NCBI GenBank assembly: GCA_025963965.1
Contig: JAOPZS010000134.1
Location: 1 to 64,000, forward strand
Source of the DNA: Solirubrobacterales bacterium
GTDB lineage: Bacteria; Actinomycetota; Thermoleophilia; Solirubrobacterales; Solirubrobacteraceae
Direction: 5' to 3'
Length of the DNA stretch: 64,000 nucleotides
Position numbers and translations under genes: made by a program. Shown here one piece after another: positions 1-64,000 of the stretch. Positions within the stretch are counted from its first letter, which is position 1, and each line of letters opens with the position of its first letter. The notes below the pieces were generated by a model. It was given only the letters and a program-made list of their open reading frames with translations. It did not search any database and had not been told where the DNA came from.

Positions 1-25
1 GACAGAGCTGATCCTGCGCTCGGCC

Positions 26-964
26 GTGCTGCGCACGGCGCTCCTGCCGAAGCTCGGGATCGTGCTCGAGCGCTGCGGCGCGCTGTTGCGCGGCGACCCG
101 TCGCAGGTCGCGACGGTCGAGCGTCTCGCCGCCAACGCACATGCGAACGGGGTTGCCGTCGAGGCGCGTGGGCCGGGCGAGCTGTTCGTACCCGGCGAGT
201 CGATCACAGACCCGGTCGCTTTCACGGAGGCGCTCGCCGACCGTGCTCGCGCGAGGGGGGCGGACGTGCGGCTCGGCGCGCCGGTGGCGGCGATCGGGCG
301 CGGCGAGAACGGCGGCGTGCGGGTCGAGCTGGCGAGCGGGGAACGGCTGCTCGTGCGCGGGGTCGCGAACTGCGCGGGGCTGTACGCCGACGAGCTCGCC
401 GCCAGCGCCGGACCGGCGCCGTTCGAGGTGTACCCGCGCAAGGGAGAGTTCCTCGTCTTCGAGCAGCCTGCCGAGCCGCTGCGCGAGATCCTGCTGCCGC
501 TTCCCTCCGCGGCGGGCAAGGGCGTGCTCGTGTTCCCGACGATCGACGGTCACGTGATCGCCGGGCCGACCGCGCGCGACCGCGCCGACAAGGGCGACTG
601 GCGCGTCGAGCCCGATGCCGGGGAGCTGATCCTCGAGAAGGCGCGTCGCATGTTCGCAGCGCTCGAGGGAGCCGAGCCGATCGCGGCCTACGCCGGGCTG
701 CGGCCCGCCGGGCGCGGCGCCAACTACGCGATCGCTCCCTCGACGGTCCTGCCCGCCCTCGTCAACGTGGGGGCGATCCGCTCGACCGGCCTCACGGCCG
801 CGCTCGGCATCGGCGAGCTCGTCGCCCGGCTGCTCGGCGGGGTCGCCGGGCTGCGTCTGCGCGAGACCCCGCGCGAGACCGCGCTGCCGGCGCGTACGCC
901 GGCGCCTCCCTGGTGGCAGCTCGCCGCGGAGCGCTCACGGCGGGCCGAGGAGGAGGGCGCGTGA
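26..964 (+). CDS. FAD-dependent oxidoreductase (glycerol-3-phosphate dehydrogenase-like), probably truncated at the 5' window edge
   Basis: ORF lacks the N-terminal dinucleotide-binding motif; contains GRGANYAIAPS...NVGAIRSTGLTAALGIGELVARLL typical of the GlpA/GlpD C-terminal part of the DAO fold; immediately followed by a FGGY kinase. Confidence 0.75.
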   Translation: MLRTALLPKLGIVLERCGALLRGDPSQVATVERLAANAHANGVAVEARGPGELFVPGESITDPVAFTEALADRARARGADVRLGAPVAAIGRGENGGVRVELASGERLLVRGVANCAGLYADELAASAGPAPFEVYPRKGEFLVFEQPAEPLREILLPLPSAAGKGVLVFPTIDGHVIAGPTARDRADKGDWRVEPDAGELILEKARRMFAALEGAEPIAAYAGLRPAGRGANYAIAPSTVLPALVNVGAIRSTGLTAALGIGELVARLLGGVAGLRLRETPRETALPARTPAPPWWQLAAERSRRAEEEGA

Positions 965-2451
965 GCCCGGCGCACGACGACACCGATGGCGAGCCGCTGC
1001 TGCTGGGCATCGACGAGGGCACGACGGCCGTCAAGGCGGCGCTGTTCGACCGGGCGCTCGAGCCGCTCGCCGAGGCGCGCCGCCCGGTCGCGACCTCCCA
1101 CCCCGGCCCTGGGCTCGTCGAGCAGGACGGGCAGGCCGTGCTCGAGGCGGTGCTGGACTCCGTCGCCGAGGTGCTCGAGGCCGCCCCGGCGAAGGCCGCG
1201 GTGTTCGCCGGACTCGCCCACCAGGGAGAGTCGGTGCTGGCATGGGAGGCCGGCGAGCCCCAGCCGCTCACGCCGATCGTCGTATGGCAGGACAAGCGCC
1301 AGGAGGGGTTGCTCGAGCGGATCGACCCGACCGTGCCGGCGCGCTCAGGGCTACCGCTGGACCCGTACTTCTCGGCCGGCAAGCTCGCCTGGCTGCTCAG
1401 CCACGACGCTGCTGTCGCGCGGGCGGCCGAACGGGGGACCCTGCGCCTCGGCACGGTCGACGCGTTCATCGCCGATCGCCTCGGCGGAGGCTTCGCGACG
1501 GACCTCTCGACCGCGTCGCGCACACAGCTGCTGGCGCTCGGCGGACGCGACTGGGACGAGCAGCTGCTCGCCGCGTTCGGCATCCGCCGCCGGTGGCTGC
1601 CACGTGCGGGCCCCACCTACGGGCGGCTGGGGCGACTTCGCAGTGGCCGCTGGAGCCACGAGCTGCAGCTGAGCGCCCAGGTGGTCGACCAGCAGGCTGC
1701 CCTGGCCGGCTCGGGAGCAGTGCGTCCGGGGGAAGCGAAGGCGACCTACGGGACCGGCGTTTTCGTGCTCGCCCGGACCGACCGGCTCGCGCGCGCCGAG
1801 GGCCTCCTGCCCACCGTCGCCTGGGCCGCCCCGGGCGAGGACGGCGGCATCGGCGCGGTCGCGTACGCGCTCGACGGCGGCGTGTTCACGGCGGGCGCCC
1901 TGCTCGAGTGGCTGGCGGGCGGTCTCGGCCTCGCCGCCGACGTGCCGGAGCTGACGCGCGCGGCGGCGGAGGCACCCGACAGCGGCGGCGTGATGGTCCT
2001 GCCGGCGCTCGCCGGGCTCGGAGCGCCGTGGTGGCAGCCGGGCGCGCGCGGCGTGATCGCCGGACTGCACGGGGCAACCCGGCCCGGACAGATCGCACGG
2101 GCGGCGCTGGAGGGGATCGCATGGCGGGTGGCGGACATCGTCGAGGCAATGGCCGCCCACGCGCCGATCGAGACGCTGCACGTCGACGGCGGGCTGAGCA
2201 ACGACGAGACGCTGCTCCAGATCCAGTCCGACGTGCTCGGACTCCCGCTGTCCGTCGGCCGCGCCGACACGACCGTGCTGGGCGCCGCGATGCTCGCCGG
2301 CGTCGGCAGCGGGATCTTCGAGAGCGTGCACCAGGCCGCGATCGGGCTGGGGCCCGTGCGGACGGTGCTGCCCAGGATCGGAGCGGACGAGCGCGAGCAG
2401 GCGCGTCGGCGCTGGCGCGGGTTCCTGGCGGGCGCCTCTGTGCTCCCCTAG
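961..2451 (+). CDS. FGGY-family carbohydrate kinase (glycerol kinase-like)
   Basis: LLGIDEGTTAVKAALFD, VVWQDKR, HVDGGLSNDETLLQIQSDVLGLPL; GTG start at 961 overlaps the upstream stop. Confidence 0.88.
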   Translation: MSPAHDDTDGEPLLLGIDEGTTAVKAALFDRALEPLAEARRPVATSHPGPGLVEQDGQAVLEAVLDSVAEVLEAAPAKAAVFAGLAHQGESVLAWEAGEPQPLTPIVVWQDKRQEGLLERIDPTVPARSGLPLDPYFSAGKLAWLLSHDAAVARAAERGTLRLGTVDAFIADRLGGGFATDLSTASRTQLLALGGRDWDEQLLAAFGIRRRWLPRAGPTYGRLGRLRSGRWSHELQLSAQVVDQQAALAGSGAVRPGEAKATYGTGVFVLARTDRLARAEGLLPTVAWAAPGEDGGIGAVAYALDGGVFTAGALLEWLAGGLGLAADVPELTRAAAEAPDSGGVMVLPALAGLGAPWWQPGARGVIAGLHGATRPGQIARAALEGIAWRVADIVEAMAAHAPIETLHVDGGLSNDETLLQIQSDVLGLPLSVGRADTTVLGAAMLAGVGSGIFESVHQAAIGLGPVRTVLPRIGADEREQARRRWRGFLAGASVLP

Positions 2452-2499
2452 CACCGGGCGCCCGAGGGCCGCGCCCGGCGGCCGGGAATGGTGCGCAGC

Positions 2500-3753
2500 T
2501 CAGCCGATGCGGGCGTCGTAGCCGCCAACGGCGAGCACGCCGAGCACCTCCTCGGTGTGGCCGGGTCCGCGCGTCTCGAGCGTCAGCTCGACGGCGGTCT
2601 CGCGCACGTGCAGCGGCACGGCTTCGCGCAGGTGCTCGACGCTGACGACATTGGCACGCGCCGTGGCGATCAGGCCGAGCAGCTCCGCAAGGCCCCCGGG
2701 GCGGTCGGGCACACGGGTGAAGATCCGAACGCGGCGCCCCTCTGCGGCTTCGTGGCGCAGCAGCAGCGAGGCGAACAGGCCGCTGTCGACATTGCCACCC
2801 GAGACGATCGCGACGGTCGTGCCGGCGACCGGGGCGAGCCGGCCGCTCAGCAGCGCGGCCACGGCGATCGCTCCGGCGCCCTCGGCGACGAGCTTCGCGC
2901 GCTCGGCGAGGAACACCATCGCATCGGCGATCTGATCCTCCTCGGCGACGATGAGGTCGTCCAGCAGCTCGCGCAGCAGCGGCAGCGTGAGCCTGCCCGG
3001 TTGCTTGACGGCGACGCCGTCGGCGATCGTCATCGCGCTCGAGTGCTGCACCGGCTCACCGGCGAGCGCGGCGACATAGGGAGCGCACGCCGCCGCCTGC
3101 ACGCCGACCAGGAGCGCGTCGCTACCGGCGCGTCGCAGGGCGATGCCGATGCCGCTGGCGAGGCCCCCTCCTCCGACCGGGACCACCACCCGAGCCAGGT
3201 CCGGCACGTCCTCGAGCAGCTCCATCCCGAGCGTCGCCTGCCCGGCGATCACGTCGATGTCGTCGAACGGATGTACGAATGCCGCCCCCGTCTCCTCGGC
3301 GAGCCGCAGCGCCTGCTCGAGCGCGTCGTCGACGGAGGCGCCCTCGAGGCGCACGCGGGCACCGAGCTCCTCCGCCGCCAGCACCTTCGAGACCGTGGCG
3401 TCGCGAGGCATGAACACGTCGCAGCCGACGCCGCGCAAGCGCGCCGCCTCGGCCACGGCCCGGGCGTGGTTGCCGGCGCTGGCCGTGACCAGCCCGCGCT
3501 CCGCTGACGCGCCGAGCGCGGCGACGCGGCTGAGCGCGCCGCGCAGCTTGAACGAACCCGTCAACTGCAGGCACTCCGCCTTCAGCGAGACCGCCGCGCC
3601 GATTCCCTGACCGAGATCCGGGCAGGCGATCGTCGGCGTCCTCGCGACGGCGCCCTCGACGGCACGTGCTGCCGCCTGCAGGTCGGCCGCGCCGATCAGC
3701 TGCTGCACGGTGGCGTCCCACTCAGAATCGCCTGGGGCTTCCACGCCGGTCAT
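2500..3753 (-). CDS. ilvA: threonine dehydratase / ammonia-lyase with C-terminal ACT-like region
   Basis: PLP motif GSFKLRGALSR, ASAGNHARAVAEAA, VPVGGGGLASGIG; C-terminal regulatory segment. Confidence 0.9.
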   Translation of the reverse strand: MTGVEAPGDSEWDATVQQLIGAADLQAAARAVEGAVARTPTIACPDLGQGIGAAVSLKAECLQLTGSFKLRGALSRVAALGASAERGLVTASAGNHARAVAEAARLRGVGCDVFMPRDATVSKVLAAEELGARVRLEGASVDDALEQALRLAEETGAAFVHPFDDIDVIAGQATLGMELLEDVPDLARVVVPVGGGGLASGIGIALRRAGSDALLVGVQAAACAPYVAALAGEPVQHSSAMTIADGVAVKQPGRLTLPLLRELLDDLIVAEEDQIADAMVFLAERAKLVAEGAGAIAVAALLSGRLAPVAGTTVAIVSGGNVDSGLFASLLLRHEAAEGRRVRIFTRVPDRPGGLAELLGLIATARANVVSVEHLREAVPLHVRETAVELTLETRGPGHTEEVLGVLAVGGYDARIG

Positions 3754-3773
3754 GGCAATTGAAGGTATAGGTT

Positions 3774-4703
3774 GTGTGCCTTATCGAGCAACGGGGAGTC
3801 GGAGCGGTGGGTGACCTGAACGACATCCTGCACGACCTGGAGCGCTCCTTGGGAGTGCTCGGCGGAGATCCGTCCCCTCTTGAGGGCGGCATCACCAACC
3901 GCAACTACAGGGTTCGCTTCGGCGACGACGAGTACGTCGTGCGGCTGCACGGCAAGGACACCGACCTGCTCGGCATCAGTCGCGAGGCGGAGCGCCTGGC
4001 GAACTCGGCGGCTGCCGGCCTCGGGATCGCGCCGGCGGTCGCGGGTACGTTCGACGGCGGCCTCGTCACGCGGTTTCTCGCCTGCGCGCCGCTTGGCTCG
4101 GAGCAGATCGCCGCCCGCGCCGAGGAGGTCGCGCTCGCGCTGCGCGCTTTTCATGAGGCAGCGGTCGCGCTGCCGGTGAACTTCTGGGTCCCCGACCTGC
4201 TCGAGGAGTACGCGGGGATCATCGCCGCAAGGGGAGTCATCGCTCCGCCCGAGTACGGCGAGGCGCGAGAGCTGGCCGCGCGGATCGCGGCCGCCCTGCC
4301 GGTGCGTGCGCTGCGACCGTGCCACAACGACCTGCTGCCGGGGAATCTCGTGCGCGAGCGAACCGCCGACCGCATCATGATCGTCGACTGGGAGTACGCG
4401 GGCATGGGCCATCCGTGCTTCGACCTCGGCAACCTATCGGTCAACAACGGCTTCGTGGACTCCGTGGATGAGCGCCTGCTCAGGGCCTACCACGGGGCCG
4501 CGCCCACGCGGGGGCAGTGCGCGACGCTGAAGCTGATGCGTGTGCTCTCCGACGTTCGCGAGGCGGCCTGGGGTGTGATGCAGGGCTGCGTCTCGGATCT
4601 GGACTTCGACTTCGACGGGTACGCCGAGCGGCATTTCGCGCGGCTTCGGTCGGCTATCGCCGGCGGCCGGCTCGGCGACTGGCTGGCGGCGGCGGAGGCC
4701 TGA
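3774..4703 (+). CDS. phosphotransferase of the APH/choline-ethanolamine kinase family (true start possibly GTG 3807)
   Basis: GGITNRNYRVRFGDDEYVVRLHGKDTDLLGI; HNDLLPGNLV; IVDWEYAGMGHPCFDLGNLS. Confidence 0.85.
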   Translation: MCLIEQRGVGAVGDLNDILHDLERSLGVLGGDPSPLEGGITNRNYRVRFGDDEYVVRLHGKDTDLLGISREAERLANSAAAGLGIAPAVAGTFDGGLVTRFLACAPLGSEQIAARAEEVALALRAFHEAAVALPVNFWVPDLLEEYAGIIAARGVIAPPEYGEARELAARIAAALPVRALRPCHNDLLPGNLVRERTADRIMIVDWEYAGMGHPCFDLGNLSVNNGFVDSVDERLLRAYHGAAPTRGQCATLKLMRVLSDVREAAWGVMQGCVSDLDFDFDGYAERHFARLRSAIAGGRLGDWLAAAEA

Positions 4704-4706
4704 GCG

Positions 4707-7205
4707 GTGGTCCGTCCCCGCGAGCTCCCCGCCCGCGCCCGCGTCGTGATCATCGGCGGCGGCGTCGGCGGCGCGGCGATCGCCTACCACCTGGCGCAGC
4801 TCGGGGAGCGCGACGTCGTGCTGCTCGACCGCGACGAGCTGACGAGCGGCTCCACCTTCCACTCGGCCGGCCTGGTCGGGCAGCTGCGCTCCAGCCTGCC
4901 GCTGACGCACATGATGATGGACTCGGTCGAGCTCTACCGGACACTTGACTGCGGCTGGGTCGAGTGCGGCGGCATCCGCCTCGCCTGCACCGAGGAGCGC
5001 GAGCAGGAGGTGCTCCGGCAGGTCGCCTGGGCGCGCACGTTCGGGCTGGCGCTCGAGCTGATCTCGCCGGCGCAGGCGCAGGAGATGTTCCCGCTGATGT
5101 CGAGCGACGGCGTGCGCTGCGGGTCCTATCTCGCGACCGACGGGTACCTCGACCCGTCGCTGCTGACGACGGCGCTGGCCGACGGGGCGCGGGAGGGCGG
5201 GGCGCGCATCTTCACCCATACGCGCGTCACCGCGATCGACCTCGATGAACCGTCCCCCGGCCGCCAACGGGTACGCGGCGTGCAGACCGAGTGGGGACCG
5301 ATCGAGGCCGAGGTCGTCGTCAACGCCGGCGGCATGTTCGCGGCGGAGATCGGGCGCATGGCCGGCGTGCGCGTCCCGATCGTGCCGTTCGCCCACGAGT
5401 ACCTCGTCACGCAGCCGTTCCGCGACCGCACGCGGGACGGGGAGATAGAGCACCTGCCGACGCTGCGCGACCCGGACCTGCTGATCTACTTCCGCGAGGA
5501 GGGCGGTGGGCTGATCATGGGCGGCTACGAGCGCCGCTCGGCGCCGTGGGCGCTCGATCAGCACCTGCTCGACGCGATCCCGCCCGACTTCAACGGCAGG
5601 CTGCTCGAAGAGGACTGGCCCCGCTTCGAGGAGATCGCGGCGAACTCCCGGCAGCGGGTGCCGGCGATGGACGAGATCACCGTCACACGGCTGATCAACG
5701 GCCCGGAGGCGTTCACGCCGGACAACGAGTTCTGCCTCGGCGAGAGCGAGGTCGCCGGATTCTTCGTCGCGGCCGGCTTCTGCGCGCACGGCCTGGCCGG
5801 CGCGGGCGGGGTCGGCAAGGCGATGGCCGAGTGGATCCTCGGCGGCGAGCCCGGGCAGGACATGTGGGAGATGGACATCAGGCGCTTCGGCCCGCATTAC
5901 CGCTCGCCGTCGTACACGCTTGCGCGCACGCGCGAGGTCTACGAGACCTACTACGACATCCGCTACCCCGGACACGAGCGTCTCGCCGGGCGTCCACTGC
6001 GCACGTCGAGCGCGTACCCGTGGCATGCCGCGCACGGTGCGGCGTTCGGTGAGAAGTCCGGCTGGGAGCGAGTCAACTGGTACGAGTCCAACGCACCGGC
6101 GGGCCAGGAGGCGCTGCGCCCCCGCGGCTGGGCCGGGATGCACTGGTCGCCGGCGATCGGCGCCGAGCACCTCGCCACGCGCGAGCGCGCCGGCCTGTTC
6201 GACGAGTCGTCCTTCGCGAAGCTCGAGGTCGCCGGTCCGGGCGCGGCGAGCTTTCTGGAACTCCTCTGCGACAACCGCGTCGCGGGCGAAGTCGGCGCGA
6301 TCACCTACACGCAGATGCTCAACCGCCGCGGCGGCATCGAGTGCGACTTCACGGTCACGCGCGTCGAGCCGGAGCTGTTCTCGATCGTCACGGGCACGGC
6401 CTTCGGCAACCACGACCTGAGCTGGATCCGCCGGCACGCGCCGAGCGACGCCAGCGTGCGCTGCAGCGACGTGACGGCTCGGTGGGCCTGCTTCGGCCTG
6501 TGGGGCCCGAGCGCCGGCGAGATCCTCGCGCCGCTGACCCCCGACCGGCTCGACTTCCCCTACATGAGCATGCGCGACCTGACCGTCGGCGATGTCCCCG
6601 TTCGGGCGCTCCGCGTGACGTTCGTCGGGGAGCTCGGCTGGGAGCTGTACTGCCCGACTGAGTACGGCGCCGCCCTGTGGCACACGCTGTGGGAGGGAGG
6701 GCGCGAGCATGGGCTCGTCGCGGGGGGCTACAAGGCGATCGACTCGATGCGCCTGGAGAAGGGCTACCGCGTCTGGGCCGCGGACATCACCCCCGACGAG
6801 ACACCGATGGAGGCGGGGCTCGGCTTCTGCGTGAAGAGCGACGGCGGCTTCATCGGCGCCGATGCGCTCGGCGACGGTGTGCCGGCTACGCCACGGCGAA
6901 GGCTGCGCTGCCTGGTGCTCGAGGACCCGCGCTCGGTAGCGCTCGGCAACGAGCCCGTGCGCGTCGGCGGCACCGTGGTCGGGCGCGTCACCAGCGGCGG
7001 CTACGGCTACTCGGTCGAGCGCTCGATCGCGTACGCCTACCTACCGGCCGAGGTCGAGACGGGCGCGGCCGTCGAGATCGACATCTTCGGGCGCTGGGTG
7101 CCCGGCGAGGTGACGCGCGAGCCGTTGTTCGATCCAAAGGGCGAGCGCGTTCGAGCCGTCATCGGGGACGCGCGAGACGCGGCCGATCGCGCTTCATCCG
7201 CCTGA
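4707..7205 (+). CDS. FAD-dependent oxidoreductase fused to a GcvT/aminomethyltransferase domain (dimethylglycine/sarcosine dehydrogenase-like)
   Basis: N-terminal VVIIGGGVGGAAIAYHLAQLG; C-terminal GcvT-like VTFVGELGWELYCPTEYGAALW...GYKAIDSMRLEKGYR. Confidence 0.9.
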   Translation: MVRPRELPARARVVIIGGGVGGAAIAYHLAQLGERDVVLLDRDELTSGSTFHSAGLVGQLRSSLPLTHMMMDSVELYRTLDCGWVECGGIRLACTEEREQEVLRQVAWARTFGLALELISPAQAQEMFPLMSSDGVRCGSYLATDGYLDPSLLTTALADGAREGGARIFTHTRVTAIDLDEPSPGRQRVRGVQTEWGPIEAEVVVNAGGMFAAEIGRMAGVRVPIVPFAHEYLVTQPFRDRTRDGEIEHLPTLRDPDLLIYFREEGGGLIMGGYERRSAPWALDQHLLDAIPPDFNGRLLEEDWPRFEEIAANSRQRVPAMDEITVTRLINGPEAFTPDNEFCLGESEVAGFFVAAGFCAHGLAGAGGVGKAMAEWILGGEPGQDMWEMDIRRFGPHYRSPSYTLARTREVYETYYDIRYPGHERLAGRPLRTSSAYPWHAAHGAAFGEKSGWERVNWYESNAPAGQEALRPRGWAGMHWSPAIGAEHLATRERAGLFDESSFAKLEVAGPGAASFLELLCDNRVAGEVGAITYTQMLNRRGGIECDFTVTRVEPELFSIVTGTAFGNHDLSWIRRHAPSDASVRCSDVTARWACFGLWGPSAGEILAPLTPDRLDFPYMSMRDLTVGDVPVRALRVTFVGELGWELYCPTEYGAALWHTLWEGGREHGLVAGGYKAIDSMRLEKGYRVWAADITPDETPMEAGLGFCVKSDGGFIGADALGDGVPATPRRRLRCLVLEDPRSVALGNEPVRVGGTVVGRVTSGGYGYSVERSIAYAYLPAEVETGAAVEIDIFGRWVPGEVTREPLFDPKGERVRAVIGDARDAADRASSA

Positions 7206-7256
7206 ACGAGCCGCCGTCCCGAGCCCCTCGGGCGGGGCGTCTCGAGCGAACTCGGC

Positions 7257-7286
7257 TTGATCAAAGGGCACCATTGGGAGTATGTT
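7257..7286 (+). promoter_or_regulatory. candidate promoter TTGATC-N18-TATGTT upstream of the phospholipase C gene, with an inverted repeat AAAGGGCA-N15-TGCCCTTT (7263-7293) across the -10
   Basis: read directly from sequence. Confidence 0.5.
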
Positions 7287-7386
7287 GCCCTTTACACGGC
7301 GGGAGGGGTCTGGGGAGTCACAAGCTGCCCGTCGCATTTCAATCGAGGGGCGGTCGAGGCGGCCGCGACGAGGAGAGGGGTCGGGA

Positions 7387-8853
7387 ATGGATTCGGGACT
7401 GACACGCCGGCAGGTGCTGCAGGCGGGTATCGCGGCGGGTGCCGTCGCGCTGAGCAGCGATCCGCTGGTGCAGCTGGCCAGCGCCGCGGCGACACCGCCG
7501 CCGGGCAAACTGTCGGACATCGAGCACGTGATCATCCTGATCCAGGAGAACCGCTCGTTCGATCACTACTTCGGCACCTACAGCGGCGTCGAGGGCTTCG
7601 GCAGCCCGGGCGCGAAAGCCGTCTACGAACAGGAAGGCTATCCCGCCGAAGGCTTCGAAAACAAGCTGCTCCCGTTCCACCTGGAAACGAACAACGTCGC
7701 GCAGTGCTTCCCTGACATCACTCACAGCTGGCAGCCCCAGCACCGCAGCTGGAACAACGGCGCGATGGACGAATTCGTGCGCACGCACCTGGAAAAGGAC
7801 GGCTCGCAGGCGGGGCCCGCGACGATGGGCTACCACGAGAAAGCCGACATCCCGTTCTACCACGCGCTCGCCAACGCGTTCACGCTGTGCGACCACTACC
7901 ACTGCTCGGTGCTCGGGCCAACGGACCCGAACCGCCTGTACTCGATGACGGGCACGATCGACCCGGGCGGGGCCAACGGAGGACCGCTCCTGGAGACGCT
8001 GGAGAAAGGCGATCCGCGCGCCTCGGGCAAGTTCACGTGGGAGACGATGCCGGAGGCATTGACGACCGCGGGCATCTCATGGAAGGTCTACGACGGGCCC
8101 ACCCTCGGCTTCGAGGACAACCCGCTGGAGTACTTCAAAAACTTCAAGACCGACCCGGCGCTCGCGAGCAAAGCGTTCGCGAACAGCTATCCGAAATCGT
8201 TCAAGCACGACCTCAATCACGGCGAACTGCCGCAGGTCTCGTGGATCAACACCTCAGCCGCCGAAACCGAGCACCCCGGCAACTCGAGCGCGAAGATCGG
8301 CGAGGCCGTCGTCGCGGATCTGCTCAAACGGGTGATGGGCCACAAATCGACGTGGGAAAAAACGGCGATCCTGATCACGTGGGACGAGAACGGCGGCTTC
8401 TTCGATCACGTCGCACCGCCGGCGCCGCCCCTGGAAACCGCCGGGGAGTACCTGACGGCTCCGGACATCACGAACAACTCGGGCGGGGTCAAAGGCCCGA
8501 TCGGGCTCGGCTTCCGCGTGCCGATGCTCGTCGTCTCGCCGTTCAGCCGCGGCGGGCTGGTCTCCTCGCAGGTCTACGACCACACCTCGATGCTGCGCTT
8601 CCTCGAGACGCGCTTCGGCGTCGAAGTGCCGAACCTCAGCGCGTGGCGGCGTGAAACCACCAATGACCTGACCGGGGCGTTCAACTTCGCCGCGCCGCCG
8701 ATCTTCAAGAAGCCCAAGGGGCTGCCGAAGGTCGAATTCGTCGGCGGCGAAGGCGGGGAAGGCGGCTGCACGGCGAAAGCGCCGGTCACCGTTCCGCCGA
8801 ACTCGCAGCCCGTGCAGGAACCGGGCACCCGCGGGACCCCCAGCGGCATCTGA
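7387..8853 (+). CDS. phospholipase C / acid phosphatase family phosphoesterase, probable TAT export
   Basis: TRRQVLQAGIAAGAVAL signal; HVIILIQENRSFDHYFGTYSGVEGFG; TWDENGGFFDHVAPP. Confidence 0.92.
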   Translation: MDSGLTRRQVLQAGIAAGAVALSSDPLVQLASAAATPPPGKLSDIEHVIILIQENRSFDHYFGTYSGVEGFGSPGAKAVYEQEGYPAEGFENKLLPFHLETNNVAQCFPDITHSWQPQHRSWNNGAMDEFVRTHLEKDGSQAGPATMGYHEKADIPFYHALANAFTLCDHYHCSVLGPTDPNRLYSMTGTIDPGGANGGPLLETLEKGDPRASGKFTWETMPEALTTAGISWKVYDGPTLGFEDNPLEYFKNFKTDPALASKAFANSYPKSFKHDLNHGELPQVSWINTSAAETEHPGNSSAKIGEAVVADLLKRVMGHKSTWEKTAILITWDENGGFFDHVAPPAPPLETAGEYLTAPDITNNSGGVKGPIGLGFRVPMLVVSPFSRGGLVSSQVYDHTSMLRFLETRFGVEVPNLSAWRRETTNDLTGAFNFAAPPIFKKPKGLPKVEFVGGEGGEGGCTAKAPVTVPPNSQPVQEPGTRGTPSGI

Positions 8854-8864
8854 GCTGCGCCGGG

Positions 8865-8898
8865 GCGGGGCCTCTAGTCGACGGCGACGAGGCCCCGC
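8865..8898. terminator. candidate bidirectional terminator hairpin GCGGGGCCTC-N14-GAGGCCCCGC between convergent genes
   Basis: perfect 10-bp inverted repeat spanning the convergent 3' ends. Confidence 0.55.
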
Positions 8899-9203
8899 GC
8901 CGGATCCAGCCGGAGCGTCGCGGCGACGGTGTGGAACAGCGCGTCAGCCGGCGCGGCGAGCATCGGCACGAGCGCGCCCATGAACGTGCCCGTGTGCGGC
9001 TGGGAGAAGTGGCTCTGCAGCGCCTCGTCGTCGCGCCACTCCTCGATGAAGACGTACCGGTTCGGCTGCTCGAGATCCTCATAGACGCGATAGCCGATAC
9101 AGCCGTCGTCCTCGCGCGAGGCCGCGCACATCGCCCCGGCGACCGCCAGGAACTCCTCACGGCGCTCCGCCGGTATCTGCACGCGCCCCGTGACGACGAT
9201 CAT
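8874..9203 (-). CDS. antibiotic biosynthesis monooxygenase (ABM) domain protein
   Basis: MIVVTGRVQIPAERREEFLAVA...CIGYRVYEDLEQPNRYVFIEEWRDDEALQSHFSQPH. Confidence 0.9.
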   Translation of the reverse strand: MIVVTGRVQIPAERREEFLAVAGAMCAASREDDGCIGYRVYEDLEQPNRYVFIEEWRDDEALQSHFSQPHTGTFMGALVPMLAAPADALFHTVAATLRLDPARGLVAVD

Positions 9204-9209
9204 CTTCCG

Positions 9210-9215
9210 ATCCTA
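9210..9215 (-). promoter_or_regulatory. -10-like TAGGAT, 6 nt upstream of the ABM start codon (leaderless candidate)
   Basis: minus strand TAGGAT-cggaag-ATG. Confidence 0.5.
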
Positions 9216-9291
9216 TCCGCATGTGGCTAGGCTGGAAGGTGAACTTAAGAACGCCCGCCCGACGGGCGCGACGAACAGGAGAATGACGAGG

Positions 9292-9951
9292 ATGTCCCTA
9301 TCACTTGGCGACACGGCGCCTGACTTCGAGGCGGACACGACCGAGGGCAGGATCAAATTCCACGACTGGATCGGCGACTCGTGGGCGGTGCTGTTCAGCC
9401 ACCCGAAGGACTTCACGCCGGTCTGCACCACCGAGCTCGGGTACATGGCGTCGATCAAGCCGGAGTTCGACCGGCGCGGCGTGAAGATCATCGGCCTGTC
9501 GGTCGATCCGACCGACCGCCATGCGGAGTGGGCGAAGGACATCGAGGAGACGCAGGGCACCGCCCCGAACTACCCGATCATCAGCGACGCCGACTACAAC
9601 GTCTCGAAGCTCTACGGGATGCTGCCCGGTGGCACCGAGGGCGACCCGTTGACGCGCACTCCCGCCGACAACCAGACGGTGCGCAACGTGTTCGTGATCG
9701 GCCCCGACAAGAAGGTCAAGCTGATCCTCGTCTACCCGATGACGACGGGGCGGAACTTCGACGAGGTGCTCCGCGTGATCGACTCGCTGCAGCTGACCGC
9801 AAAGCACAAAGTCGCGACGCCCGCCCAGTGGAAAGACGGCGATGACGTGATCATCGCGGGCTCGGTCACCGACGAGCAGGCCAAAGACCTCTACCCCGAT
9901 GGGTGGGAATCACCGCGCCCCTACATCCGGATCGTGCATCAGCCGAAGTGA
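9292..9951 (+). CDS. peroxiredoxin, 1-Cys (Prx6-like)
   Basis: SHPKDFTPVCTTELGYMA; LTRTPADNQTVRNVFVIGPDKKVKLILVYPMTTGRNFDEVLRVIDSLQ. Confidence 0.93.
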   Translation: MSLSLGDTAPDFEADTTEGRIKFHDWIGDSWAVLFSHPKDFTPVCTTELGYMASIKPEFDRRGVKIIGLSVDPTDRHAEWAKDIEETQGTAPNYPIISDADYNVSKLYGMLPGGTEGDPLTRTPADNQTVRNVFVIGPDKKVKLILVYPMTTGRNFDEVLRVIDSLQLTAKHKVATPAQWKDGDDVIIAGSVTDEQAKDLYPDGWESPRPYIRIVHQPK

Positions 9952-10132
9952 GCTGAGGCCAGCGCCAGCGCCGGCGCGCGTGCGCCGGCGCCCGCTGCTC
10001 GCCCGGACTGCTCCGGGGAGGTGCCTGGGAGGCCAGTTCGCGGCTTAGGCTCGGCGATCGCGGGTACGGAGATGACAGGGCCCGGCAGGCACCGCCTCCG
10101 GGCACGCTGCTCGAAGGAAGGAAGGTGCCGCG

Positions 10133-10708
10133 ATGAGACTGAGGCGCAGGCGTGAAGCCGAAGCCCCCGCCGGTGAAGGCCCGATCGAGACGGGCCGGCC
10201 CGGGACGACGACGATGACCGGTGCCGAACGCGCTCCGGTTGGCCAGGCGCCCGCCGCGCGGCCGCGCGAAGGTGCAGCCACGGAAGGCCCGGCGCGCGCC
10301 GAGCCCGCCCCGGTGCGGCGCCGTGGGATCGGCTGGCGCACACGCGACGCTGCCGGTGCGACCGCCGGCGCGATCGGGTCCGGCGTCATCGCCCTGGCGC
10401 GCCTGGTGATGCTCGTCGCGACGCTGATCGCCGTGCTGATCGTCCTGGCGATCGTGCTGCGCGACGTCGACGCGAACGCGTCGAACACGATCGTCAAAGG
10501 GATCCACGACGGGGCCAACTTCTTCGCCGGCGCGTTCACCGGCCTGATCACGTTCTCCGGGCACCCGAAGCGGGCGATCACGGTCGACTGGGGCATCGCG
10601 GTGCTCGCATACCTGCTCGTCGGCGCGATCGTCTCACGGCTCATCGCCGGCGTCGGGCGGGGCGGCCTGCGCTTCGAACGGCGCCACCGGGCGATCCCGA
10701 CCCACTGA
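10133..10708 (+). CDS. small membrane protein of unknown function
   Basis: GGAAGGAAGG-type ribosome site before ATG; charged N-terminus and two hydrophobic segments. Confidence 0.65.
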   Translation: MRLRRRREAEAPAGEGPIETGRPGTTTMTGAERAPVGQAPAARPREGAATEGPARAEPAPVRRRGIGWRTRDAAGATAGAIGSGVIALARLVMLVATLIAVLIVLAIVLRDVDANASNTIVKGIHDGANFFAGAFTGLITFSGHPKRAITVDWGIAVLAYLLVGAIVSRLIAGVGRGGLRFERRHRAIPTH

Positions 10709-10728
10709 GACGGACCGCCGGGGCCGTG

Positions 10729-10734
10729 TAGGCT
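10729..10734 (+). promoter_or_regulatory. -10-like TAGGCT, 6 nt upstream of the GTG start at 10741 (leaderless candidate)
   Basis: TAGGCT-ggccgg-GTG. Confidence 0.5.
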
Positions 10735-10740
10735 GGCCGG

Positions 10741-11946
10741 GTGCGGATCTCGCCCGACCGCCCGCTCGGCCTCGCGGCGGCCACCCCGCTGGACTACCGG
10801 GAGCTGGCCCGTCGGCGGCTGCCGCGGCAGCTGTTCGACTACATCGACGGGGGCGCCTACGAAGAGGCCACGATGCGCGCCAACGTCGCCGACCTCGAGA
10901 AGCTGCTGCTGCGGCAGGTCGTGTTGAAGGACGTATCGGTTCGCGACCAGACGACGACGGTCGCCGGTCAGCCGCTCGCGATGCCCGTGATCCTCGGCCC
11001 GGTCGGCCTCTGCGGGATGTTCGCGCCGCGCGCCGAGGCGCAGGCGGCCCGGGCCGCCGCGGCCGTCGGCATTCCGTTCGTGGAGTCGACCGTGTCGATC
11101 TGCTCGGTCGAGGAGGTCGCTGCGGCCACACCGGCGCCACCGTGGTTTCAGCTGTATGTGATGCGAGACCGCGGGTATGCCGAGGAGCTGATGGCGCGGG
11201 CGCGGGCCGTCGGCTCGCCCGTGCTCGTCCTGACGATCGATCTCGCCGTCGTCGGCGCGAGGCATCGCGACACGCGCAACGCCGTCGTCGGCGCCGGAAC
11301 GCGGTGGGCACGTGCGCGGCGCGCCCTCGACCTCCTCTCCCACCCGCGTTGGGTACGCGAGGTCGGGCTGGGGGGCAAGCCGCTGACGTTCGGCAACCTC
11401 GAGCGGGCCGTCCCGGAGGCGAGCACGCCGGATGCGTTCAAGGAGTGGGTCGACTCGCAGTTTGACCCGAGCGTCACCTGGGATGACATCGCGTGGGTGC
11501 GCGAGCACTGGGACGGACGGCTGATCGTCAAGGGGGTGCTCGACGCGGCCGATGCGCGGCGTGCGATCGAGGCGGGAGTCGACGGCATCGTCGTCTCCAA
11601 CCACGGAGGGCGCCAGCTCGACTCGGTCCCGTCGACCGTGCAGGCGCTGCCGGAGATCGTCGAGGCGGTCGCGGGCGAGGCCGAGGTACTCGTCGACGGG
11701 GGCATCCGCACGGGGCTGGACGTGGTCAAGATGCTCTCCCTCGGCGCGCAGGCGGTGCTGCTCGGCCGCGCCTGGGCCTGGGCGGTGGCAGCGCAGGGTG
11801 AGACGGGGGTGCGGCGAATGCTCAAGGTGATTCGCGCCGACATCGACGTGGCGCTGGCGCTGACGGGAAACACGTCGGTCGCCGCCCTCGACCGCTCGGC
11901 GCTCTACCGCGGCGGCGAGGCGGCCGCGGCAGGCCGTACCGCCTAG
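10741..11946 (+). CDS. FMN-dependent alpha-hydroxy-acid oxidase/dehydrogenase (lactate dehydrogenase-like)
   Basis: FDYIDGGAYEEATMRAN; LIVKGVLDAADARRAIEAGVDGIVVSNHGGRQLDSVPST; VDGGIRTGLDVVKMLSLGAQAVLLGRAW. Confidence 0.92.
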   Translation: MRISPDRPLGLAAATPLDYRELARRRLPRQLFDYIDGGAYEEATMRANVADLEKLLLRQVVLKDVSVRDQTTTVAGQPLAMPVILGPVGLCGMFAPRAEAQAARAAAAVGIPFVESTVSICSVEEVAAATPAPPWFQLYVMRDRGYAEELMARARAVGSPVLVLTIDLAVVGARHRDTRNAVVGAGTRWARARRALDLLSHPRWVREVGLGGKPLTFGNLERAVPEASTPDAFKEWVDSQFDPSVTWDDIAWVREHWDGRLIVKGVLDAADARRAIEAGVDGIVVSNHGGRQLDSVPSTVQALPEIVEAVAGEAEVLVDGGIRTGLDVVKMLSLGAQAVLLGRAWAWAVAAQGETGVRRMLKVIRADIDVALALTGNTSVAALDRSALYRGGEAAAAGRTA

Positions 11947-14330
11947 CCGGGTCGGGCGCCTTCGGGGAGCGGCGTGACGATCATCACGCGCGAGCGTTTG
12001 CTGGCGGTGAATTTCACTTCATAGGGAACCGCTTGAAGCGGCTTGAATATTTCGTGGAAGCGGTTTTCCCTTCCGGGCCACGGCAGCTTTTCGACCGTCC
12101 TGGTGATCGTGAAGCTCAGGGCCGGACCGCTCAGTTTCACGCTCGTCGCTGCGTTGCGCGTGTTTTCTCCTTCCACCGCCGCGGCGATCGGTTCCGTCGC
12201 TTCGGTTAGCTCGGAGCCGCTCGGGGCTTCGGCGCCGCTGGCCGTGACCATGGCGCGCAGGGCGCTGCCGACGTCGGCAGCTGTGGCGGTGTAGCCGGGG
12301 TGCCTTGCGCCGGCGATTTCCACGCACGCTTCACCTTCGGGGTTACAGCGCAGCCACTGGTAGGTGAAGACGATCGGCCGCGCGCCGCTCCAGCCGCCCG
12401 GTTCGGCTGTCAGCCTCGCACCGGCCACGAGCTGCTGGTCTTCGAGCGGTTCGCCGGCGTATGCCAGGTAGGCGGGTTCGGACGGGAGGCTGACAGGGGG
12501 TCCTTCTTCGCTTTCCGTCTTGCCCTGTTCGGCGGGTTCCGGTTCGCCGGTCCGTTCAGAGACGCGGTAGAGGAGCCGTTCGCCGACGATCGGTTCCCGG
12601 CCGGTGGCCGTGTCCGGGCGCCAGGAGAGGTTGACCGCCAGCGCCTGCGGCACGGCGGTGACGAGCGGGGCAGGCGGCACGACACCGGCCTTGAGCAGCA
12701 CGACGGAATGTGTCCCGGCGGCGAGGACCCCTGAGGCCGCTCCAAAGCCGCGCACCTTCAGCGGGGTCGCGTTGCCCGCTTCCTTCGCTGTCCTGGCGCC
12801 TTCGGTGAAGCGCGCCCGCGGGACTTTGGCGCGGCCCAGCTGGCCGCGTTCGTCATCTCCCCAGGCGTAGACGGTGGCGGCCGAGAGCGCGAGTCCGAAG
12901 CGCGAGCCGGCCGAGAGAGCCTGCGGGTGCAGCCGTTCGAGCGCCGGAATGCGCGTGGGAAGCCTCACGCACAGCCGCGGTTCCCGCGGCAGGCCTTCAC
13001 GCGAGGGGGGCTTGCGCTTGGAGAGCTCGTGACGGCATTCTTCGCCGGCGAGCCCAGCCAGGTCGCCCTGCTTGGCACTGCCCCAGCCGAGCACTTCTCC
13101 GCTTTCGAGGCGCATCAGGGCAAATGCGTTTCCGGCAGCCACTTCGGCGATGCCCGACAGCGGCTTGCCGTCGTCGCGCTTGACTTCGGCGGGTGGGAAT
13201 TCGGCCCCGGTCCACGTGTCGGCTCCGGTGCCGAGCTGGCCATCGCGGTTGGCGCCCCCCGAGACGAGCCGCCCGTCGCGCAGCAGGGCATATGCGAAGA
13301 ACTCACCGGCGTAGACGGCCTTTACTTCTTTGAGCTCTTCGAATTTGCCGCTGGCGGGATTCGTCCACATCACCGGCAGCGGGCGCTCGCTGCACAGTTC
13401 ATAGCGGGGGAAGTGCGCGACGGCCGTTTCACAGTGATCGGGGCCGGGGCGGCCGAGACCGAGCTGCCCGGCGGTGTTGTTGCCCCATGCCCGAACGGTG
13501 CCTTCATTCGTGAGGGCGTAATCGGAGCCGCCGCCGGCGGTGATCGCCCGCACGTTCTGCAGCCCGGGCACGAGTTTGGGCAGGCGCTCGTTGACGTTGA
13601 TCTGCCGTTCGAAGCCCTGTGTGCCGTTGCCGAGTTGGCCGTACTGGTCGTTGCCCCACGTCATGACCGTTCCATCGCTCATCAACGCCATCGCGTGCTC
13701 GTTGGCAGCGGCGATCGCCTTCACTCCCGTCAGCGGACCCCCGATCGCGTGAGTGACAGGTACTTCTTCTTTTACGGTTACGTGCCCCGCTCCGTTTTCC
13801 CAGCTCGGTTTTTTCTTTCCGTCGCCGAGCTGTCCGTGACCGTTGCCGCCCCACGAGGCGACAGTGCCGTCGCCGAGCAATGCGAGGTTGAACGAGACCG
13901 AGCCGGCGATTTCACGGATCTCGGTCACGCCTTCGACGGGAACAGGGCTGAGCTCATAGCGGTCCTTGTAGAAGGCGCCGAGTTGGCCGAAGTAGTTTTC
14001 ACCAAAGCTCACCGCTGCGCCGGAGAGCGCCGGTTCCAGCGCCAGGCTTGCCCCCGCGCTCACACCGGCCAGGTTGTTCGTCAACGCCTTTCGCTTCGCG
14101 GGCGCTTGGTCTGACGGCGCTTGGTCTGACGGCGCACGCCCGGTGGGCGTCGGCTCCACGCGCGCCCGGCCCGCCGGGAGCTGCTGGTGTGCGAGCACGA
14201 CCTTCGGCGGCTGAGGTTCAGCCGGCGCCGGCGACTCGGCGCCTGCCCCGGCCGGTCCCGAGAGGAGAGCCATACCGAGGAGCGGGATCAGGGCGGCATT
14301 GATCCTCACCTGCCGGCCATCGCCCTGCAC
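11943..14330 (-). CDS. exported RCC1-repeat (beta-propeller) protein with Ig/Fn3-like C-terminal region
   Basis: repeated VxSWGGNGHGQLGDG, VMTWGNDQYGQLGNGTQG, VRAWGNNTAGQLGLG, YAWGDDERGQLG; hydrophobic signal region near the N-terminus. Confidence 0.88.
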   Translation of the reverse strand: MQGDGRQVRINAALIPLLGMALLSGPAGAGAESPAPAEPQPPKVVLAHQQLPAGRARVEPTPTGRAPSDQAPSDQAPAKRKALTNNLAGVSAGASLALEPALSGAAVSFGENYFGQLGAFYKDRYELSPVPVEGVTEIREIAGSVSFNLALLGDGTVASWGGNGHGQLGDGKKKPSWENGAGHVTVKEEVPVTHAIGGPLTGVKAIAAANEHAMALMSDGTVMTWGNDQYGQLGNGTQGFERQINVNERLPKLVPGLQNVRAITAGGGSDYALTNEGTVRAWGNNTAGQLGLGRPGPDHCETAVAHFPRYELCSERPLPVMWTNPASGKFEELKEVKAVYAGEFFAYALLRDGRLVSGGANRDGQLGTGADTWTGAEFPPAEVKRDDGKPLSGIAEVAAGNAFALMRLESGEVLGWGSAKQGDLAGLAGEECRHELSKRKPPSREGLPREPRLCVRLPTRIPALERLHPQALSAGSRFGLALSAATVYAWGDDERGQLGRAKVPRARFTEGARTAKEAGNATPLKVRGFGAASGVLAAGTHSVVLLKAGVVPPAPLVTAVPQALAVNLSWRPDTATGREPIVGERLLYRVSERTGEPEPAEQGKTESEEGPPVSLPSEPAYLAYAGEPLEDQQLVAGARLTAEPGGWSGARPIVFTYQWLRCNPEGEACVEIAGARHPGYTATAADVGSALRAMVTASGAEAPSGSELTEATEPIAAAVEGENTRNAATSVKLSGPALSFTITRTVEKLPWPGRENRFHEIFKPLQAVPYEVKFTASKRSRVMIVTPLPEGARPG

Positions 14331-14457
14331 GGCCGTGAGGGTGAGCTTCTTGCCGTCGGACTAAACGGGCGTTTACATGAGACATGCAGGCCGGTTGGCC
14401 CCGATGTCGCCCTGCGAGGCGCACGTCTCGCAGCCGGCGACGCCCGCGGAGAGACGA

Positions 14458-14531
<74 letters not shown>

Positions 14532-14668
14532 TCGGAGCCACGCCGGTGAAGTTCTTCCCGCCGGGTGCTCGAACGCCACATCCTAGCGCCGGGGGTGCGC
14601 TGCGGCGCTCGCGCGACACGCCCTCTGCTCTGCAGATGCGCAACTCTTGGTTGCGTCTCGCGGGCGCC

Positions 14669-15553
14669 CTACGCCACAGCTCGCGGCCTGATCCGCCGCG
14701 CCAGCTCGACCGCCTCCTCGGGCGTCGCGAACGCCAGCTCGGCCCGGTAGCCCCCGGAGGTCGGCCTGACGCGAACCTCGGCCCCGAGGGCTCCGCTCAG
14801 CGCCTGTTGGATCTCGGCGGCCGCCTGCTCCTGGTCGGGGTGTGGACGGCGTGACGAGCCGCTGCGCCGGTCGACTGATGTGTTGCTCTCCCGGGCGCGC
14901 TCCTCGGTGTGGCGCACGCTCCATCCGCGTTCGGCGGCCTGCCTGGCGAGTGAGCGGCGCGCGCCGTGGTCGTCCGCCAGCAGCAGTGCCCGGCCGTGGC
15001 CCTCGGTGAGTGCCCCGTCCTGGAGCAGCGCGATCACCTCATCGGGCAGGTCGAGCAGGCGGACGAGGTTGCTGACCGCGACGCGGCTGCGGCCCACGCG
15101 GCGGCCGATCTCCTTGCGAGTCAGCCCGAGCTCCTCGACGAGCGCCGCGCAGGCGCGCGCCTCCTCGATCGGGTTGAGGTCCTCTCGGGCCATGTTCTCG
15201 ATCAACGCCGCTTCGAGCGCCGCGGCGTCCTCGCGCGCCCGGACCAGAGCCGGGACCGTCTGCAGCCCGGCCAGGCGCGCCGCTCGCCAGCGCCGCTCGC
15301 CTGCCACCAACTCATACGTCCCGCCCGGCCGTGGGCGTACGAGGACGGGCTGCAGAACCCCCTGCTCTCCGAGCGAGCCGGCCAGCGCCTGGAGCGCCTC
15401 GTCGTCGAAGTCGCGCCGGGGCTGCTTCGGGTTCGGCACGATCAGCTCCAGGGGCAGCTCGCGGAGCTCCTCCCCGGGCGCCGCCTGCCCCTCGCTCGAC
15501 ACCGACAGGATCGCGCTCAGGCCCCGGCCCATACCGGGTTTCGGCTTAGCCAC
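14669..15553 (-). CDS. parB: chromosome partitioning protein ParB
   Basis: GMGRGLSAIL; PNPKQPRRDFDDEALQALAGSLGEQGVLQPVLVRP; ELVAGERRWRAARLAG; HTH IGRRVGRSRVAVSNLVRLLDLP; start GTG at 15553 rather than the longer ORF. Confidence 0.95.
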   Translation of the reverse strand: MAKPKPGMGRGLSAILSVSSEGQAAPGEELRELPLELIVPNPKQPRRDFDDEALQALAGSLGEQGVLQPVLVRPRPGGTYELVAGERRWRAARLAGLQTVPALVRAREDAAALEAALIENMAREDLNPIEEARACAALVEELGLTRKEIGRRVGRSRVAVSNLVRLLDLPDEVIALLQDGALTEGHGRALLLADDHGARRSLARQAAERGWSVRHTEERARESNTSVDRRSGSSRRPHPDQEQAAAEIQQALSGALGAEVRVRPTSGGYRAELAFATPEEAVELARRIRPRAVA

Positions 15554-16304
15554 GCGCAGCCACCTCCTTGGCAAGCTGGAAGTACGCCTCGGCCCCGGCG
15601 CTGTGGGGATCGTGGTGGGTGACGGGCAGGCCGTGGCTGGGCGCCTCGCCCACCCTGACGTTCCGCGGGATGACCGTGTCGAACACCAGATCGGGGAAGT
15701 GCGTCCGCACCTCGCGCTCGACGTCCTGGCCGAGGCGCGTGCGCGCGTCATGCATCGTCAGGAGCATCCCGGCGATCGTCAGGCGCGGGTTCAGCTCGCG
15801 CTGCACGAGGGACAGTGTCTCGAGCAGGCCGGCAAGACCCTCGAGCGCGAAGTACTCGGTCTGGACGGGCACGATCACCTTGTCGGCCGCGACGAGCGCG
15901 CAGACCGTCAGCGGTCCGAGCGACGGCGGGCAGTCGAGCAGGATGTACTCGAAGTCCTCGCGGATCGGGTCGAGCACATCGCGCAGCCGCTGCTCGAATC
16001 CCTCGATCCGTGGCAACTCGACGTTCGCCCCCGCCAGCCCCGCGCCGGCCGGCAGCGCCTGCAGCCCGGCTACCGGGGTCTCGGTGAGGGCCGCACGCGG
16101 CTTCGCCTGACCGGTCAGCACCTCGTACAGCCCCGGCTCGCGCGAGCGGGGAATGCCCAGGCCGACTGTGGCATTCGCCTGCGGGTCGACGTCGACGAGC
16201 AGTGTCGAGTAGCCGGCCTCGGCGATGCAGGCCGCGACGTTGACGGCCGTCGTCGTCTTGCCCACCCCGCCCTTCTGGTTCGCGATCGCGTAAACGGTGC
16301 TCAC
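15546..16304 (-). CDS. parA: chromosome partitioning ATPase ParA/Soj
   Basis: AIANQKGGVGKTTTAVNVAA deviant Walker A; LLVDVDPQANAT; ILLDCPPSLG. Confidence 0.96.
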   Translation of the reverse strand: MSTVYAIANQKGGVGKTTTAVNVAACIAEAGYSTLLVDVDPQANATVGLGIPRSREPGLYEVLTGQAKPRAALTETPVAGLQALPAGAGLAGANVELPRIEGFEQRLRDVLDPIREDFEYILLDCPPSLGPLTVCALVAADKVIVPVQTEYFALEGLAGLLETLSLVQRELNPRLTIAGMLLTMHDARTRLGQDVEREVRTHFPDLVFDTVIPRNVRVGEAPSHGLPVTHHDPHSAGAEAYFQLAKEVAARG

Positions 16305-16312
16305 AACCCGGC

Positions 16313-16318
16313 AAGCTA
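16313..16318 (-). promoter_or_regulatory. -10-like TAGCTT, 8 nt upstream of the parA GTG start (leaderless candidate)
   Basis: minus strand TAGCTT-gccgggtt-GTG. Confidence 0.45.
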
Positions 16319-16404
16319 GCGGCGAACGGGGACGGCCCAGCCGGCTCGGGCCCCAAACAGCGGCGTAATCGCGTGTCCTCAGCGCCTGGCCGTGCGGGCG
16401 GGCC

Positions 16405-17157
16405 TCAGCCGCCGAGCGGGCGGCGAGCGGCGAGACCCGCGCGGCGCGGGAACTCCGGAGGCGTCGCGGCCGACTTCACGAACACGTGTAGGTGCCGGCC
16501 CTCGGCGCCGGCGAACGGCGTCACGGCCCGCACCTCCTGCCTGCTCAGCCCGAGCCGGGCCCCGGCCACGGCTGCCCGGGCCTCCTCCTCCGTGTCGCGC
16601 CGGCCCCGCCACTCCACGAGATGACCCCCCACGGCGAGCAGAGGCGCGGCGTACTCGAGCACGACCGGCTGGGCGGCCAGCGCCCGCGCGACGACGAGAT
16701 CGTGGGACTCGTGGCCTGCCGCCCACTCCTCGGCGCGCGAGCAGATCACGCGCACGTTGGTGATCTTGGCCGCGGCGACGAGAGCGGCGATGTAGGCGCA
16801 CTTGCTCTGCTGGCTCTCGACGGTCCAGACCGTCGCGGGCAGCGCCGCCGCCAGGACCACGCCCGGGACCCCGGCGCCGGAGCCGATGTCGGCGATCCGC
16901 GCCGCCTCACGCACCGGAGGCAGCTCGAGGCCGGCAAGGGAGTCCGCGATGTGCCGATTCAGGACCTCACGTCGGCCCCGCACGGCCGTCGGCGCCCGGT
17001 CGTCCTCGCTGAGTCGATCCCAGAGCGCCGCGAGCTGTGGAAGCGACGCGTCATCGAGGCCGTAGCGTCGGGAGAGCTCGCCGAGCTCCGCCAGATCCCG
17101 CGTGCTGCCGGAGGCCATCGGAGCCTCTACTTGAGCCAGAGGTTTCACGTGAAACAC
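16405..17157 (-). CDS. rsmG: 16S rRNA (guanine527-N7)-methyltransferase RsmG; start 17157 or internal ATG 17118
   Basis: VLNRHIADSLAGLELP; IADIGSGAGVPGVVLAAALP; position in the parAB-rsmG-jag-yidC cluster. Confidence 0.93.
   Translation of the reverse strand: MFHVKPLAQVEAPMASGSTRDLAELGELSRRYGLDDASLPQLAALWDRLSEDDRAPTAVRGRREVLNRHIADSLAGLELPPVREAARIADIGSGAGVPGVVLAAALPATVWTVESQQSKCAYIAALVAAAKITNVRVICSRAEEWAAGHESHDLVVARALAAQPVVLEYAAPLLAVGGHLVEWRGRRDTEEEARAAVAGARLGLSRQEVRAVTPFAGAEGRHLHVFVKSAATPPEFPRRAGLAARRPLGG
17141..17156. promoter_or_regulatory. parS: parS site GGTTTCACGTGAAACA
   Basis: one mismatch to TGTTTCACGTGAAACA; perfect 14-bp palindromic core. Confidence 0.95.
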
Positions 17158-17177
17158 CCCCCTGGCTCGGGCAGGGT

Positions 17178-17193
17178 GGTTTCACGTGAAACG
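17178..17193. promoter_or_regulatory. parS: parS site GGTTTCACGTGAAACG
   Basis: same perfect 14-bp palindromic core, 37 bp from the first. Confidence 0.94.
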
Positions 17194-17199
17194 CTCCCG

Positions 17200-17688
17200 C
17201 TACGCGCCCCGGTCTGCGAGCGGCGTTATCACGAGGTAGCGCTTGGGCTCATCGCCCTCGCTGTGCGTCTCGACATCCTCGCGCTCGCGGAGGTATTCGT
17301 GGACGATGCGCCGCTCCGATGGCGGCAGCGGGTCCAGCTCCACCGGCTGCCCGGTGGCTACCGCGTCGTCAGCCGCGTCGTCCGCGTCGGACCTCAGCGT
17401 TTCAGCGCGTCGCTCCCGATACCCGTTGGCATCGATCACCACGCGCACCGCGGAGGGCCCCTCCGGGAACACGATTCGCTGGGCCAAATGCTGCACCGCG
17501 TCGATCGTCTGGCCATGACGTCCGATGAACAGGCCGACGTTGTCGCCATCCAGGCGCCCCGTCAGCACTCCGTCGCCCTCCTCGACCTCGATGTCCGCAT
17601 CCAGCTGAAGGTCATCGACGATCTCCTCGAGCAGCTCCTCGAGCGCCTCGGCGGGGGCGAGCTCCCGGTCGCCGTCCTCGACGCTCAT
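17200..17688 (-). CDS. jag: Jag/KhpB-like KH-R3H RNA-binding protein
   Basis: VGLFIGRHGQTIDAVQHLAQRIV; LPPSERRIVHEYLREREDVETHSEGDEPKRYLVI. Confidence 0.92.
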   Translation of the reverse strand: MSVEDGDRELAPAEALEELLEEIVDDLQLDADIEVEEGDGVLTGRLDGDNVGLFIGRHGQTIDAVQHLAQRIVFPEGPSAVRVVIDANGYRERRAETLRSDADDAADDAVATGQPVELDPLPPSERRIVHEYLREREDVETHSEGDEPKRYLVITPLADRGA

Positions 17689-18680
17689 CTTCGCCTGCCC
17701 GATCGTTTCTTCTTCTTACGAGGTGGACGCGGCGGGGTCGCGGCGGGACCCGATGGCGTCGGGCGCGGTGCGGCGGCGCCAGTGGCGACCGCTCCGACCG
17801 GTGCCGGCGTGAGCGGTTTTCGGGTGCCGGACTTGCCGTTTGTCCCTTCAGGCGGCTCACTGGAGGGCGCCACCGGCGGTCCCATGCGCTTTTTGATCAG
17901 GTACTGCTGCGCGATCGTCCAGAGGTTCGTCGTGATCCAGTAGACCAGGAGGCCCGCCGGGTACCGGTACAAGATCACGACGAACACGATCGGCAGCAGC
18001 AACATCAGCCGGCGCTGGTTGGCGTCGGCGGTCGCGGTCGCGATCAACGTCGAGGCGAGCTGCGAGCCGACGTAGAGGACGATCAGGACGATCAGCGCGA
18101 TCCCGGTCGCCTTGTTCGTGATGTCGGGGAGGAACAGGAACTTCGCCGAGTGCGGGGCGACCGTGTTACAGCTCGTGCTCTCGATGAACTTGGCGGGGAG
18201 ATGCCCGACGGTGTCGATCGGGGCCGCGGCTTTGTACTTCGTCGCGAGCGTCGACGCGTGGGCGTTGTAGAAGGACACGAGCTGATTGCCGCAGATGTGC
18301 TTCTTGAGGTCCGTCCGCAGCATGTAGAAGAGCGAGATGAACACCGGCAGCTGCAACAGGAGGGGCAGGCACGATGCCAAAGGATTGATTTTGTTCTGCT
18401 GGTAGAATTTCATCACCTCCTGCTGCTGGCGCTGTTTGTCCTCCTTGTACTTCTCTTTCAGCGCGCTGATCTGCGGCGCGAGACGCTGCATCTCCTGCAT
18501 GCTCTTGAGCTGACGGAAGGTCAGCGGCACGAGAAACGCGCGAATCAGCACCGTCAGGCCGACGATTGCAAGCCCCCAGCTGCCGCCCACGAGGTTGTCG
18601 TGGATGAACACCATGATGTGTTCGAAGAGGGTGATCAGAGGCGAGAACGCGTCCTCGATCACATTTGCGATGGGTGGCAT
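17685..18680 (-). CDS. yidC: membrane protein insertase YidC
   Basis: GGSWGLAIVGLTVLIRAFLVPLTFRQLKSMQEMQRLAPQISALKEKYKEDKQRQQQEVMKFYQQNKINPLASCLPLLLQLPVFISLFYML. Confidence 0.96.
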   Translation of the reverse strand: MPPIANVIEDAFSPLITLFEHIMVFIHDNLVGGSWGLAIVGLTVLIRAFLVPLTFRQLKSMQEMQRLAPQISALKEKYKEDKQRQQQEVMKFYQQNKINPLASCLPLLLQLPVFISLFYMLRTDLKKHICGNQLVSFYNAHASTLATKYKAAAPIDTVGHLPAKFIESTSCNTVAPHSAKFLFLPDITNKATGIALIVLIVLYVGSQLASTLIATATADANQRRLMLLLPIVFVVILYRYPAGLLVYWITTNLWTIAQQYLIKKRMGPPVAPSSEPPEGTNGKSGTRKPLTPAPVGAVATGAAAPRPTPSGPAATPPRPPRKKKKRSGRRR

Positions 18681-18759
18681 GCTCTAGCGGGTCTCGGCTA
18701 TCGGTTCAGGCGGAAGGCGGGTTCGGCGCCACGCGGCGCAGGTTCGGCCCGCGGTCCGC

Positions 18760-19068
18760 TCAGCTGTGCCCGCCGGGACGGGTCCTGAATACTCGCTGGG
18801 CCCCGACGGGATCGTAACCGCCGTAGCTCCACGGGTTGCACCTCAACAGCCGCCACCCCGCGAGCACCAGGCCCCTAAGTATGCCGTACTCCCGGAGAGC
18901 CGACACGGCATAGCGCGAGCAGCTGGGCTCGTACTTGCACCGCTGCGGGATCGCCGGCGAGATCAGCTTCTGGTAGCCGACGATCGGCGCCAGCACGATC
19001 GCCCGCGGGATGCGCCGCAACAGCTCTGCCGCACCTCGCGGGCGCGAGGTCTCGAAGCTCGCGCTCAT
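18760..19068 (-). CDS. yidD: membrane protein insertion efficiency factor YidD
   Basis: YQKLISPAIPQRCKYEPSCSRYAVSALREYGILRGLVLAGWRLLRCNPWSYGGYDPV. Confidence 0.95.
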   Translation of the reverse strand: MSASFETSRPRGAAELLRRIPRAIVLAPIVGYQKLISPAIPQRCKYEPSCSRYAVSALREYGILRGLVLAGWRLLRCNPWSYGGYDPVGAQRVFRTRPGGHS

Positions 19069-19490
19069 CCCGCGCGGCCCTCGGCGCCTGTCATGGGCGA
19101 CTCGGCGCCCTCCGCCTCCGGGGCGCTCATCCCGGCGCGGGCGAGCAGCACCGACAGCGCCGCGTCGAAGCCGTCGAGCCCCTCCCGCTCCGCCAGCTCG
19201 AGGGCGTCCGGGCGCGCCACGACGACGACGTCGTGGCCGGGTGCCAGCTTGCCCTCGTTGCGCGTGAAGGCCTCGCGCAGCAGCCGCTTGACCTTGTTGC
19301 GCTGCACCGCGCCGCCCACCTTCCGCGACACCGACAGCCCGACCCGGGGCCGGTCCGCCGAGGCGTTCGGGAACGTGTAGAGGACCAGCTGGCGATTGGC
19401 CGTCGACCGCCCCTGTCGATACACGCGCTCGAACTCAGCGCTGCGGGAGAGCCGGCCGCTGCGACTGCTCCGCGGCGATCTCATCTGCAC
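19065..19490 (-). CDS. rnpA: ribonuclease P protein component
   Basis: SAEFERVYRQGRSTANRQLVLYTFPN...RVGLSVSRKVGGAVQRNKVKRLLREAFTRNEGKL. Confidence 0.95.
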   Translation of the reverse strand: MQMRSPRSSRSGRLSRSAEFERVYRQGRSTANRQLVLYTFPNASADRPRVGLSVSRKVGGAVQRNKVKRLLREAFTRNEGKLAPGHDVVVVARPDALELAEREGLDGFDAALSVLLARAGMSAPEAEGAESPMTGAEGRAG

Positions 19491-19513
19491 TCAGCCACCG
19501 CGGGCGCCCAGCC

Positions 19514-19648
19514 TCAGGCGGACAGGCGCTTGCGTCCCTTGTCCCGCCGGCGCTTGAGCGTCAGGCGCCCGGCGCGCGTGCTCATGCGCTCGCGGAAGCC
19601 ATGCACGCGTGCTCTCTTGCGCTTCTTGGGCTGATAGGTCCGCTTCAT
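19514..19648 (-). CDS. rpmH: 50S ribosomal protein L34
   Basis: [44 protein letters not shown] (44 aa), nested at the 3' end of a longer track ORF. Confidence 0.97.
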
Positions 19649-19726
19649 ACGTCGATTTCTCCGGTCTGTTTCGCGCTGTCCTGCGCCGCCATGGAAGCAC
19701 GCCGGCGGCGCTCTCCCAAGCGCATC

Positions 19727-19732
19727 AGTATA
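19727..19732 (-). promoter_or_regulatory. candidate -10 (TATACT) for the rpmH-rnpA-yidDC operon
   Basis: minus strand TATACT in the divergent rpmH/dnaA gap. Confidence 0.45.
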
Positions 19733-19802
19733 GGCGCGAGCGCCCTCGCTGAAATTTTCCGCCAAATGCGAGCACTCGCTCCGGCGCTCCGATCGCGTTG
19801 GG

Positions 19803-19808
19803 TATAGT
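19803..19808 (+). promoter_or_regulatory. candidate -10 (TATAGT) for dnaA
   Basis: TATAGT in the rpmH/dnaA gap about 75 bp before the likely dnaA start. Confidence 0.45.
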
Positions 19809-19881
19809 CGCCCGACCGGGCCCTCGGGTCCCTCTTCGAATAGTCCACGACACACCCTGGGAGGGGCGGATAGACGCTGCC

Positions 19882-21270
19882 GTGAGCCGTGAGCTCGAGC
19901 ACATATGGTCACGCGTTCAGGCTCAACTGGCCCTCGTCGTCGACGAGCCCACCTACCGCATCTGGCTCGCCACCCTGGAACCCGTCGAAATGCTCGGCGA
20001 GCGCCTGGTCCTGCAGGCCCCGTCCCAGAGCTGCCGCTGGATCCAGGGCCGCTTCGGGCGCGTCATCGAGGCGAGCGTCGAGCTCGTGCTCGGCCCGCAC
20101 GCCTCGGTTGAGCTGCGCGCCGAAGGGAATGACGACGCGGGGGCCTCCGCCCGCCGAGCGCCGACGACGCGCGCACAGCGGTCGAGCCCCCGAGCGCCCG
20201 TGCCAACCGGCGTGCACCGCACCGGGCCGCTCGGCAACCCGAAGCTGACCTTCGACCAGTTCGTCATCGGCGACTCCAACCGCCTGGCGCACGCCGCTGC
20301 GCTGACCGTCGCCGAGATGCCGGCACAGGCGTACAACCCGCTGTTCATCTGCGGCCCGCCGGGCGTCGGCAAGACGCACCTGCTGAGCTCGATCGCGAAC
20401 CTCCTGATCGCACACGACCCTTCGCTGACCGTCCGCGCCACCACCGGCGAGGCCTTCACCAACGAGTTCCTCGGGGCGCTCGGCGAGCGCAGCACGGAGA
20501 CGTTCAAGAGCCGCTTCCGCGACATCGACGTGCTGCTCCTCGACGACGTGCAGTTCCTCGAGCGCAAGACCCGCACCGAGGAGGAGTTCTTCCACACCTT
20601 CAACGCCCTCCACGACGGCGGGCGCCAGGTCGTGCTCACCTCCGACCGGCCGCCACGGGACCTGCAGGCGCTCGAGGACCGCCTGCGCGAGCGCTTCGAG
20701 GCGGGGCTCGTCGCCGACATCCAGCCCCCCGACCTGCCGACGCGCCTCGCGATCCTCCGCAAGCGGGCCCAGCACGACGGGATCGAACCGGCCGACGACA
20801 CGGCGCTGGCGGTGATCGCCGAGCACGTCGAGAGCAACGTGCGAGCACTCGAGGGAGCCCTGATCCGCGTCGTCGCCTTCAGCTCGCTGACCGGCCGGCC
20901 GCTGACCACCGAGCTGGCACGTGAGGTCCTCGCCAGCCTGTACCCCCGCGCGCCGCGTGCCGGGCACGCGCGCTCCCGGACGATCGCCGAGATCCAGCAG
21001 GCCACCTGCGCCCACTTCGGCCTCACGGCCGAGGAGCTCCTCTCGAGCACCCGCACGCCGCGCATCGCCTGGCCGCGCCAGCTGGCCATGTACCTCGCCC
21101 GTGAGCTCACCGGCGCCTCCCTGCCGGCGATCGGGCGTGAGTTCGGCGGGCGCGACCACACGACTGTGCTCCACGCATGTCGTCGAGCCTCCAAGCGCCT
21201 GGCCTCCGACGACGGCTCGCGTGAGGCTGTGGAGAAGCTCTTCACAGACCTCGGCGGCGGTCCGGCGTGA
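19882..21270 (+). CDS. dnaA: chromosomal replication initiator DnaA (track ORF begins 19798; GTG 19882 preferred)
   Basis: [46 protein letters not shown]; DnaA signature [18 protein letters not shown]. Confidence 0.96.
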
Positions 21271-21422
21271 GCATCGATACCGCCGCCCGACCGCTTCGCC
21301 TGAGAGACTTCCACATGGCCCTCCACAGGCTCGTCCACCGTTCGCTGCCCTGAACCGCTGCCACCACGCGAAGTCCACATGCACACAGGCCCTACTGACA
21401 ACTACCTCTCCCAGTCGCAAGT
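21271..21422. other. oriC: candidate oriC: dnaA-dnaN intergenic region with TCCAC(A/C) DnaA-box-like cores at 21310, 21322, 21334 and 21374
   Basis: location plus four degenerate DnaA-box cores on the same strand. Confidence 0.5.
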
Positions 21423-22532
21423 ATGAAGATCTCCCTTTCCTCGGCCGAGCTGTTGACGCAGCTCCAGACCGCGACACGGGTCGCCTCGACGCGCAGCGCC
21501 GTGCAGGCGCTCTCCGGAGTGATGATCTCGGCGCAGGAGGGAGCCTGCGAGCTGCTGGCGACTGACATGGAGGTCGGGCTGCGGATGCCACTCGCGGCAG
21601 AGGTGGCGCGCCCCGGCGCAGCCGTGCTGCCGGCGCGCCTCCTGCTCGACGTGGCGCGCTCGCTCTCTGCCGAGAGCCTGACGATGGAGCTGCGTGCGGC
21701 AGAGCAGGACGTCGAGCTGATCTGCGGCGCCACGACGTTCCACCTGCGGACGCTTCGCGCCGAGGACTTCCCGACGCTTCCAGGCCCCTCACCGGACTCG
21801 CGCGTGGAGCTGCCGGCGTCCGCTTTCGTCGAGACGATCACGCGGGTCGCCCGCTCGGCCTCACGCGATGAGACGCGGCCGGTCCTGACCGGCATCCTGA
21901 TCTCCGCCGCCGGGCAGGAGCTGCGCATGGTGGCAACCGACTCCTACCGGTTGAGCGTCAAGGAGACCGCCCTGCAGTCGCCGTTGCAGGGCACCCTCGA
22001 GGCCAACGTCCCGGCGCGCGCGCTGCAGGAGCTCGCCAGGATCGAGCAGCAGACCGGCGCGGAGACCGTGGCCGTCAGCGTCGGGCAGAACCAGGCGATC
22101 TTCGAGCTCGGCGACGTCGTGCTCTCGTCGCGTCTGATCGACGGGCAGTTCCCGAACTACCGGCAGCTGCTCCCCGATACGGTCGAGCACGAGCTGCGCC
22201 TCGCGAGCACTGAGCTGACCGACGTCGTGCGGCGCATCAGCCTGCTCGCACAGAAGAATGCGCCGTTGCGCTTGAGCTTCAGCGAGGGCACGCTGTCCGT
22301 CTCGGCGCAGACGCCGGACGTCGGCGAGGCCAGCGAGGCGATCCCCGTCCCCTACCACGGCGAGCTGTTCGAGATCGGCTTCAACCCCGAGTTCCTGCGC
22401 GACGGGCTCGAAAGCATCGACACGGACGAGCTGGTCCTGAAGTTGATCAGCCCACTCCGGCCAGGCCTGATCGAATCCCCGGACACGGGCGACTTCGTCT
22501 ACCTGATCATGCCGATCCGTCTGAACGTGTGA
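21423..22532 (+). CDS. dnaN: DNA polymerase III beta sliding clamp
   Basis: MKISLSSAELLTQLQTATRVASTRSAVQALSGVMISA...FEIGFNPEFLRDGLESI...LIMPIRLNV. Confidence 0.96.
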   Translation: MKISLSSAELLTQLQTATRVASTRSAVQALSGVMISAQEGACELLATDMEVGLRMPLAAEVARPGAAVLPARLLLDVARSLSAESLTMELRAAEQDVELICGATTFHLRTLRAEDFPTLPGPSPDSRVELPASAFVETITRVARSASRDETRPVLTGILISAAGQELRMVATDSYRLSVKETALQSPLQGTLEANVPARALQELARIEQQTGAETVAVSVGQNQAIFELGDVVLSSRLIDGQFPNYRQLLPDTVEHELRLASTELTDVVRRISLLAQKNAPLRLSFSEGTLSVSAQTPDVGEASEAIPVPYHGELFEIGFNPEFLRDGLESIDTDELVLKLISPLRPGLIESPDTGDFVYLIMPIRLNV

Positions 22533-22578
22533 GGTCATGCCCGCCCCACCAGGCGCCCCCCACGCACCGAGGTCCTAG

Positions 22579-23697
22579 ATGCACGTCCTCGGCGTCGAGA
22601 TGCGCGATTTCCGGACCTACGCGCGCGGCTCGGCTCGGCTCGGCTCGGGCCTGACGGTCGTCCACGGCCCGAACGGGGCCGGCAAGTCGAATCTACTGGA
22701 GGCGGTCTACTTCGGTTGCACGGGCCGCTCGCCACGCACGCGAGCCGAGCGCGAGCTCGTGCGCTTCGGCGCGCGGGCCACTCGCGTTGCGGTCGCCGTC
22801 AGCGACCAGGGCCGCGAGCACGAGCTGACCGTCGGCTACTCGGCGCCCGCGCCGGGAGAGGCGGCCGTCAAGCGGATGACCTGCGACGGCGCGATCGTCG
22901 AGCGCCTGCTGGACGTGCCCGTCCGGCCGCTGATCAGCGTCTTCATGCCCGACCGGCTCGAGCTTCTGAAGGGGCCACCGGCCCTGCGCCGCGCACACCT
23001 CGACAACGTGATCTCGGCGTTGTGGCCGACCCGCACGGCGACGCGCCGTGAGTACTCGCGGGTGCTCGCCCAGCGCAACGCCCTCCTCGGCCGGATCCGC
23101 GCCGGGCGAGCCTCCGACACCGCCCTGCCGACATGGGATCGCGAGCTCGCCGGCAAGGCGCTGGCGCTTCGAGCCGACCGCGAACAGGCGGTGGCGCTGC
23201 TGGCAGATCCCTTTCCGGGACGAGCCACGCAGCTCGGCCTGAGCGGAACCGTAAGCCTCGAGTACAGGCCCAGGTCGGGCGCCCTCGATGAGGAGGCGTT
23301 CGTGGCGGAGCTGGCCCAGCGCCGATCCGCCGATCTCGAGCGCGGCTTCTCCGGGCACGGCCCGCATCGCGACGAGCTCGCGATCCTGCGCGACGGACGC
23401 GAGCTGCGCAACTACGGCTCGCAGGGCGAGCAGCGGCTCGCCCTGCTCGCCCTGCTGCTCACTGAGCGGGCCCTGCTCGCGAGCGAGCGAGGCACGACCC
23501 CGCTGATGCTCCTCGACGATGTCATGAGCGAGCTCGACGAGCGCCGCAGGGAGCTGCTCGCGAGCGAGCTCTCGAGCGGAGGGCAGAGCGTGATCGCGAC
23601 CACCGACCTCGGGCACGTACCCGGCGCCTCCGGGGCGGGAGTGACACGCGTCGCGATCTCCCCGGGCACGGTCCTCCAGGAGGCGCTGGCCGCGTGA
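22579..23697 (+). CDS. recF: DNA replication/repair protein RecF
   Basis: FRTYARGSARLGSGLTVVHGPNGAGKSNLLEAVYFGCTGRSPRT; SQGEQRLALLALLLTE; LMLLDDVMSELDERRRELL. Confidence 0.95.
   Translation: MHVLGVEMRDFRTYARGSARLGSGLTVVHGPNGAGKSNLLEAVYFGCTGRSPRTRAERELVRFGARATRVAVAVSDQGREHELTVGYSAPAPGEAAVKRMTCDGAIVERLLDVPVRPLISVFMPDRLELLKGPPALRRAHLDNVISALWPTRTATRREYSRVLAQRNALLGRIRAGRASDTALPTWDRELAGKALALRADREQAVALLADPFPGRATQLGLSGTVSLEYRPRSGALDEEAFVAELAQRRSADLERGFSGHGPHRDELAILRDGRELRNYGSQGEQRLALLALLLTERALLASERGTTPLMLLDDVMSELDERRRELLASELSSGGQSVIATTDLGHVPGASGAGVTRVAISPGTVLQEALAA
22626..22649 (+). repeat. pentanucleotide repeat (CGGCT)x4 + CGGG inside the recF 5' coding region
   Basis: cggctcggctcggctcggctcggg read directly. 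Confidence 0.9.
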
Positions 23698-23984
23698 GCA
23701 GGCGCGCCCCCCGCACGATCGCCCAGGCGCTCTCGCGGATGACGGCAGGGCTCGCGCCGGCGACGGTGCTGGCGCGCGTGCAGGAGGTGTGGCCGGCGGC
23801 GGCCGGGCCGGCGATCGCGGCGGCCGCCCGCCCCGTCGCCGAGCACGACGGCGTCCTCACGGTCACCTGCGACGCGGCTGTCTGGGCCGCCGAGCTCGAC
23901 CTGCTCGCCGGTGAGATCGTGCCCCGGATCAACGCTCGGCTCGGCGGCGAGACGGTGCGCGAGCTGCGCTGCCGCACCGGCTGA
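23694..23984 (+). CDS. DUF721 family protein downstream of recF
   Basis: 96 aa; RRAPRTIAQALSRMTAGLAPATVLARVQEVWPAAAGPAIAAAARPVAEHDGVLTVTCDAAVWAAELDLL; conserved recF-DUF721-gyrB position. Confidence 0.85.
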   Translation: MSRRAPRTIAQALSRMTAGLAPATVLARVQEVWPAAAGPAIAAAARPVAEHDGVLTVTCDAAVWAAELDLLAGEIVPRINARLGGETVRELRCRTG

Positions 23985-24025
23985 GCCGGCGGGCGGGGCG
24001 AGGCCATTTCCATAACCCCGGATTC

Positions 24026-24040
24026 CCTGCATTTTGCAGG
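24026..24040. promoter_or_regulatory. inverted repeat CCTGCA-TTT-TGCAGG in the gyrB upstream region
   Basis: perfect 6-bp arms. Confidence 0.5.
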
Positions 24041-24065
24041 CATTTCTAGGCTCCGACGGCCCTGA

Positions 24066-26639
<2,574 letters not shown>

Positions 26640-26654
26640 GGGAGGTGATCGACC

Positions 26655-29234
26655 ATGGCCAGCGCTGACGTGATCGGGGGCGGACACATCGAACCGCGCG
26701 CGCTCGAGGAGGAGATGCGCACGGCGTACCTCGACTACGCGATGTCGGTGATCGTGGGCCGCGCGCTGCCCGACGTCCGCGACGGGCTCAAGCCGGTGCA
26801 CCGGCGCGTGCTCTACGCGATGAACGAGCTCGGGCTCGGCCCGACCCGCTCCTACTCCAAGTGCGCGCTGATCGTCGGCGAGGTGATGGGCAAGTACCAC
26901 CCGCACGGCGACTCGGCGATCTACGACACGCTCGTCCGCCTCGCGCAGGAGTTCTCGATGCGCAACCCGCTCGTCGACGGGCAGGGCAACTTCGGATCGA
27001 TCGACGACGACCCGGCCGCCGCGATGCGGTACACGGAGGCGAGGCTCGCACGGATCGCGACGGAGATGCTGCGCGACCTCGACATGGACACCGTCGACTT
27101 CGTGCCGAACTACGACGGCAAAAAGCAGGAACCGCTGGTGCTGCCGGCGCGCTTCCCGAACCTGCTCGTCAACGGCTCCTCCGGGATCGCCGTCGGGATG
27201 GCGACCAACATCCCGCCGCACAACCTGCGCGAGGTGATCGATGCCACGATCGCCTACATCGACGACCCGTCGATCGGCGTCGACGGCCTGATGGAGCACA
27301 TCACCGGGCCCGACTTCCCGACCGGCGGCGTGATCCTCGGACGCGCCGGCATCCGCGACGCCTACGAGACCGGCCGCGGGCGTGTGCGCCTGCAGGCACG
27401 AGCGCACGTCGAGCCGCTCAAGCAGGGCAAAGAGGCGATCATCGTCACCGAGCTGCCCTTCCAGGTCAAAAAGGGCGGCGACGGTGGCCTGATCCAGAAG
27501 ATCGCCGATCTCGTCAAAGACGGCCGCATCACCGAGATCGCAAACATCGAGGACCACTCCGACAAGCGCGGCATGCGCCTCGTGATCGAGCTCAAGCGCG
27601 ACGCGATCCCCAAGGTCGTGCTCAACAAGCTCTACAAGATGACGCCGATGCAGACGACCTTCGGCGTCAACATGGTCGCGCTCGTCGACAACGTGCCGCG
27701 CACGCTCGACCTTCGCGCCGTGATCCACAACTACGTGGCGCACCAGCGCGAAGTGATCGTGCGCCGCACCAAGCACGAGCTGAGCGAGAAGGAGGCCCGA
27801 GCCCACATCCTCGAGGGGCTGCTGACGGCGCTCGACCACCTCGACGCGATCATCGAACTGATCCGCGGCTCGCGCGACCGCGACGCCGCACGCGAGCAGC
27901 TGATCGCGCGCTTCGAGCTGAGCACGATCCAGGCCACCGCGATCCTTGACCTGCGCCTCTCGCAGCTGACGGCCCTGGAGGCCGACAGCATCAAACAGGA
28001 GCACGCCGACGTGACCGAGCGGATCGCCGAGCTGCGCGCGATCCTCGGCGACGAGTCACGCGTGCTCTCCGTGATCAAGGAGGAGCTCTCAGAGATCTCC
28101 GAGCGGTTCTCCGACCAGCGTCGCACGGAGATCAGCCACTCCGAGGACGAGATCGACATAGAGGACCTGATCGCCGACCAGCAGATGGTGATCACGATCA
28201 CCCAGAGTGGCTACATCAAGTCGCTGCCGCTGGCGACCTACCGCCAGCAGCAGCGCGGAGGCCGCGGCGTGACCGGGATGGACATGAAGGACGGCGACTT
28301 CATCGAGCACCTGTTCGTGACCTCCTCGCACGACTACCTGCTGTTCTTCTCCAATCGCGGCAAGGTGTACCGCTCGAAGGTCTACGAGCTGCCCGAGGCC
28401 CAGCGCACCGCCAAGGGGCGGGCGCTCGTCAACATCCTGCCGCTGCGCGAGGGCGAGAGGATCCAGGCGGTCGTCTCCACACGGGACTTCACCGAGGCCC
28501 AGTACGTCGTGTTCGCGACCCGCAACGGGATCGTCAAGAAGACCGAGCTGCAGGCCTACAACACACCGATCAAAGCCGACGGCATCATCGCCATCAAGAT
28601 CCGCGACGACGACGAGCTGCTCGCCGTGCGTGCTGTCGATCCCGGCGACGAGATCATCATGGTCTCGCGCGCCGGTCTCACCGTGCGCTTCGCCGAGTCC
28701 GACGCACGCGCGATGGGTCGCGACACGACCGGCGTGCGCGGGATGGACGTCGGCAAGGCCGGCCGGGTGATCGCGATGGACGTCGCGCGGGACGACATGG
28801 ACCTGCTCGTTGTGACCGAGCACGGCTACGGCAAGCGCTCGCAGATCAGCCAGTACCGCAAAACCAACCGCGGCGCCAAGGGCGTCAAGACGATCGGCCT
28901 GACCGAGAAAAAGGGGGGCCTTGCCGGTGCGCTCGTCGTTCGGGAGCACCAGGAGCTCGTCTTCATCAGCGTCGGTGGAATGGTTCAGCGCACCGCCGCG
29001 GGCGGCATCTCCCAGCAGGGACGATCGGCGACCGGCGTGCGGGTCATGAACCTCAAGGACGACGACCTCGTCAGCGCCGTCGCGCTCGTGGTCGACACCG
29101 GGGTCGAGAACGGCGGCGAGGGCGCCGCCTCCGCCGAGGACCTCTCGGCCGAGGGCGCGCCTGACGCCCCTGCGATCGAGGAAGCGCCCCCGGAGGCCGT
29201 CAGCGACGACGGCGCCGCCCCCGAGGAGTCCTGA
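26655..29234 (+). CDS. gyrA: DNA gyrase subunit A
   Basis: [32 protein letters not shown]; GyrA box QQRGGRGV; extended SD GGAGGTGATC. Confidence 0.97.
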
Positions 29235-29314
29235 GCCGCAAGCCGGCTGACGGAGCTTCAAAGCGTCCAGATTCGGCGCGCGCGCTCAGATAGCCGCAAA
29301 ATGCGGCCGAAGGC

Positions 29315-30118
29315 GTGGGGGTGCGCGACACCACCAGGCTTCTTCAAGCCGCCCTGCTAGCAGTCTGTCTGATCCTCCTCACCGCCCTCGCCGGGCCGGC
29401 CGCAGCCCGTACCGGGGGCAAGGCCCGACACCATGGCAAGGCGACCGGACGCCACGCGACGCGCTCGGGCGGCACGCGCGCCAAGGCGCCCAAGACCCAC
29501 GCCCGCTCCCGCGCGAGCGCCCCGCGGGCGGCCAAGCCGCGCGTCGTGAAGACCCGCGAAAAGCCCGCCGAGACGAGGGCGTCGAAGAAGCTCGCCGCCG
29601 CGACGCAGGCCGCCGCGACGATCGCGACGGTACTCGCGACGCCGTGCCAGGACACGGAAATCACGCCCGAAGCGAGCAACATAGCCGCCACGCGTGAAGC
29701 GGTCCTGTGCCTGATCAACCGCACCCGCGCCGAGCACTCGCTCGAGCCGCTGAAGCCCAACGGCCAGCTCCAGGCAGCCGCCGAGGACCACAACGCGGAA
29801 ATGCTCAGCGTCGACTACTTCGCCCACGTGGCGCCCGACGGCGAGACGCCCGTCGAACGGATCAAGAAGACCGGCTACATCGCCTCCGAATCGGTCGGTT
29901 ACGTGATCGGCGAGAACCTCGCCTGGGGGACGTATGCGCTCTCCACGCCGAAGGCGATCGTCGAAGCGTGGATCGCGTCGCCCGGGCACCTCGCGAACAT
30001 CCTCGAATCGCGCTACACCGAAACGGGCATCGGCATCACTCCCGCCGTGCCTCAGTCGCTCGGAGAAGGCAACCCCGGCGCGACCTACTCGCAGGAGTTC
30101 GGCGTCATCGTCCACTGA
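29315..30118 (+). CDS. exported CAP/SCP (PR-1-like) domain protein
   Basis: hydrophobic signal peptide, Ala/Lys/Arg-rich linker, then LINRTRAEHSLEPLKPNGQLQAAAEDHNAEMLSVDYFAHVAPDGETPVERIKKTGY...IGENLAWG. Confidence 0.9.
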   Translation: MGVRDTTRLLQAALLAVCLILLTALAGPAAARTGGKARHHGKATGRHATRSGGTRAKAPKTHARSRASAPRAAKPRVVKTREKPAETRASKKLAAATQAAATIATVLATPCQDTEITPEASNIAATREAVLCLINRTRAEHSLEPLKPNGQLQAAAEDHNAEMLSVDYFAHVAPDGETPVERIKKTGYIASESVGYVIGENLAWGTYALSTPKAIVEAWIASPGHLANILESRYTETGIGITPAVPQSLGEGNPGATYSQEFGVIVH

Positions 30119-30162
30119 GCGCTCTCGCGCCGGAAGCGCTCGCCCACGTCGTCCACGTTCGC

Positions 30163-30389
30163 TAATCTGGCGAGACCAGAGAAAGGAGGTGGTCCAAACG
30201 TCAGGTGACAGTTTTTGCGGGACCCTGGAGGTGACCGGCCGGTAGGTCGGGAGGCTGGTCCGCCTAGCGGAATCCAACCCGGGACACCCCGAGACGGCTG
30301 CCGGTCCTGGTCCCTCCGGCTGAACCACCGCCGCTCTCGGTCTTTCCAGTCAGAGCAGCAAGCGAAGGGCGCCCTCCGGGGCGCCCTTC
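30163..30389 (+). ncRNA. candidate autonomous structured RNA / leader element: -10-like TAATCT, hyper-SD AGAAAGGAGGTGGTCC, short ORF with ACG, stem-loops, terminal hairpin
   Basis: TAATCT 30163-30168; AGAAAGGAGGTGGTCC 30180-30195; stems 30259-30263/30267-30271, 30289-30298/30330-30340, 30300-30304/30316-30320; 11-bp hairpin 30364-30389. Confidence 0.55.
30364..30389 (+). terminator. hairpin GAAGGGCGCCC-TCCG-GGGCGCCCTTC (11-bp perfect stem)
   Basis: perfect inverted repeat with a 4-nt loop in the intergenic region. Confidence 0.65.
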
Positions 30390-30461
30390 GTCCTTCCCGG
30401 ACGCCGGCACTGGGCCACGCGCGACCGGCGCAGCCACGCGGCGACGCAGCACGATGGCTGT

Positions 30462-31091
30462 CTAGGCCGCCTGCGGCAGGTACTGCAGCCAGGCCTGCGG
30501 GATCGTCGGGCTGGCGACGTGGATGAAGATCTCGGCGCGCGGGGTGCGCGGCGCGCGCCGGGGGTGCATGCCGGCCTGCCGCGGAAGGCGGTCGGCCTTG
30601 CGGCGGTTGCAGGGCGCGCACGACGCGACGATGTTCTCCCAGCTCGACGAGCCGCCCTTCGATCGCGGGATCACGTGGTCGACGGTCAGGTTCGAGCGCG
30701 AGCCGCAGTACTGGCAGGTCCAGCTGTCGCGCGCGAACACGGCGCGCCGCGTGATCTTTCGACGGTGCGCGTCGCGTGGCACGTTCACGTAGGTGACGAG
30801 GCGGATCACGACCGGCCGGGCGACCGTCGAGCTCTCCGAGTGCAGCTCCCAGCGCCCCCGCTCGACCAGCTCGGCCTTGTCCTTCAGCAGCAGCACGACC
30901 GCGCGGCGCACCGTGCAGACGTTGATCGGCGCATACGTCGCGTTGAGAACGAGCACCCGACCACCGATCGCCGTGCGAGGCGACGTCTCAGGCCCGTGCC
31001 GCTGGTGCTCTGAGGGCGGCACGGACCCCACCGGCTCGGGTGGGATCGCGCTCTCCATCTTCGCGCCGGAGTGTAGCGGGCAAAACCGCAT
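30462..31091 (-). CDS. HNH endonuclease family protein (start at 31058 possibly preferred)
   Basis: VLNATYAPINVCTVRRAVVLLLKDKAELVE; CQYCGSRSNLTVDHVIPRSKGGSSSWENIVASCAPCNRRKADR. Confidence 0.92.
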   Translation of the reverse strand: MRFCPLHSGAKMESAIPPEPVGSVPPSEHQRHGPETSPRTAIGGRVLVLNATYAPINVCTVRRAVVLLLKDKAELVERGRWELHSESSTVARPVVIRLVTYVNVPRDAHRRKITRRAVFARDSWTCQYCGSRSNLTVDHVIPRSKGGSSSWENIVASCAPCNRRKADRLPRQAGMHPRRAPRTPRAEIFIHVASPTIPQAWLQYLPQAA

Positions 31092-31126
31092 CGCAGCGCG
31101 GCGCAGCGCGCTCGCGAGCGGCGCCG

Positions 31127-32035
31127 CTAGCGCGCCGGCGTCGCCGCCCCGTAGGAGCCGAGCACCCGAACCTCTTCGCAGATGGCCGTCAGCCCGTCGA
31201 GCGCGTCCGCCAGCCGGGCCTGCTCGGCGCCCGCGTCGAGGTCTGCGAAGAACATGTAGGAGCCCATCTGCTCGCGGCGCGGACGCGACTCGATCTTCGT
31301 GAGGTTGATCTCGCGCCTGGCGAACTCGCTCAGGCAGCGCACGAGCCACCCGGGGTGCTCGGCGCCCGGGCCCCAGAAGACGATCGAGCAGCGCCGCTGG
31401 GCGCCCTCGGGCCCGCGCAGCGGCGGACCGGCGCCGGCGGTGTCCGCGCGCGCCAGCCACACGAACCGCGTTTCGTTGTCGGCGCGGTCCTCGACTCCCT
31501 CGCGCAGCACTGTCCCGCCGTAGATCTCCGCGGCGAGCGCCGTGCCGAGCGCCGCCGTCGTGCGGTCCTTCGCGGCGACGACCGCCCGCACCGCCTCCGC
31601 GGTCGAAGCCGCCGGGCGGATCGCGGCGCCGGGCAGCTCGCCGCGCAGGAAGCGCGTGCACTGGCCCGGCACCTGCGGATGGGAGATGACCGTCGCGATC
31701 TCGCCGAGCGGCACCGCCTCCGCGGCGATCAGCGAGTGGCTCACGCGCAGCAGGGCCTCGCCGACGATCTGCACCGCCGGAGCCTGCTCGGCGAGCAGGT
31801 CCAGCGTCACGGTGATCGACCCCTCCAGCGAGTTCTCGATCGGCACGATCGCGAGCTCGATCCGGCCGTCGCGCAGCGCGATCACCGTGTCGTAGATGCT
31901 CGCCAGCGCCACCGGCTCGACGGCCCCCGGCACGGCGCTGCTCAGCAGCGCCTCCTCGCTGAACGTCCCCGCCGGTCCCAGGAAGCCGGCCCGCGGCCGG
32001 TCCGGGCGCTCAGCCCGCGCCGGGCTCATCCCCAC
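31127..32035 (-). CDS. pheA: prephenate dehydratase
   Basis: AGFLGPAGTFSEEALL; VPIENSLEGSITVTLDLL; ACT motif ESRPRREQMGSYMFFADLD. Confidence 0.94.
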   Translation of the reverse strand: MGMSPARAERPDRPRAGFLGPAGTFSEEALLSSAVPGAVEPVALASIYDTVIALRDGRIELAIVPIENSLEGSITVTLDLLAEQAPAVQIVGEALLRVSHSLIAAEAVPLGEIATVISHPQVPGQCTRFLRGELPGAAIRPAASTAEAVRAVVAAKDRTTAALGTALAAEIYGGTVLREGVEDRADNETRFVWLARADTAGAGPPLRGPEGAQRRCSIVFWGPGAEHPGWLVRCLSEFARREINLTKIESRPRREQMGSYMFFADLDAGAEQARLADALDGLTAICEEVRVLGSYGAATPAR

Positions 32036-32549
32036 CTGCGACGGCGCCGTCGCCCGCCATCGCGAGCCGCACGGCCTCGGCCTCCTCCGGCGAGAGCTCG
32101 AGTTCGCCGCGTCCGGCCAGCACGCGCTTGCCGTACACGCGCGCCTGGTCGCGGTGGTGGATGCACGACAGCACGATCCCCGACCGTTCGTCGTCGAGCA
32201 GCGCGATCGACATCGACTGGTGACCGGACAGCTCGTTGTAGGCGTCGTAGCGGACCAGCGCGCGGTGCGCGAACGTCCCCCGCAGCGTCGCCTCCGCTGC
32301 TGCCAGACGCCCGTCCAGCCGCGTCGCCGCCTCCTCGACGTAGTCCCGCAGGGATTCGAAGGCCTCCTGCATCGTTGCCGCGTGCGCCACCAGGTCGCGC
32401 TCCTCGCCGTCGCCGATCACCAGCCGCTGCGCCTGGCGCAGGCGCCGCACGCGCACGCTCAGCACCGCGCATGACAGCAGCGCCGCCGCCGCCACGGCTG
32501 CGGCGGCGATCGCGATGATCCCCTGCGTGTCGGTGATCGCTCCGATCAT
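32010..32549 (-). CDS. DUF4446 family membrane-anchored protein
   Basis: N-terminal TM; RGTFAHRALVRYDAYNELSGHQSMSIALLDDERSGIVLSCIHHRDQARVYGKRVL. Confidence 0.85.
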   Translation of the reverse strand: MIGAITDTQGIIAIAAAAVAAAALLSCAVLSVRVRRLRQAQRLVIGDGEERDLVAHAATMQEAFESLRDYVEEAATRLDGRLAAAEATLRGTFAHRALVRYDAYNELSGHQSMSIALLDDERSGIVLSCIHHRDQARVYGKRVLAGRGELELSPEEAEAVRLAMAGDGAVAGGDEPGAG

Positions 32550-32555
32550 CGCAAC

Positions 32556-32561
32556 AAGTTA
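32556..32561 (-). promoter_or_regulatory. -10-like TAACTT, 6 nt upstream of the DUF4446 start (leaderless candidate)
   Basis: minus strand TAACTT-gttgcg-ATG. Confidence 0.5.
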
Positions 32562-32577
32562 GCCGCTGGTGGCGCGG

Positions 32578-33729
32578 CTATTCGAAGATAGCCAGGTACG
32601 TGTTCTTGTTGTTTTCGGCGTTCGTCTCGCCCGGGACAGGTGTGACATTGACCTGGATCTTCGACGCGACCCCCGTCGGCACGCCCGTGACGGGGATTTC
32701 GACGTTGGCCTTGGTGCCGGGCTGCAGCGAGTTGACCACGTGGGAGGCCTTCAGCTGTTTGCCCGCCGCCGTGACGTCGATTTCCACCTTGACGTTGCTC
32801 TCGACGCTTTCTCCGGTGTTTTCGACGGTCACCGTGAACGTCGGGCTGCCGCCGCCCGCGATGTGGTTGAGCGTCGGTTCCGGCTGGAGGCTGTTCGTGC
32901 CCACGGCCACCCCGACCAGCGCGCTGCCGTGGGTGCCAGGCGTGACCGCCCCGGTCGCCGAGCCCGAGCTCGCCTGGCCGGTCAGGCGAGCGACGACCGT
33001 GCTCGTTTCGAGCCATCCGAGGTTCGGCAGGAAGCGCGAGCCCGACGTCGGCGCATGGATCCCGTTGGAGCTCAGCGTCTGCTGGACCAGGGGCACGACG
33101 CGCTGGGAGTAGATCACGTCGGAGGCGAGGAACAGCTCCATGTCGCCCGCGATCTTGGGCGCCGCCTGCGCGCTCTGCCCGCCGAGCGCGGTCGGCAGCA
33201 ACGCCCCGATCTTCTGGATCCCTTCGACGCGGAAGTCAAACGAGAGCAGCAGGTCGCGCTGCGCGGAGGACATCGCGCCCGGAACCCCCAGGGACTTCGC
33301 CCGCGACGTCAGCTTCTCAGCTTCGACGAGCAGCTGGTTGACCTGCACCTGAACGTCGATCCCCGACTTGCCGGCGGCCCCCGCGAGCGCCGTGAACAGC
33401 GGCTTTGAGACCTGCGTGTCGAATTCCCGCGCGATTTCGCCGACCTGGCGGTTGTAGTCCTTCAGCGACTGCTTCGCCTGCGATTTGATGCAGCCGTTGA
33501 TGACCAGGACGATGATGATCAGCAGCACCACCGCGACGCCCGCCGCGACGCGGCGGCGCACCATCAGCGTGTGCTGGTCGTACCCGGAAGGGCCCCCCGG
33601 GCCGGCTGGACGGCGCGGCCGAGGTCGCCGCGGCGCACCCGTCGCGGGCCCGTCTCCCCCCGCCGCGCTGCGCGGCGCCCGGGTTGACGGCCGAGGAGCC
33701 GTGTCCTCGCCATCGTCAAAGAACGACAA
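32578..33729 (-). CDS. membrane-anchored exported protein with CARDB/Ig-like C-terminal domain
   Basis: single TM (VAVVLLIIIVLVINGCI); TFTVTVENTGESVESNVKVEIDVTAAGKQLKASHVVNSLQPGTKANVEIPVTGVP. Confidence 0.75.
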   Translation of the reverse strand: MSFFDDGEDTAPRPSTRAPRSAAGGDGPATGAPRRPRPRRPAGPGGPSGYDQHTLMVRRRVAAGVAVVLLIIIVLVINGCIKSQAKQSLKDYNRQVGEIAREFDTQVSKPLFTALAGAAGKSGIDVQVQVNQLLVEAEKLTSRAKSLGVPGAMSSAQRDLLLSFDFRVEGIQKIGALLPTALGGQSAQAAPKIAGDMELFLASDVIYSQRVVPLVQQTLSSNGIHAPTSGSRFLPNLGWLETSTVVARLTGQASSGSATGAVTPGTHGSALVGVAVGTNSLQPEPTLNHIAGGGSPTFTVTVENTGESVESNVKVEIDVTAAGKQLKASHVVNSLQPGTKANVEIPVTGVPTGVASKIQVNVTPVPGETNAENNKNTYLAIFE

Positions 33730-33875
33730 AAGCCTCCACTCCTTTGCAGGGACCTGAGGGGCCTCAGTATGACCTGCAGCCCTGACCCTGACGATTTTGC
33801 AACTTCTCGCTCATAGCGAATATTCCTGCAACGACCGGAAAGGAGAGGCGTCGGCGACGGCGAACGCGGGATCCG

Positions 33876-35657
33876 GTGGAGTCGTCGCAGACCCTTCTCA
33901 ACGGAAAGGCCGGCGCCGGCGAGCAACTGGTCCTCGGCCGCTATCGCCTGCTGGCGAAGCTCGGCGCCGGCGGGTTCGGCGTCGTCTGGCGCGCGCACGA
34001 TGAGCTGCTGCAGCGAGAGGTGGCCGTCAAGCGCATCTGGCTGGGGGCCGGTGAGGGCTCCGATCACGCCGAACGGGCCGCCCGCGAGGCTCAGGCAACG
34101 GCGCGCCTGGCCCACCCTGCGATCGTCGCGCTGTACGAGGCCTGCCCCCAGGGGGAGGCCTTCTACCTCATATCCGAGCTCGTCCACGGCCAGACGCTCG
34201 GGCGCCTGATCGCTGCCGACACGCTCTGCGACGAGCAGATCCTCGAGATCGGCCTGGACCTCGCCGACGCGCTCGAGCACGCGCACGGGCGCGGCGTCAT
34301 CCACCGCGACATCAAGCCGCAGAACGTCCTCGTCCCCGACGTTCCCGCCACCGGCAACGCCGGGAGCCGTCCCGTCGCCGCCAAGCTGACCGACTTCGGC
34401 GGCGCCAGCATCGCCGAAGAGGACGCCCTGACGCGCACCGGCGACGTGCTCGGAACGCTGGCCTACATGGCACCCGAGCAGAGTGAAGGTCGCGAAGCCG
34501 GAGAGGAGACCGACCTGTACGCGCTGGCGCTCGTCCTCTACGAGGCGCTCTGCGGGGAGAACCCTGTGCGAGGCGCCACCCCGGCGGCGACCGCCCGCAG
34601 GATCGGCACGCGCCTGGAGCCGCTCGGCCGCCGCCGCCGCGACCTGGACCCTGAGCTGACCCGCGCCCTGGATGGCGCGCTGGCACCCGACCCCCGCGAC
34701 CGCGGGACGGTACGGGAGCTGCGCGAGTCCCTGCAGGAGACGCTCGAGGACGGCGTCGACGCGCCACCTCGCCGCCGGATCGCCCCCACCCGCCGTTCGG
34801 CGGCCGCGACGCGCCGACAGGCGCCCGTGCACGTGCCAGACCGCGGCCGGGAGAGCCCAGCGGCCCGCCGGCCGCGGCGCGGGCCCCTTCACGAGCAGCC
34901 ACCCGTCCCTGCCGAGCTCGAGGGACTCGGCCAGGGCATCGAGCGCTACGGCGAGCAGCTTCCGCCGGCTCGCGCCGTGCCCGATCACGGGGGGCTGCCC
35001 CGCAAGCTGTGGGTCGCGCTCGCTCTGGTCGGGATCGCCTGGCTGGCCGCCACCGGCAAGCCCGGCGCGTCGCTGCTCCTCGCGGCGGCTCTGGCGCCGC
35101 TCGCGGCGATGCCGGCTGAGCCGTACTCCCGGCGCGTCTCGCCGGTCTGGCTCGTTGCGCTGCTCGCCCCCGTGCTCGGCCTCGCTGGCCTCGCCGGCGC
35201 GTACCCGGCTGTCGCAGGCCAGGCGCCCCGGTGGCGCCAGCGGCTCGTGCTGGGTGCGCTGGGCTACTGGTGGACCGTGCTCGCCGAGCCGCTGCTCGGA
35301 CGGCGCCTGTGGCTCGGTCCCCCCTCGCCGACCCCGCCCCACGGCGCCTGGGAGGGCTCGGTCACGAGCGCCGCCTCCCATGTCGTCGGGCCGCTGCTGA
35401 GCACCGGCGTGCTGTTCGGCGCCCTGCTGTGGGGAGGCGCCGCGCTGCTGCTGCCCTGGATCGTGCGCGGCGCGCACGCCGCGCTGGACGTGATCGCAGC
35501 GGTCGTCTGGTCGGCGGCTGTGTGCTCGGCGGCGCCGGCGCTCGCCTCGGGCCTGCACGGCGCGGTCGGCCACGCTTCCCCGCGGGGCGCCGTGCTCGGC
35601 GCGGTGCTCGGAGGGCTGCTGGCCGTCGGCGCCCGCGCCCTGCGCGGCCCCGTCTAG
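33876..35657 (+). CDS. Ser/Thr protein kinase with multi-TM C-terminal half
   Basis: GRYRLLAKLGAGGFGVVWRAHDELLQREVAVKRI; HRDIKPQNVLV; TLAYMAPEQSEGREAGEETDLYALALVLYE. Confidence 0.92.
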   Translation: MESSQTLLNGKAGAGEQLVLGRYRLLAKLGAGGFGVVWRAHDELLQREVAVKRIWLGAGEGSDHAERAAREAQATARLAHPAIVALYEACPQGEAFYLISELVHGQTLGRLIAADTLCDEQILEIGLDLADALEHAHGRGVIHRDIKPQNVLVPDVPATGNAGSRPVAAKLTDFGGASIAEEDALTRTGDVLGTLAYMAPEQSEGREAGEETDLYALALVLYEALCGENPVRGATPAATARRIGTRLEPLGRRRRDLDPELTRALDGALAPDPRDRGTVRELRESLQETLEDGVDAPPRRRIAPTRRSAAATRRQAPVHVPDRGRESPAARRPRRGPLHEQPPVPAELEGLGQGIERYGEQLPPARAVPDHGGLPRKLWVALALVGIAWLAATGKPGASLLLAAALAPLAAMPAEPYSRRVSPVWLVALLAPVLGLAGLAGAYPAVAGQAPRWRQRLVLGALGYWWTVLAEPLLGRRLWLGPPSPTPPHGAWEGSVTSAASHVVGPLLSTGVLFGALLWGGAALLLPWIVRGAHAALDVIAAVVWSAAVCSAAPALASGLHGAVGHASPRGAVLGAVLGGLLAVGARALRGPV

Positions 35658-35738
35658 GGCTCCCCGCCCCGCGAGTGTGCGTAGCATGGCCTGGCGGCCC
35701 GCCGCCAAGTCACCGCTGCGGCCCAAGTCACTCTGCCG

Positions 35739-36536
35739 ATGAACCTGCTCAAGAGCGTCGAGAACACCATCGCGAGACTCGTCGAGGGCTCGTTCGGTCG
35801 CGCCTTCCGCTCGGAGGTGCGGCCGATGGAACTGGCCCGCAAGCTGGCGCGCGAGATGGACGCTCACCGCACGGTCTCGGTCTCGCGCGTGTATGCCCCC
35901 AACGAATACGTCGTTTGGCTCTCACCCGAAGACCGTGATCGCTATGGGGGCGTGGAAGGCGAGGTGATCGACGAGCTCTGTGCCTACCTGCTCGAGCACG
36001 CCCGCCGGGAGGATCTGATTCTGGCGGGAGCCGTGAACGTGTCGTTCGAGACCGACGAGCGTCTGACGCTCGGCGAGTTCGGGATCCAGGCCCAATTGGT
36101 CCGCCCGGACGGTCAGAGTGCAGTCGACGGTGCTCCGGCGCCGCCTGCCGCCGCGCACGAGCGGCTCCCCGACGAGGAAGAGCACGGCAAGACGATGATC
36201 TACAGCACCTCCGCTCGCGTTCGCGGTCCCGTCGAAGCCGCGCACGCGCAGCGGGCGCCGCGCGCCCTGCTGTCCGTCGGCGGGCGCCGCCTGCTGCTCC
36301 CTCCCACCGGCGGCACCGTCGGGCGCAGCCGCGACTGCGATGTGGTGCTCGATGACACGGGCATCTCCCGCCGCCACGCCCAGATCCGCCCTGGCGGCCC
36401 CGGATGGGAGATCGAGGACCTCGGCTCGACCAACGGCGTGCTCGTCAACGGCCAGCCGATCCGTGGTCGCCATGCGCTGCATGCCGGCGACCACATCGAG
36501 TTCGGCTCGACCGATGCCCGGTTCGAGTTGGCGTGA
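35739..36536 (+). CDS. fhaA: FhaA-like protein: DUF3662 domain plus C-terminal FHA domain
   Basis: MNLLKSVENTIARLVEGSFGRAFRSEVRPMELARKLAREMDAHRTVSVSRVYAPNEYVVWLSPED; GRSRDCDVVLDDTGISRRHAQIR. Confidence 0.92.
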   Translation: MNLLKSVENTIARLVEGSFGRAFRSEVRPMELARKLAREMDAHRTVSVSRVYAPNEYVVWLSPEDRDRYGGVEGEVIDELCAYLLEHARREDLILAGAVNVSFETDERLTLGEFGIQAQLVRPDGQSAVDGAPAPPAAAHERLPDEEEHGKTMIYSTSARVRGPVEAAHAQRAPRALLSVGGRRLLLPPTGGTVGRSRDCDVVLDDTGISRRHAQIRPGGPGWEIEDLGSTNGVLVNGQPIRGRHALHAGDHIEFGSTDARFELA

Positions 36537-37039
36537 ACGGTCTCGACCCGGCATCCGTCGCGCTCAAGTTCGGCTTTCTCGCCGTCCTCTACCTGTTCCT
36601 GCTGTGGGTCGCCCGCAGCGCCCGCCGCGACCTCAGCGGTGTGTCCGAGCCGCAGCGCGAGGCCTTCGCCTCACACACGCCGCCTCCGGATGCGACCGGC
36701 ATGTACTCCGCCTCGACGCTCGGCACGGTCGACTACGCCGGGAGTTCTCCGCGCCTGGTCGTCGAGCGCGCGCCAGGTCACGAGTCGGGGATGATCTACG
36801 ACCTCGACGGGGACCTCGTGCTCGGGCGAGGCGATCACGCGGAGATCCGCCTCGAGGATCCATTCGCCTCGGCTCGCCACGCACGCATCTACGAGCAGGG
36901 GAACAGCGTGATCGTCGAAGACCTCGGCTCGACCAACGGCACCTACCTCAACGAGGAGCTCCTGCAGACAGCGCGGCCGCTGCACCCCGGCGACCGCGTG
37001 CGGATCGGCGACAGCGAATTCGCCTTCGAGGTCGACTAG
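36533..37039 (+). CDS. fhaB: FhaB-like membrane-anchored FHA domain protein
   Basis: LKFGFLAVLYLFLLWVARSARRDL; LGRGDHAEIRLEDPFASARHARIYEQGNSVIVEDLGSTNGTYLN. Confidence 0.92.
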   Translation: MNGLDPASVALKFGFLAVLYLFLLWVARSARRDLSGVSEPQREAFASHTPPPDATGMYSASTLGTVDYAGSSPRLVVERAPGHESGMIYDLDGDLVLGRGDHAEIRLEDPFASARHARIYEQGNSVIVEDLGSTNGTYLNEELLQTARPLHPGDRVRIGDSEFAFEVD

Positions 37040-37059
37040 AGCGTGCGGGCGACGATTTG

Positions 37060-38280
37060 ATGTTGAGGGTCGCCGAGCAGTACTACGGCAGCGACACGGG
37101 ACGCCAGCGGCGGGCCAACGAGGACTCGTTGATGGTTCGCTCGCCGCTGTTCGTGGTCGCAGACGGCATGGGCGGGGCGCAGGCCGGCGAGGTCGCCTCG
37201 CAGCTCGCTGCCGAGACCTTCCAGGCCGGGCTGCCCGGGTCGGGCGAGCCGGAGGCGGCTCTCGAGGAGCTCGCGCAGGAGGCCAACGCGCGCATCCACG
37301 AGCTCTCCCACGCGAACGCCGAGCAGGCCGGGATGGGCACGACGCTGACCGCCGTGTACGTCGGTGAGCGCGAGGTGGCGATCGCCCACGTCGGCGACAG
37401 CCGCGCTTACTGCCTGCGCGACGGGGAGCTGCTGCGGCTGACCGACGACCACTCGCTGGTCGACGAGCTGATGCGCCAGGGACGCCTCACGCCGGAGGAA
37501 GCCGTCGAGCATCCCCAGCGCTCGGTGATCACGCGCGCGCTCGGCATCGAAGGCACGGTCGACGTCGACACCCGCTCGTTCCGCGGGCTCGCCGGCGACG
37601 TCTACCTGATCTGCAGCGACGGCCTGACGACGATGATCTCCGAGGAGCGGATCGCCGAGCTGCTGCGTTCGACTCCCCGCCTGCGCGAGGCCGGCGAGGC
37701 GCTGATCGCGGCCGCCAACGAGGCCGGCGGCCGCGACAACATCACCGTCGTGCTGCTGCGCCTCGAGGAGGTCGGCGGCGACGGTGCCGTGGCCGAGCAG
37801 GCGACACTGACCGGCCTGCCGGCGGTCCGCCCCGGGGGCGCCGCGGCGCAGCCGGCCGAAGCGCCGTCCGGGCCGTCGACCGAGGCCTACACCGCACCGG
37901 CGACGGCGGCGCCGCGCCGACCGCGCACGGGCCCCGTCCGAGCCCCTGCAGCGCGACGCCGACCCCGCCTCCAGGCCCGGCGCGTCGGACTGCTCGCGGG
38001 GGTGCTCGCCGTGCTCGCGCTGATCGGCGGGGGCGCGTTCCTCGCGCTGCAGTCGGTGTACTTCATCGGCACGAACGAACGCGGCCTCGTGACGCTCTAC
38101 CAGGGCGTTCCCCTCGAGCTCCCGGGGAACATCGCGCTCTACAGCAGCCAGTACGTCTCGGGCGTCGGCGCCTCGACGCTCAGCGCTCAGCGCCGCAGCA
38201 CGCTGCTCGACCACACGCTGCGCTCGGAAGCGAAGGCCGCTTCGCTGATCCGCAGCCTCGAACTCGACCAACTCGAATGA
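37060..38280 (+). CDS. pstP: PP2C-family Ser/Thr phosphatase (PstP-like) with C-terminal TM and extracellular tail
   Basis: RQRRANEDSLMVRSPLFVVADGMGGAQAGEVAS; VGDSRAYCLRDGELLRLTDDHSLVDELM; start ATG 37060 inside a longer track ORF. Confidence 0.93.
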   Translation: MLRVAEQYYGSDTGRQRRANEDSLMVRSPLFVVADGMGGAQAGEVASQLAAETFQAGLPGSGEPEAALEELAQEANARIHELSHANAEQAGMGTTLTAVYVGEREVAIAHVGDSRAYCLRDGELLRLTDDHSLVDELMRQGRLTPEEAVEHPQRSVITRALGIEGTVDVDTRSFRGLAGDVYLICSDGLTTMISEERIAELLRSTPRLREAGEALIAAANEAGGRDNITVVLLRLEEVGGDGAVAEQATLTGLPAVRPGGAAAQPAEAPSGPSTEAYTAPATAAPRRPRTGPVRAPAARRRPRLQARRVGLLAGVLAVLALIGGGAFLALQSVYFIGTNERGLVTLYQGVPLELPGNIALYSSQYVSGVGASTLSAQRRSTLLDHTLRSEAKAASLIRSLELDQLE

Positions 38281-38290
38281 GTGCCGCCCG

Positions 38291-39727
38291 GTGAACCGCC
38301 CGATCTTTCGCCTCTACGGCCTCGTGGTCGTGCTGTTCGCGCTGCTCGTCGGGTTCACCTCGCGCTGGACGATCTTCGAAGCGTCCTCGCTGCGCGAAAA
38401 CAAGCTGAACCGCCGGGGGCTGCTCGAGCAGCAGCGCATCGCCCGCGGCCCGATCGTCGCCGCCGACGGCACGGTGCTGGCACGCAGCCATCGCGGCAGC
38501 GAAGGGATCTACGAACGGAGCTATCCGACCGGCAGCCTGTTCGCCAACACCGTCGGCTACTACTTCACGAACCTCGGCAGCACCGGGATCGAGCGTTTCC
38601 GCAGCGCCTACCTGAACGGGCAGACCGACACCGGCGTGCAGGCGATCCTCGACCAGCTGCAGGGGCACAAACCGACGGGCGAGAAGGTCGTCACGACGCT
38701 CGATCCGAAGGCCCAGCGCGTGGCCGACGAAGCCCTCGCCGAACACAAGGGCGCCGTGGTCGCGATGGAACCTCGCAGCGGCGCCGTCACGGTGATGGCC
38801 TCCTCGCCCAGCTACGACCCGAACTCCCTGCGCTCGGCCAAGGCGTTCGAACAGCTCGCGCACGACACGCAGCGCGAGCCGCTCATCAACCGCGCCACCC
38901 AGTTCGGCTACGCGCCCGGGTCGACCTTCAAGGTCGTGACGGCGACCGCCGCGATCGACAGCGGCGCATTCACACCGCAGTCGACGGTCAACGGCCGCGA
39001 CAACGTGCCGATCTCGGGCGTACCGCTGAAAAACGACAACAACGAGAGCTTCGGTGCGCTGTCGCTCGAACAGGGCCTCGCGAAATCGGTCAACACCGTC
39101 TACGCGCAGGTGGCAGAGCGTCTCGGCAAGGCCACGCTGGCGCGCTACATGAGCCGCTTCGGCTTCGACCGCAAGCCGCAGCTCGACTACCCGGCAACGG
39201 AAATGTCGGCGAGCGGGGAGAGCGAAGGCGAAAAGATCGTCCCGCCGACCAGCGAACGGGTCGACGTGGGGCGCATGGGGATCGGCCAGGACAAACTCGC
39301 CGTGACGCCGCTGCAGATGGCAGAGGTCGCCTCGGCGGTCGCCAACCACGGCACCTTGATGGTCCCGCATCTGACCTCGCGAATCGTCAACGCCGAAGGG
39401 CAGACGACCGTGCGGATCGCGCCGCGCGTCCAGTCGAAGGTGATGAAGGGCTCCACGGCGGCCGCCGTGACGTCGATGATGGAAGCCGTCGTCAACGAAG
39501 GCACCGGTGTCTCGGCGCAGATCCCCGGCGTGCAGGTGGCCGGCAAGACGGGCACCGCGGAGACGCAGATCGGCACGGCGATCAACAACGTCTGGTTCAT
39601 CGCCTTCGCGCCTGCCCAGAACCCGCGCGTGGCGATCGCCGTGACCCTGAAGGGCGTGCCCGGGCAGGGCGCGTCGTTCGCCGCCCCCGTCGCACGACAG
39701 GTGATCGAACGGCTGCTCCATGATTGA
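38291..39727 (+). CDS. pbpA: penicillin-binding protein (PbpA-like transpeptidase)
   Basis: GYAPGSTFKVVTATAAIDSG; KSVNTVYAQVAERLG; VAGKTGTAETQIG. Confidence 0.94.
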   Translation: MNRPIFRLYGLVVVLFALLVGFTSRWTIFEASSLRENKLNRRGLLEQQRIARGPIVAADGTVLARSHRGSEGIYERSYPTGSLFANTVGYYFTNLGSTGIERFRSAYLNGQTDTGVQAILDQLQGHKPTGEKVVTTLDPKAQRVADEALAEHKGAVVAMEPRSGAVTVMASSPSYDPNSLRSAKAFEQLAHDTQREPLINRATQFGYAPGSTFKVVTATAAIDSGAFTPQSTVNGRDNVPISGVPLKNDNNESFGALSLEQGLAKSVNTVYAQVAERLGKATLARYMSRFGFDRKPQLDYPATEMSASGESEGEKIVPPTSERVDVGRMGIGQDKLAVTPLQMAEVASAVANHGTLMVPHLTSRIVNAEGQTTVRIAPRVQSKVMKGSTAAAVTSMMEAVVNEGTGVSAQIPGVQVAGKTGTAETQIGTAINNVWFIAFAPAQNPRVAIAVTLKGVPGQGASFAAPVARQVIERLLHD

Positions 39728-41651
39728 TCCCGACACGATCATCGACGGGCGCTACCGCGTCCTCTCGCGCCTTGGCTCCGGCGGCATGGCCGAGGTGTAT
39801 CTCGCCCATGATCAGCTGCTCGGCCGCGAGGTCGCCGTCAAGGTCCTTCACCACCACTTCGCCGAAGACCAGGAGTTCGTCGAGCGCTTCAAGCGCGAGG
39901 CCTCGAGCGCCGCGGCGCTGTCGCACCCGAACATAGTCGGCATCTTCGACCGCGGCGAGTGGAACGGGACGTACTACATCGCGATGGAGTACGTCGCCGG
40001 ACGCTCGCTCAAGGCGATCGTCCGTGAAGCCGGGCCGCTCGACCCGGCGGTGGCGATCGACACGGTGATCCAGATCCTCCGCGCCGCACGCTTCGCCCAC
40101 CGCCGTGGCGTGATCCACCGCGACCTGAAGCCCCACAACGTGATCCTCGACGACGAGGGGCGGGCGCGCGTCACCGACTTCGGGATCGCCCGCGCCGGCG
40201 CGTCGGACATGACGCTGACCGGATCGATCATGGGCACCGCGCAGTACCTCTCCCCGGAGCAGGCGCAGGGCTACGCCGTGAGCGCCGCGTCGGACATCTA
40301 CTCCGTCGGCGTGATCCTCTACGAGCTGCTGACCGGGGCCGTCCCGTTCGAGGGGGAGTCGGCCGTCGCGATCGCCTTCAAGCAGGTCTCTGCGACCCCC
40401 CGCCCGCCGAGCGAGCTGAACCCTGGGCTCAGCCCGTCGCTCGACGCGGTCGTGCTGCGGGCGCTCGCCAAGGACCCGATCGAGCGCTACGCCGACGACG
40501 ACGAGCTGATCAACGCGCTGGAGGCCGAGCGCGCGACGCTCCCCGCCCATGGCGCCCCCGTCGACGGCCACCGCTACGGGGCCGGCCCGGCTTCCTACGA
40601 GCCGCCGACCGGCGTCATGCTCGCCGCGCCCGCGGCGTACCTCGAGGACTATCCGCCGCCCGAGGAGGAGGAGCGCCGCCGCAACAAACGGTTCCTGTGG
40701 TGGGGCCTCGCCGCGCTGGCGATCGCAGGCGCTGCGGTCGCCGCCGTGCTGCTGCTCTCGCCGGCCGGGAAAGTGACGGTGCCCGACGTCGCCGGGCTCA
40801 GCGAACAGGCGGCCAGCTCGAGATTGCGTCATGCCGGGCTCGAACCGGTTCCCTCGCTGCAGCCGAGCTCGACCGTGCCGAGCGGTCTCGTCATCAGCCA
40901 GAGCCCGGCCGCGGGGGCGAGGGTCGAAAAGGGCCGCAAGGTCGGCATCGTCGTCTCCGGCGGTCCCGCCAGCGCGCCGGTCGTCGACGTCGAAGGCCTG
41001 AGCGCCGGGGAAGCCGTGGCGAAGCTCCGAAAAGCCGGTTTCAAGCCAAGGACGACGAAGGAAACCAGCTCGACGGTCGCGGCCGGGAAGGTGATCGCGA
41101 CGAACCCCACGGCCGGCACCGAGAAGCAGCTCGGCAGCCCTGTCGTCGTGATCGTCTCGAGCGGACCCGCCCCCGTGAAGGTCCCCGACGTGATCGGGCA
41201 GTCCCAGTCCGCGGCCGAAGGCACGCTGAGGAACGCCGGCCTGACCGTCGGCACGGTGGCCAAGCGCACCTCCTCCGCGCAGGCCCCCGGCACGGTGCTG
41301 GCACAGTCGCCGGCGACGGGAACGTCGGTCAAGGCCGAAAGCAAGGTCAACCTCACCGTCGCCCAGGCGCCGAAGGAAATCGCCGTGCCCGACGTCGTCG
41401 GCCAGAGCCAGACACTCGCACTGGTCGCGCTCGGCCAGGCCGGCTTCAAGCCGAAGACGGCCTCCGTCCAGACGAACCAGGCCGCTCAGGTGGGCGTCGT
41501 GCTGCGCCAGAGTCCCGCCGCGGGCTCGAAAGCGCCGAAGGGCTCCGTCGTGACGATCACGGTCGGCGTGCTCGGCCCCGAAACGACGCCGACCCCGCCG
41601 GCGACCACGACGACCACCACACCGGCGCCACCGGCGGCCGCAGGTGGCTGA
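39720..41651 (+). CDS. pknB: Ser/Thr protein kinase with four PASTA domains (PknB-like)
   Basis: GRYRVLSRLGSGGMAEVYLAHDQLLGREVAVKVL; HRDLKPHNVILDDEGRARVTDFGIAR; four VPDVxGxS-type PASTA repeats after a TM helix. Confidence 0.95.
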   Translation: MIDPDTIIDGRYRVLSRLGSGGMAEVYLAHDQLLGREVAVKVLHHHFAEDQEFVERFKREASSAAALSHPNIVGIFDRGEWNGTYYIAMEYVAGRSLKAIVREAGPLDPAVAIDTVIQILRAARFAHRRGVIHRDLKPHNVILDDEGRARVTDFGIARAGASDMTLTGSIMGTAQYLSPEQAQGYAVSAASDIYSVGVILYELLTGAVPFEGESAVAIAFKQVSATPRPPSELNPGLSPSLDAVVLRALAKDPIERYADDDELINALEAERATLPAHGAPVDGHRYGAGPASYEPPTGVMLAAPAAYLEDYPPPEEEERRRNKRFLWWGLAALAIAGAAVAAVLLLSPAGKVTVPDVAGLSEQAASSRLRHAGLEPVPSLQPSSTVPSGLVISQSPAAGARVEKGRKVGIVVSGGPASAPVVDVEGLSAGEAVAKLRKAGFKPRTTKETSSTVAAGKVIATNPTAGTEKQLGSPVVVIVSSGPAPVKVPDVIGQSQSAAEGTLRNAGLTVGTVAKRTSSAQAPGTVLAQSPATGTSVKAESKVNLTVAQAPKEIAVPDVVGQSQTLALVALGQAGFKPKTASVQTNQAAQVGVVLRQSPAAGSKAPKGSVVTITVGVLGPETTPTPPATTTTTTPAPPAAAGG

Positions 41652-42699
41652 CGTGGCCGCGACAGGCGCGGCCGGCTCGCCCGGCACGGCGGTCTCGACC
41701 CTGCGTGTCGCGGTGCTCGCCGGTGGACGCTCCTCCGAGCACGACGTCTCGCTGTCCTCCGCGGCGGCGGTGCGCGACGGCCTGCTCGCTGCCGGCCATG
41801 AAGTCACGGCGATCGAGATCGGTCGCGACGGCGTGTGGCGTCGTGACGGCTCCGTCGTGTCGGTGACGCCCGGTGAGGGGCTCGCCGGCGCCGACGTCGC
41901 GTTTGCCGCCCTGCACGGGCCCTACGGCGAGGACGGGTCGATCCAGGGGATGCTCGAGACGCTCGGCGTGCCGTACGTCGGTGCGGGCGTGGCGGCTTCC
42001 GCCGTGTGCATGGACAAGGTGCTGTTCAAGGACCTGATGGCAACGCTCGGGCTGCCGCAGGTCGGGTATGCGGGCATCCGCGAGGAGCAGTTCGCGGAGG
42101 ATCCCGCCGCCGCGATCGGCCGCGCCGCCGCCGTCGGGCTGCCGTCGTTCGTCAAGCCGGCTCACCTCGGCTCGTCGGTCGGCATCGTCAAGGTCGCCGA
42201 CCGCGAGCATCTCGGCGCGGCTCTGCGCGTCGCGTTCTCCCACGACGCGCTGGCGATCGTCGAGGCTGCGGCCGGCGGCGTGGAGATCGAGTGCGGCGTG
42301 CTCGAGGCGCCGACAGGCGAGCGACCCCGGGCGCTCGCCTCCGAGCCGGGGGAGATCGTCTACCAGGGCGAGTTCTACGACTACGCCGCCAAGTACACCC
42401 CGGGCGCGATGGAGCTGCTGATCCCGCCGCGGATCTCCGCGTCCGCCCTCGCGCGGGTTCGCGCGCTGGCCCTGAGGACGTTCGAGGCCGTCGGCTGCGA
42501 GGGCCTGGCCCGCGTCGACTTCTTCGTCGACGGCGAGGAGGTGCTCGTCAACGAGCTCAACACGATGCCCGGCTTCACGCCGACGAGCGTCTACGCGAAG
42601 CTGCTCGACGCCTCCGGCGTTCCTTACCCGACGCTCGTCGATCGGCTCTGCCGGCTCGCGATCGAGCGCCACGCGCGCCAGGCCGGCCGGCGCAACTGA
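41644..42699 (+). CDS. ddl: D-alanine--D-alanine ligase
   Basis: VLAGGRSSEHDVSLSSAAAVRDGLLAAGHEV; ALHGPYGEDGSIQGMLETLGVPYVGAGVAAS; ELNTMPGFTPTSVYAKLLDASG. Confidence 0.96.
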   Translation: MADVAATGAAGSPGTAVSTLRVAVLAGGRSSEHDVSLSSAAAVRDGLLAAGHEVTAIEIGRDGVWRRDGSVVSVTPGEGLAGADVAFAALHGPYGEDGSIQGMLETLGVPYVGAGVAASAVCMDKVLFKDLMATLGLPQVGYAGIREEQFAEDPAAAIGRAAAVGLPSFVKPAHLGSSVGIVKVADREHLGAALRVAFSHDALAIVEAAAGGVEIECGVLEAPTGERPRALASEPGEIVYQGEFYDYAAKYTPGAMELLIPPRISASALARVRALALRTFEAVGCEGLARVDFFVDGEEVLVNELNTMPGFTPTSVYAKLLDASGVPYPTLVDRLCRLAIERHARQAGRRN

Positions 42700-42738
42700 C
42701 CCGTCCGTGCGTGCGAGCGCCGGAGCGCTCGGGCGCCG

Positions 42739-44307
42739 TCACCTGAAAAGCGTGATGTCGGCGATCGTCGCCGACTGGCTGTGTGGGGGAAGCGTCGTCA
42801 TCCACACCAGGTAGTAGCGGTGGCGCCCGCCGAGACGGGCCAGGCCGATACGTTCGCCGTCGCGGACATGGGAGCTGGCGCCGACCGGCCCTTTCCAGCC
42901 ACGCGAGGCGAGCGACGCCGGGTCGCCGAACGGCAACGTGAGATCGACCTTGTCGGCGACGTAGACCTGCACGGCGAAGCCGGGCGTCGGCGTCTGGAGC
43001 TCGATGCCGCGTCCGACGACGCCGGGGGAGGCATCGAGGTACACGCCCAGGCCGGTGCCGCCCGCCTTGCGCAGGGTGCCTTCGTAGTAGCGCTCCGTGC
43101 TCCACGTCGTGCTCGGGTCGCTGTCGACGACATTGCTGATCAGGTCGCGGTTTTCGGGGCCGGTGCCGAACGGGTTGTAGCCGTGCGCGGAGGACTGCCC
43201 GAGCGGCACGGCGACGAGCCCGGCCTTCGAGCCGGCGCCGGGTGCCACGCCGGTGCCGCGGTGGGCGTTTTCGCTGGCGAGAAACCCGAAGATCACGACG
43301 ATCGCCACGAGCAGGGCGAGCGAGGCGAGCCAGCGGGCCCGGTGGCGGGTCCGCCAGGGCAGCCGCCGCCGGGCACGGCCGCTCAGGCTGCGCAGCACCG
43401 TCGTCACCTCGCCGGTCGTCTGGCCGGTGCGGGAGGCCTCGATCGCCAGAACGTTTTCGAGGTCGGCGGTCATCGCCGCCGCGTCGGGGTAACGGTGGGC
43501 GAGGTCCTTGGCGACGGCGCGATCGACGACCGACGCGGTCGCTGCGGAAATCTCCGGACGGCGCGCCTGCACGTCGGGCAGCTCCTCGCGGACGTGGCGC
43601 ATCGCCACCGCAACCGGCGAGTCGCCGTGGAACGGGACGTCGCCGGTCAACATCTCGTAGAGCACGATGCCGAGCGAGTACAGGTCCGACTGCGGCGTGA
43701 CCGGCTGGCCGAGGGCCTGCTCCGGGGACACGTAGTCGGTCGTCCCGAGCACACGCCCGGCCATCGTCAGGCCCTCCTCGCTGAGCGAGCGGGCGATGCC
43801 GAAGTCGGTGATCTTCGCGCCCCCCTCGGGGTCGATCAGGATGTTGTGGGGCTTGACGTCGCGATGCACGATCTGGCACTCGTGAGCGGCGCCGAGGGCG
43901 CGGGCGATCTCGATTGCGTACGCGAGCGCCTGCGGGATCTCGAGCGGGCCGCCGCGCCGGATCACGCCCTTCAGCGTCTCGCCGTCGACGAATTCGAGGA
44001 CGATGTACGGCGTCCCGGCGGCCCCGTCGTGGCCGTCCGCCACCCGCTCCTCCTCGGGCAGCGGCTCCTCGCCGGCGTCGATCACGGACACCACGTTCGG
44101 GTGGTTCAGCTGCGCGATCGAACGCGCCTCGCGGCGGAAGCGCTCGAGTTGGTCGGAGTCGCTTGCGATCTCCCGGTGCATCAGCTTGATCGCGACCGGC
44201 CGCTCGAGCACCGTGTCGAACGCCCTGTAGACGGTCGACATGCCGCCGCGGCCGATCACCGCGTCGAGCCTGTAGCGTCCGCCGATCAGGGTGCCAACAG
44301 CTGCCAT
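42739..44307 (-). CDS. Ser/Thr protein kinase with TM and extracellular galactose-binding/discoidin-like domain
   Basis: GRYRLDAVIGRGGMSTVYRAFDTVLERPVAIKLM; HRDVKPHNILIDPEGGAKITDFGIARSL; extracellular VDSDPSTTWSTERYYEGTLRKAGGTGLGVYLDASPG. Confidence 0.93.
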   Translation of the reverse strand: MAAVGTLIGGRYRLDAVIGRGGMSTVYRAFDTVLERPVAIKLMHREIASDSDQLERFRREARSIAQLNHPNVVSVIDAGEEPLPEEERVADGHDGAAGTPYIVLEFVDGETLKGVIRRGGPLEIPQALAYAIEIARALGAAHECQIVHRDVKPHNILIDPEGGAKITDFGIARSLSEEGLTMAGRVLGTTDYVSPEQALGQPVTPQSDLYSLGIVLYEMLTGDVPFHGDSPVAVAMRHVREELPDVQARRPEISAATASVVDRAVAKDLAHRYPDAAAMTADLENVLAIEASRTGQTTGEVTTVLRSLSGRARRRLPWRTRHRARWLASLALLVAIVVIFGFLASENAHRGTGVAPGAGSKAGLVAVPLGQSSAHGYNPFGTGPENRDLISNVVDSDPSTTWSTERYYEGTLRKAGGTGLGVYLDASPGVVGRGIELQTPTPGFAVQVYVADKVDLTLPFGDPASLASRGWKGPVGASSHVRDGERIGLARLGGRHRYYLVWMTTLPPHSQSATIADITLFR

Positions 44308-44377
44308 CGCAGCCCTATTGTGGGGGTCGCAGCCGCAGGAGGCCTAGTGCTGCCGGGTGGCTCGGCAACGCCCCGGC

Positions 44378-45043
44378 TCAGCCGGCGGCATTCTCCGCCG
44401 GCTCACGGGGCCCCCGCCGCCGGCGTGCGATCCAGTAGACGACGGCGACGACGACGAGGGCGGCGATCGCGTAGTCGACGTACTTGAAGTTCGTGCTGAC
44501 TTCCTTCCATTCGCTGCCGATGGCTTCCCCGGCGATCGCGAGACCCAGCACCCAGGGCACGCAGCCGGCGAGCGTGAGCAGCGTGAAGCGCATGAACGGC
44601 ATCTTCGCGACGCCGGCCGGGAGGGAGATGAACGTGCGGATGATCGGCAGCATGCGGCTGAAGAAGATCGCCCGGTCGCCGTATCTCGCGAACCAGCGAT
44701 CCGCCCATTCGATGTGGCTCGGCTTGATGTGCAGCCAGTGGCCATGACGTTCGACCAGCTCGAGGCGCCCGGCACGTCCCACCCCATAGGCGATCCACGA
44801 GCCCACCAGGTTGCCGAGCACGCCCGCGACGACGATCCCCACGAGGGTCAGGTGGTGGTGGGGGTGGCTCGCTCCGGGATCGGCGACTGCGAACCCTGCG
44901 AACAGCATCGTCGCCTCCGAGGGGATCGGGATGCAGGCGCTCTCGGCCACCATCAGCACGAAGATCGCCGGCAGGCCCGCGTCGCGGACGAAATGCCAGG
45001 CGGTGTTGATGAGCGACTCCGATATCGAGGCGAGGACCAGCAC
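44378..45043 (-). CDS. DedA/SNARE-associated family membrane protein
   Basis: AESACIPIPSEATMLFAGF; GNLVGSWIAYGVGRAGRLELVERHG; FFSRMLPIIRTFISLPAGVAKMPFMRFTLLTLAGCVPWV. Confidence 0.92.
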   Translation of the reverse strand: MLVLASISESLINTAWHFVRDAGLPAIFVLMVAESACIPIPSEATMLFAGFAVADPGASHPHHHLTLVGIVVAGVLGNLVGSWIAYGVGRAGRLELVERHGHWLHIKPSHIEWADRWFARYGDRAIFFSRMLPIIRTFISLPAGVAKMPFMRFTLLTLAGCVPWVLGLAIAGEAIGSEWKEVSTNFKYVDYAIAALVVVAVVYWIARRRRGPREPAENAAG

Positions 45044-45127
45044 GGGCCGGCCAACGATACAGACCGGCCTTCCCGTGCGGATGAGAATTCCCTCGCGCCG
45101 CGCACGGGATCGCTCGCCGCCTGCCGG

Positions 45128-45133
45128 TAGCGT
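45128..45133 (+). promoter_or_regulatory. -10-like TAGCGT, 9 nt upstream of the ATG at 45143 (leaderless or near-leaderless candidate)
   Basis: TAGCGT-ccgtcggcg-ATG. Confidence 0.4.
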
Positions 45134-45142
45134 CCGTCGGCG

Positions 45143-46204
45143 ATGCGCGTCTGGATCGACCTCACGAACAGTCCCCACGTGCTCGTCATGCGACCCGTGA
45201 TCGAGCGCCTGCGCGCGGAGGGCCACGAGGTCGACGTGACCGCCCGGGACTTCGCCCAGACGCTCGAGCTGTGCGATCGCCTCGGCATCGAGCACACGGC
45301 GATCGGGCATCACCGCGGCGGCCGCCTGGGCGCCAAGGCGACCGGGCTGGCCTCGCGCACGGCGGCGCTCGTGCGCTGGGCGCGACGGCACCACCGGTTC
45401 GACATCGCTCTCGGCCACGGCTCCAACGACGTGACGCTCGCCGCCGCGCTGCTGCGAATCCCGAGCTCGACGATGTTCGACTACGAGTGGGCGGCGGTCC
45501 AGCACAACGTCAACTGCCGCCTCGCGGCGGCCGTCGTCGTGCCCGAGGCGATCCCACCGGAGCGCCTGGATCGCTACGGCGCAGCGGGCAAGCTGCGCCG
45601 CTACCCGGGGCTGAAGGAGGAGTACTACCTGTCGGACTTCGAGCCCGATCCCGGTGTGCCCGCGGAGCTCGGCCTCGACGTCTCGCGGCCGATCGTCGTC
45701 GTGCGCACGCCGCCCGAGCTGGCCCTCTACCACCGCTTCGAGGGGGACGTGTTCGGCGCGGTGATCGAGCGCCTGCGGGCGGCCGGCGAGCAGGACGGCC
45801 TGCAGACCGTGGCCCTGCCGCGCGTGGCGGCACAGCGCGCTCAGCTGGCGGCGATCCCGGGCTTCGTCGTGCCCGAGCGCGCGATCGACGCGCAGTCGCT
45901 GATCGCCGCCGCGGAGCTGGTGATCTCAGCCGGGGGCACGATGAACCGCGAGGCCGTAGCGCTCGGCACGCCCGTCTACACCACCTTCCAGGGACGGCTC
46001 GGGGCAGTCGATGAGCAGTTGATCGCACAGGGCCGGCTGCGCATGCTCGAGGACGCTGCCGCCCTGGAGATCCCGACCGCCGGCGGCGGCGCTCGCGCCC
46101 CGCGCGTGAGGCGCGATCCCGGAGCGCTCGTCGATCTGCTGCTTTCGCCGCTGTCGGGCGCCGGACGCCCCGCCGGCGTCTCAGCCGCGACAGACGCGCC
46201 CTAG
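45143..46204 (+). CDS. DUF354 family protein (glycosyltransferase-B-like)
   Basis: MRVWIDLTNSPHVLVMRPVIERLRAEGHEVDVTARDFAQTLELCDRLGI; GHGSNDVTLAAALLRIPSSTMFDYEWA. Confidence 0.88.
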   Translation: MRVWIDLTNSPHVLVMRPVIERLRAEGHEVDVTARDFAQTLELCDRLGIEHTAIGHHRGGRLGAKATGLASRTAALVRWARRHHRFDIALGHGSNDVTLAAALLRIPSSTMFDYEWAAVQHNVNCRLAAAVVVPEAIPPERLDRYGAAGKLRRYPGLKEEYYLSDFEPDPGVPAELGLDVSRPIVVVRTPPELALYHRFEGDVFGAVIERLRAAGEQDGLQTVALPRVAAQRAQLAAIPGFVVPERAIDAQSLIAAAELVISAGGTMNREAVALGTPVYTTFQGRLGAVDEQLIAQGRLRMLEDAAALEIPTAGGGARAPRVRRDPGALVDLLLSPLSGAGRPAGVSAATDAP

Positions 46205-46209
46205 GCGCT

Positions 46210-46215
46210 TACAAT
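46210..46215 (+). promoter_or_regulatory. -10-like TACAAT, 7 nt upstream of the ATG at 46223 (leaderless candidate)
   Basis: TACAAT-cttcaaa-ATG. Confidence 0.55.
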
Positions 46216-46222
46216 CTTCAAA

Positions 46223-48325
46223 ATGCGCCGACGGATCCGCTCGGCGGCCTTCCCGATCCATCGTCACTCGCTGCCACAGCTCGCAGTGGACGGGGCTCTG
46301 GTCGCGCTCGCGTACTACCTCGCCTTCCAGCTTCGCTTCAACAGCGGCCCGCCGAAGCACTATGAAGAGCTGCGCTCGGCGACGATGTGGTGGGTGCTCG
46401 CCGGCAGCCTCCCGGTGCTCGTGCTCAGCGGCGTCTACCAGCGCCGCTGGCGCTACGCCGGACAGCGCGACTACGAGGCCGTCGTGCGCGCGGTGGTGCT
46501 GATCGTGCTGCTGACCGTTGTCGCGGTTGAGATCTTCAGGCCGACGCACGCCTATCCGCCGCAGGCGGAGGGCCACCACGCGACGGTCGCGGTGGTGCTG
46601 CCCAACGGCGTGATCGTGCTCTATGCGCTGCTGGCACTGGCCTTCCTCGTCGGTGTCCGCGGCCTTGCCCGGACGATCTACGAGCGGCGGCCCCTTGCCG
46701 CCTTCCGCTCCTCGCGCAAGGGCGAGCGCACGATCCTGATCGCCGGAGCCGGCGAGGGCGGGCGGATGGTGCTGCGCGAGATCCTTCGCAACCGCGAGCT
46801 GGGGATGGCGCCCGTCGGCTTCCTCGACGACGACCCTTCCAAGCACAGGCTGCGCTTCGACGGCGTGCGCGTGCGTGGCGACACCGAAGGCGATCTGCCG
46901 CGGATCCTCGACGAGGCGGAGCCCGACGAAGTGATCATCGCGATTCCCTCCGCGCCGGGCTCGACGCGCGCGCGGATCGTCAAAGAGTGCCGCCAGCGCG
47001 GCATTCCGGTGCGCACGCTACCAACGGTCTTCGAGCTGCTGCAGACGCGAGGCATGCTCGCCAGGCAGGTGCGCGAGGTGCGCGTCGAGGACGTGCTCGG
47101 CCGCGAGCCTGTCCACATGGAGCTCGAGCGGGTCGGGAGCTATCTGGCCGGCCAGGTCGTGCTGGTGACGGGCGCGGGCGGCTCGATCGGCTCGGAGCTG
47201 TGCCGGCAGATCGCCCGCGTCGAGCCGCACCGGATCGTGCTGCTCGACCATGCCGAGGACAACCTCTTCTCGATCCTGCGGGAGCTGCAGGAGGAGCGCC
47301 ACGTGCCCGAGTCGATGCTCGCCGCGGTGCTGGCCGACTGCAAGGAAGAGGAGCGCATGCGAGAGGTCTTCAGCGAGCACCGTCCGGACGTCGTGTTCCA
47401 CGCCGCGGCGTACAAGCACGTGGGCCTGATGGAGGCCAACCCGGTCGAGGCGGTGCGCAACAACGCGATCGCCACCCAGGTCGTCGCGCATGTGGCGGGC
47501 GGCAGCGGCACCGCCCGGTTCGTGCTCGTCTCCACCGACAAGGCCGTCGCCCCGGCGACTGTGATGGGCGCCTCCAAGGCGCTCGCCGAGTACGCGCTCG
47601 AGGCGGCCACGGCTCGCTTTCCCGAGACGCGCTATGCGGCCGTGCGCTTCGGCAACGTGCTCGGCTCGTCCGGCAGCGTCGTGCCGATCTTCCGCCGCCA
47701 GATCGAGCGCGGCGGCCCGGTGACGGTGACCGACGATCGCATGACGCGCTACTTCATGACGATCCCGGAGGCGGTGCAGCTGATCATCCGCTCGGGCTCG
47801 CTCGCGGGGGCACGCGCAGCGCAGAACGGCGCGCGGCGCCCGCGCATCTCCGAGGGCGGTGCCGCAGACGTGTTCGTGCTCGACATGGGCGAGCCGGTAC
47901 GGATCGTCGAGCTGGCGCGCGCGATGATCGAGCTGTCGGGCCTGGACCCGGATCGCGACATCGACATCGAGATCGTCGGCAGCCGGCCGGGCGAGAAGCT
48001 GCACGAGCAGCTGTTCAACAGCTACGAGCGGGCGCGCCCCACCGACGCCGAGAAGATCCTGCGCGCCGAGCGCGAGCCGCTCGGCCTGCCGGCGGTGGAA
48101 TCGATGTTCGCCGAGATCAGGCTGCTGGTGCTGGAGGGAGACGCAGCCGGGCTCGCCGCGAAGGTCTCAGAGCTCTCACGCGAGCTGCGCGACGGCGGTG
48201 AGCAGCCGCCCGCGACGCCCGCCCCGGCGCGCTCGGACGCCGAGCAGCGCGGTGGCGCGCCCGCCGCAACGCCGTCCGGGCAGCGCGGTGCGCCTGAGCC
48301 CCTCGTACACTCCCCGGATTCATGA
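46223..48325 (+). CDS. polysaccharide biosynthesis nucleoside-diphosphate-sugar epimerase/dehydratase (CapD/WbpM-like)
   Basis: N-terminal TMs; VVLVTGAGGSIGSELCRQIARVEPHRIVLLDHAEDNLF; VFHAAAYKHVGLMEANPVEAVRNNAIATQ. Confidence 0.94.
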   Translation: MRRRIRSAAFPIHRHSLPQLAVDGALVALAYYLAFQLRFNSGPPKHYEELRSATMWWVLAGSLPVLVLSGVYQRRWRYAGQRDYEAVVRAVVLIVLLTVVAVEIFRPTHAYPPQAEGHHATVAVVLPNGVIVLYALLALAFLVGVRGLARTIYERRPLAAFRSSRKGERTILIAGAGEGGRMVLREILRNRELGMAPVGFLDDDPSKHRLRFDGVRVRGDTEGDLPRILDEAEPDEVIIAIPSAPGSTRARIVKECRQRGIPVRTLPTVFELLQTRGMLARQVREVRVEDVLGREPVHMELERVGSYLAGQVVLVTGAGGSIGSELCRQIARVEPHRIVLLDHAEDNLFSILRELQEERHVPESMLAAVLADCKEEERMREVFSEHRPDVVFHAAAYKHVGLMEANPVEAVRNNAIATQVVAHVAGGSGTARFVLVSTDKAVAPATVMGASKALAEYALEAATARFPETRYAAVRFGNVLGSSGSVVPIFRRQIERGGPVTVTDDRMTRYFMTIPEAVQLIIRSGSLAGARAAQNGARRPRISEGGAADVFVLDMGEPVRIVELARAMIELSGLDPDRDIDIEIVGSRPGEKLHEQLFNSYERARPTDAEKILRAEREPLGLPAVESMFAEIRLLVLEGDAAGLAAKVSELSRELRDGGEQPPATPAPARSDAEQRGGAPAATPSGQRGAPEPLVHSPDS

Positions 48326-49902
48326 GCGTATCGCTGCTCGCCTTCTCGGTATCGAGCACCTTCACGAAGATCGGCGCGATCGTCGCCTTCGCCGGTCTGC
48401 TCGGAATTGCCGTCCTCTCGCTGCTCGTCTTCTCCCAGGCGCGTGAGATCAGGCGGTTGCGCGAGTGGGCCGGCCGCGCCCCTGAGCGCGCCGCCGACAT
48501 GGAGCAGCGCGTGTCCTCCGCCGCAGCTGCGCGCGTGCAGCAGGGCGCCGCTCCGCAGGCGGTTCGCACCGTTCCCCGCGCTCAGCCGATCCACACCCGA
48601 CCGGCGCCCCCGGGCGGCGCGGCGACGCCGGCAGCTCCAGGGGCCGCCGTGAGCGCAGCCGGCACCCCCGCCGCGCCGATCCCGCCTCCGGTGGCGACGC
48701 CCGTCGGGGCGAGCGCCGCCACGGCTCCGGCAACCGCCGCTGCGGGAGCCCCGCCACCACCGGGAGCGCCCGGGACACCCGCCCCAGCCACCGCTGTCCC
48801 GGCGACCGGGGGACCGGGCTCGCCGGGTCAGCCCGACCAGCGCCCGCAGCCGATCCCGTGGCAGCAGCCGGCAGCGCCCGCCAAGGGGACCCCGGCGCCG
48901 CCGCCGCTCGGTGCCCCCGCCTCCGCTGCCGCGACGCAACGGGCGCAGACTCAGCCGGGTCAGCAGAACGGCGCGCCGCCGGCGCAGGCACAGCCCGGCG
49001 TCCCGCCGGCCCCGGCCCCGGCGACAGCCGCCGCTGCGGCGGGAGCCGGCACTGCGAGCAGGGCGGCGAGCCCCGCCACGCCCCCACCGCGCTCGCCGAG
49101 CACCGCACCACCGGCCGCGCCCCGCTCTCCGAGTCCGCCGCCTTCGACGAGTCCACCGGGTTCGCCGCAGCCGGCTCAGGCACAGGGTCCCGCCGGCACG
49201 GTTCCGCCCGCCCCGGCCCCCGCGCAGCCGGTCGAGCGACAGCGTCCGCCCCTGCCGCCCGCGCCCGCGGCGCCGCGACGTGAGCCGGCCCGAGGCGAGG
49301 CGGCGGGAGCTTCGGCGGCCGCGTCGCGCACGACCACCGCCGGCGCCGCGCAAGCGGCAGAGCCGTCAAGCCGCGGGCGCCCGTCCCATGAACGACGGGG
49401 CGGATCGCGCGGCCGGATCGCGCTCCTCGCGCTCGGCGCCGCGATCATCGTCGCGCTGGTCCTCGTGCTCGCCACGAAAGGCGGCTCGTCGGGAGCCAAA
49501 CACCCGAGCAGCTCGGCCGCGCAGACGGGCACGGCGACGACAACGGCCGCCAAACACCACAACGGCTCGAAAGCCGCTCCTAAACAGGCGAAAGCGACAC
49601 CACCTGCCGAAACGAGCGTGGTCGTGCTCAACGGCACCGAAACACCGGGGCTTGCGCACCGCCTGTCCACCGAACTGCAGCAGAACGGCTACTCCCAGGC
49701 GAACGCGTTGTTCGCCCACCCTCCGGGCTCCAACGAAGTCACGGTCGTCGAGTACGCGGGTGGCCACCAGCCAGACGCCGCCCAGGTCGCGCGCTCGTTG
49801 TCGGTCAGCCACGTCCAGCCGATGGAACAGGGCGTCGCCCAGCTGGCCGGCTCGGCGAAGGTGGTGGTCGTCGCCGGCGCCGACAAGGCGACGACCCCAT
49901 AG
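48322..49902 (+). CDS. membrane protein with long Pro/Ala-rich region and C-terminal LytR_C-like domain
   Basis: N-terminal TM, Pro/Ala low-complexity segment, second TM ALLALGAAIIVALVLVLAT, then TSVVVLNGTETPGLAHRLSTELQQNGYSQANALFAHPPGSNEVTVVEYAGGHQPDAAQVARSL. Confidence 0.82.
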   Translation: MSVSLLAFSVSSTFTKIGAIVAFAGLLGIAVLSLLVFSQAREIRRLREWAGRAPERAADMEQRVSSAAAARVQQGAAPQAVRTVPRAQPIHTRPAPPGGAATPAAPGAAVSAAGTPAAPIPPPVATPVGASAATAPATAAAGAPPPPGAPGTPAPATAVPATGGPGSPGQPDQRPQPIPWQQPAAPAKGTPAPPPLGAPASAAATQRAQTQPGQQNGAPPAQAQPGVPPAPAPATAAAAAGAGTASRAASPATPPPRSPSTAPPAAPRSPSPPPSTSPPGSPQPAQAQGPAGTVPPAPAPAQPVERQRPPLPPAPAAPRREPARGEAAGASAAASRTTTAGAAQAAEPSSRGRPSHERRGGSRGRIALLALGAAIIVALVLVLATKGGSSGAKHPSSSAAQTGTATTTAAKHHNGSKAAPKQAKATPPAETSVVVLNGTETPGLAHRLSTELQQNGYSQANALFAHPPGSNEVTVVEYAGGHQPDAAQVARSLSVSHVQPMEQGVAQLAGSAKVVVVAGADKATTP

Positions 49903-49961
49903 CCGGCTTCCTGGACATCCCCGAGCGGACGGTCAAGCCGCGCGAGCACGGCCTCACGCAC

Positions 49962-50666
49962 GTGATCGACCGCGGCCTGTCGGTCGCCGAGGTGGACGGG
50001 CTGCTCGAGGTTGCGGGGCCGAGCGTCGACATCGTCAAGCTCGGCTGGGGCACGGCGGTCGTGTCGGCCAACCTCCAGGAGAAGCTCGCCCGCTATGAGG
50101 CACACGGGATACCGGTCGTGCTCGGCGGCACGCTCACCGAGGTGGCGATCCGCCAGGGCCGCGTCGACGGGCTCGTCGCCTGGCTGCGGGAGCTCGGGCT
50201 GCGCCACGTCGAGATCTCCGACGGGACGATCGAGCTGGAGGCGCAGGCCAAGCGCGAGCTGATCGAACGGCTCTCGCCCGAGTTCACGGTCTTCGCCGAG
50301 GTCGGCAGCAAGGACGTCGACTTCATCATGGCCCCGTACGTGTGGGTCGAACAGATCGAACGCGACCTGGACGCCGGCGCCTGGAAGGTGATCGCCGAGG
50401 CCCGCGAGTCGGGCACGGCCGGCATCTATCGCGCCAACGGCGAACCGCGCACCGGGCTGATCGAGGAGATCGCGCACTCGATCGACCACAGGCGGCTGAT
50501 CTTCGACGCGCCGCTCCAGGCCCAGCAGGTGTGGCTGCTCAAGCACTTCGGCACCGAGTGCAATCTCGGCAACATCGCCCCAGCCGACGTGCTCTCGCTG
50601 GAGACGCTGAGACTGGGGCTGCGCTCCGACACCGTCGAGCGCTTCGCGCTGGGCGGCGGCGATTGA
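49962..50666 (+). CDS. phosphosulfolactate synthase (ComA family); first canonical start is 49962 but homology appears to extend upstream
   Basis: VDIVKLGWGTAVVSANLQEKLARYEAHGIPVVLGGTLTEVAI...HVEISDGTIEL...VFAEVGSKD; upstream in-frame FLDIPERTVKPREHGLTH. Confidence 0.85.
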   Translation: MIDRGLSVAEVDGLLEVAGPSVDIVKLGWGTAVVSANLQEKLARYEAHGIPVVLGGTLTEVAIRQGRVDGLVAWLRELGLRHVEISDGTIELEAQAKRELIERLSPEFTVFAEVGSKDVDFIMAPYVWVEQIERDLDAGAWKVIAEARESGTAGIYRANGEPRTGLIEEIAHSIDHRRLIFDAPLQAQQVWLLKHFGTECNLGNIAPADVLSLETLRLGLRSDTVERFALGGGD

Positions 50667-51196
50667 GCGCAGCGGCGGCGGGCGCAGAGGGTGACGCCGA
50701 AAGTGGGGATGGGCAACGCGACGGCGTCGACCCGCTGGGCAGCGCCGTGTTCGCGGTGCTCGTCCTCGCATGCCTTCTCGCGTTCTTCCTGACACAGCGC
50801 CTGAAGCACGCGCCGACGGTCGTGCCGTCCTTCCAGCTGACGTCGAACTTCTCACCGACGCCGGCCGGGCGCCACAAACAGGAGCAGATCTCGTTCAAGC
50901 TCTCGCACGCCGAACGCGCGACCGTGGCCGTGATCGACTCGCATGGCAACGTCGTCGCGACGCTGCTGCGCGGCTATCCGGTGCCGCGCTACAAACAGCT
51001 CTCGCTGCGCTGGAACGGGCGCCGCGGAACGGCTCGTGGCTACGTCACACGGACGACCCCGGCGGGCCACCGCTACCTGGTGCCCGGCAACGGCGGACGC
51101 CTCGCGCCTGCCGGTGAATATCGGGTGCGCCTGAAGCTGAGCGGCCAGGCCAACCCGGTGCTCTCGCCGAAGAGCTTCACGCTGGTCCGGCGATGA
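50663..51196 (+). CDS. single-pass membrane protein with FlgD Ig-like domain
   Basis: TTG start overlapping the comA-like stop; TM LGSAVFAVLVLACLLAFFLTQRL; VAVIDSHGNVVATLLRG...LSLRWNGRRGTARGYV. Confidence 0.75.
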   Translation: MSAAAAGAEGDAESGDGQRDGVDPLGSAVFAVLVLACLLAFFLTQRLKHAPTVVPSFQLTSNFSPTPAGRHKQEQISFKLSHAERATVAVIDSHGNVVATLLRGYPVPRYKQLSLRWNGRRGTARGYVTRTTPAGHRYLVPGNGGRLAPAGEYRVRLKLSGQANPVLSPKSFTLVRR

Positions 51197-52587
51197 GCGG
51201 CCTGGCCGCGACCAGCCTGCCCTCGACCGGGACGCTGCTGGCGCTGCTGGCGGCGGCGGCGGTGCTCGTCGCGGCGCTCGCGGCGGTGATGCGGCGATGG
51301 CCTGAAGCGTTCCCGCTGCTGGCCGTCGTCGCGCTGCCCTTCCGCGTTCCGGTGGCGGCGGACGGCCGAACGGTCAACCTGTTGATCCCGCTGTATCTCG
51401 TGATCGCCGCGGGCACCGTCGCGCACCTGCTGGCGCCGCTGCTCGAACGGCGCCGCCTGGCGCCGGCGCCGCAGGCCGTGGCGCCCGAGGGGCAGGCCGG
51501 GCCGCCGGCGAGGCGAGAGGTGGCATGGCTGGGATGGCTGCTGCTCGGCGCGGTTGCGCTGTACGTGCTGCAGATCTCCTACTCGGCGGATCGCGCGAAG
51601 GCCGCGGAGAACGTCGCGTTCTTCTACGTGCCGTTCGGGCTCCTCTTCGTGCTGCTGCGCGACGTGCGGTGGACGCCGCGTCTGCTGCGGCGCTGCCTTG
51701 GCCTGCTCGTCGGGATCGCCGTCGTGCTGGCCGGCGTGGGCTTCGTCGAGTACTACCGCAAGAGCCTGTTCCTGAACCCGAAGCTGGTCGCGGCCAACCA
51801 GTACGACAACTACTTCCGCGTCAACTCGCTGTTCTTCGACCCGAGCATCTACGGGCGCTTCCTGATGCTCGTGATGATCGGCGTCACGACCGCAGTGCTG
51901 TGGGGGGCGCGCCGTGAGGCGCAGGTCGGGGCGGCGGTGCTGGCGTGGCTGCTGGCGGGGCTCGTGACGAGCTTCTCGCAGTCGAGCATCGTCGCGCTGC
52001 TGCTCGGCCTGGTCGTGCTGGCGGCGTGGCGCTGGAGCGTGCGCGGGACGGTGATCGCCGCCGCGGGGCTGCTGCTGGTGGCCGTCGCGTTGCTGGCACT
52101 GGCCCCGAGCAGCTGGCACTTCGGGCTGGGGGGCAGGAAAGGCTCGGCTGAAAACGCGACGAGCGGACGGGCCGCGCTGGTCGAAGGCGGCCTGGAACTG
52201 TTCGCCGACCGGCCCGTGCAGGGGTACGGGTCAGGGTCCTTCGAACGGGAGTACAAAAGCCACAGGACCGGCAGCCAGGCGACGGCACAGAACGCGACAT
52301 CCGCCTCGCACACGATCCCGGTGACGATCGCAGCCGAGCAGGGGCTGCCCGGCCTGCTCGTCTACGTGGCGCTGCTGGCCGTGGCGTTCCTCGTGCTGTT
52401 CAGAGGCGCCGGGCGCTCGCCGCCCCGGATCGCGATCGCGGCCGCGTTCGCGGCGCTGGTGCTGCACACGTGGACTTACGCCGACTTCCTCGAGGATCCC
52501 TTCACCTGGGCGCTGCTGGCGATCGGCGTGGCGCTCGCCCGCGCGCAGCGAGAGCCCGCAGCGACGCCCACCGCGAATACCGTCTAG
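51193..52587 (+). CDS. O-antigen ligase/polymerase-like membrane protein
   Basis: multi-TM; large loop ALVEGGLELFADRPVQGYGSGSFEREY...SHTIPVTIAAEQGLPGLLVYVALLAVAFL. Confidence 0.88.
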   Translation: MSGLAATSLPSTGTLLALLAAAAVLVAALAAVMRRWPEAFPLLAVVALPFRVPVAADGRTVNLLIPLYLVIAAGTVAHLLAPLLERRRLAPAPQAVAPEGQAGPPARREVAWLGWLLLGAVALYVLQISYSADRAKAAENVAFFYVPFGLLFVLLRDVRWTPRLLRRCLGLLVGIAVVLAGVGFVEYYRKSLFLNPKLVAANQYDNYFRVNSLFFDPSIYGRFLMLVMIGVTTAVLWGARREAQVGAAVLAWLLAGLVTSFSQSSIVALLLGLVVLAAWRWSVRGTVIAAAGLLLVAVALLALAPSSWHFGLGGRKGSAENATSGRAALVEGGLELFADRPVQGYGSGSFEREYKSHRTGSQATAQNATSASHTIPVTIAAEQGLPGLLVYVALLAVAFLVLFRGAGRSPPRIAIAAAFAALVLHTWTYADFLEDPFTWALLAIGVALARAQREPAATPTANTV

Positions 52588-52589
52588 CC

Positions 52590-54119
52590 GTGCTCGGCTA
52601 CCTCAGGCGCCTGGTGACGACGGGCGCGGCCTACCAGTTCGGGGACATCCTGGCGAAGGCGCTGGCGCTGCTGACGCTGCCGCTGTACACGCACCACCTG
52701 AGCCCGGACGCGTACGGGGCGGCGGAATCGCTGCTGACGGCGGTGATCCTCTCGAGCATCCTCGTGCGGGTCGGAGTCGGCGAGGCGTTCATCCGTTTTT
52801 ATTTTGATGACGAGGACGTGCAGCGGCGTGATCGGATCGCACGCACGGCGACGGCCACGGTCGCGTGGACGACGACGCTCGCCGCCCTCGCCGCGCTGGC
52901 GTTCGCCGGACCGCTCTCGAAGCTGATCCTCGGCTTCCGCGACGCGCTGCTGTTCGACTGCGCGGTGCTCGGCCTGTGGGCCTTCACGAACCTCGAGATG
53001 GCCTACGGGCAGCTGCGCGTCGACGAACGGGCACGGACCTACATCTACGCCTCGGCGGCGAACGTGCTGCTGACGATCGCCTTCACGGTGACGCTCGTCG
53101 TGTTCGCCGGGCAGGGCGCGCGAGGGCTGCTGCTCGGCAACTTCGGCGCTTCGACGGTCGTCGTGCTCGCCCTCTGGTGGGTGCTGCGCCGGCGCGTCTC
53201 GCTGCGCGTGCGCAGGGCCGACCTGAGCGCGATGCTGATCTTCGGGCTGCCCACTGTCCCTGCCGACGCGAGCGTCTACGCGCTGCAGGTCGCCGATCGC
53301 TTCTACCTGTTCCGGTCCTACTCGCACGCCGCGGCGGGGCTCTACGCCGTGGCGATCAAGCTGGCGACGGTCGTCTTCGTCGCGGTGCGCGGGTTTCAGT
53401 ACGCGTGGCCGCCGCTGGCGTACTCGATCGAGGACGACGAGGAGGCCGGGCGGCTCTACTCGATCGTGACGACCTACTACGCGCTGGCGACGGGTGTCGT
53501 CGTCTGCGCCGTCACGCTGCTCGGGCGCTGGCTCGTGTCGCTGCTGGCCGCTCACCGCTACTTCGACGCGCACCGCGCGCTTCCATGGCTGGCCCTCGGG
53601 TGGGCGCTGTACGGGCTGTACCTCGTGTTCGTTGCGATCTCCGGTCGTGCGCGGGTGACGACCCGCAACCTGCCTGCGGCGGCCGTGGGCCTCATCGTCA
53701 ACATCGTGCTGCTGGTCCTGCTCGTGCCCTCGAGCGGCGCCGGGCTCGGCATCGCCGGCGCCGGCGTGGCGCTGTGCGGCGCCTACGCGGCGATGCTGGC
53801 GGTCATGTACGTGCTCACGCGCGGTCTGTTCCAGGTCGGCTTCCAGTGGCTTCGCCTGGCGAAGCTCGTTGTGATCCTCGCCGGCGTCGCCGTCTCGGGA
53901 GAGCTGCTGCTCCCCGATCACGGGCTGCTCGGCCTGCTGGCGCGCACCGCGTGGCTCGCGCTGGTGCCGCTCGGCCTGCTCGGGACGCGCTTCTTCGCCG
54001 AGAACGAGCGCCGGCAGGTCCGGCGCCTGATCGCCGACGGGCGCCGCCGCGTGGCCGCCTTCCGCGCCTCCCACGGAGAGGTCGAGGCCTATGCCGAGGA
54101 TCCCCTGCGGGACCTCTGA
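52590..54119 (+). CDS. polysaccharide flippase (MOP/Wzx-like)
   Basis: LRRLVTTGAAYQFGDILAKALALLTLPLYTHHLSPDAYGAAESLLTAVILSSILVRVGVGEAFIRFYFDDED; about 12 TMs. Confidence 0.92.
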   Translation: MLGYLRRLVTTGAAYQFGDILAKALALLTLPLYTHHLSPDAYGAAESLLTAVILSSILVRVGVGEAFIRFYFDDEDVQRRDRIARTATATVAWTTTLAALAALAFAGPLSKLILGFRDALLFDCAVLGLWAFTNLEMAYGQLRVDERARTYIYASAANVLLTIAFTVTLVVFAGQGARGLLLGNFGASTVVVLALWWVLRRRVSLRVRRADLSAMLIFGLPTVPADASVYALQVADRFYLFRSYSHAAAGLYAVAIKLATVVFVAVRGFQYAWPPLAYSIEDDEEAGRLYSIVTTYYALATGVVVCAVTLLGRWLVSLLAAHRYFDAHRALPWLALGWALYGLYLVFVAISGRARVTTRNLPAAAVGLIVNIVLLVLLVPSSGAGLGIAGAGVALCGAYAAMLAVMYVLTRGLFQVGFQWLRLAKLVVILAGVAVSGELLLPDHGLLGLLARTAWLALVPLGLLGTRFFAENERRQVRRLIADGRRRVAAFRASHGEVEAYAEDPLRDL

Positions 54120-54231
54120 GCGACGCTCGGGCCGGGACGAGCCTCTTCGTGCGTCGCCGAGCCCATCTCCTGCACCGTCCAGAGGCGCTTTCGGGGCTCA
54201 AGCTGGTCTGAACGGAAACCGATCAGCCAGT

Positions 54232-55419
54232 ATGGTCGAGCTGACGACGGTGAAGCCGCGCCTGGCGGGCGCGCACGAGCGCCGCGTGCGAGCGGAGGCG
54301 CTGCGCCGCCACCGCGAGGAAGTTCGCGCCCGCGGCGCCGGCTCCGCGGGGGAGCTGTCCTACCTGCGCGCGCAGCTGCGCGTCGCGGCAAGCCTGACCA
54401 CCCGCCTGGCGGCCGCTCGCGAGCCACGCGAGATGGCGTCGCAGGTCGTCGACGAGCTGCACGAGTGCTTCTCCTTCTACCTCGCGGCGATCCAGCAGCT
54501 GCACGACGACGGCACGCTGCGGCTCGTCGCGGCGCGGGGACGGCTGGCTGCCGTGATGGAGGAGTTCCTGCTGATCGAGCAGCCGGTGGCCAGCGGCGTC
54601 AACGGCCGCGTGGCGCGCTCCGGGGTGACGGCGCTCGTCGGCGACACCCGCAGCGACCCCGACTACATCGTCCGCGACCCCGGCACGGACCCGCGCTCGG
54701 AGCTGAGCGTGCCGATCGTCGTCGACGGATCGGTCTGGGGCGTGCTCAACATCGAGGGCGCCGAGCGCGATGCCTTCGCCGAGGTCGACGTCGTGCTCGT
54801 CGAGGCGGTCGCGGCAAGTCTCGGCTCGGCGCTGCACCGCGCAAGGCTCGTGGAGGAGCTGGAGGGCGCCTTCTCGACGACGCTGGCGCTGCTGACGAGC
54901 ACGGTCGAGGCGAAGGACGACTACACGGCCTCCCACGGAGAGGACGTCGCCGAGCTCGCCGAGCGCGTCGCCGTGCGGATGGCGTTGACGGAGAGCGACG
55001 CGCGCGACGTGCGGTTGGCCGCGATGCTCCACGACATCGGCAAGATCGCCGTGCCGAGCGAGATCCTGCTGAAGCCCGGCCCGCTGAACGACGAGGAGTG
55101 GGTCACGATGCGCGGCCACGCCGCGGCGGGCGGCGAGCTGGTGGCCCGGATCGAGGCGTTCGCGCATCTCGCGCCGGCGGTGCGCGCGAGCCACGAGCGC
55201 TGGGACGGCGAGGGCTACCCGGACGGCCTGGTGCGCGAGAAGATTCCGCTGGCGGCACGCATCATCGCCGCCTGCGACACGTATGACGCGATCGTCACCG
55301 ACCGGCCCTACCGGCCGGCCCGCACCGGCGGCGAGGCTCGTGAGGAGCTCGAGCGCGTCGCCGCCTCGCAGCTCGATCCGGCTGTCGTCGCGGCGCTGAT
55401 CGACGAGCTGCAGGCCTAG
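54232..55419 (+). CDS. GAF domain + HD-GYP-type phosphodiesterase domain protein
   Basis: GAF region SELSVPIVVDGSVWGVLNIEG; HD region DYTASHGEDVAELAERVA...LAAMLHDIGKIAVPSEILLKPGPLNDEEW...HERWDGEGYPDGL. Confidence 0.9.
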   Translation: MVELTTVKPRLAGAHERRVRAEALRRHREEVRARGAGSAGELSYLRAQLRVAASLTTRLAAAREPREMASQVVDELHECFSFYLAAIQQLHDDGTLRLVAARGRLAAVMEEFLLIEQPVASGVNGRVARSGVTALVGDTRSDPDYIVRDPGTDPRSELSVPIVVDGSVWGVLNIEGAERDAFAEVDVVLVEAVAASLGSALHRARLVEELEGAFSTTLALLTSTVEAKDDYTASHGEDVAELAERVAVRMALTESDARDVRLAAMLHDIGKIAVPSEILLKPGPLNDEEWVTMRGHAAAGGELVARIEAFAHLAPAVRASHERWDGEGYPDGLVREKIPLAARIIAACDTYDAIVTDRPYRPARTGGEAREELERVAASQLDPAVVAALIDELQA

Positions 55420-56369
55420 CTCTCGCGGTTGTATCGATCGGCTGCCTCGCGCAGCCCTTCGCCGCGCCGCGGGAACAGCGTCGCGGCTACGTGCAGCCAG
55501 AGGCGCCGCGCGTCGTGCCCGGGCAGCGCAAGCGCGGCGAGCGCCCTGAGCGCGTAGGCGTAGGCGGTCAGCCAGCGCACGGCCCGCGCCGCGGCGGCGG
55601 AGTGGTGCTTGCGCATGTAAAGGTCGCGGTTGCGCGAGAGCTCGACGATGCGCCGTGCAGGAACGGCGCCGGTCGCGAGCTGCTCGTGGTGGACCGCCCG
55701 CGCGGCCGGGACGAACACGCTCGACCAGCCCGCCCGGTGCAGCCGCCAGGCGAAGTCGACCTCGTCTGAGTAGACGAAGAAGTCGGGGTCGAGGTAACCG
55801 ATCGCCGCGGCAGGCTCGCGGCGTACGAGCAGCGCCGCGGACTGGCACCAGTCGACCTCGCGGACACTGTCGCCGCGGCTCTGCACCGTGTAGAGGCGGT
55901 GCAGGAAGAGCGCCCCGGCGAGCGCCGTCAGGGGGCTCGGAAAGCGCCACGCGCAGGGCTGCGGTGAACCGTCCGGTCGCAGCAGCCGCGCCCCGGCGAG
56001 CGCCGCGCGCGGGCGCTCCCTCAGCGCCTGCCACAGCGCGGCCGTCGCGCCGGGCAGCAACTCGGTGTCCTCGTTGAGCAGCAGCGCGAACCGCCCCCGC
56101 GCGGCGCGCAGCAGCTCGCTGTCGTTGAGGCCCTTGCCGCGACGTGAGGAGACCGCGATCACCCGGTCCACCGCCGGGTGCGCCTCCGCAGCAGCGGAGG
56201 AGCCGTCGCGCGAGCCGTTGTCGAGCACGATCACCTCACTCGCGAACGCCAGCGTCTCGCGCTCGCGGGCGATCGCGTCGAGCCCGCGCAGCAGCAGCTC
56301 CCGCTGCGAGGTGTTGACGACGCAGAAGCTCACCTCGACGTCCCCGTCGTCGTGCTCGGCGCCGTCCAT
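55416..56369 (-). CDS. family 2 glycosyltransferase (rhamnosyltransferase-like)
   Basis: SFCVVNTSQRELLLRGLDAI; VIVLDNGSRDGS; ALLLNEDTELLPGA; GYLDPDFFVYSDEVDFAWRLHRAGW. Confidence 0.9.
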   Translation of the reverse strand: MDGAEHDDGDVEVSFCVVNTSQRELLLRGLDAIARERETLAFASEVIVLDNGSRDGSSAAAEAHPAVDRVIAVSSRRGKGLNDSELLRAARGRFALLLNEDTELLPGATAALWQALRERPRAALAGARLLRPDGSPQPCAWRFPSPLTALAGALFLHRLYTVQSRGDSVREVDWCQSAALLVRREPAAAIGYLDPDFFVYSDEVDFAWRLHRAGWSSVFVPAARAVHHEQLATGAVPARRIVELSRNRDLYMRKHHSAAAARAVRWLTAYAYALRALAALALPGHDARRLWLHVAATLFPRRGEGLREAADRYNRES

Positions 56370-56392
56370 GCCCGCATTCTCGCTGGCGCGCC

Positions 56393-56398
56393 TATTGT
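56393..56398 (+). promoter_or_regulatory. -10-like TATTGT, 8 nt upstream of the GTG at 56407 (leaderless candidate)
   Basis: TATTGT-ccgtcggc-GTG. Confidence 0.5.
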
Positions 56399-56406
56399 CC
56401 GTCGGC

Positions 56407-57519
56407 GTGCGCGTCCATCTCGTAGACCCTTCGGCGTACACGCCGCCCTACGACCATGCGCTGGCGGCAGGGCTTGCGTCGGCGGGCGCCGAGGTCGAGC
56501 TGTTCACGAGCCGCTTCGCCTACGGCCCGGTGCCGGCACCGGCCGGCTACCGGCGCGAGGAGCTCTTCTACCGCGGTGCGGCCCGCGTCGGGAACGCGCG
56601 GGCACGGCGGCTCGTCAAGCTCGCCGGGCACGTCCCCGGCATGCTGCGCTACCGGGCGCGCGCCGCCGCGGCCGACGTCGTCCATTTCCAGTGGCTGACC
56701 GTGCAGCACCTCGACGGAGCGCTGCTGCCGTCGCGCCGTCGCGGGCGCCCGCTGCTGCTGACCGCGCACGACATCCTGCCACGCGAGGCGCGCCCTGGGC
56801 AGCGTGCGGCGCAGCGCCGCCTGTACCGGCGCTTCGATGCGGTGATCGCCCACTCCGAGCACGGACGGAGCCGCCTGGTCGAGGATCTCGGAGTCGAGCC
56901 CGAGCGCGTGCACGTGATCCCCCACGGCGTCTTCGCCCACCTCGCCGAGCAGCCGGTGACCGACGGCCCGCTGGGCAGGCCGCCGTTCACGAGCGAGCTG
57001 CCCGTGGTGCTGTGCTTCGGGCTGATGCGCCCGTACAAGGGCATCGATGTGCTGCTCGACGCCTGGCGCGGGATCGAGGGTGCGGAGCTGTGGATCGCCG
57101 GGATGCCGCGGATGGACATCGCTGCGCTGCGCGCTGCCGCTCCGCCGAACGTGCGCTTCGTGGCGCGCTTCATCGGAGACGCGGAGCTGCCGGCGTACTT
57201 CCGCGCCGCGAGCCTCGTCGTCCTGCCCTACCGGGAGATCGACCAGTCGGGCGTGCTCTTCACGGCGCTCGCGTTCGGACGCCCGCTGCTGCTCAGCGAC
57301 GTCGGTGGCTTCCCCGAGGTGGCCGCGACGGGCGCCGCGCGCATCGTCCCGGCGGGCGACCCCGCCGCGCTGCACGGCGCGCTCGCGTCGCTGCTCGCTG
57401 ACCCGGCCGAGCTTCGGAAGATGTCCGAGCGGGCGCTGCTGGCCGGCGAGGGGGAGTACTCGTGGCCGGCGATCGCAGACCGAACGCTGGCGCTGTACGA
57501 GCGCCTGCGTGCCGCCTGA
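56407..57519 (+). CDS. family 1/4 glycosyltransferase
   Basis: VHVIPHGVFAHL; LPVVLCFGLMRPYKGIDVLLDAWRGI; PYREIDQSGVLFTALAFGRPLLLSDVGGFPEV. Confidence 0.92.
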   Translation: MRVHLVDPSAYTPPYDHALAAGLASAGAEVELFTSRFAYGPVPAPAGYRREELFYRGAARVGNARARRLVKLAGHVPGMLRYRARAAAADVVHFQWLTVQHLDGALLPSRRRGRPLLLTAHDILPREARPGQRAAQRRLYRRFDAVIAHSEHGRSRLVEDLGVEPERVHVIPHGVFAHLAEQPVTDGPLGRPPFTSELPVVLCFGLMRPYKGIDVLLDAWRGIEGAELWIAGMPRMDIAALRAAAPPNVRFVARFIGDAELPAYFRAASLVVLPYREIDQSGVLFTALAFGRPLLLSDVGGFPEVAATGAARIVPAGDPAALHGALASLLADPAELRKMSERALLAGEGEYSWPAIADRTLALYERLRAA

Positions 57520-57520
57520 G

Positions 57521-57904
57521 CTACTCGGTCCAGAAGTCGTGCAGCAGCTCGCCGTCGGACTCGTGGCGGGGGCCGAATGCGAGGACGGTCATCCCATCCG
57601 GGCCCGCCTCGAGGGCGCGGACCACGGGGGGCGCTATGCGGATCGCGTCGTGCTTGGAGATCTCGCGGACGTCGTCATCCAGGCGGATGCGCCCGGCGCC
57701 GTCGAGCACGACGTAGACCTCCTCGGCGTTCTCGTGGCGATGTCCGAACCCCTGGCGCATGCCGGGTTTCAGAACGTGGTAGGCGAAGCCGGTCGTCTCC
57801 GCGTCGAGCTCCTCGCGCGGGAAGTGCGCCTCGCCCACCTGCGACAGCCCGAAGTCCTTGGCGCTGTCCTTCGTGTCATCGAGGTTCTTGATCGTGTAGC
57901 TCAT
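57521..57904 (-). CDS. cupin domain protein
   Basis: KPGMRQGFGHRHENAEEVYVVLDGAGRIRLDDDVREISKHDAIRIAPPVVRALEAG. Confidence 0.9.
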   Translation of the reverse strand: MSYTIKNLDDTKDSAKDFGLSQVGEAHFPREELDAETTGFAYHVLKPGMRQGFGHRHENAEEVYVVLDGAGRIRLDDDVREISKHDAIRIAPPVVRALEAGPDGMTVLAFGPRHESDGELLHDFWTE

Positions 57905-57911
57905 CGCCCGG

Positions 57912-57917
57912 AGTCTA
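57912..57917 (-). promoter_or_regulatory. -10-like TAGACT, 7 nt upstream of the cupin ATG (leaderless candidate)
   Basis: minus strand TAGACT-ccgggcg-ATG. Confidence 0.55.
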
Positions 57918-57938
57918 GCCAGCGGGGAGAATGACCCC

Positions 57939-59099
57939 GTGACCGTCATCGCGGTGATCTTCTGGCTGTGCGTCGCCATGATCGTGTGGACCCAGCTCGG
58001 CTATGCGCTGGCCCTCGCGGGGGTTGCGGCGCTCAGCCGGCGCCGGTCGGCGCCTCGCGCCGGCGATGCTACGGAGCTGCCGTCCCTGTCGCTGATCGTC
58101 GCCGCGCACGACGAGCAGGGGGTGATCGGGGAGAAGGTCGGCAACGCGCTCGAGCTCGACTACCCGCGCGAGCTGCTCGAGGTGATCGTGGCGTGCGACG
58201 GCTGCACCGACGCGACCGCCGAGCGGGCGAGGGCGGCCGGGGCGGACCTCGTGCTGGAGCTGCCGCGCGGCGGCAAGATCCGTGCGCAGGATGCTGCCGT
58301 GGAGCGAGCGCGCGGGGAGCTGGTGGCATTCTCGGACGCCAACGCGCAGTGGCAGCCGGACGCGGCGCGCGAGCTCGCCGGAGCCTTCGCCGAGCCGCGC
58401 GTGGGCTACGCCTGCGGGCAGGTCCGCTTCGTCCAGGCCGCGCACGGCCGCGCAGCGGGAAACCAGGAGGGCGTCTACTGGCGCTACGAGCTGGCGGTGC
58501 GCGGCCTGGAGTCGCGGCTCTCCTCGGTCACCGCCGGAAACGGCGCGATCTACGCGACCCGCCGAAGCGCCTACCTCGTCGTCGACCCGATCATGGGTCA
58601 CGACCTCTCGCTGCCGTTCAACATGGTCAAGCGCGGCCTGCGCGCGGTGTACGTGCCGAGCGCGAGGGCGACGGAGAAGATGGTGCCGACGATCGAGGGG
58701 GAGTTCGCCCGCAAGCGGCGCATGATGAGCCACACCTGGCCGATCCTGCTGCGCGGCGGGATGCTCTCCCCGCGCGGTTATCCGCCGGGCTACGCGGCGA
58801 TGATCTTCTCGCACCGCCTGCTGCGCTACTCGACGCCCGGGCTGCATGCGGTGGCGCTCGTGCTGAACGTCGTGCTCCTCGCCGGGACCGGCGGCGCCGC
58901 GCGGGTCCTCTACGCCGTCACGCTCCTCGCGCAGCTCGTGCTGCTCGCCGCCGCCGCGCTCGCCGGCGTCCTGCCGCTGCGCCCGCTGCTCGTGGCCCGC
59001 TACTACGTCCTCACGACCGCATCGCCGGCCGCCGGCCTGTGGGACTGGCTGCGCCACGGCACCGAGGCCTCCTGGGAGGCCGCCGACGGAACACGCTGA
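57939..59099 (+). CDS. family 2 glycosyltransferase (membrane, hyaluronan/cellulose synthase-like fold)
   Basis: LSLIVAAHDEQGVIGEKVGNALELDYPRELLEVIVACDGCTDATAE; C-terminal TM cluster. Confidence 0.9.
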   Translation: MTVIAVIFWLCVAMIVWTQLGYALALAGVAALSRRRSAPRAGDATELPSLSLIVAAHDEQGVIGEKVGNALELDYPRELLEVIVACDGCTDATAERARAAGADLVLELPRGGKIRAQDAAVERARGELVAFSDANAQWQPDAARELAGAFAEPRVGYACGQVRFVQAAHGRAAGNQEGVYWRYELAVRGLESRLSSVTAGNGAIYATRRSAYLVVDPIMGHDLSLPFNMVKRGLRAVYVPSARATEKMVPTIEGEFARKRRMMSHTWPILLRGGMLSPRGYPPGYAAMIFSHRLLRYSTPGLHAVALVLNVVLLAGTGGAARVLYAVTLLAQLVLLAAAALAGVLPLRPLLVARYYVLTTASPAAGLWDWLRHGTEASWEAADGTR

Positions 59100-59207
59100 C
59101 GGGCGGCAGGCGGCGTGCTACGGCGTCCTCGGTCGCTCATGTACAGAGCACACTTCGCTCCCTGCGTCCTCGTATCACTTGCCTGCCACCCGTCAGCTGC
59201 TGACAAG

Positions 59208-59810
59208 ATGCCGAGAGTGCTCCGGCGCCTGCTCGACATCGTGGTCTCCTCCTTGGCGCTGGCGCTGGTCTCGCCGCTGCTTGCCGTCGCGGTCGTTGCG
59301 ATCCGGCTCGAGAGCCGGGGGGGCGTGATCTACCGCCAGCGCCGCGCGGGCCGCGACGGGGAGCCCTTCGACGTCCTGAAACTGCGCACGATGGTCGATG
59401 GCGCCGAGCACATCGGCGCGGGCCTCGCGATCGACGCCGGCGACGCCCGCGTGACGCGCGTCGGGGCGCTGCTGCGCCGCACGTCGATCGACGAGCTGCC
59501 GAACCTCCTCAACGTGCTGCGGGGCGACATGACGTTGATCGGCCCGCGGCCGACGCTGCCGGCGCAGGTGGAGCAGTACAGCGCGCGCCAGCGCGGCCGG
59601 CTGGCGGTCAAGCCCGGGATCACCGGCTGGGCGCAGGTCAACGGGCGCGCGTCGCTGCCCTGGAGCGAGCGGATCGAGCTCGACCTGTACTACATCGAGC
59701 ACCGCTCGCTCGCGCTCGACCTGCGGATCATCGGGCGCACCGTCGCGATGGTGCTGGGGGGGCACGGCCTGTACAAGGGCGCCACCGGGGGCTGGGAGGG
59801 CGAGCTGTGA
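59208..59810 (+). CDS. undecaprenyl-phosphate sugar phosphotransferase (bacterial sugar transferase)
   Basis: RRLLDIVVSSLALALVSPLLAVAVVAIRLESRGGVIYRQRRAGRDGEPFDVLKLRTM; RTSIDELPNLLNVLRGDMTLIGPRPTLPAQVEQYS; VKPGITGWAQVNGR. Confidence 0.95.
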   Translation: MPRVLRRLLDIVVSSLALALVSPLLAVAVVAIRLESRGGVIYRQRRAGRDGEPFDVLKLRTMVDGAEHIGAGLAIDAGDARVTRVGALLRRTSIDELPNLLNVLRGDMTLIGPRPTLPAQVEQYSARQRGRLAVKPGITGWAQVNGRASLPWSERIELDLYYIEHRSLALDLRIIGRTVAMVLGGHGLYKGATGGWEGEL

Positions 59811-60820
59811 GCGCTGAGCACGAGTCGCTCCCGGCGATCCTGCTGACGGCGGCCGGCAAGCGCTACGACATCGTCTCGTGCTTCGCGCGGCTGACGCGGA
59901 CGATCGTCGCCGACGCCTCGCCGCTGGCCCCGGCGCAGTACGCGGCGCAGGTCCGCGAGACGGTGCCCCGGATGGACGACCCCGGCTACGTCCCGGCGCT
60001 GGCGGCGATCTGCGAGCGTTACGGCGTCGGCGCCGTGCTGCCGCTGACAGACCTCGACATCGAGATCCTCGCCCGCGCCCGCGAAGCCGGCACGCTGCCG
60101 GCGCTCGTGCCCTCCGCCGAGGTCGCCGCGGCGACGTACGACAAGTACGAGACCCACCGGCTGCTCGGTGCGCTCGGCCTGCCCTCACCGCCGACGGTGC
60201 TGCCCGACGACGACCTGGCGGCGATCGACTACCCGGTGATGGTCAAGCCGCGCCGTGGCTCAGGAGCCCGCTCGATCCACCTCGCTCGCGACGAGCGCGA
60301 GGCGCGCTTCTTCGTCGACTACGTGGCGGAGCCCGTGATGGTTCAGCAGGCGATGAACGGACCGGAGATCTCGATCGACTGCCTCGGCGACGGCGACGGC
60401 CGGTGCCTCAACGCGATTCCCCGCACGATGATCGAGTCGCGCGGTGGCGAGTCGATCAAGGGCACGGTGATCGAAGACGCCGAGATGGTCGCGCTCGGTC
60501 GGCTGGTGGTCGAAGCGCTCGGCCTGCGCGGCCCGGCGACGATCCAGGTGTTCCGCGACGCCGACACGGGCCTCGGCATCACCGATGTCAACACCCGTTT
60601 CGGGGGCGCCTTCCCGGCGCCCGTCTACGCGGCGCTGCCCGGGCGCACGTACCCGGAGCTGATCGTCGCGATGGCGGCCGGCCGGACGATCGAGCCGCAC
60701 GTCGGCGAGTTCAACGCCGGGATGACGTTCACGCGCTACTACTGGCAGCTGGAGCTGGACGAGCTGATGCGTCCGACCGGCCGGGACATCGTCCCGAACG
60801 GCCCGCCCGCGCCGCGATGA
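59807..60820 (+). CDS. ATP-grasp enzyme (carbamoyl-phosphate-synthase-like ligase)
   Basis: TAAGKRYDIVSCFA; YDKYETHRLLGALGLPSPPTVL; YPVMVKPRRGSGARSIHLA; GITDVNTRFGGAFPAPVYAALPG. Confidence 0.9.
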   Translation: MSAEHESLPAILLTAAGKRYDIVSCFARLTRTIVADASPLAPAQYAAQVRETVPRMDDPGYVPALAAICERYGVGAVLPLTDLDIEILARAREAGTLPALVPSAEVAAATYDKYETHRLLGALGLPSPPTVLPDDDLAAIDYPVMVKPRRGSGARSIHLARDEREARFFVDYVAEPVMVQQAMNGPEISIDCLGDGDGRCLNAIPRTMIESRGGESIKGTVIEDAEMVALGRLVVEALGLRGPATIQVFRDADTGLGITDVNTRFGGAFPAPVYAALPGRTYPELIVAMAAGRTIEPHVGEFNAGMTFTRYYWQLELDELMRPTGRDIVPNGPPAPR

Positions 60821-60881
60821 GCACGGCGCTGCCCGTCGGGGGCCGGGCGCGTCAACTGCGCGATCGGGCCACGAGGGGGAC

Positions 60882-60887
60882 TAGACT
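60882..60887 (+). promoter_or_regulatory. -10-like TAGACT, 8 nt upstream of the GTG at 60896 (leaderless candidate)
   Basis: TAGACT-ccctcttc-GTG. Confidence 0.55.
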
Positions 60888-60895
60888 CCCTCTTC

Positions 60896-61924
60896 GTGGC
60901 AACGCAGCTGGCCGATTCCCCGCCCGATCAGGGGCGCACGGAGACGGAGCCCGGAGCCCCGCCGCCGACGGCGCCGCCTCAAAGCCCGTCTGAGGCGGGC
61001 GCGGGCTGCGCAAGCTGCGGCGCGCGCATGGCGCCCGGGCAGGACTGGTGCCTGCAGTGCGGAGCAGGTGCGCCCGGCAGCGTGGGGCGCGGCGGCTGGC
61101 GGCCGCTGGCAGGCGTGCTCGCAGCCACGACCGTTCTCGTGCTCGGCGCCGCCGCCGCCGGGTACGCGGCGCTCAGCAAGAAGACCCGGCACGCGCCCGT
61201 CGTGACGAGGACGGTCGCGCAGGCCACCCCGGCGCCGACGACGCCGACACCCGGTGTGACCCCGCCCACGACGTCCACGCCCACTCCCGGCATCGCCAAA
61301 CCGCCGAAGATCCCGCTCACCGCCGCGACGCCGACGCCCGCCGCGACGACGCCGGCCGTGACGCCGACCACGCCGAGCACGACGACCGGCACCGGCAACC
61401 AGGGCAATTCGGGCACCGGGGGCAGCCAACCGGCCGAAGAACCGAAGCCTGAAGCGATCCTGCTCGACACGAACGCCGCCTCCACGTACAACCCGTACAA
61501 CTACCCGACGACCTGGTTCGGCGATCCCAGCCTGACGATTGACGGCGACACGACGACGGGGTGGAGCGCGCAGGTCAACCCCGCCACCGCGCCGAACCTC
61601 GCGGAGGGACTGCTGCTCGACCTCAAGTCGGCGCGCAAGCTCTCGGCGGTGAAGCTCGTGACCAGCACGACCGGCATCACCGTGCAGGTCTACGGCACGG
61701 CGGCAAGAACGGTCCCTGCCTCGATCACCGACCCCGCCTGGGTCCCGCTGAGCCGCTCGATCACCGTCAAGAAGCGCCACGCTCAGATCGCCCTGCGCAA
61801 CCGCAAGAAGTCCTACCGCTTCGTCACCGTCTGGATCAGCAAGGCGCCGGCCTCGGCGCTCGGCACCGCGGAAGCGCCGGGGAAGATCGTCCTCGACGAG
61901 ATCGAACTGCTGCCGGTCGGCTAG
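60896..61924 (+). CDS. zinc-ribbon, single-TM protein with Thr/Pro-rich stalk and discoidin-like extracellular domain
   Basis: CASCGARMAPGQDWCLQCG double CxxC; TM; TPTPGVTPPTT stalk; SLTIDGDTTTGWSAQVNPATAPNLAEGLLLDLKSARKLSAVKLVTSTTGITVQVYG. Confidence 0.85.
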   Translation: MATQLADSPPDQGRTETEPGAPPPTAPPQSPSEAGAGCASCGARMAPGQDWCLQCGAGAPGSVGRGGWRPLAGVLAATTVLVLGAAAAGYAALSKKTRHAPVVTRTVAQATPAPTTPTPGVTPPTTSTPTPGIAKPPKIPLTAATPTPAATTPAVTPTTPSTTTGTGNQGNSGTGGSQPAEEPKPEAILLDTNAASTYNPYNYPTTWFGDPSLTIDGDTTTGWSAQVNPATAPNLAEGLLLDLKSARKLSAVKLVTSTTGITVQVYGTAARTVPASITDPAWVPLSRSITVKKRHAQIALRNRKKSYRFVTVWISKAPASALGTAEAPGKIVLDEIELLPVG

Positions 61925-61966
61925 CACCGCCGCCGGCACGCTCGGGGCGAGGTGCCGCGGGCGCCC

Positions 61967-62896
61967 CTAGCCCCGCGCGGCGCTGCGGCTCTTTCTCGGT
62001 TTCGCGCTCTTCTGCGAGCGCGTCGCGGCCTTCGGCCGGGCCCGCCAAGCGTCGTCGAGGAAGTCGGCGATCTCACCGGTCAGCCGCTCGGGCTGCATCC
62101 GCAGCTCCACAAGCGAGTCGGCTTCGATCAGGCGCGAGTTCGGCATCTCACGCGCCAGCATCCCGGCGTCGGAGAACGGGTGCACAGGGTCCCGCCCGTG
62201 TCCGAGGATCAGGGTCGGCGTCGTGAACGTGCGGCGCTCGCTGCGAGGTGGCGCGATCCGCCCGAAGAAGAGTCCCTGCAGCAGCGCGCCGCCCGGTCCC
62301 GGATCCTGGCGAACGACGTCGAGCATCACGTTGCCGTAGTGGGGCAGCAGGCGCCTGGGAACGGCGCGGGCCGCCCGTGCGACGAGCTTCATCGCGGGCT
62401 CGCCGAAGGTCAGAGCGACCAGCAGCGGCGTGAAGGCGAGCGCGCTGCCGAGCAGGCCGTTGTCCAGCACGGGCATCTCGACGATGAGCCCGCGCAGGCG
62501 CTCGGGGCTGGCGGCGGCCACCTCGAGCGCGGCGTTGGCGCCCAGCGAGGTTCCCATCACGACTGCTTCGTCGATCCCGAGATGGTCCATCAGCGCGACC
62601 ACCTCACGCCCGTAGTCGGCCATCGAGTAGCGCCACATGTCGCGCGGGCGGTCCGAGCGCCCGTGGCCGAGCAGGTCGAGCGTGATCACGCGATTGCCGC
62701 GGGCCGCCAGGTCTTCGGCGAGCGGCCGGTGCATGTCCTGAGAGAGCAGCAGGCCGTGAAGCAGGATCAGCGTCCGCCCGGCCGCCGGCGCGCTGCGCGC
62801 CGTTCGCCCGCGAGCGCCCGCCCCCGTCACCGCCGCCGGCCCACCCCCGTACTCGGTGTAGGCGAGCCGCTGTCCCTCGACCTTGAAGAACGGCAT
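61967..62896 (-). CDS. alpha/beta hydrolase
   Basis: TLILLHGLLLSQDMHRPLAEDLAARGNRVITLDLLGHGRSDRP; nucleophile VVMGTSLGANAALEVA. Confidence 0.92.
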   Translation of the reverse strand: MPFFKVEGQRLAYTEYGGGPAAVTGAGARGRTARSAPAAGRTLILLHGLLLSQDMHRPLAEDLAARGNRVITLDLLGHGRSDRPRDMWRYSMADYGREVVALMDHLGIDEAVVMGTSLGANAALEVAAASPERLRGLIVEMPVLDNGLLGSALAFTPLLVALTFGEPAMKLVARAARAVPRRLLPHYGNVMLDVVRQDPGPGGALLQGLFFGRIAPPRSERRTFTTPTLILGHGRDPVHPFSDAGMLAREMPNSRLIEADSLVELRMQPERLTGEIADFLDDAWRARPKAATRSQKSAKPRKSRSAARG

Positions 62897-62903
62897 CGCC
62901 GGG

Positions 62904-62909
62904 ACACTA
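62904..62909 (-). promoter_or_regulatory. -10-like TAGTGT, 7 nt upstream of the hydrolase ATG (leaderless candidate)
   Basis: minus strand TAGTGT-cccggcg-ATG. Confidence 0.5.
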
Positions 62910-63005
62910 CTACCGCGGTGCTGACGGAACCAGCGGCGGGACGCCCACCGGCGCGGCGCTGTAGCGTTGCGGAGCACTTCAGCGGCTTTCACAGGAGGAG
63001 ATCGG

Positions 63006-63962
63006 ATGGCAAAGCAGCCCCGCATCCTCGCCGGCCAGACGGCGGCGATCACAGGCGCCGCGCGCGGGATCGGACGGGCCACCGCCCAGGCGCTGATCCG
63101 CCGGGGGATGAAGGTCGCGATCGGCGATCTCGACGAGCAGGCTGCGCGGCGGACCGCCGAGGAGCTGGGCACGAGCGCGATCGCTCTTCCCCTGGACGTG
63201 ACCGACAGGGGCTCGTTCGTGGCGTTCCTCGACGCAGCCGAACAGCGCCTCGGCCCGCTCGACGTGCTCGTCAACAACGCGGGCATCATGCAGCTGGGGC
63301 GCTTCATCGACGAGGACGACCTGACCGCGCGCAGGATGGTCGACATCAACCTGCACGGCGTGATCCTCGGCTGCAAGCTTGCCCTCGAGCGGATGATCCC
63401 CCGCGACCGCGGGCATATCGTGAACATCTCCTCGCAGGCCGGAAAGTTCGGCGCTCCGGGGGGCGCCACGTACTCGGCCACCAAGCACGCCGTGATCGGC
63501 CTGACCGAGGCGATTCGCGGCGAGCTGCGCCTGATGGGCGCTCACATCGACGCCAGCTACGTGATGCCGTTCGTCGTCAACACCGAGCTCGGCTCGGGCC
63601 TTGGCCAAGCGCGCGGCATCAGCAACCTCGAGCCCGCCGACGTAGCGGACGCGATCGTCGAGGCGCTGCAGATGAGACTTGTCGACGTGTGGGTGCCGAA
63701 GTCCTCGAAGCGCACGAACGTGCTCGGCGTGGTCCTGCCGCGTGCCCTCTCGGAGGGGATGGCTCGGGCGATGAAGGCCGACCGCGTGCTCGCCGGCGCC
63801 GACCTGAACCGCAGGCGCGACTACGAGCTGCGCGCGTCGCATTCGGAGCCGGCCCTCGAGCCGGCGCCGGAGCCGGCGCAGATCGCGCCCGAAGCGGGCC
63901 AGATCGCCTCCGAGCCCGTCCAGCTCGCCTCCGAGCCGGCGGCGGGCGACGAGCAGGCCTGA
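63006..63962 (+). CDS. short-chain dehydrogenase/reductase with repetitive acidic/Ala-Pro C-terminal tail
   Basis: AAITGAARGIGRATAQALIRRG; LVNNAGIMQLG; YSATKHAVIGLTEAIRGEL; AGGAGG upstream of ATG. Confidence 0.93.
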   Translation: MAKQPRILAGQTAAITGAARGIGRATAQALIRRGMKVAIGDLDEQAARRTAEELGTSAIALPLDVTDRGSFVAFLDAAEQRLGPLDVLVNNAGIMQLGRFIDEDDLTARRMVDINLHGVILGCKLALERMIPRDRGHIVNISSQAGKFGAPGGATYSATKHAVIGLTEAIRGELRLMGAHIDASYVMPFVVNTELGSGLGQARGISNLEPADVADAIVEALQMRLVDVWVPKSSKRTNVLGVVLPRALSEGMARAMKADRVLAGADLNRRRDYELRASHSEPALEPAPEPAQIAPEAGQIASEPVQLASEPAAGDEQA

Positions 63963-64000
63963 ACGCCTTGCGGGGAAGAGCGTCCCGGCGCCCCGGCGCG

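Follow-up and report, generated by a model that had tools for sequence, protein, structure and literature searches.

Ms_IGR-5 (RF02471) is a family of small RNAs (sRNAs) distributed across the actinobacteria, including mycobacteria and streptomycetes, and no function is given for it in the papers that we found. In leader-peptide attenuators of the trp and erm type, a short open reading frame (ORF) overlaps competing helices, and the position of the ribosome selects the fold. The RNA described here resembles these attenuators in its overlap of ORF and helices but has no regulated gene in cis. Dual-function sRNAs such as SgrS/SgrT and SR1/SR1P encode peptides with a function of their own (PMC11133741); the Ms_IGR-5 family likewise combines a small RNA with an ORF, but here the ORF is kept and the peptide is not. 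In the Flavobacteriales, the extended Shine–Dalgarno (SD) sequence of rpsU, the gene for ribosomal protein bS21, has been studied as a case of regulation by ribosomes without bS21 (PMC9976891). The unusually long SD is common to both systems, which differ in that rpsU carries it in the leader of a protein gene and Ms_IGR-5 on a free RNA with a mini-ORF. Family members are validated transcripts in S. lividans (PMC8079986) and in S. avermitilis, where the RNA was seen as an sRNA transcription unit (PMC8780764). In M. abscessus and M. smegmatis, ribosome footprints were recorded over Ms_IGR-5, with the caution that most non-coding RNAs show footprints (PMC4974804); we regard them as weak evidence for translation. 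This RNA goes unmentioned in a survey of sRNAs that encode peptides (PMC5521070), and the literature searched, whose coverage leaves out most subscription papers, yielded neither a description of an ORF in Ms_IGR-5 nor another published name for the RNA.

We analyzed a window of 64,000 nt from a Solirubrobacterales contig, in which positions 30174–30389 of the forward strand make up a discrete RNA gene of about 215 nt with a −10 box, complementarity to the 16S rRNA tail at its 5' end, nested stems and a terminator. Every element that a previous sequence-only reading had described between 30163 and 30389 is present. The −10 box is TAATCT (30163–30168). Of 244 distinct homologues, 171 have a TANNNT motif that begins 22–23 nt ahead of GGAGG, and 178 have one within 19–25 nt, compared with 1–6 homologues in control windows. 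Given this conserved position, transcription of the gene probably starts near 30174–30175. The unit closes with a terminator-like hairpin of 11 bp (30364–30389), and relatives have a similar hairpin in the same place. A resemblance of this terminator to STnc320 was discarded as a GC-rich hairpin match, present on both strands.

At the Rfam gathering score, the only match in the whole window is a tRNA gene (14458–14531, reverse strand). A permissive search aligned the segment end to end with RF02471 (model positions 1–184 of 184) at 22.8 bits (E = 0.0044), below the gathering threshold of 45 bits, with the same 5' SD block, helix order and hairpin loop. Sub-threshold matches at E ≤ 1, mostly single-copy, recur in 48 of 61 close relatives, none of which passes 45 bits; across the phylum, 51 of 199 genomes match at E ≤ 0.01 and 20 exceed the cut-off. 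With a model (R1) derived from 45 homologues and covering their 5' domain, homologues were found in 158 of 398 phylum genomes, with one copy per genome in all but one genome among the matches listed, and sequence conservation of the segment extends to 71 of 81 relatives (a few through the terminator hairpin alone) as well as across the phylum. The conservation that the sequence-only reading had suggested looking for is thus present at both levels. A DNA pattern scan led to named loci in Mycobacterium, Mycobacteroides, Rhodococcus, Frankia, Micromonospora, Amycolatopsis, Nocardioides and Cellulomonas, and all 12 of those tested score 68–179 bits against RF02471. Because the window aligns with the model over its full length and intermediates link it to these named loci, common descent applies to the entire element, and the window RNA is by sequence comparison a divergent homologue of Ms_IGR-5 ("actinobacterial sRNA") below the Rfam membership threshold. 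The known actinobacterial RNA family that had been suspected therefore exists. Many phylum genomes are without an R1 match, and the control genome of Corynebacterium glutamicum gave no match to RF02471. A phage origin was rejected: three pattern matches in viral contigs were without the remainder of the element and seem fortuitous, and no match occurred in phage records.

The 5' end of the RNA carries an extended SD, AGAAAGGAGGTGGTCC (30180–30195), whose core is kept in all homologues. It matches the complement of the 16S tail at 15 of 16 positions, the sixteenth pair being G-U. With G or A allowed at the wobble position, this 16-mer has a single site in the 3.03-Mb assembly, and the second-best site has 2 mismatches. 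A 16S gene was not detectable in the window's own assembly; the 3' tail GGATCACCTCCTTTCT was recovered in 12 relatives, 2 of them from the same genus, and on this ground we take the complementarity to be real. The match proposed from the letters alone thus stands, and with a unique site in the assembly it exceeds chance.

Behind this SD, the family carries a phylum-wide mini-ORF with a very strong ribosome-binding site, a feature newly described here. All 168 phylum homologues have a stop codon at a nearly constant spacing behind the GAGGTG block, closing a frame in which a standard or near-cognate start stands 5–13 nt past GGAGG. An independent set of 76 named sequences was picked with a pattern that leaves both start and stop free; in all 76, an ATG, GTG or TTG opens an unbroken frame to that stop. 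For the 244 distinct homologues, whose relatedness inflates all such counts, a standard start occurs in frame in 205 sequences, compared with 5 and 8 in the other two frames; when near-cognate codons are included, the numbers are 244 versus 49 and 25. The stop is TAG, TGA or TAA, with swaps among the three in many separate families, and TGG, expected about 22 times if the positions varied independently, was never observed; in one homologue (L172), the stop lies one codon later. The ORF spans 10–15 codons and begins with TTG (126), ATG (59), GTG (20) or one of ATC, ACG, CTG, ATT and ATA (39 together, including the ACG of the window).

In the window, the mini-ORF occupies 30198–30245 on the forward strand, with the candidate start ACG (30198–30200) 8 nt past GGAGG, 15 codons and a TAG stop (30243–30245), that is, the ACG-to-TAG frame of 16 codons including the stop that had been read from the sequence. 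Of the 22 members of the window's genus, 14 carry a TTG at +10/+11, in frame and one codon past the ACG position; the other 8, the window among them, lack it and all have ACG at +8, which makes ACG a reasonable candidate and initiation there plausible. We also considered a four-codon minigene beginning at the conserved GTG of GAGGTG and rejected it: in families f5, f8, f51 and f65 the stop is out of frame with that GTG and in frame instead with a start in the SD-proximal loop, and elsewhere, too, an upstream start is in frame. An RNA filed as non-coding thus seems, from its conserved features, to be made for translation. Together, the conserved SD and the conserved reading frame, whose phase the sequence-only reading had picked correctly, give strong support to a ribosome-engaging small RNA, and we hold family membership and the mini-ORF, taken jointly, with high confidence.

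The mini-ORF lies within covarying helices: P0, P2 and a pseudoknot all run over its codons. RNAalifold, run on sequences aligned with MAFFT, positioned P0, P1 and P2 poorly in places, and our tests used motif-anchored counts; the kinship of the sequences is not factored into these covariation numbers. Helix P0 pairs CCAG (30176–30179) with CTGG (30225–30228), and the SD lies between P0 and P1. Its three variable pairs are formed in 240, 241 and 226 of 243 sequences, as A-U, C-G, G-C and U-A, and the adjacent position is paired at background level (76/243); 166 paired cells were observed, against 81 ± 7 when the 3' strands were dealt out anew. Helix P1 joins GGTCC (30191–30195) to GGACC (30220–30224); it is paired in 92% with little covariation, and its 5' strand faces the 16S tail as well. 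Pair counting in alignment A1 gave 94.2% paired cells for P0 and P1 together, compared with 20–51% for slid strands. The long-range helix P2 pairs GGTG-A-CCGG (30230–30238), inside the last ORF codons, with CCGG-GA-CACC (30279–30288), and 635 of its 744 cells are paired versus 547 ± 7 after swapping. Between the strands of P2 stands hairpin P3, TGGTCCGC-CTA-GCGGAATCCA (30256–30276; core TCCGC-CTA-GCGGA, 30259–30271), visible in the letters and recurrent in relatives. Helix P4 (30289–30340) pairs CCGAGACGGC (30289–30298) with GCCGCTCTCGG (30330–30340), a stem that by eye recurs with other sequences in relatives, and encloses hairpin P5 (GCCGG/CCGGC, 30300–30320), whose stem covaries.

The P5 loop GGTCCC (30309–30314) is the pseudoknot partner of the ORF segment GGGACC (30219–30224). 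Five or more pairs form in 142 of 205 sequences, versus 83 (maximum 100) after swapping, and compensating combinations include GGAUG/CAUCC, GUGACC/GGUCAC and GCGACC/GGUCGC. In two separate genera (L124 and L165), a change of GGAC to GGAU in the ORF is accompanied by CAUCC in the P5 loop, a clean compensation. Because P1 draws on the same bases of the ORF as the pseudoknot, only one of the two can form at a time. P0, P2 and the pseudoknot are accordingly supported by comparison of homologues; a single-sequence fold of the window favours a different structure, so the model rests on covariation. In families f5 and f8, P4, P5 and the pseudoknot are missing, which reduces the core to P0, SD, ORF and P2. 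In f5, f8, f51 and f65, P4/P5 and the pseudoknot loop appear absent, and the terminator directly follows the CACC strand of P2. The RF02471 entry describes an sRNA with the first 13 model positions unpaired; the ORF, P0 and the pseudoknot are additions of the present analysis.

Building on the family, its distribution, the promoter position, the SD, the ORF, P0, P2 and the pseudoknot, all of which emerge from comparison, we infer that ribosomes may flip the fold, and we assign a probability of about 0.5 to a stand-alone RNA in which translation of its own ORF determines the working state. A 30S subunit would be drawn to the unusually long SD between P0 and P1 at the 5' end of the transcript and would initiate on an ORF of 10–15 codons, in most cases from a weak start, which is TTG in the largest number of sequences and ACG in the window. 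Since the ORF codons are themselves strands of P0, P1, the pseudoknot and P2, a ribosome translating to the conserved stop and terminating there would have to melt all of them, and the helices would re-form once no ribosome is present. The RNA would alternate between a ribosome-loaded and a folded state, with an effect in trans that follows the state: C-rich 3' segments might be freed for pairing, the stability of the RNA might change, or 30S subunits might be held. A more specific version, possible but doubtful in our judgement, is that the mini-ORF exists only for translation and that the weak start and maximal SD flip a pseudoknotted RNA acting as a trans-acting sensor of initiation that reads either free 30S subunits or the fidelity of initiation factors. 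Should translation be the switch, bacteria would have a new way to read ribosome status through a free RNA. Since the family keeps a frame, a helix at the 5' end, a pseudoknot and a very long SD but no peptide, the function of Ms_IGR-5 can be tested in laboratory strains by single-codon changes.

Several other accounts have to be weighed against translation as the switch. The RNA might act in trans as a conventional antisense sRNA, with translation merely shielding it from decay and the C-rich 3' segments (CACC and the GGTCC loop) pairing regardless of the ribosome; its Rfam class, the sRNA transcription unit in S. avermitilis (PMC8780764) and the stand-alone gene with a terminator all fit. 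We nevertheless consider this unlikely, as it leaves unexplained why start, stop and ORF helix strands are kept jointly throughout the phylum, and in the covariation model these 3' segments are not free but paired. A 30S decoy, in which a long SD and a weak start hold small subunits and occupancy rather than translation is the function, would account for the 16-nt complementarity that is unique in the assembly and for the weak starts (TTG in 126 and non-standard codons in 39 of 244). Such a decoy needs no in-frame stop, yet the stop is kept in 244 of 244 sequences, and it would require a very abundant RNA; we rate it as improbable. Still less credible is an mRNA for a functional micropeptide of 10–15 residues, despite the conserved ORF and a pattern, xxxRTREVA(A/V)R, that recurs in the actinomycete set. 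For the 12-codon ORFs, the synonymous share of changes is 33% in frame versus 30% and 18% in the other frames, which is no excess and no codon-level signal, and the recurring residues sit on paired RNA. Moreover, in ten sequences of f5, f8, f51 and f65 (L175, L176, L186, L189, L191, L197 and L199–L202), the frame is moved by one relative to GAGGTG, start and stop having moved together, so that these sequences read the RNA block in a different phase. The mini-ORF is thus kept while the encoded peptide, as judged from these sequences, is not conserved, and for this reason a functional peptide is not supported. Of the non-canonically initiated peptide proposed earlier, the ACG start (present in 8 of 8 genus members without TTG) is plausible and the functional product is not supported.

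A leader or attenuator of a downstream gene, the other proposal of the sequence-only reading, would suit the combination of a short ORF, competing helices and a terminator, but is highly improbable given the neighbourhood. The next gene in the window (30465–31052, HNH by Pfam) is convergent to the RNA gene. Members of the window's class usually have gyrA upstream of the RNA gene and a convergent HNH gene downstream; in other lineages we take the neighbours, from reading the sequences, to be YgfZ-, PabC- or FABP-type genes or ligA. Neighbours vary by lineage throughout the phylum and are often on the opposite strand, and no conserved same-strand gene directly downstream was found in the phylum comparison. 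Because the neighbours differ between lineages, we regard the gene as free-standing and reject a leader for either HNH or gyrA. What endures of the earlier interpretation is the known RNA family, at a sub-threshold score, and the engagement of ribosomes; the leader or attenuator and the functional peptide are not supported. Between gyrA and the RNA gene, the window also contains a CAP/SCP-domain gene (PF00188; 29315–30118), seemingly confined to some members of the group; many relatives have the end of gyrA about 55–170 nt upstream of the SD.
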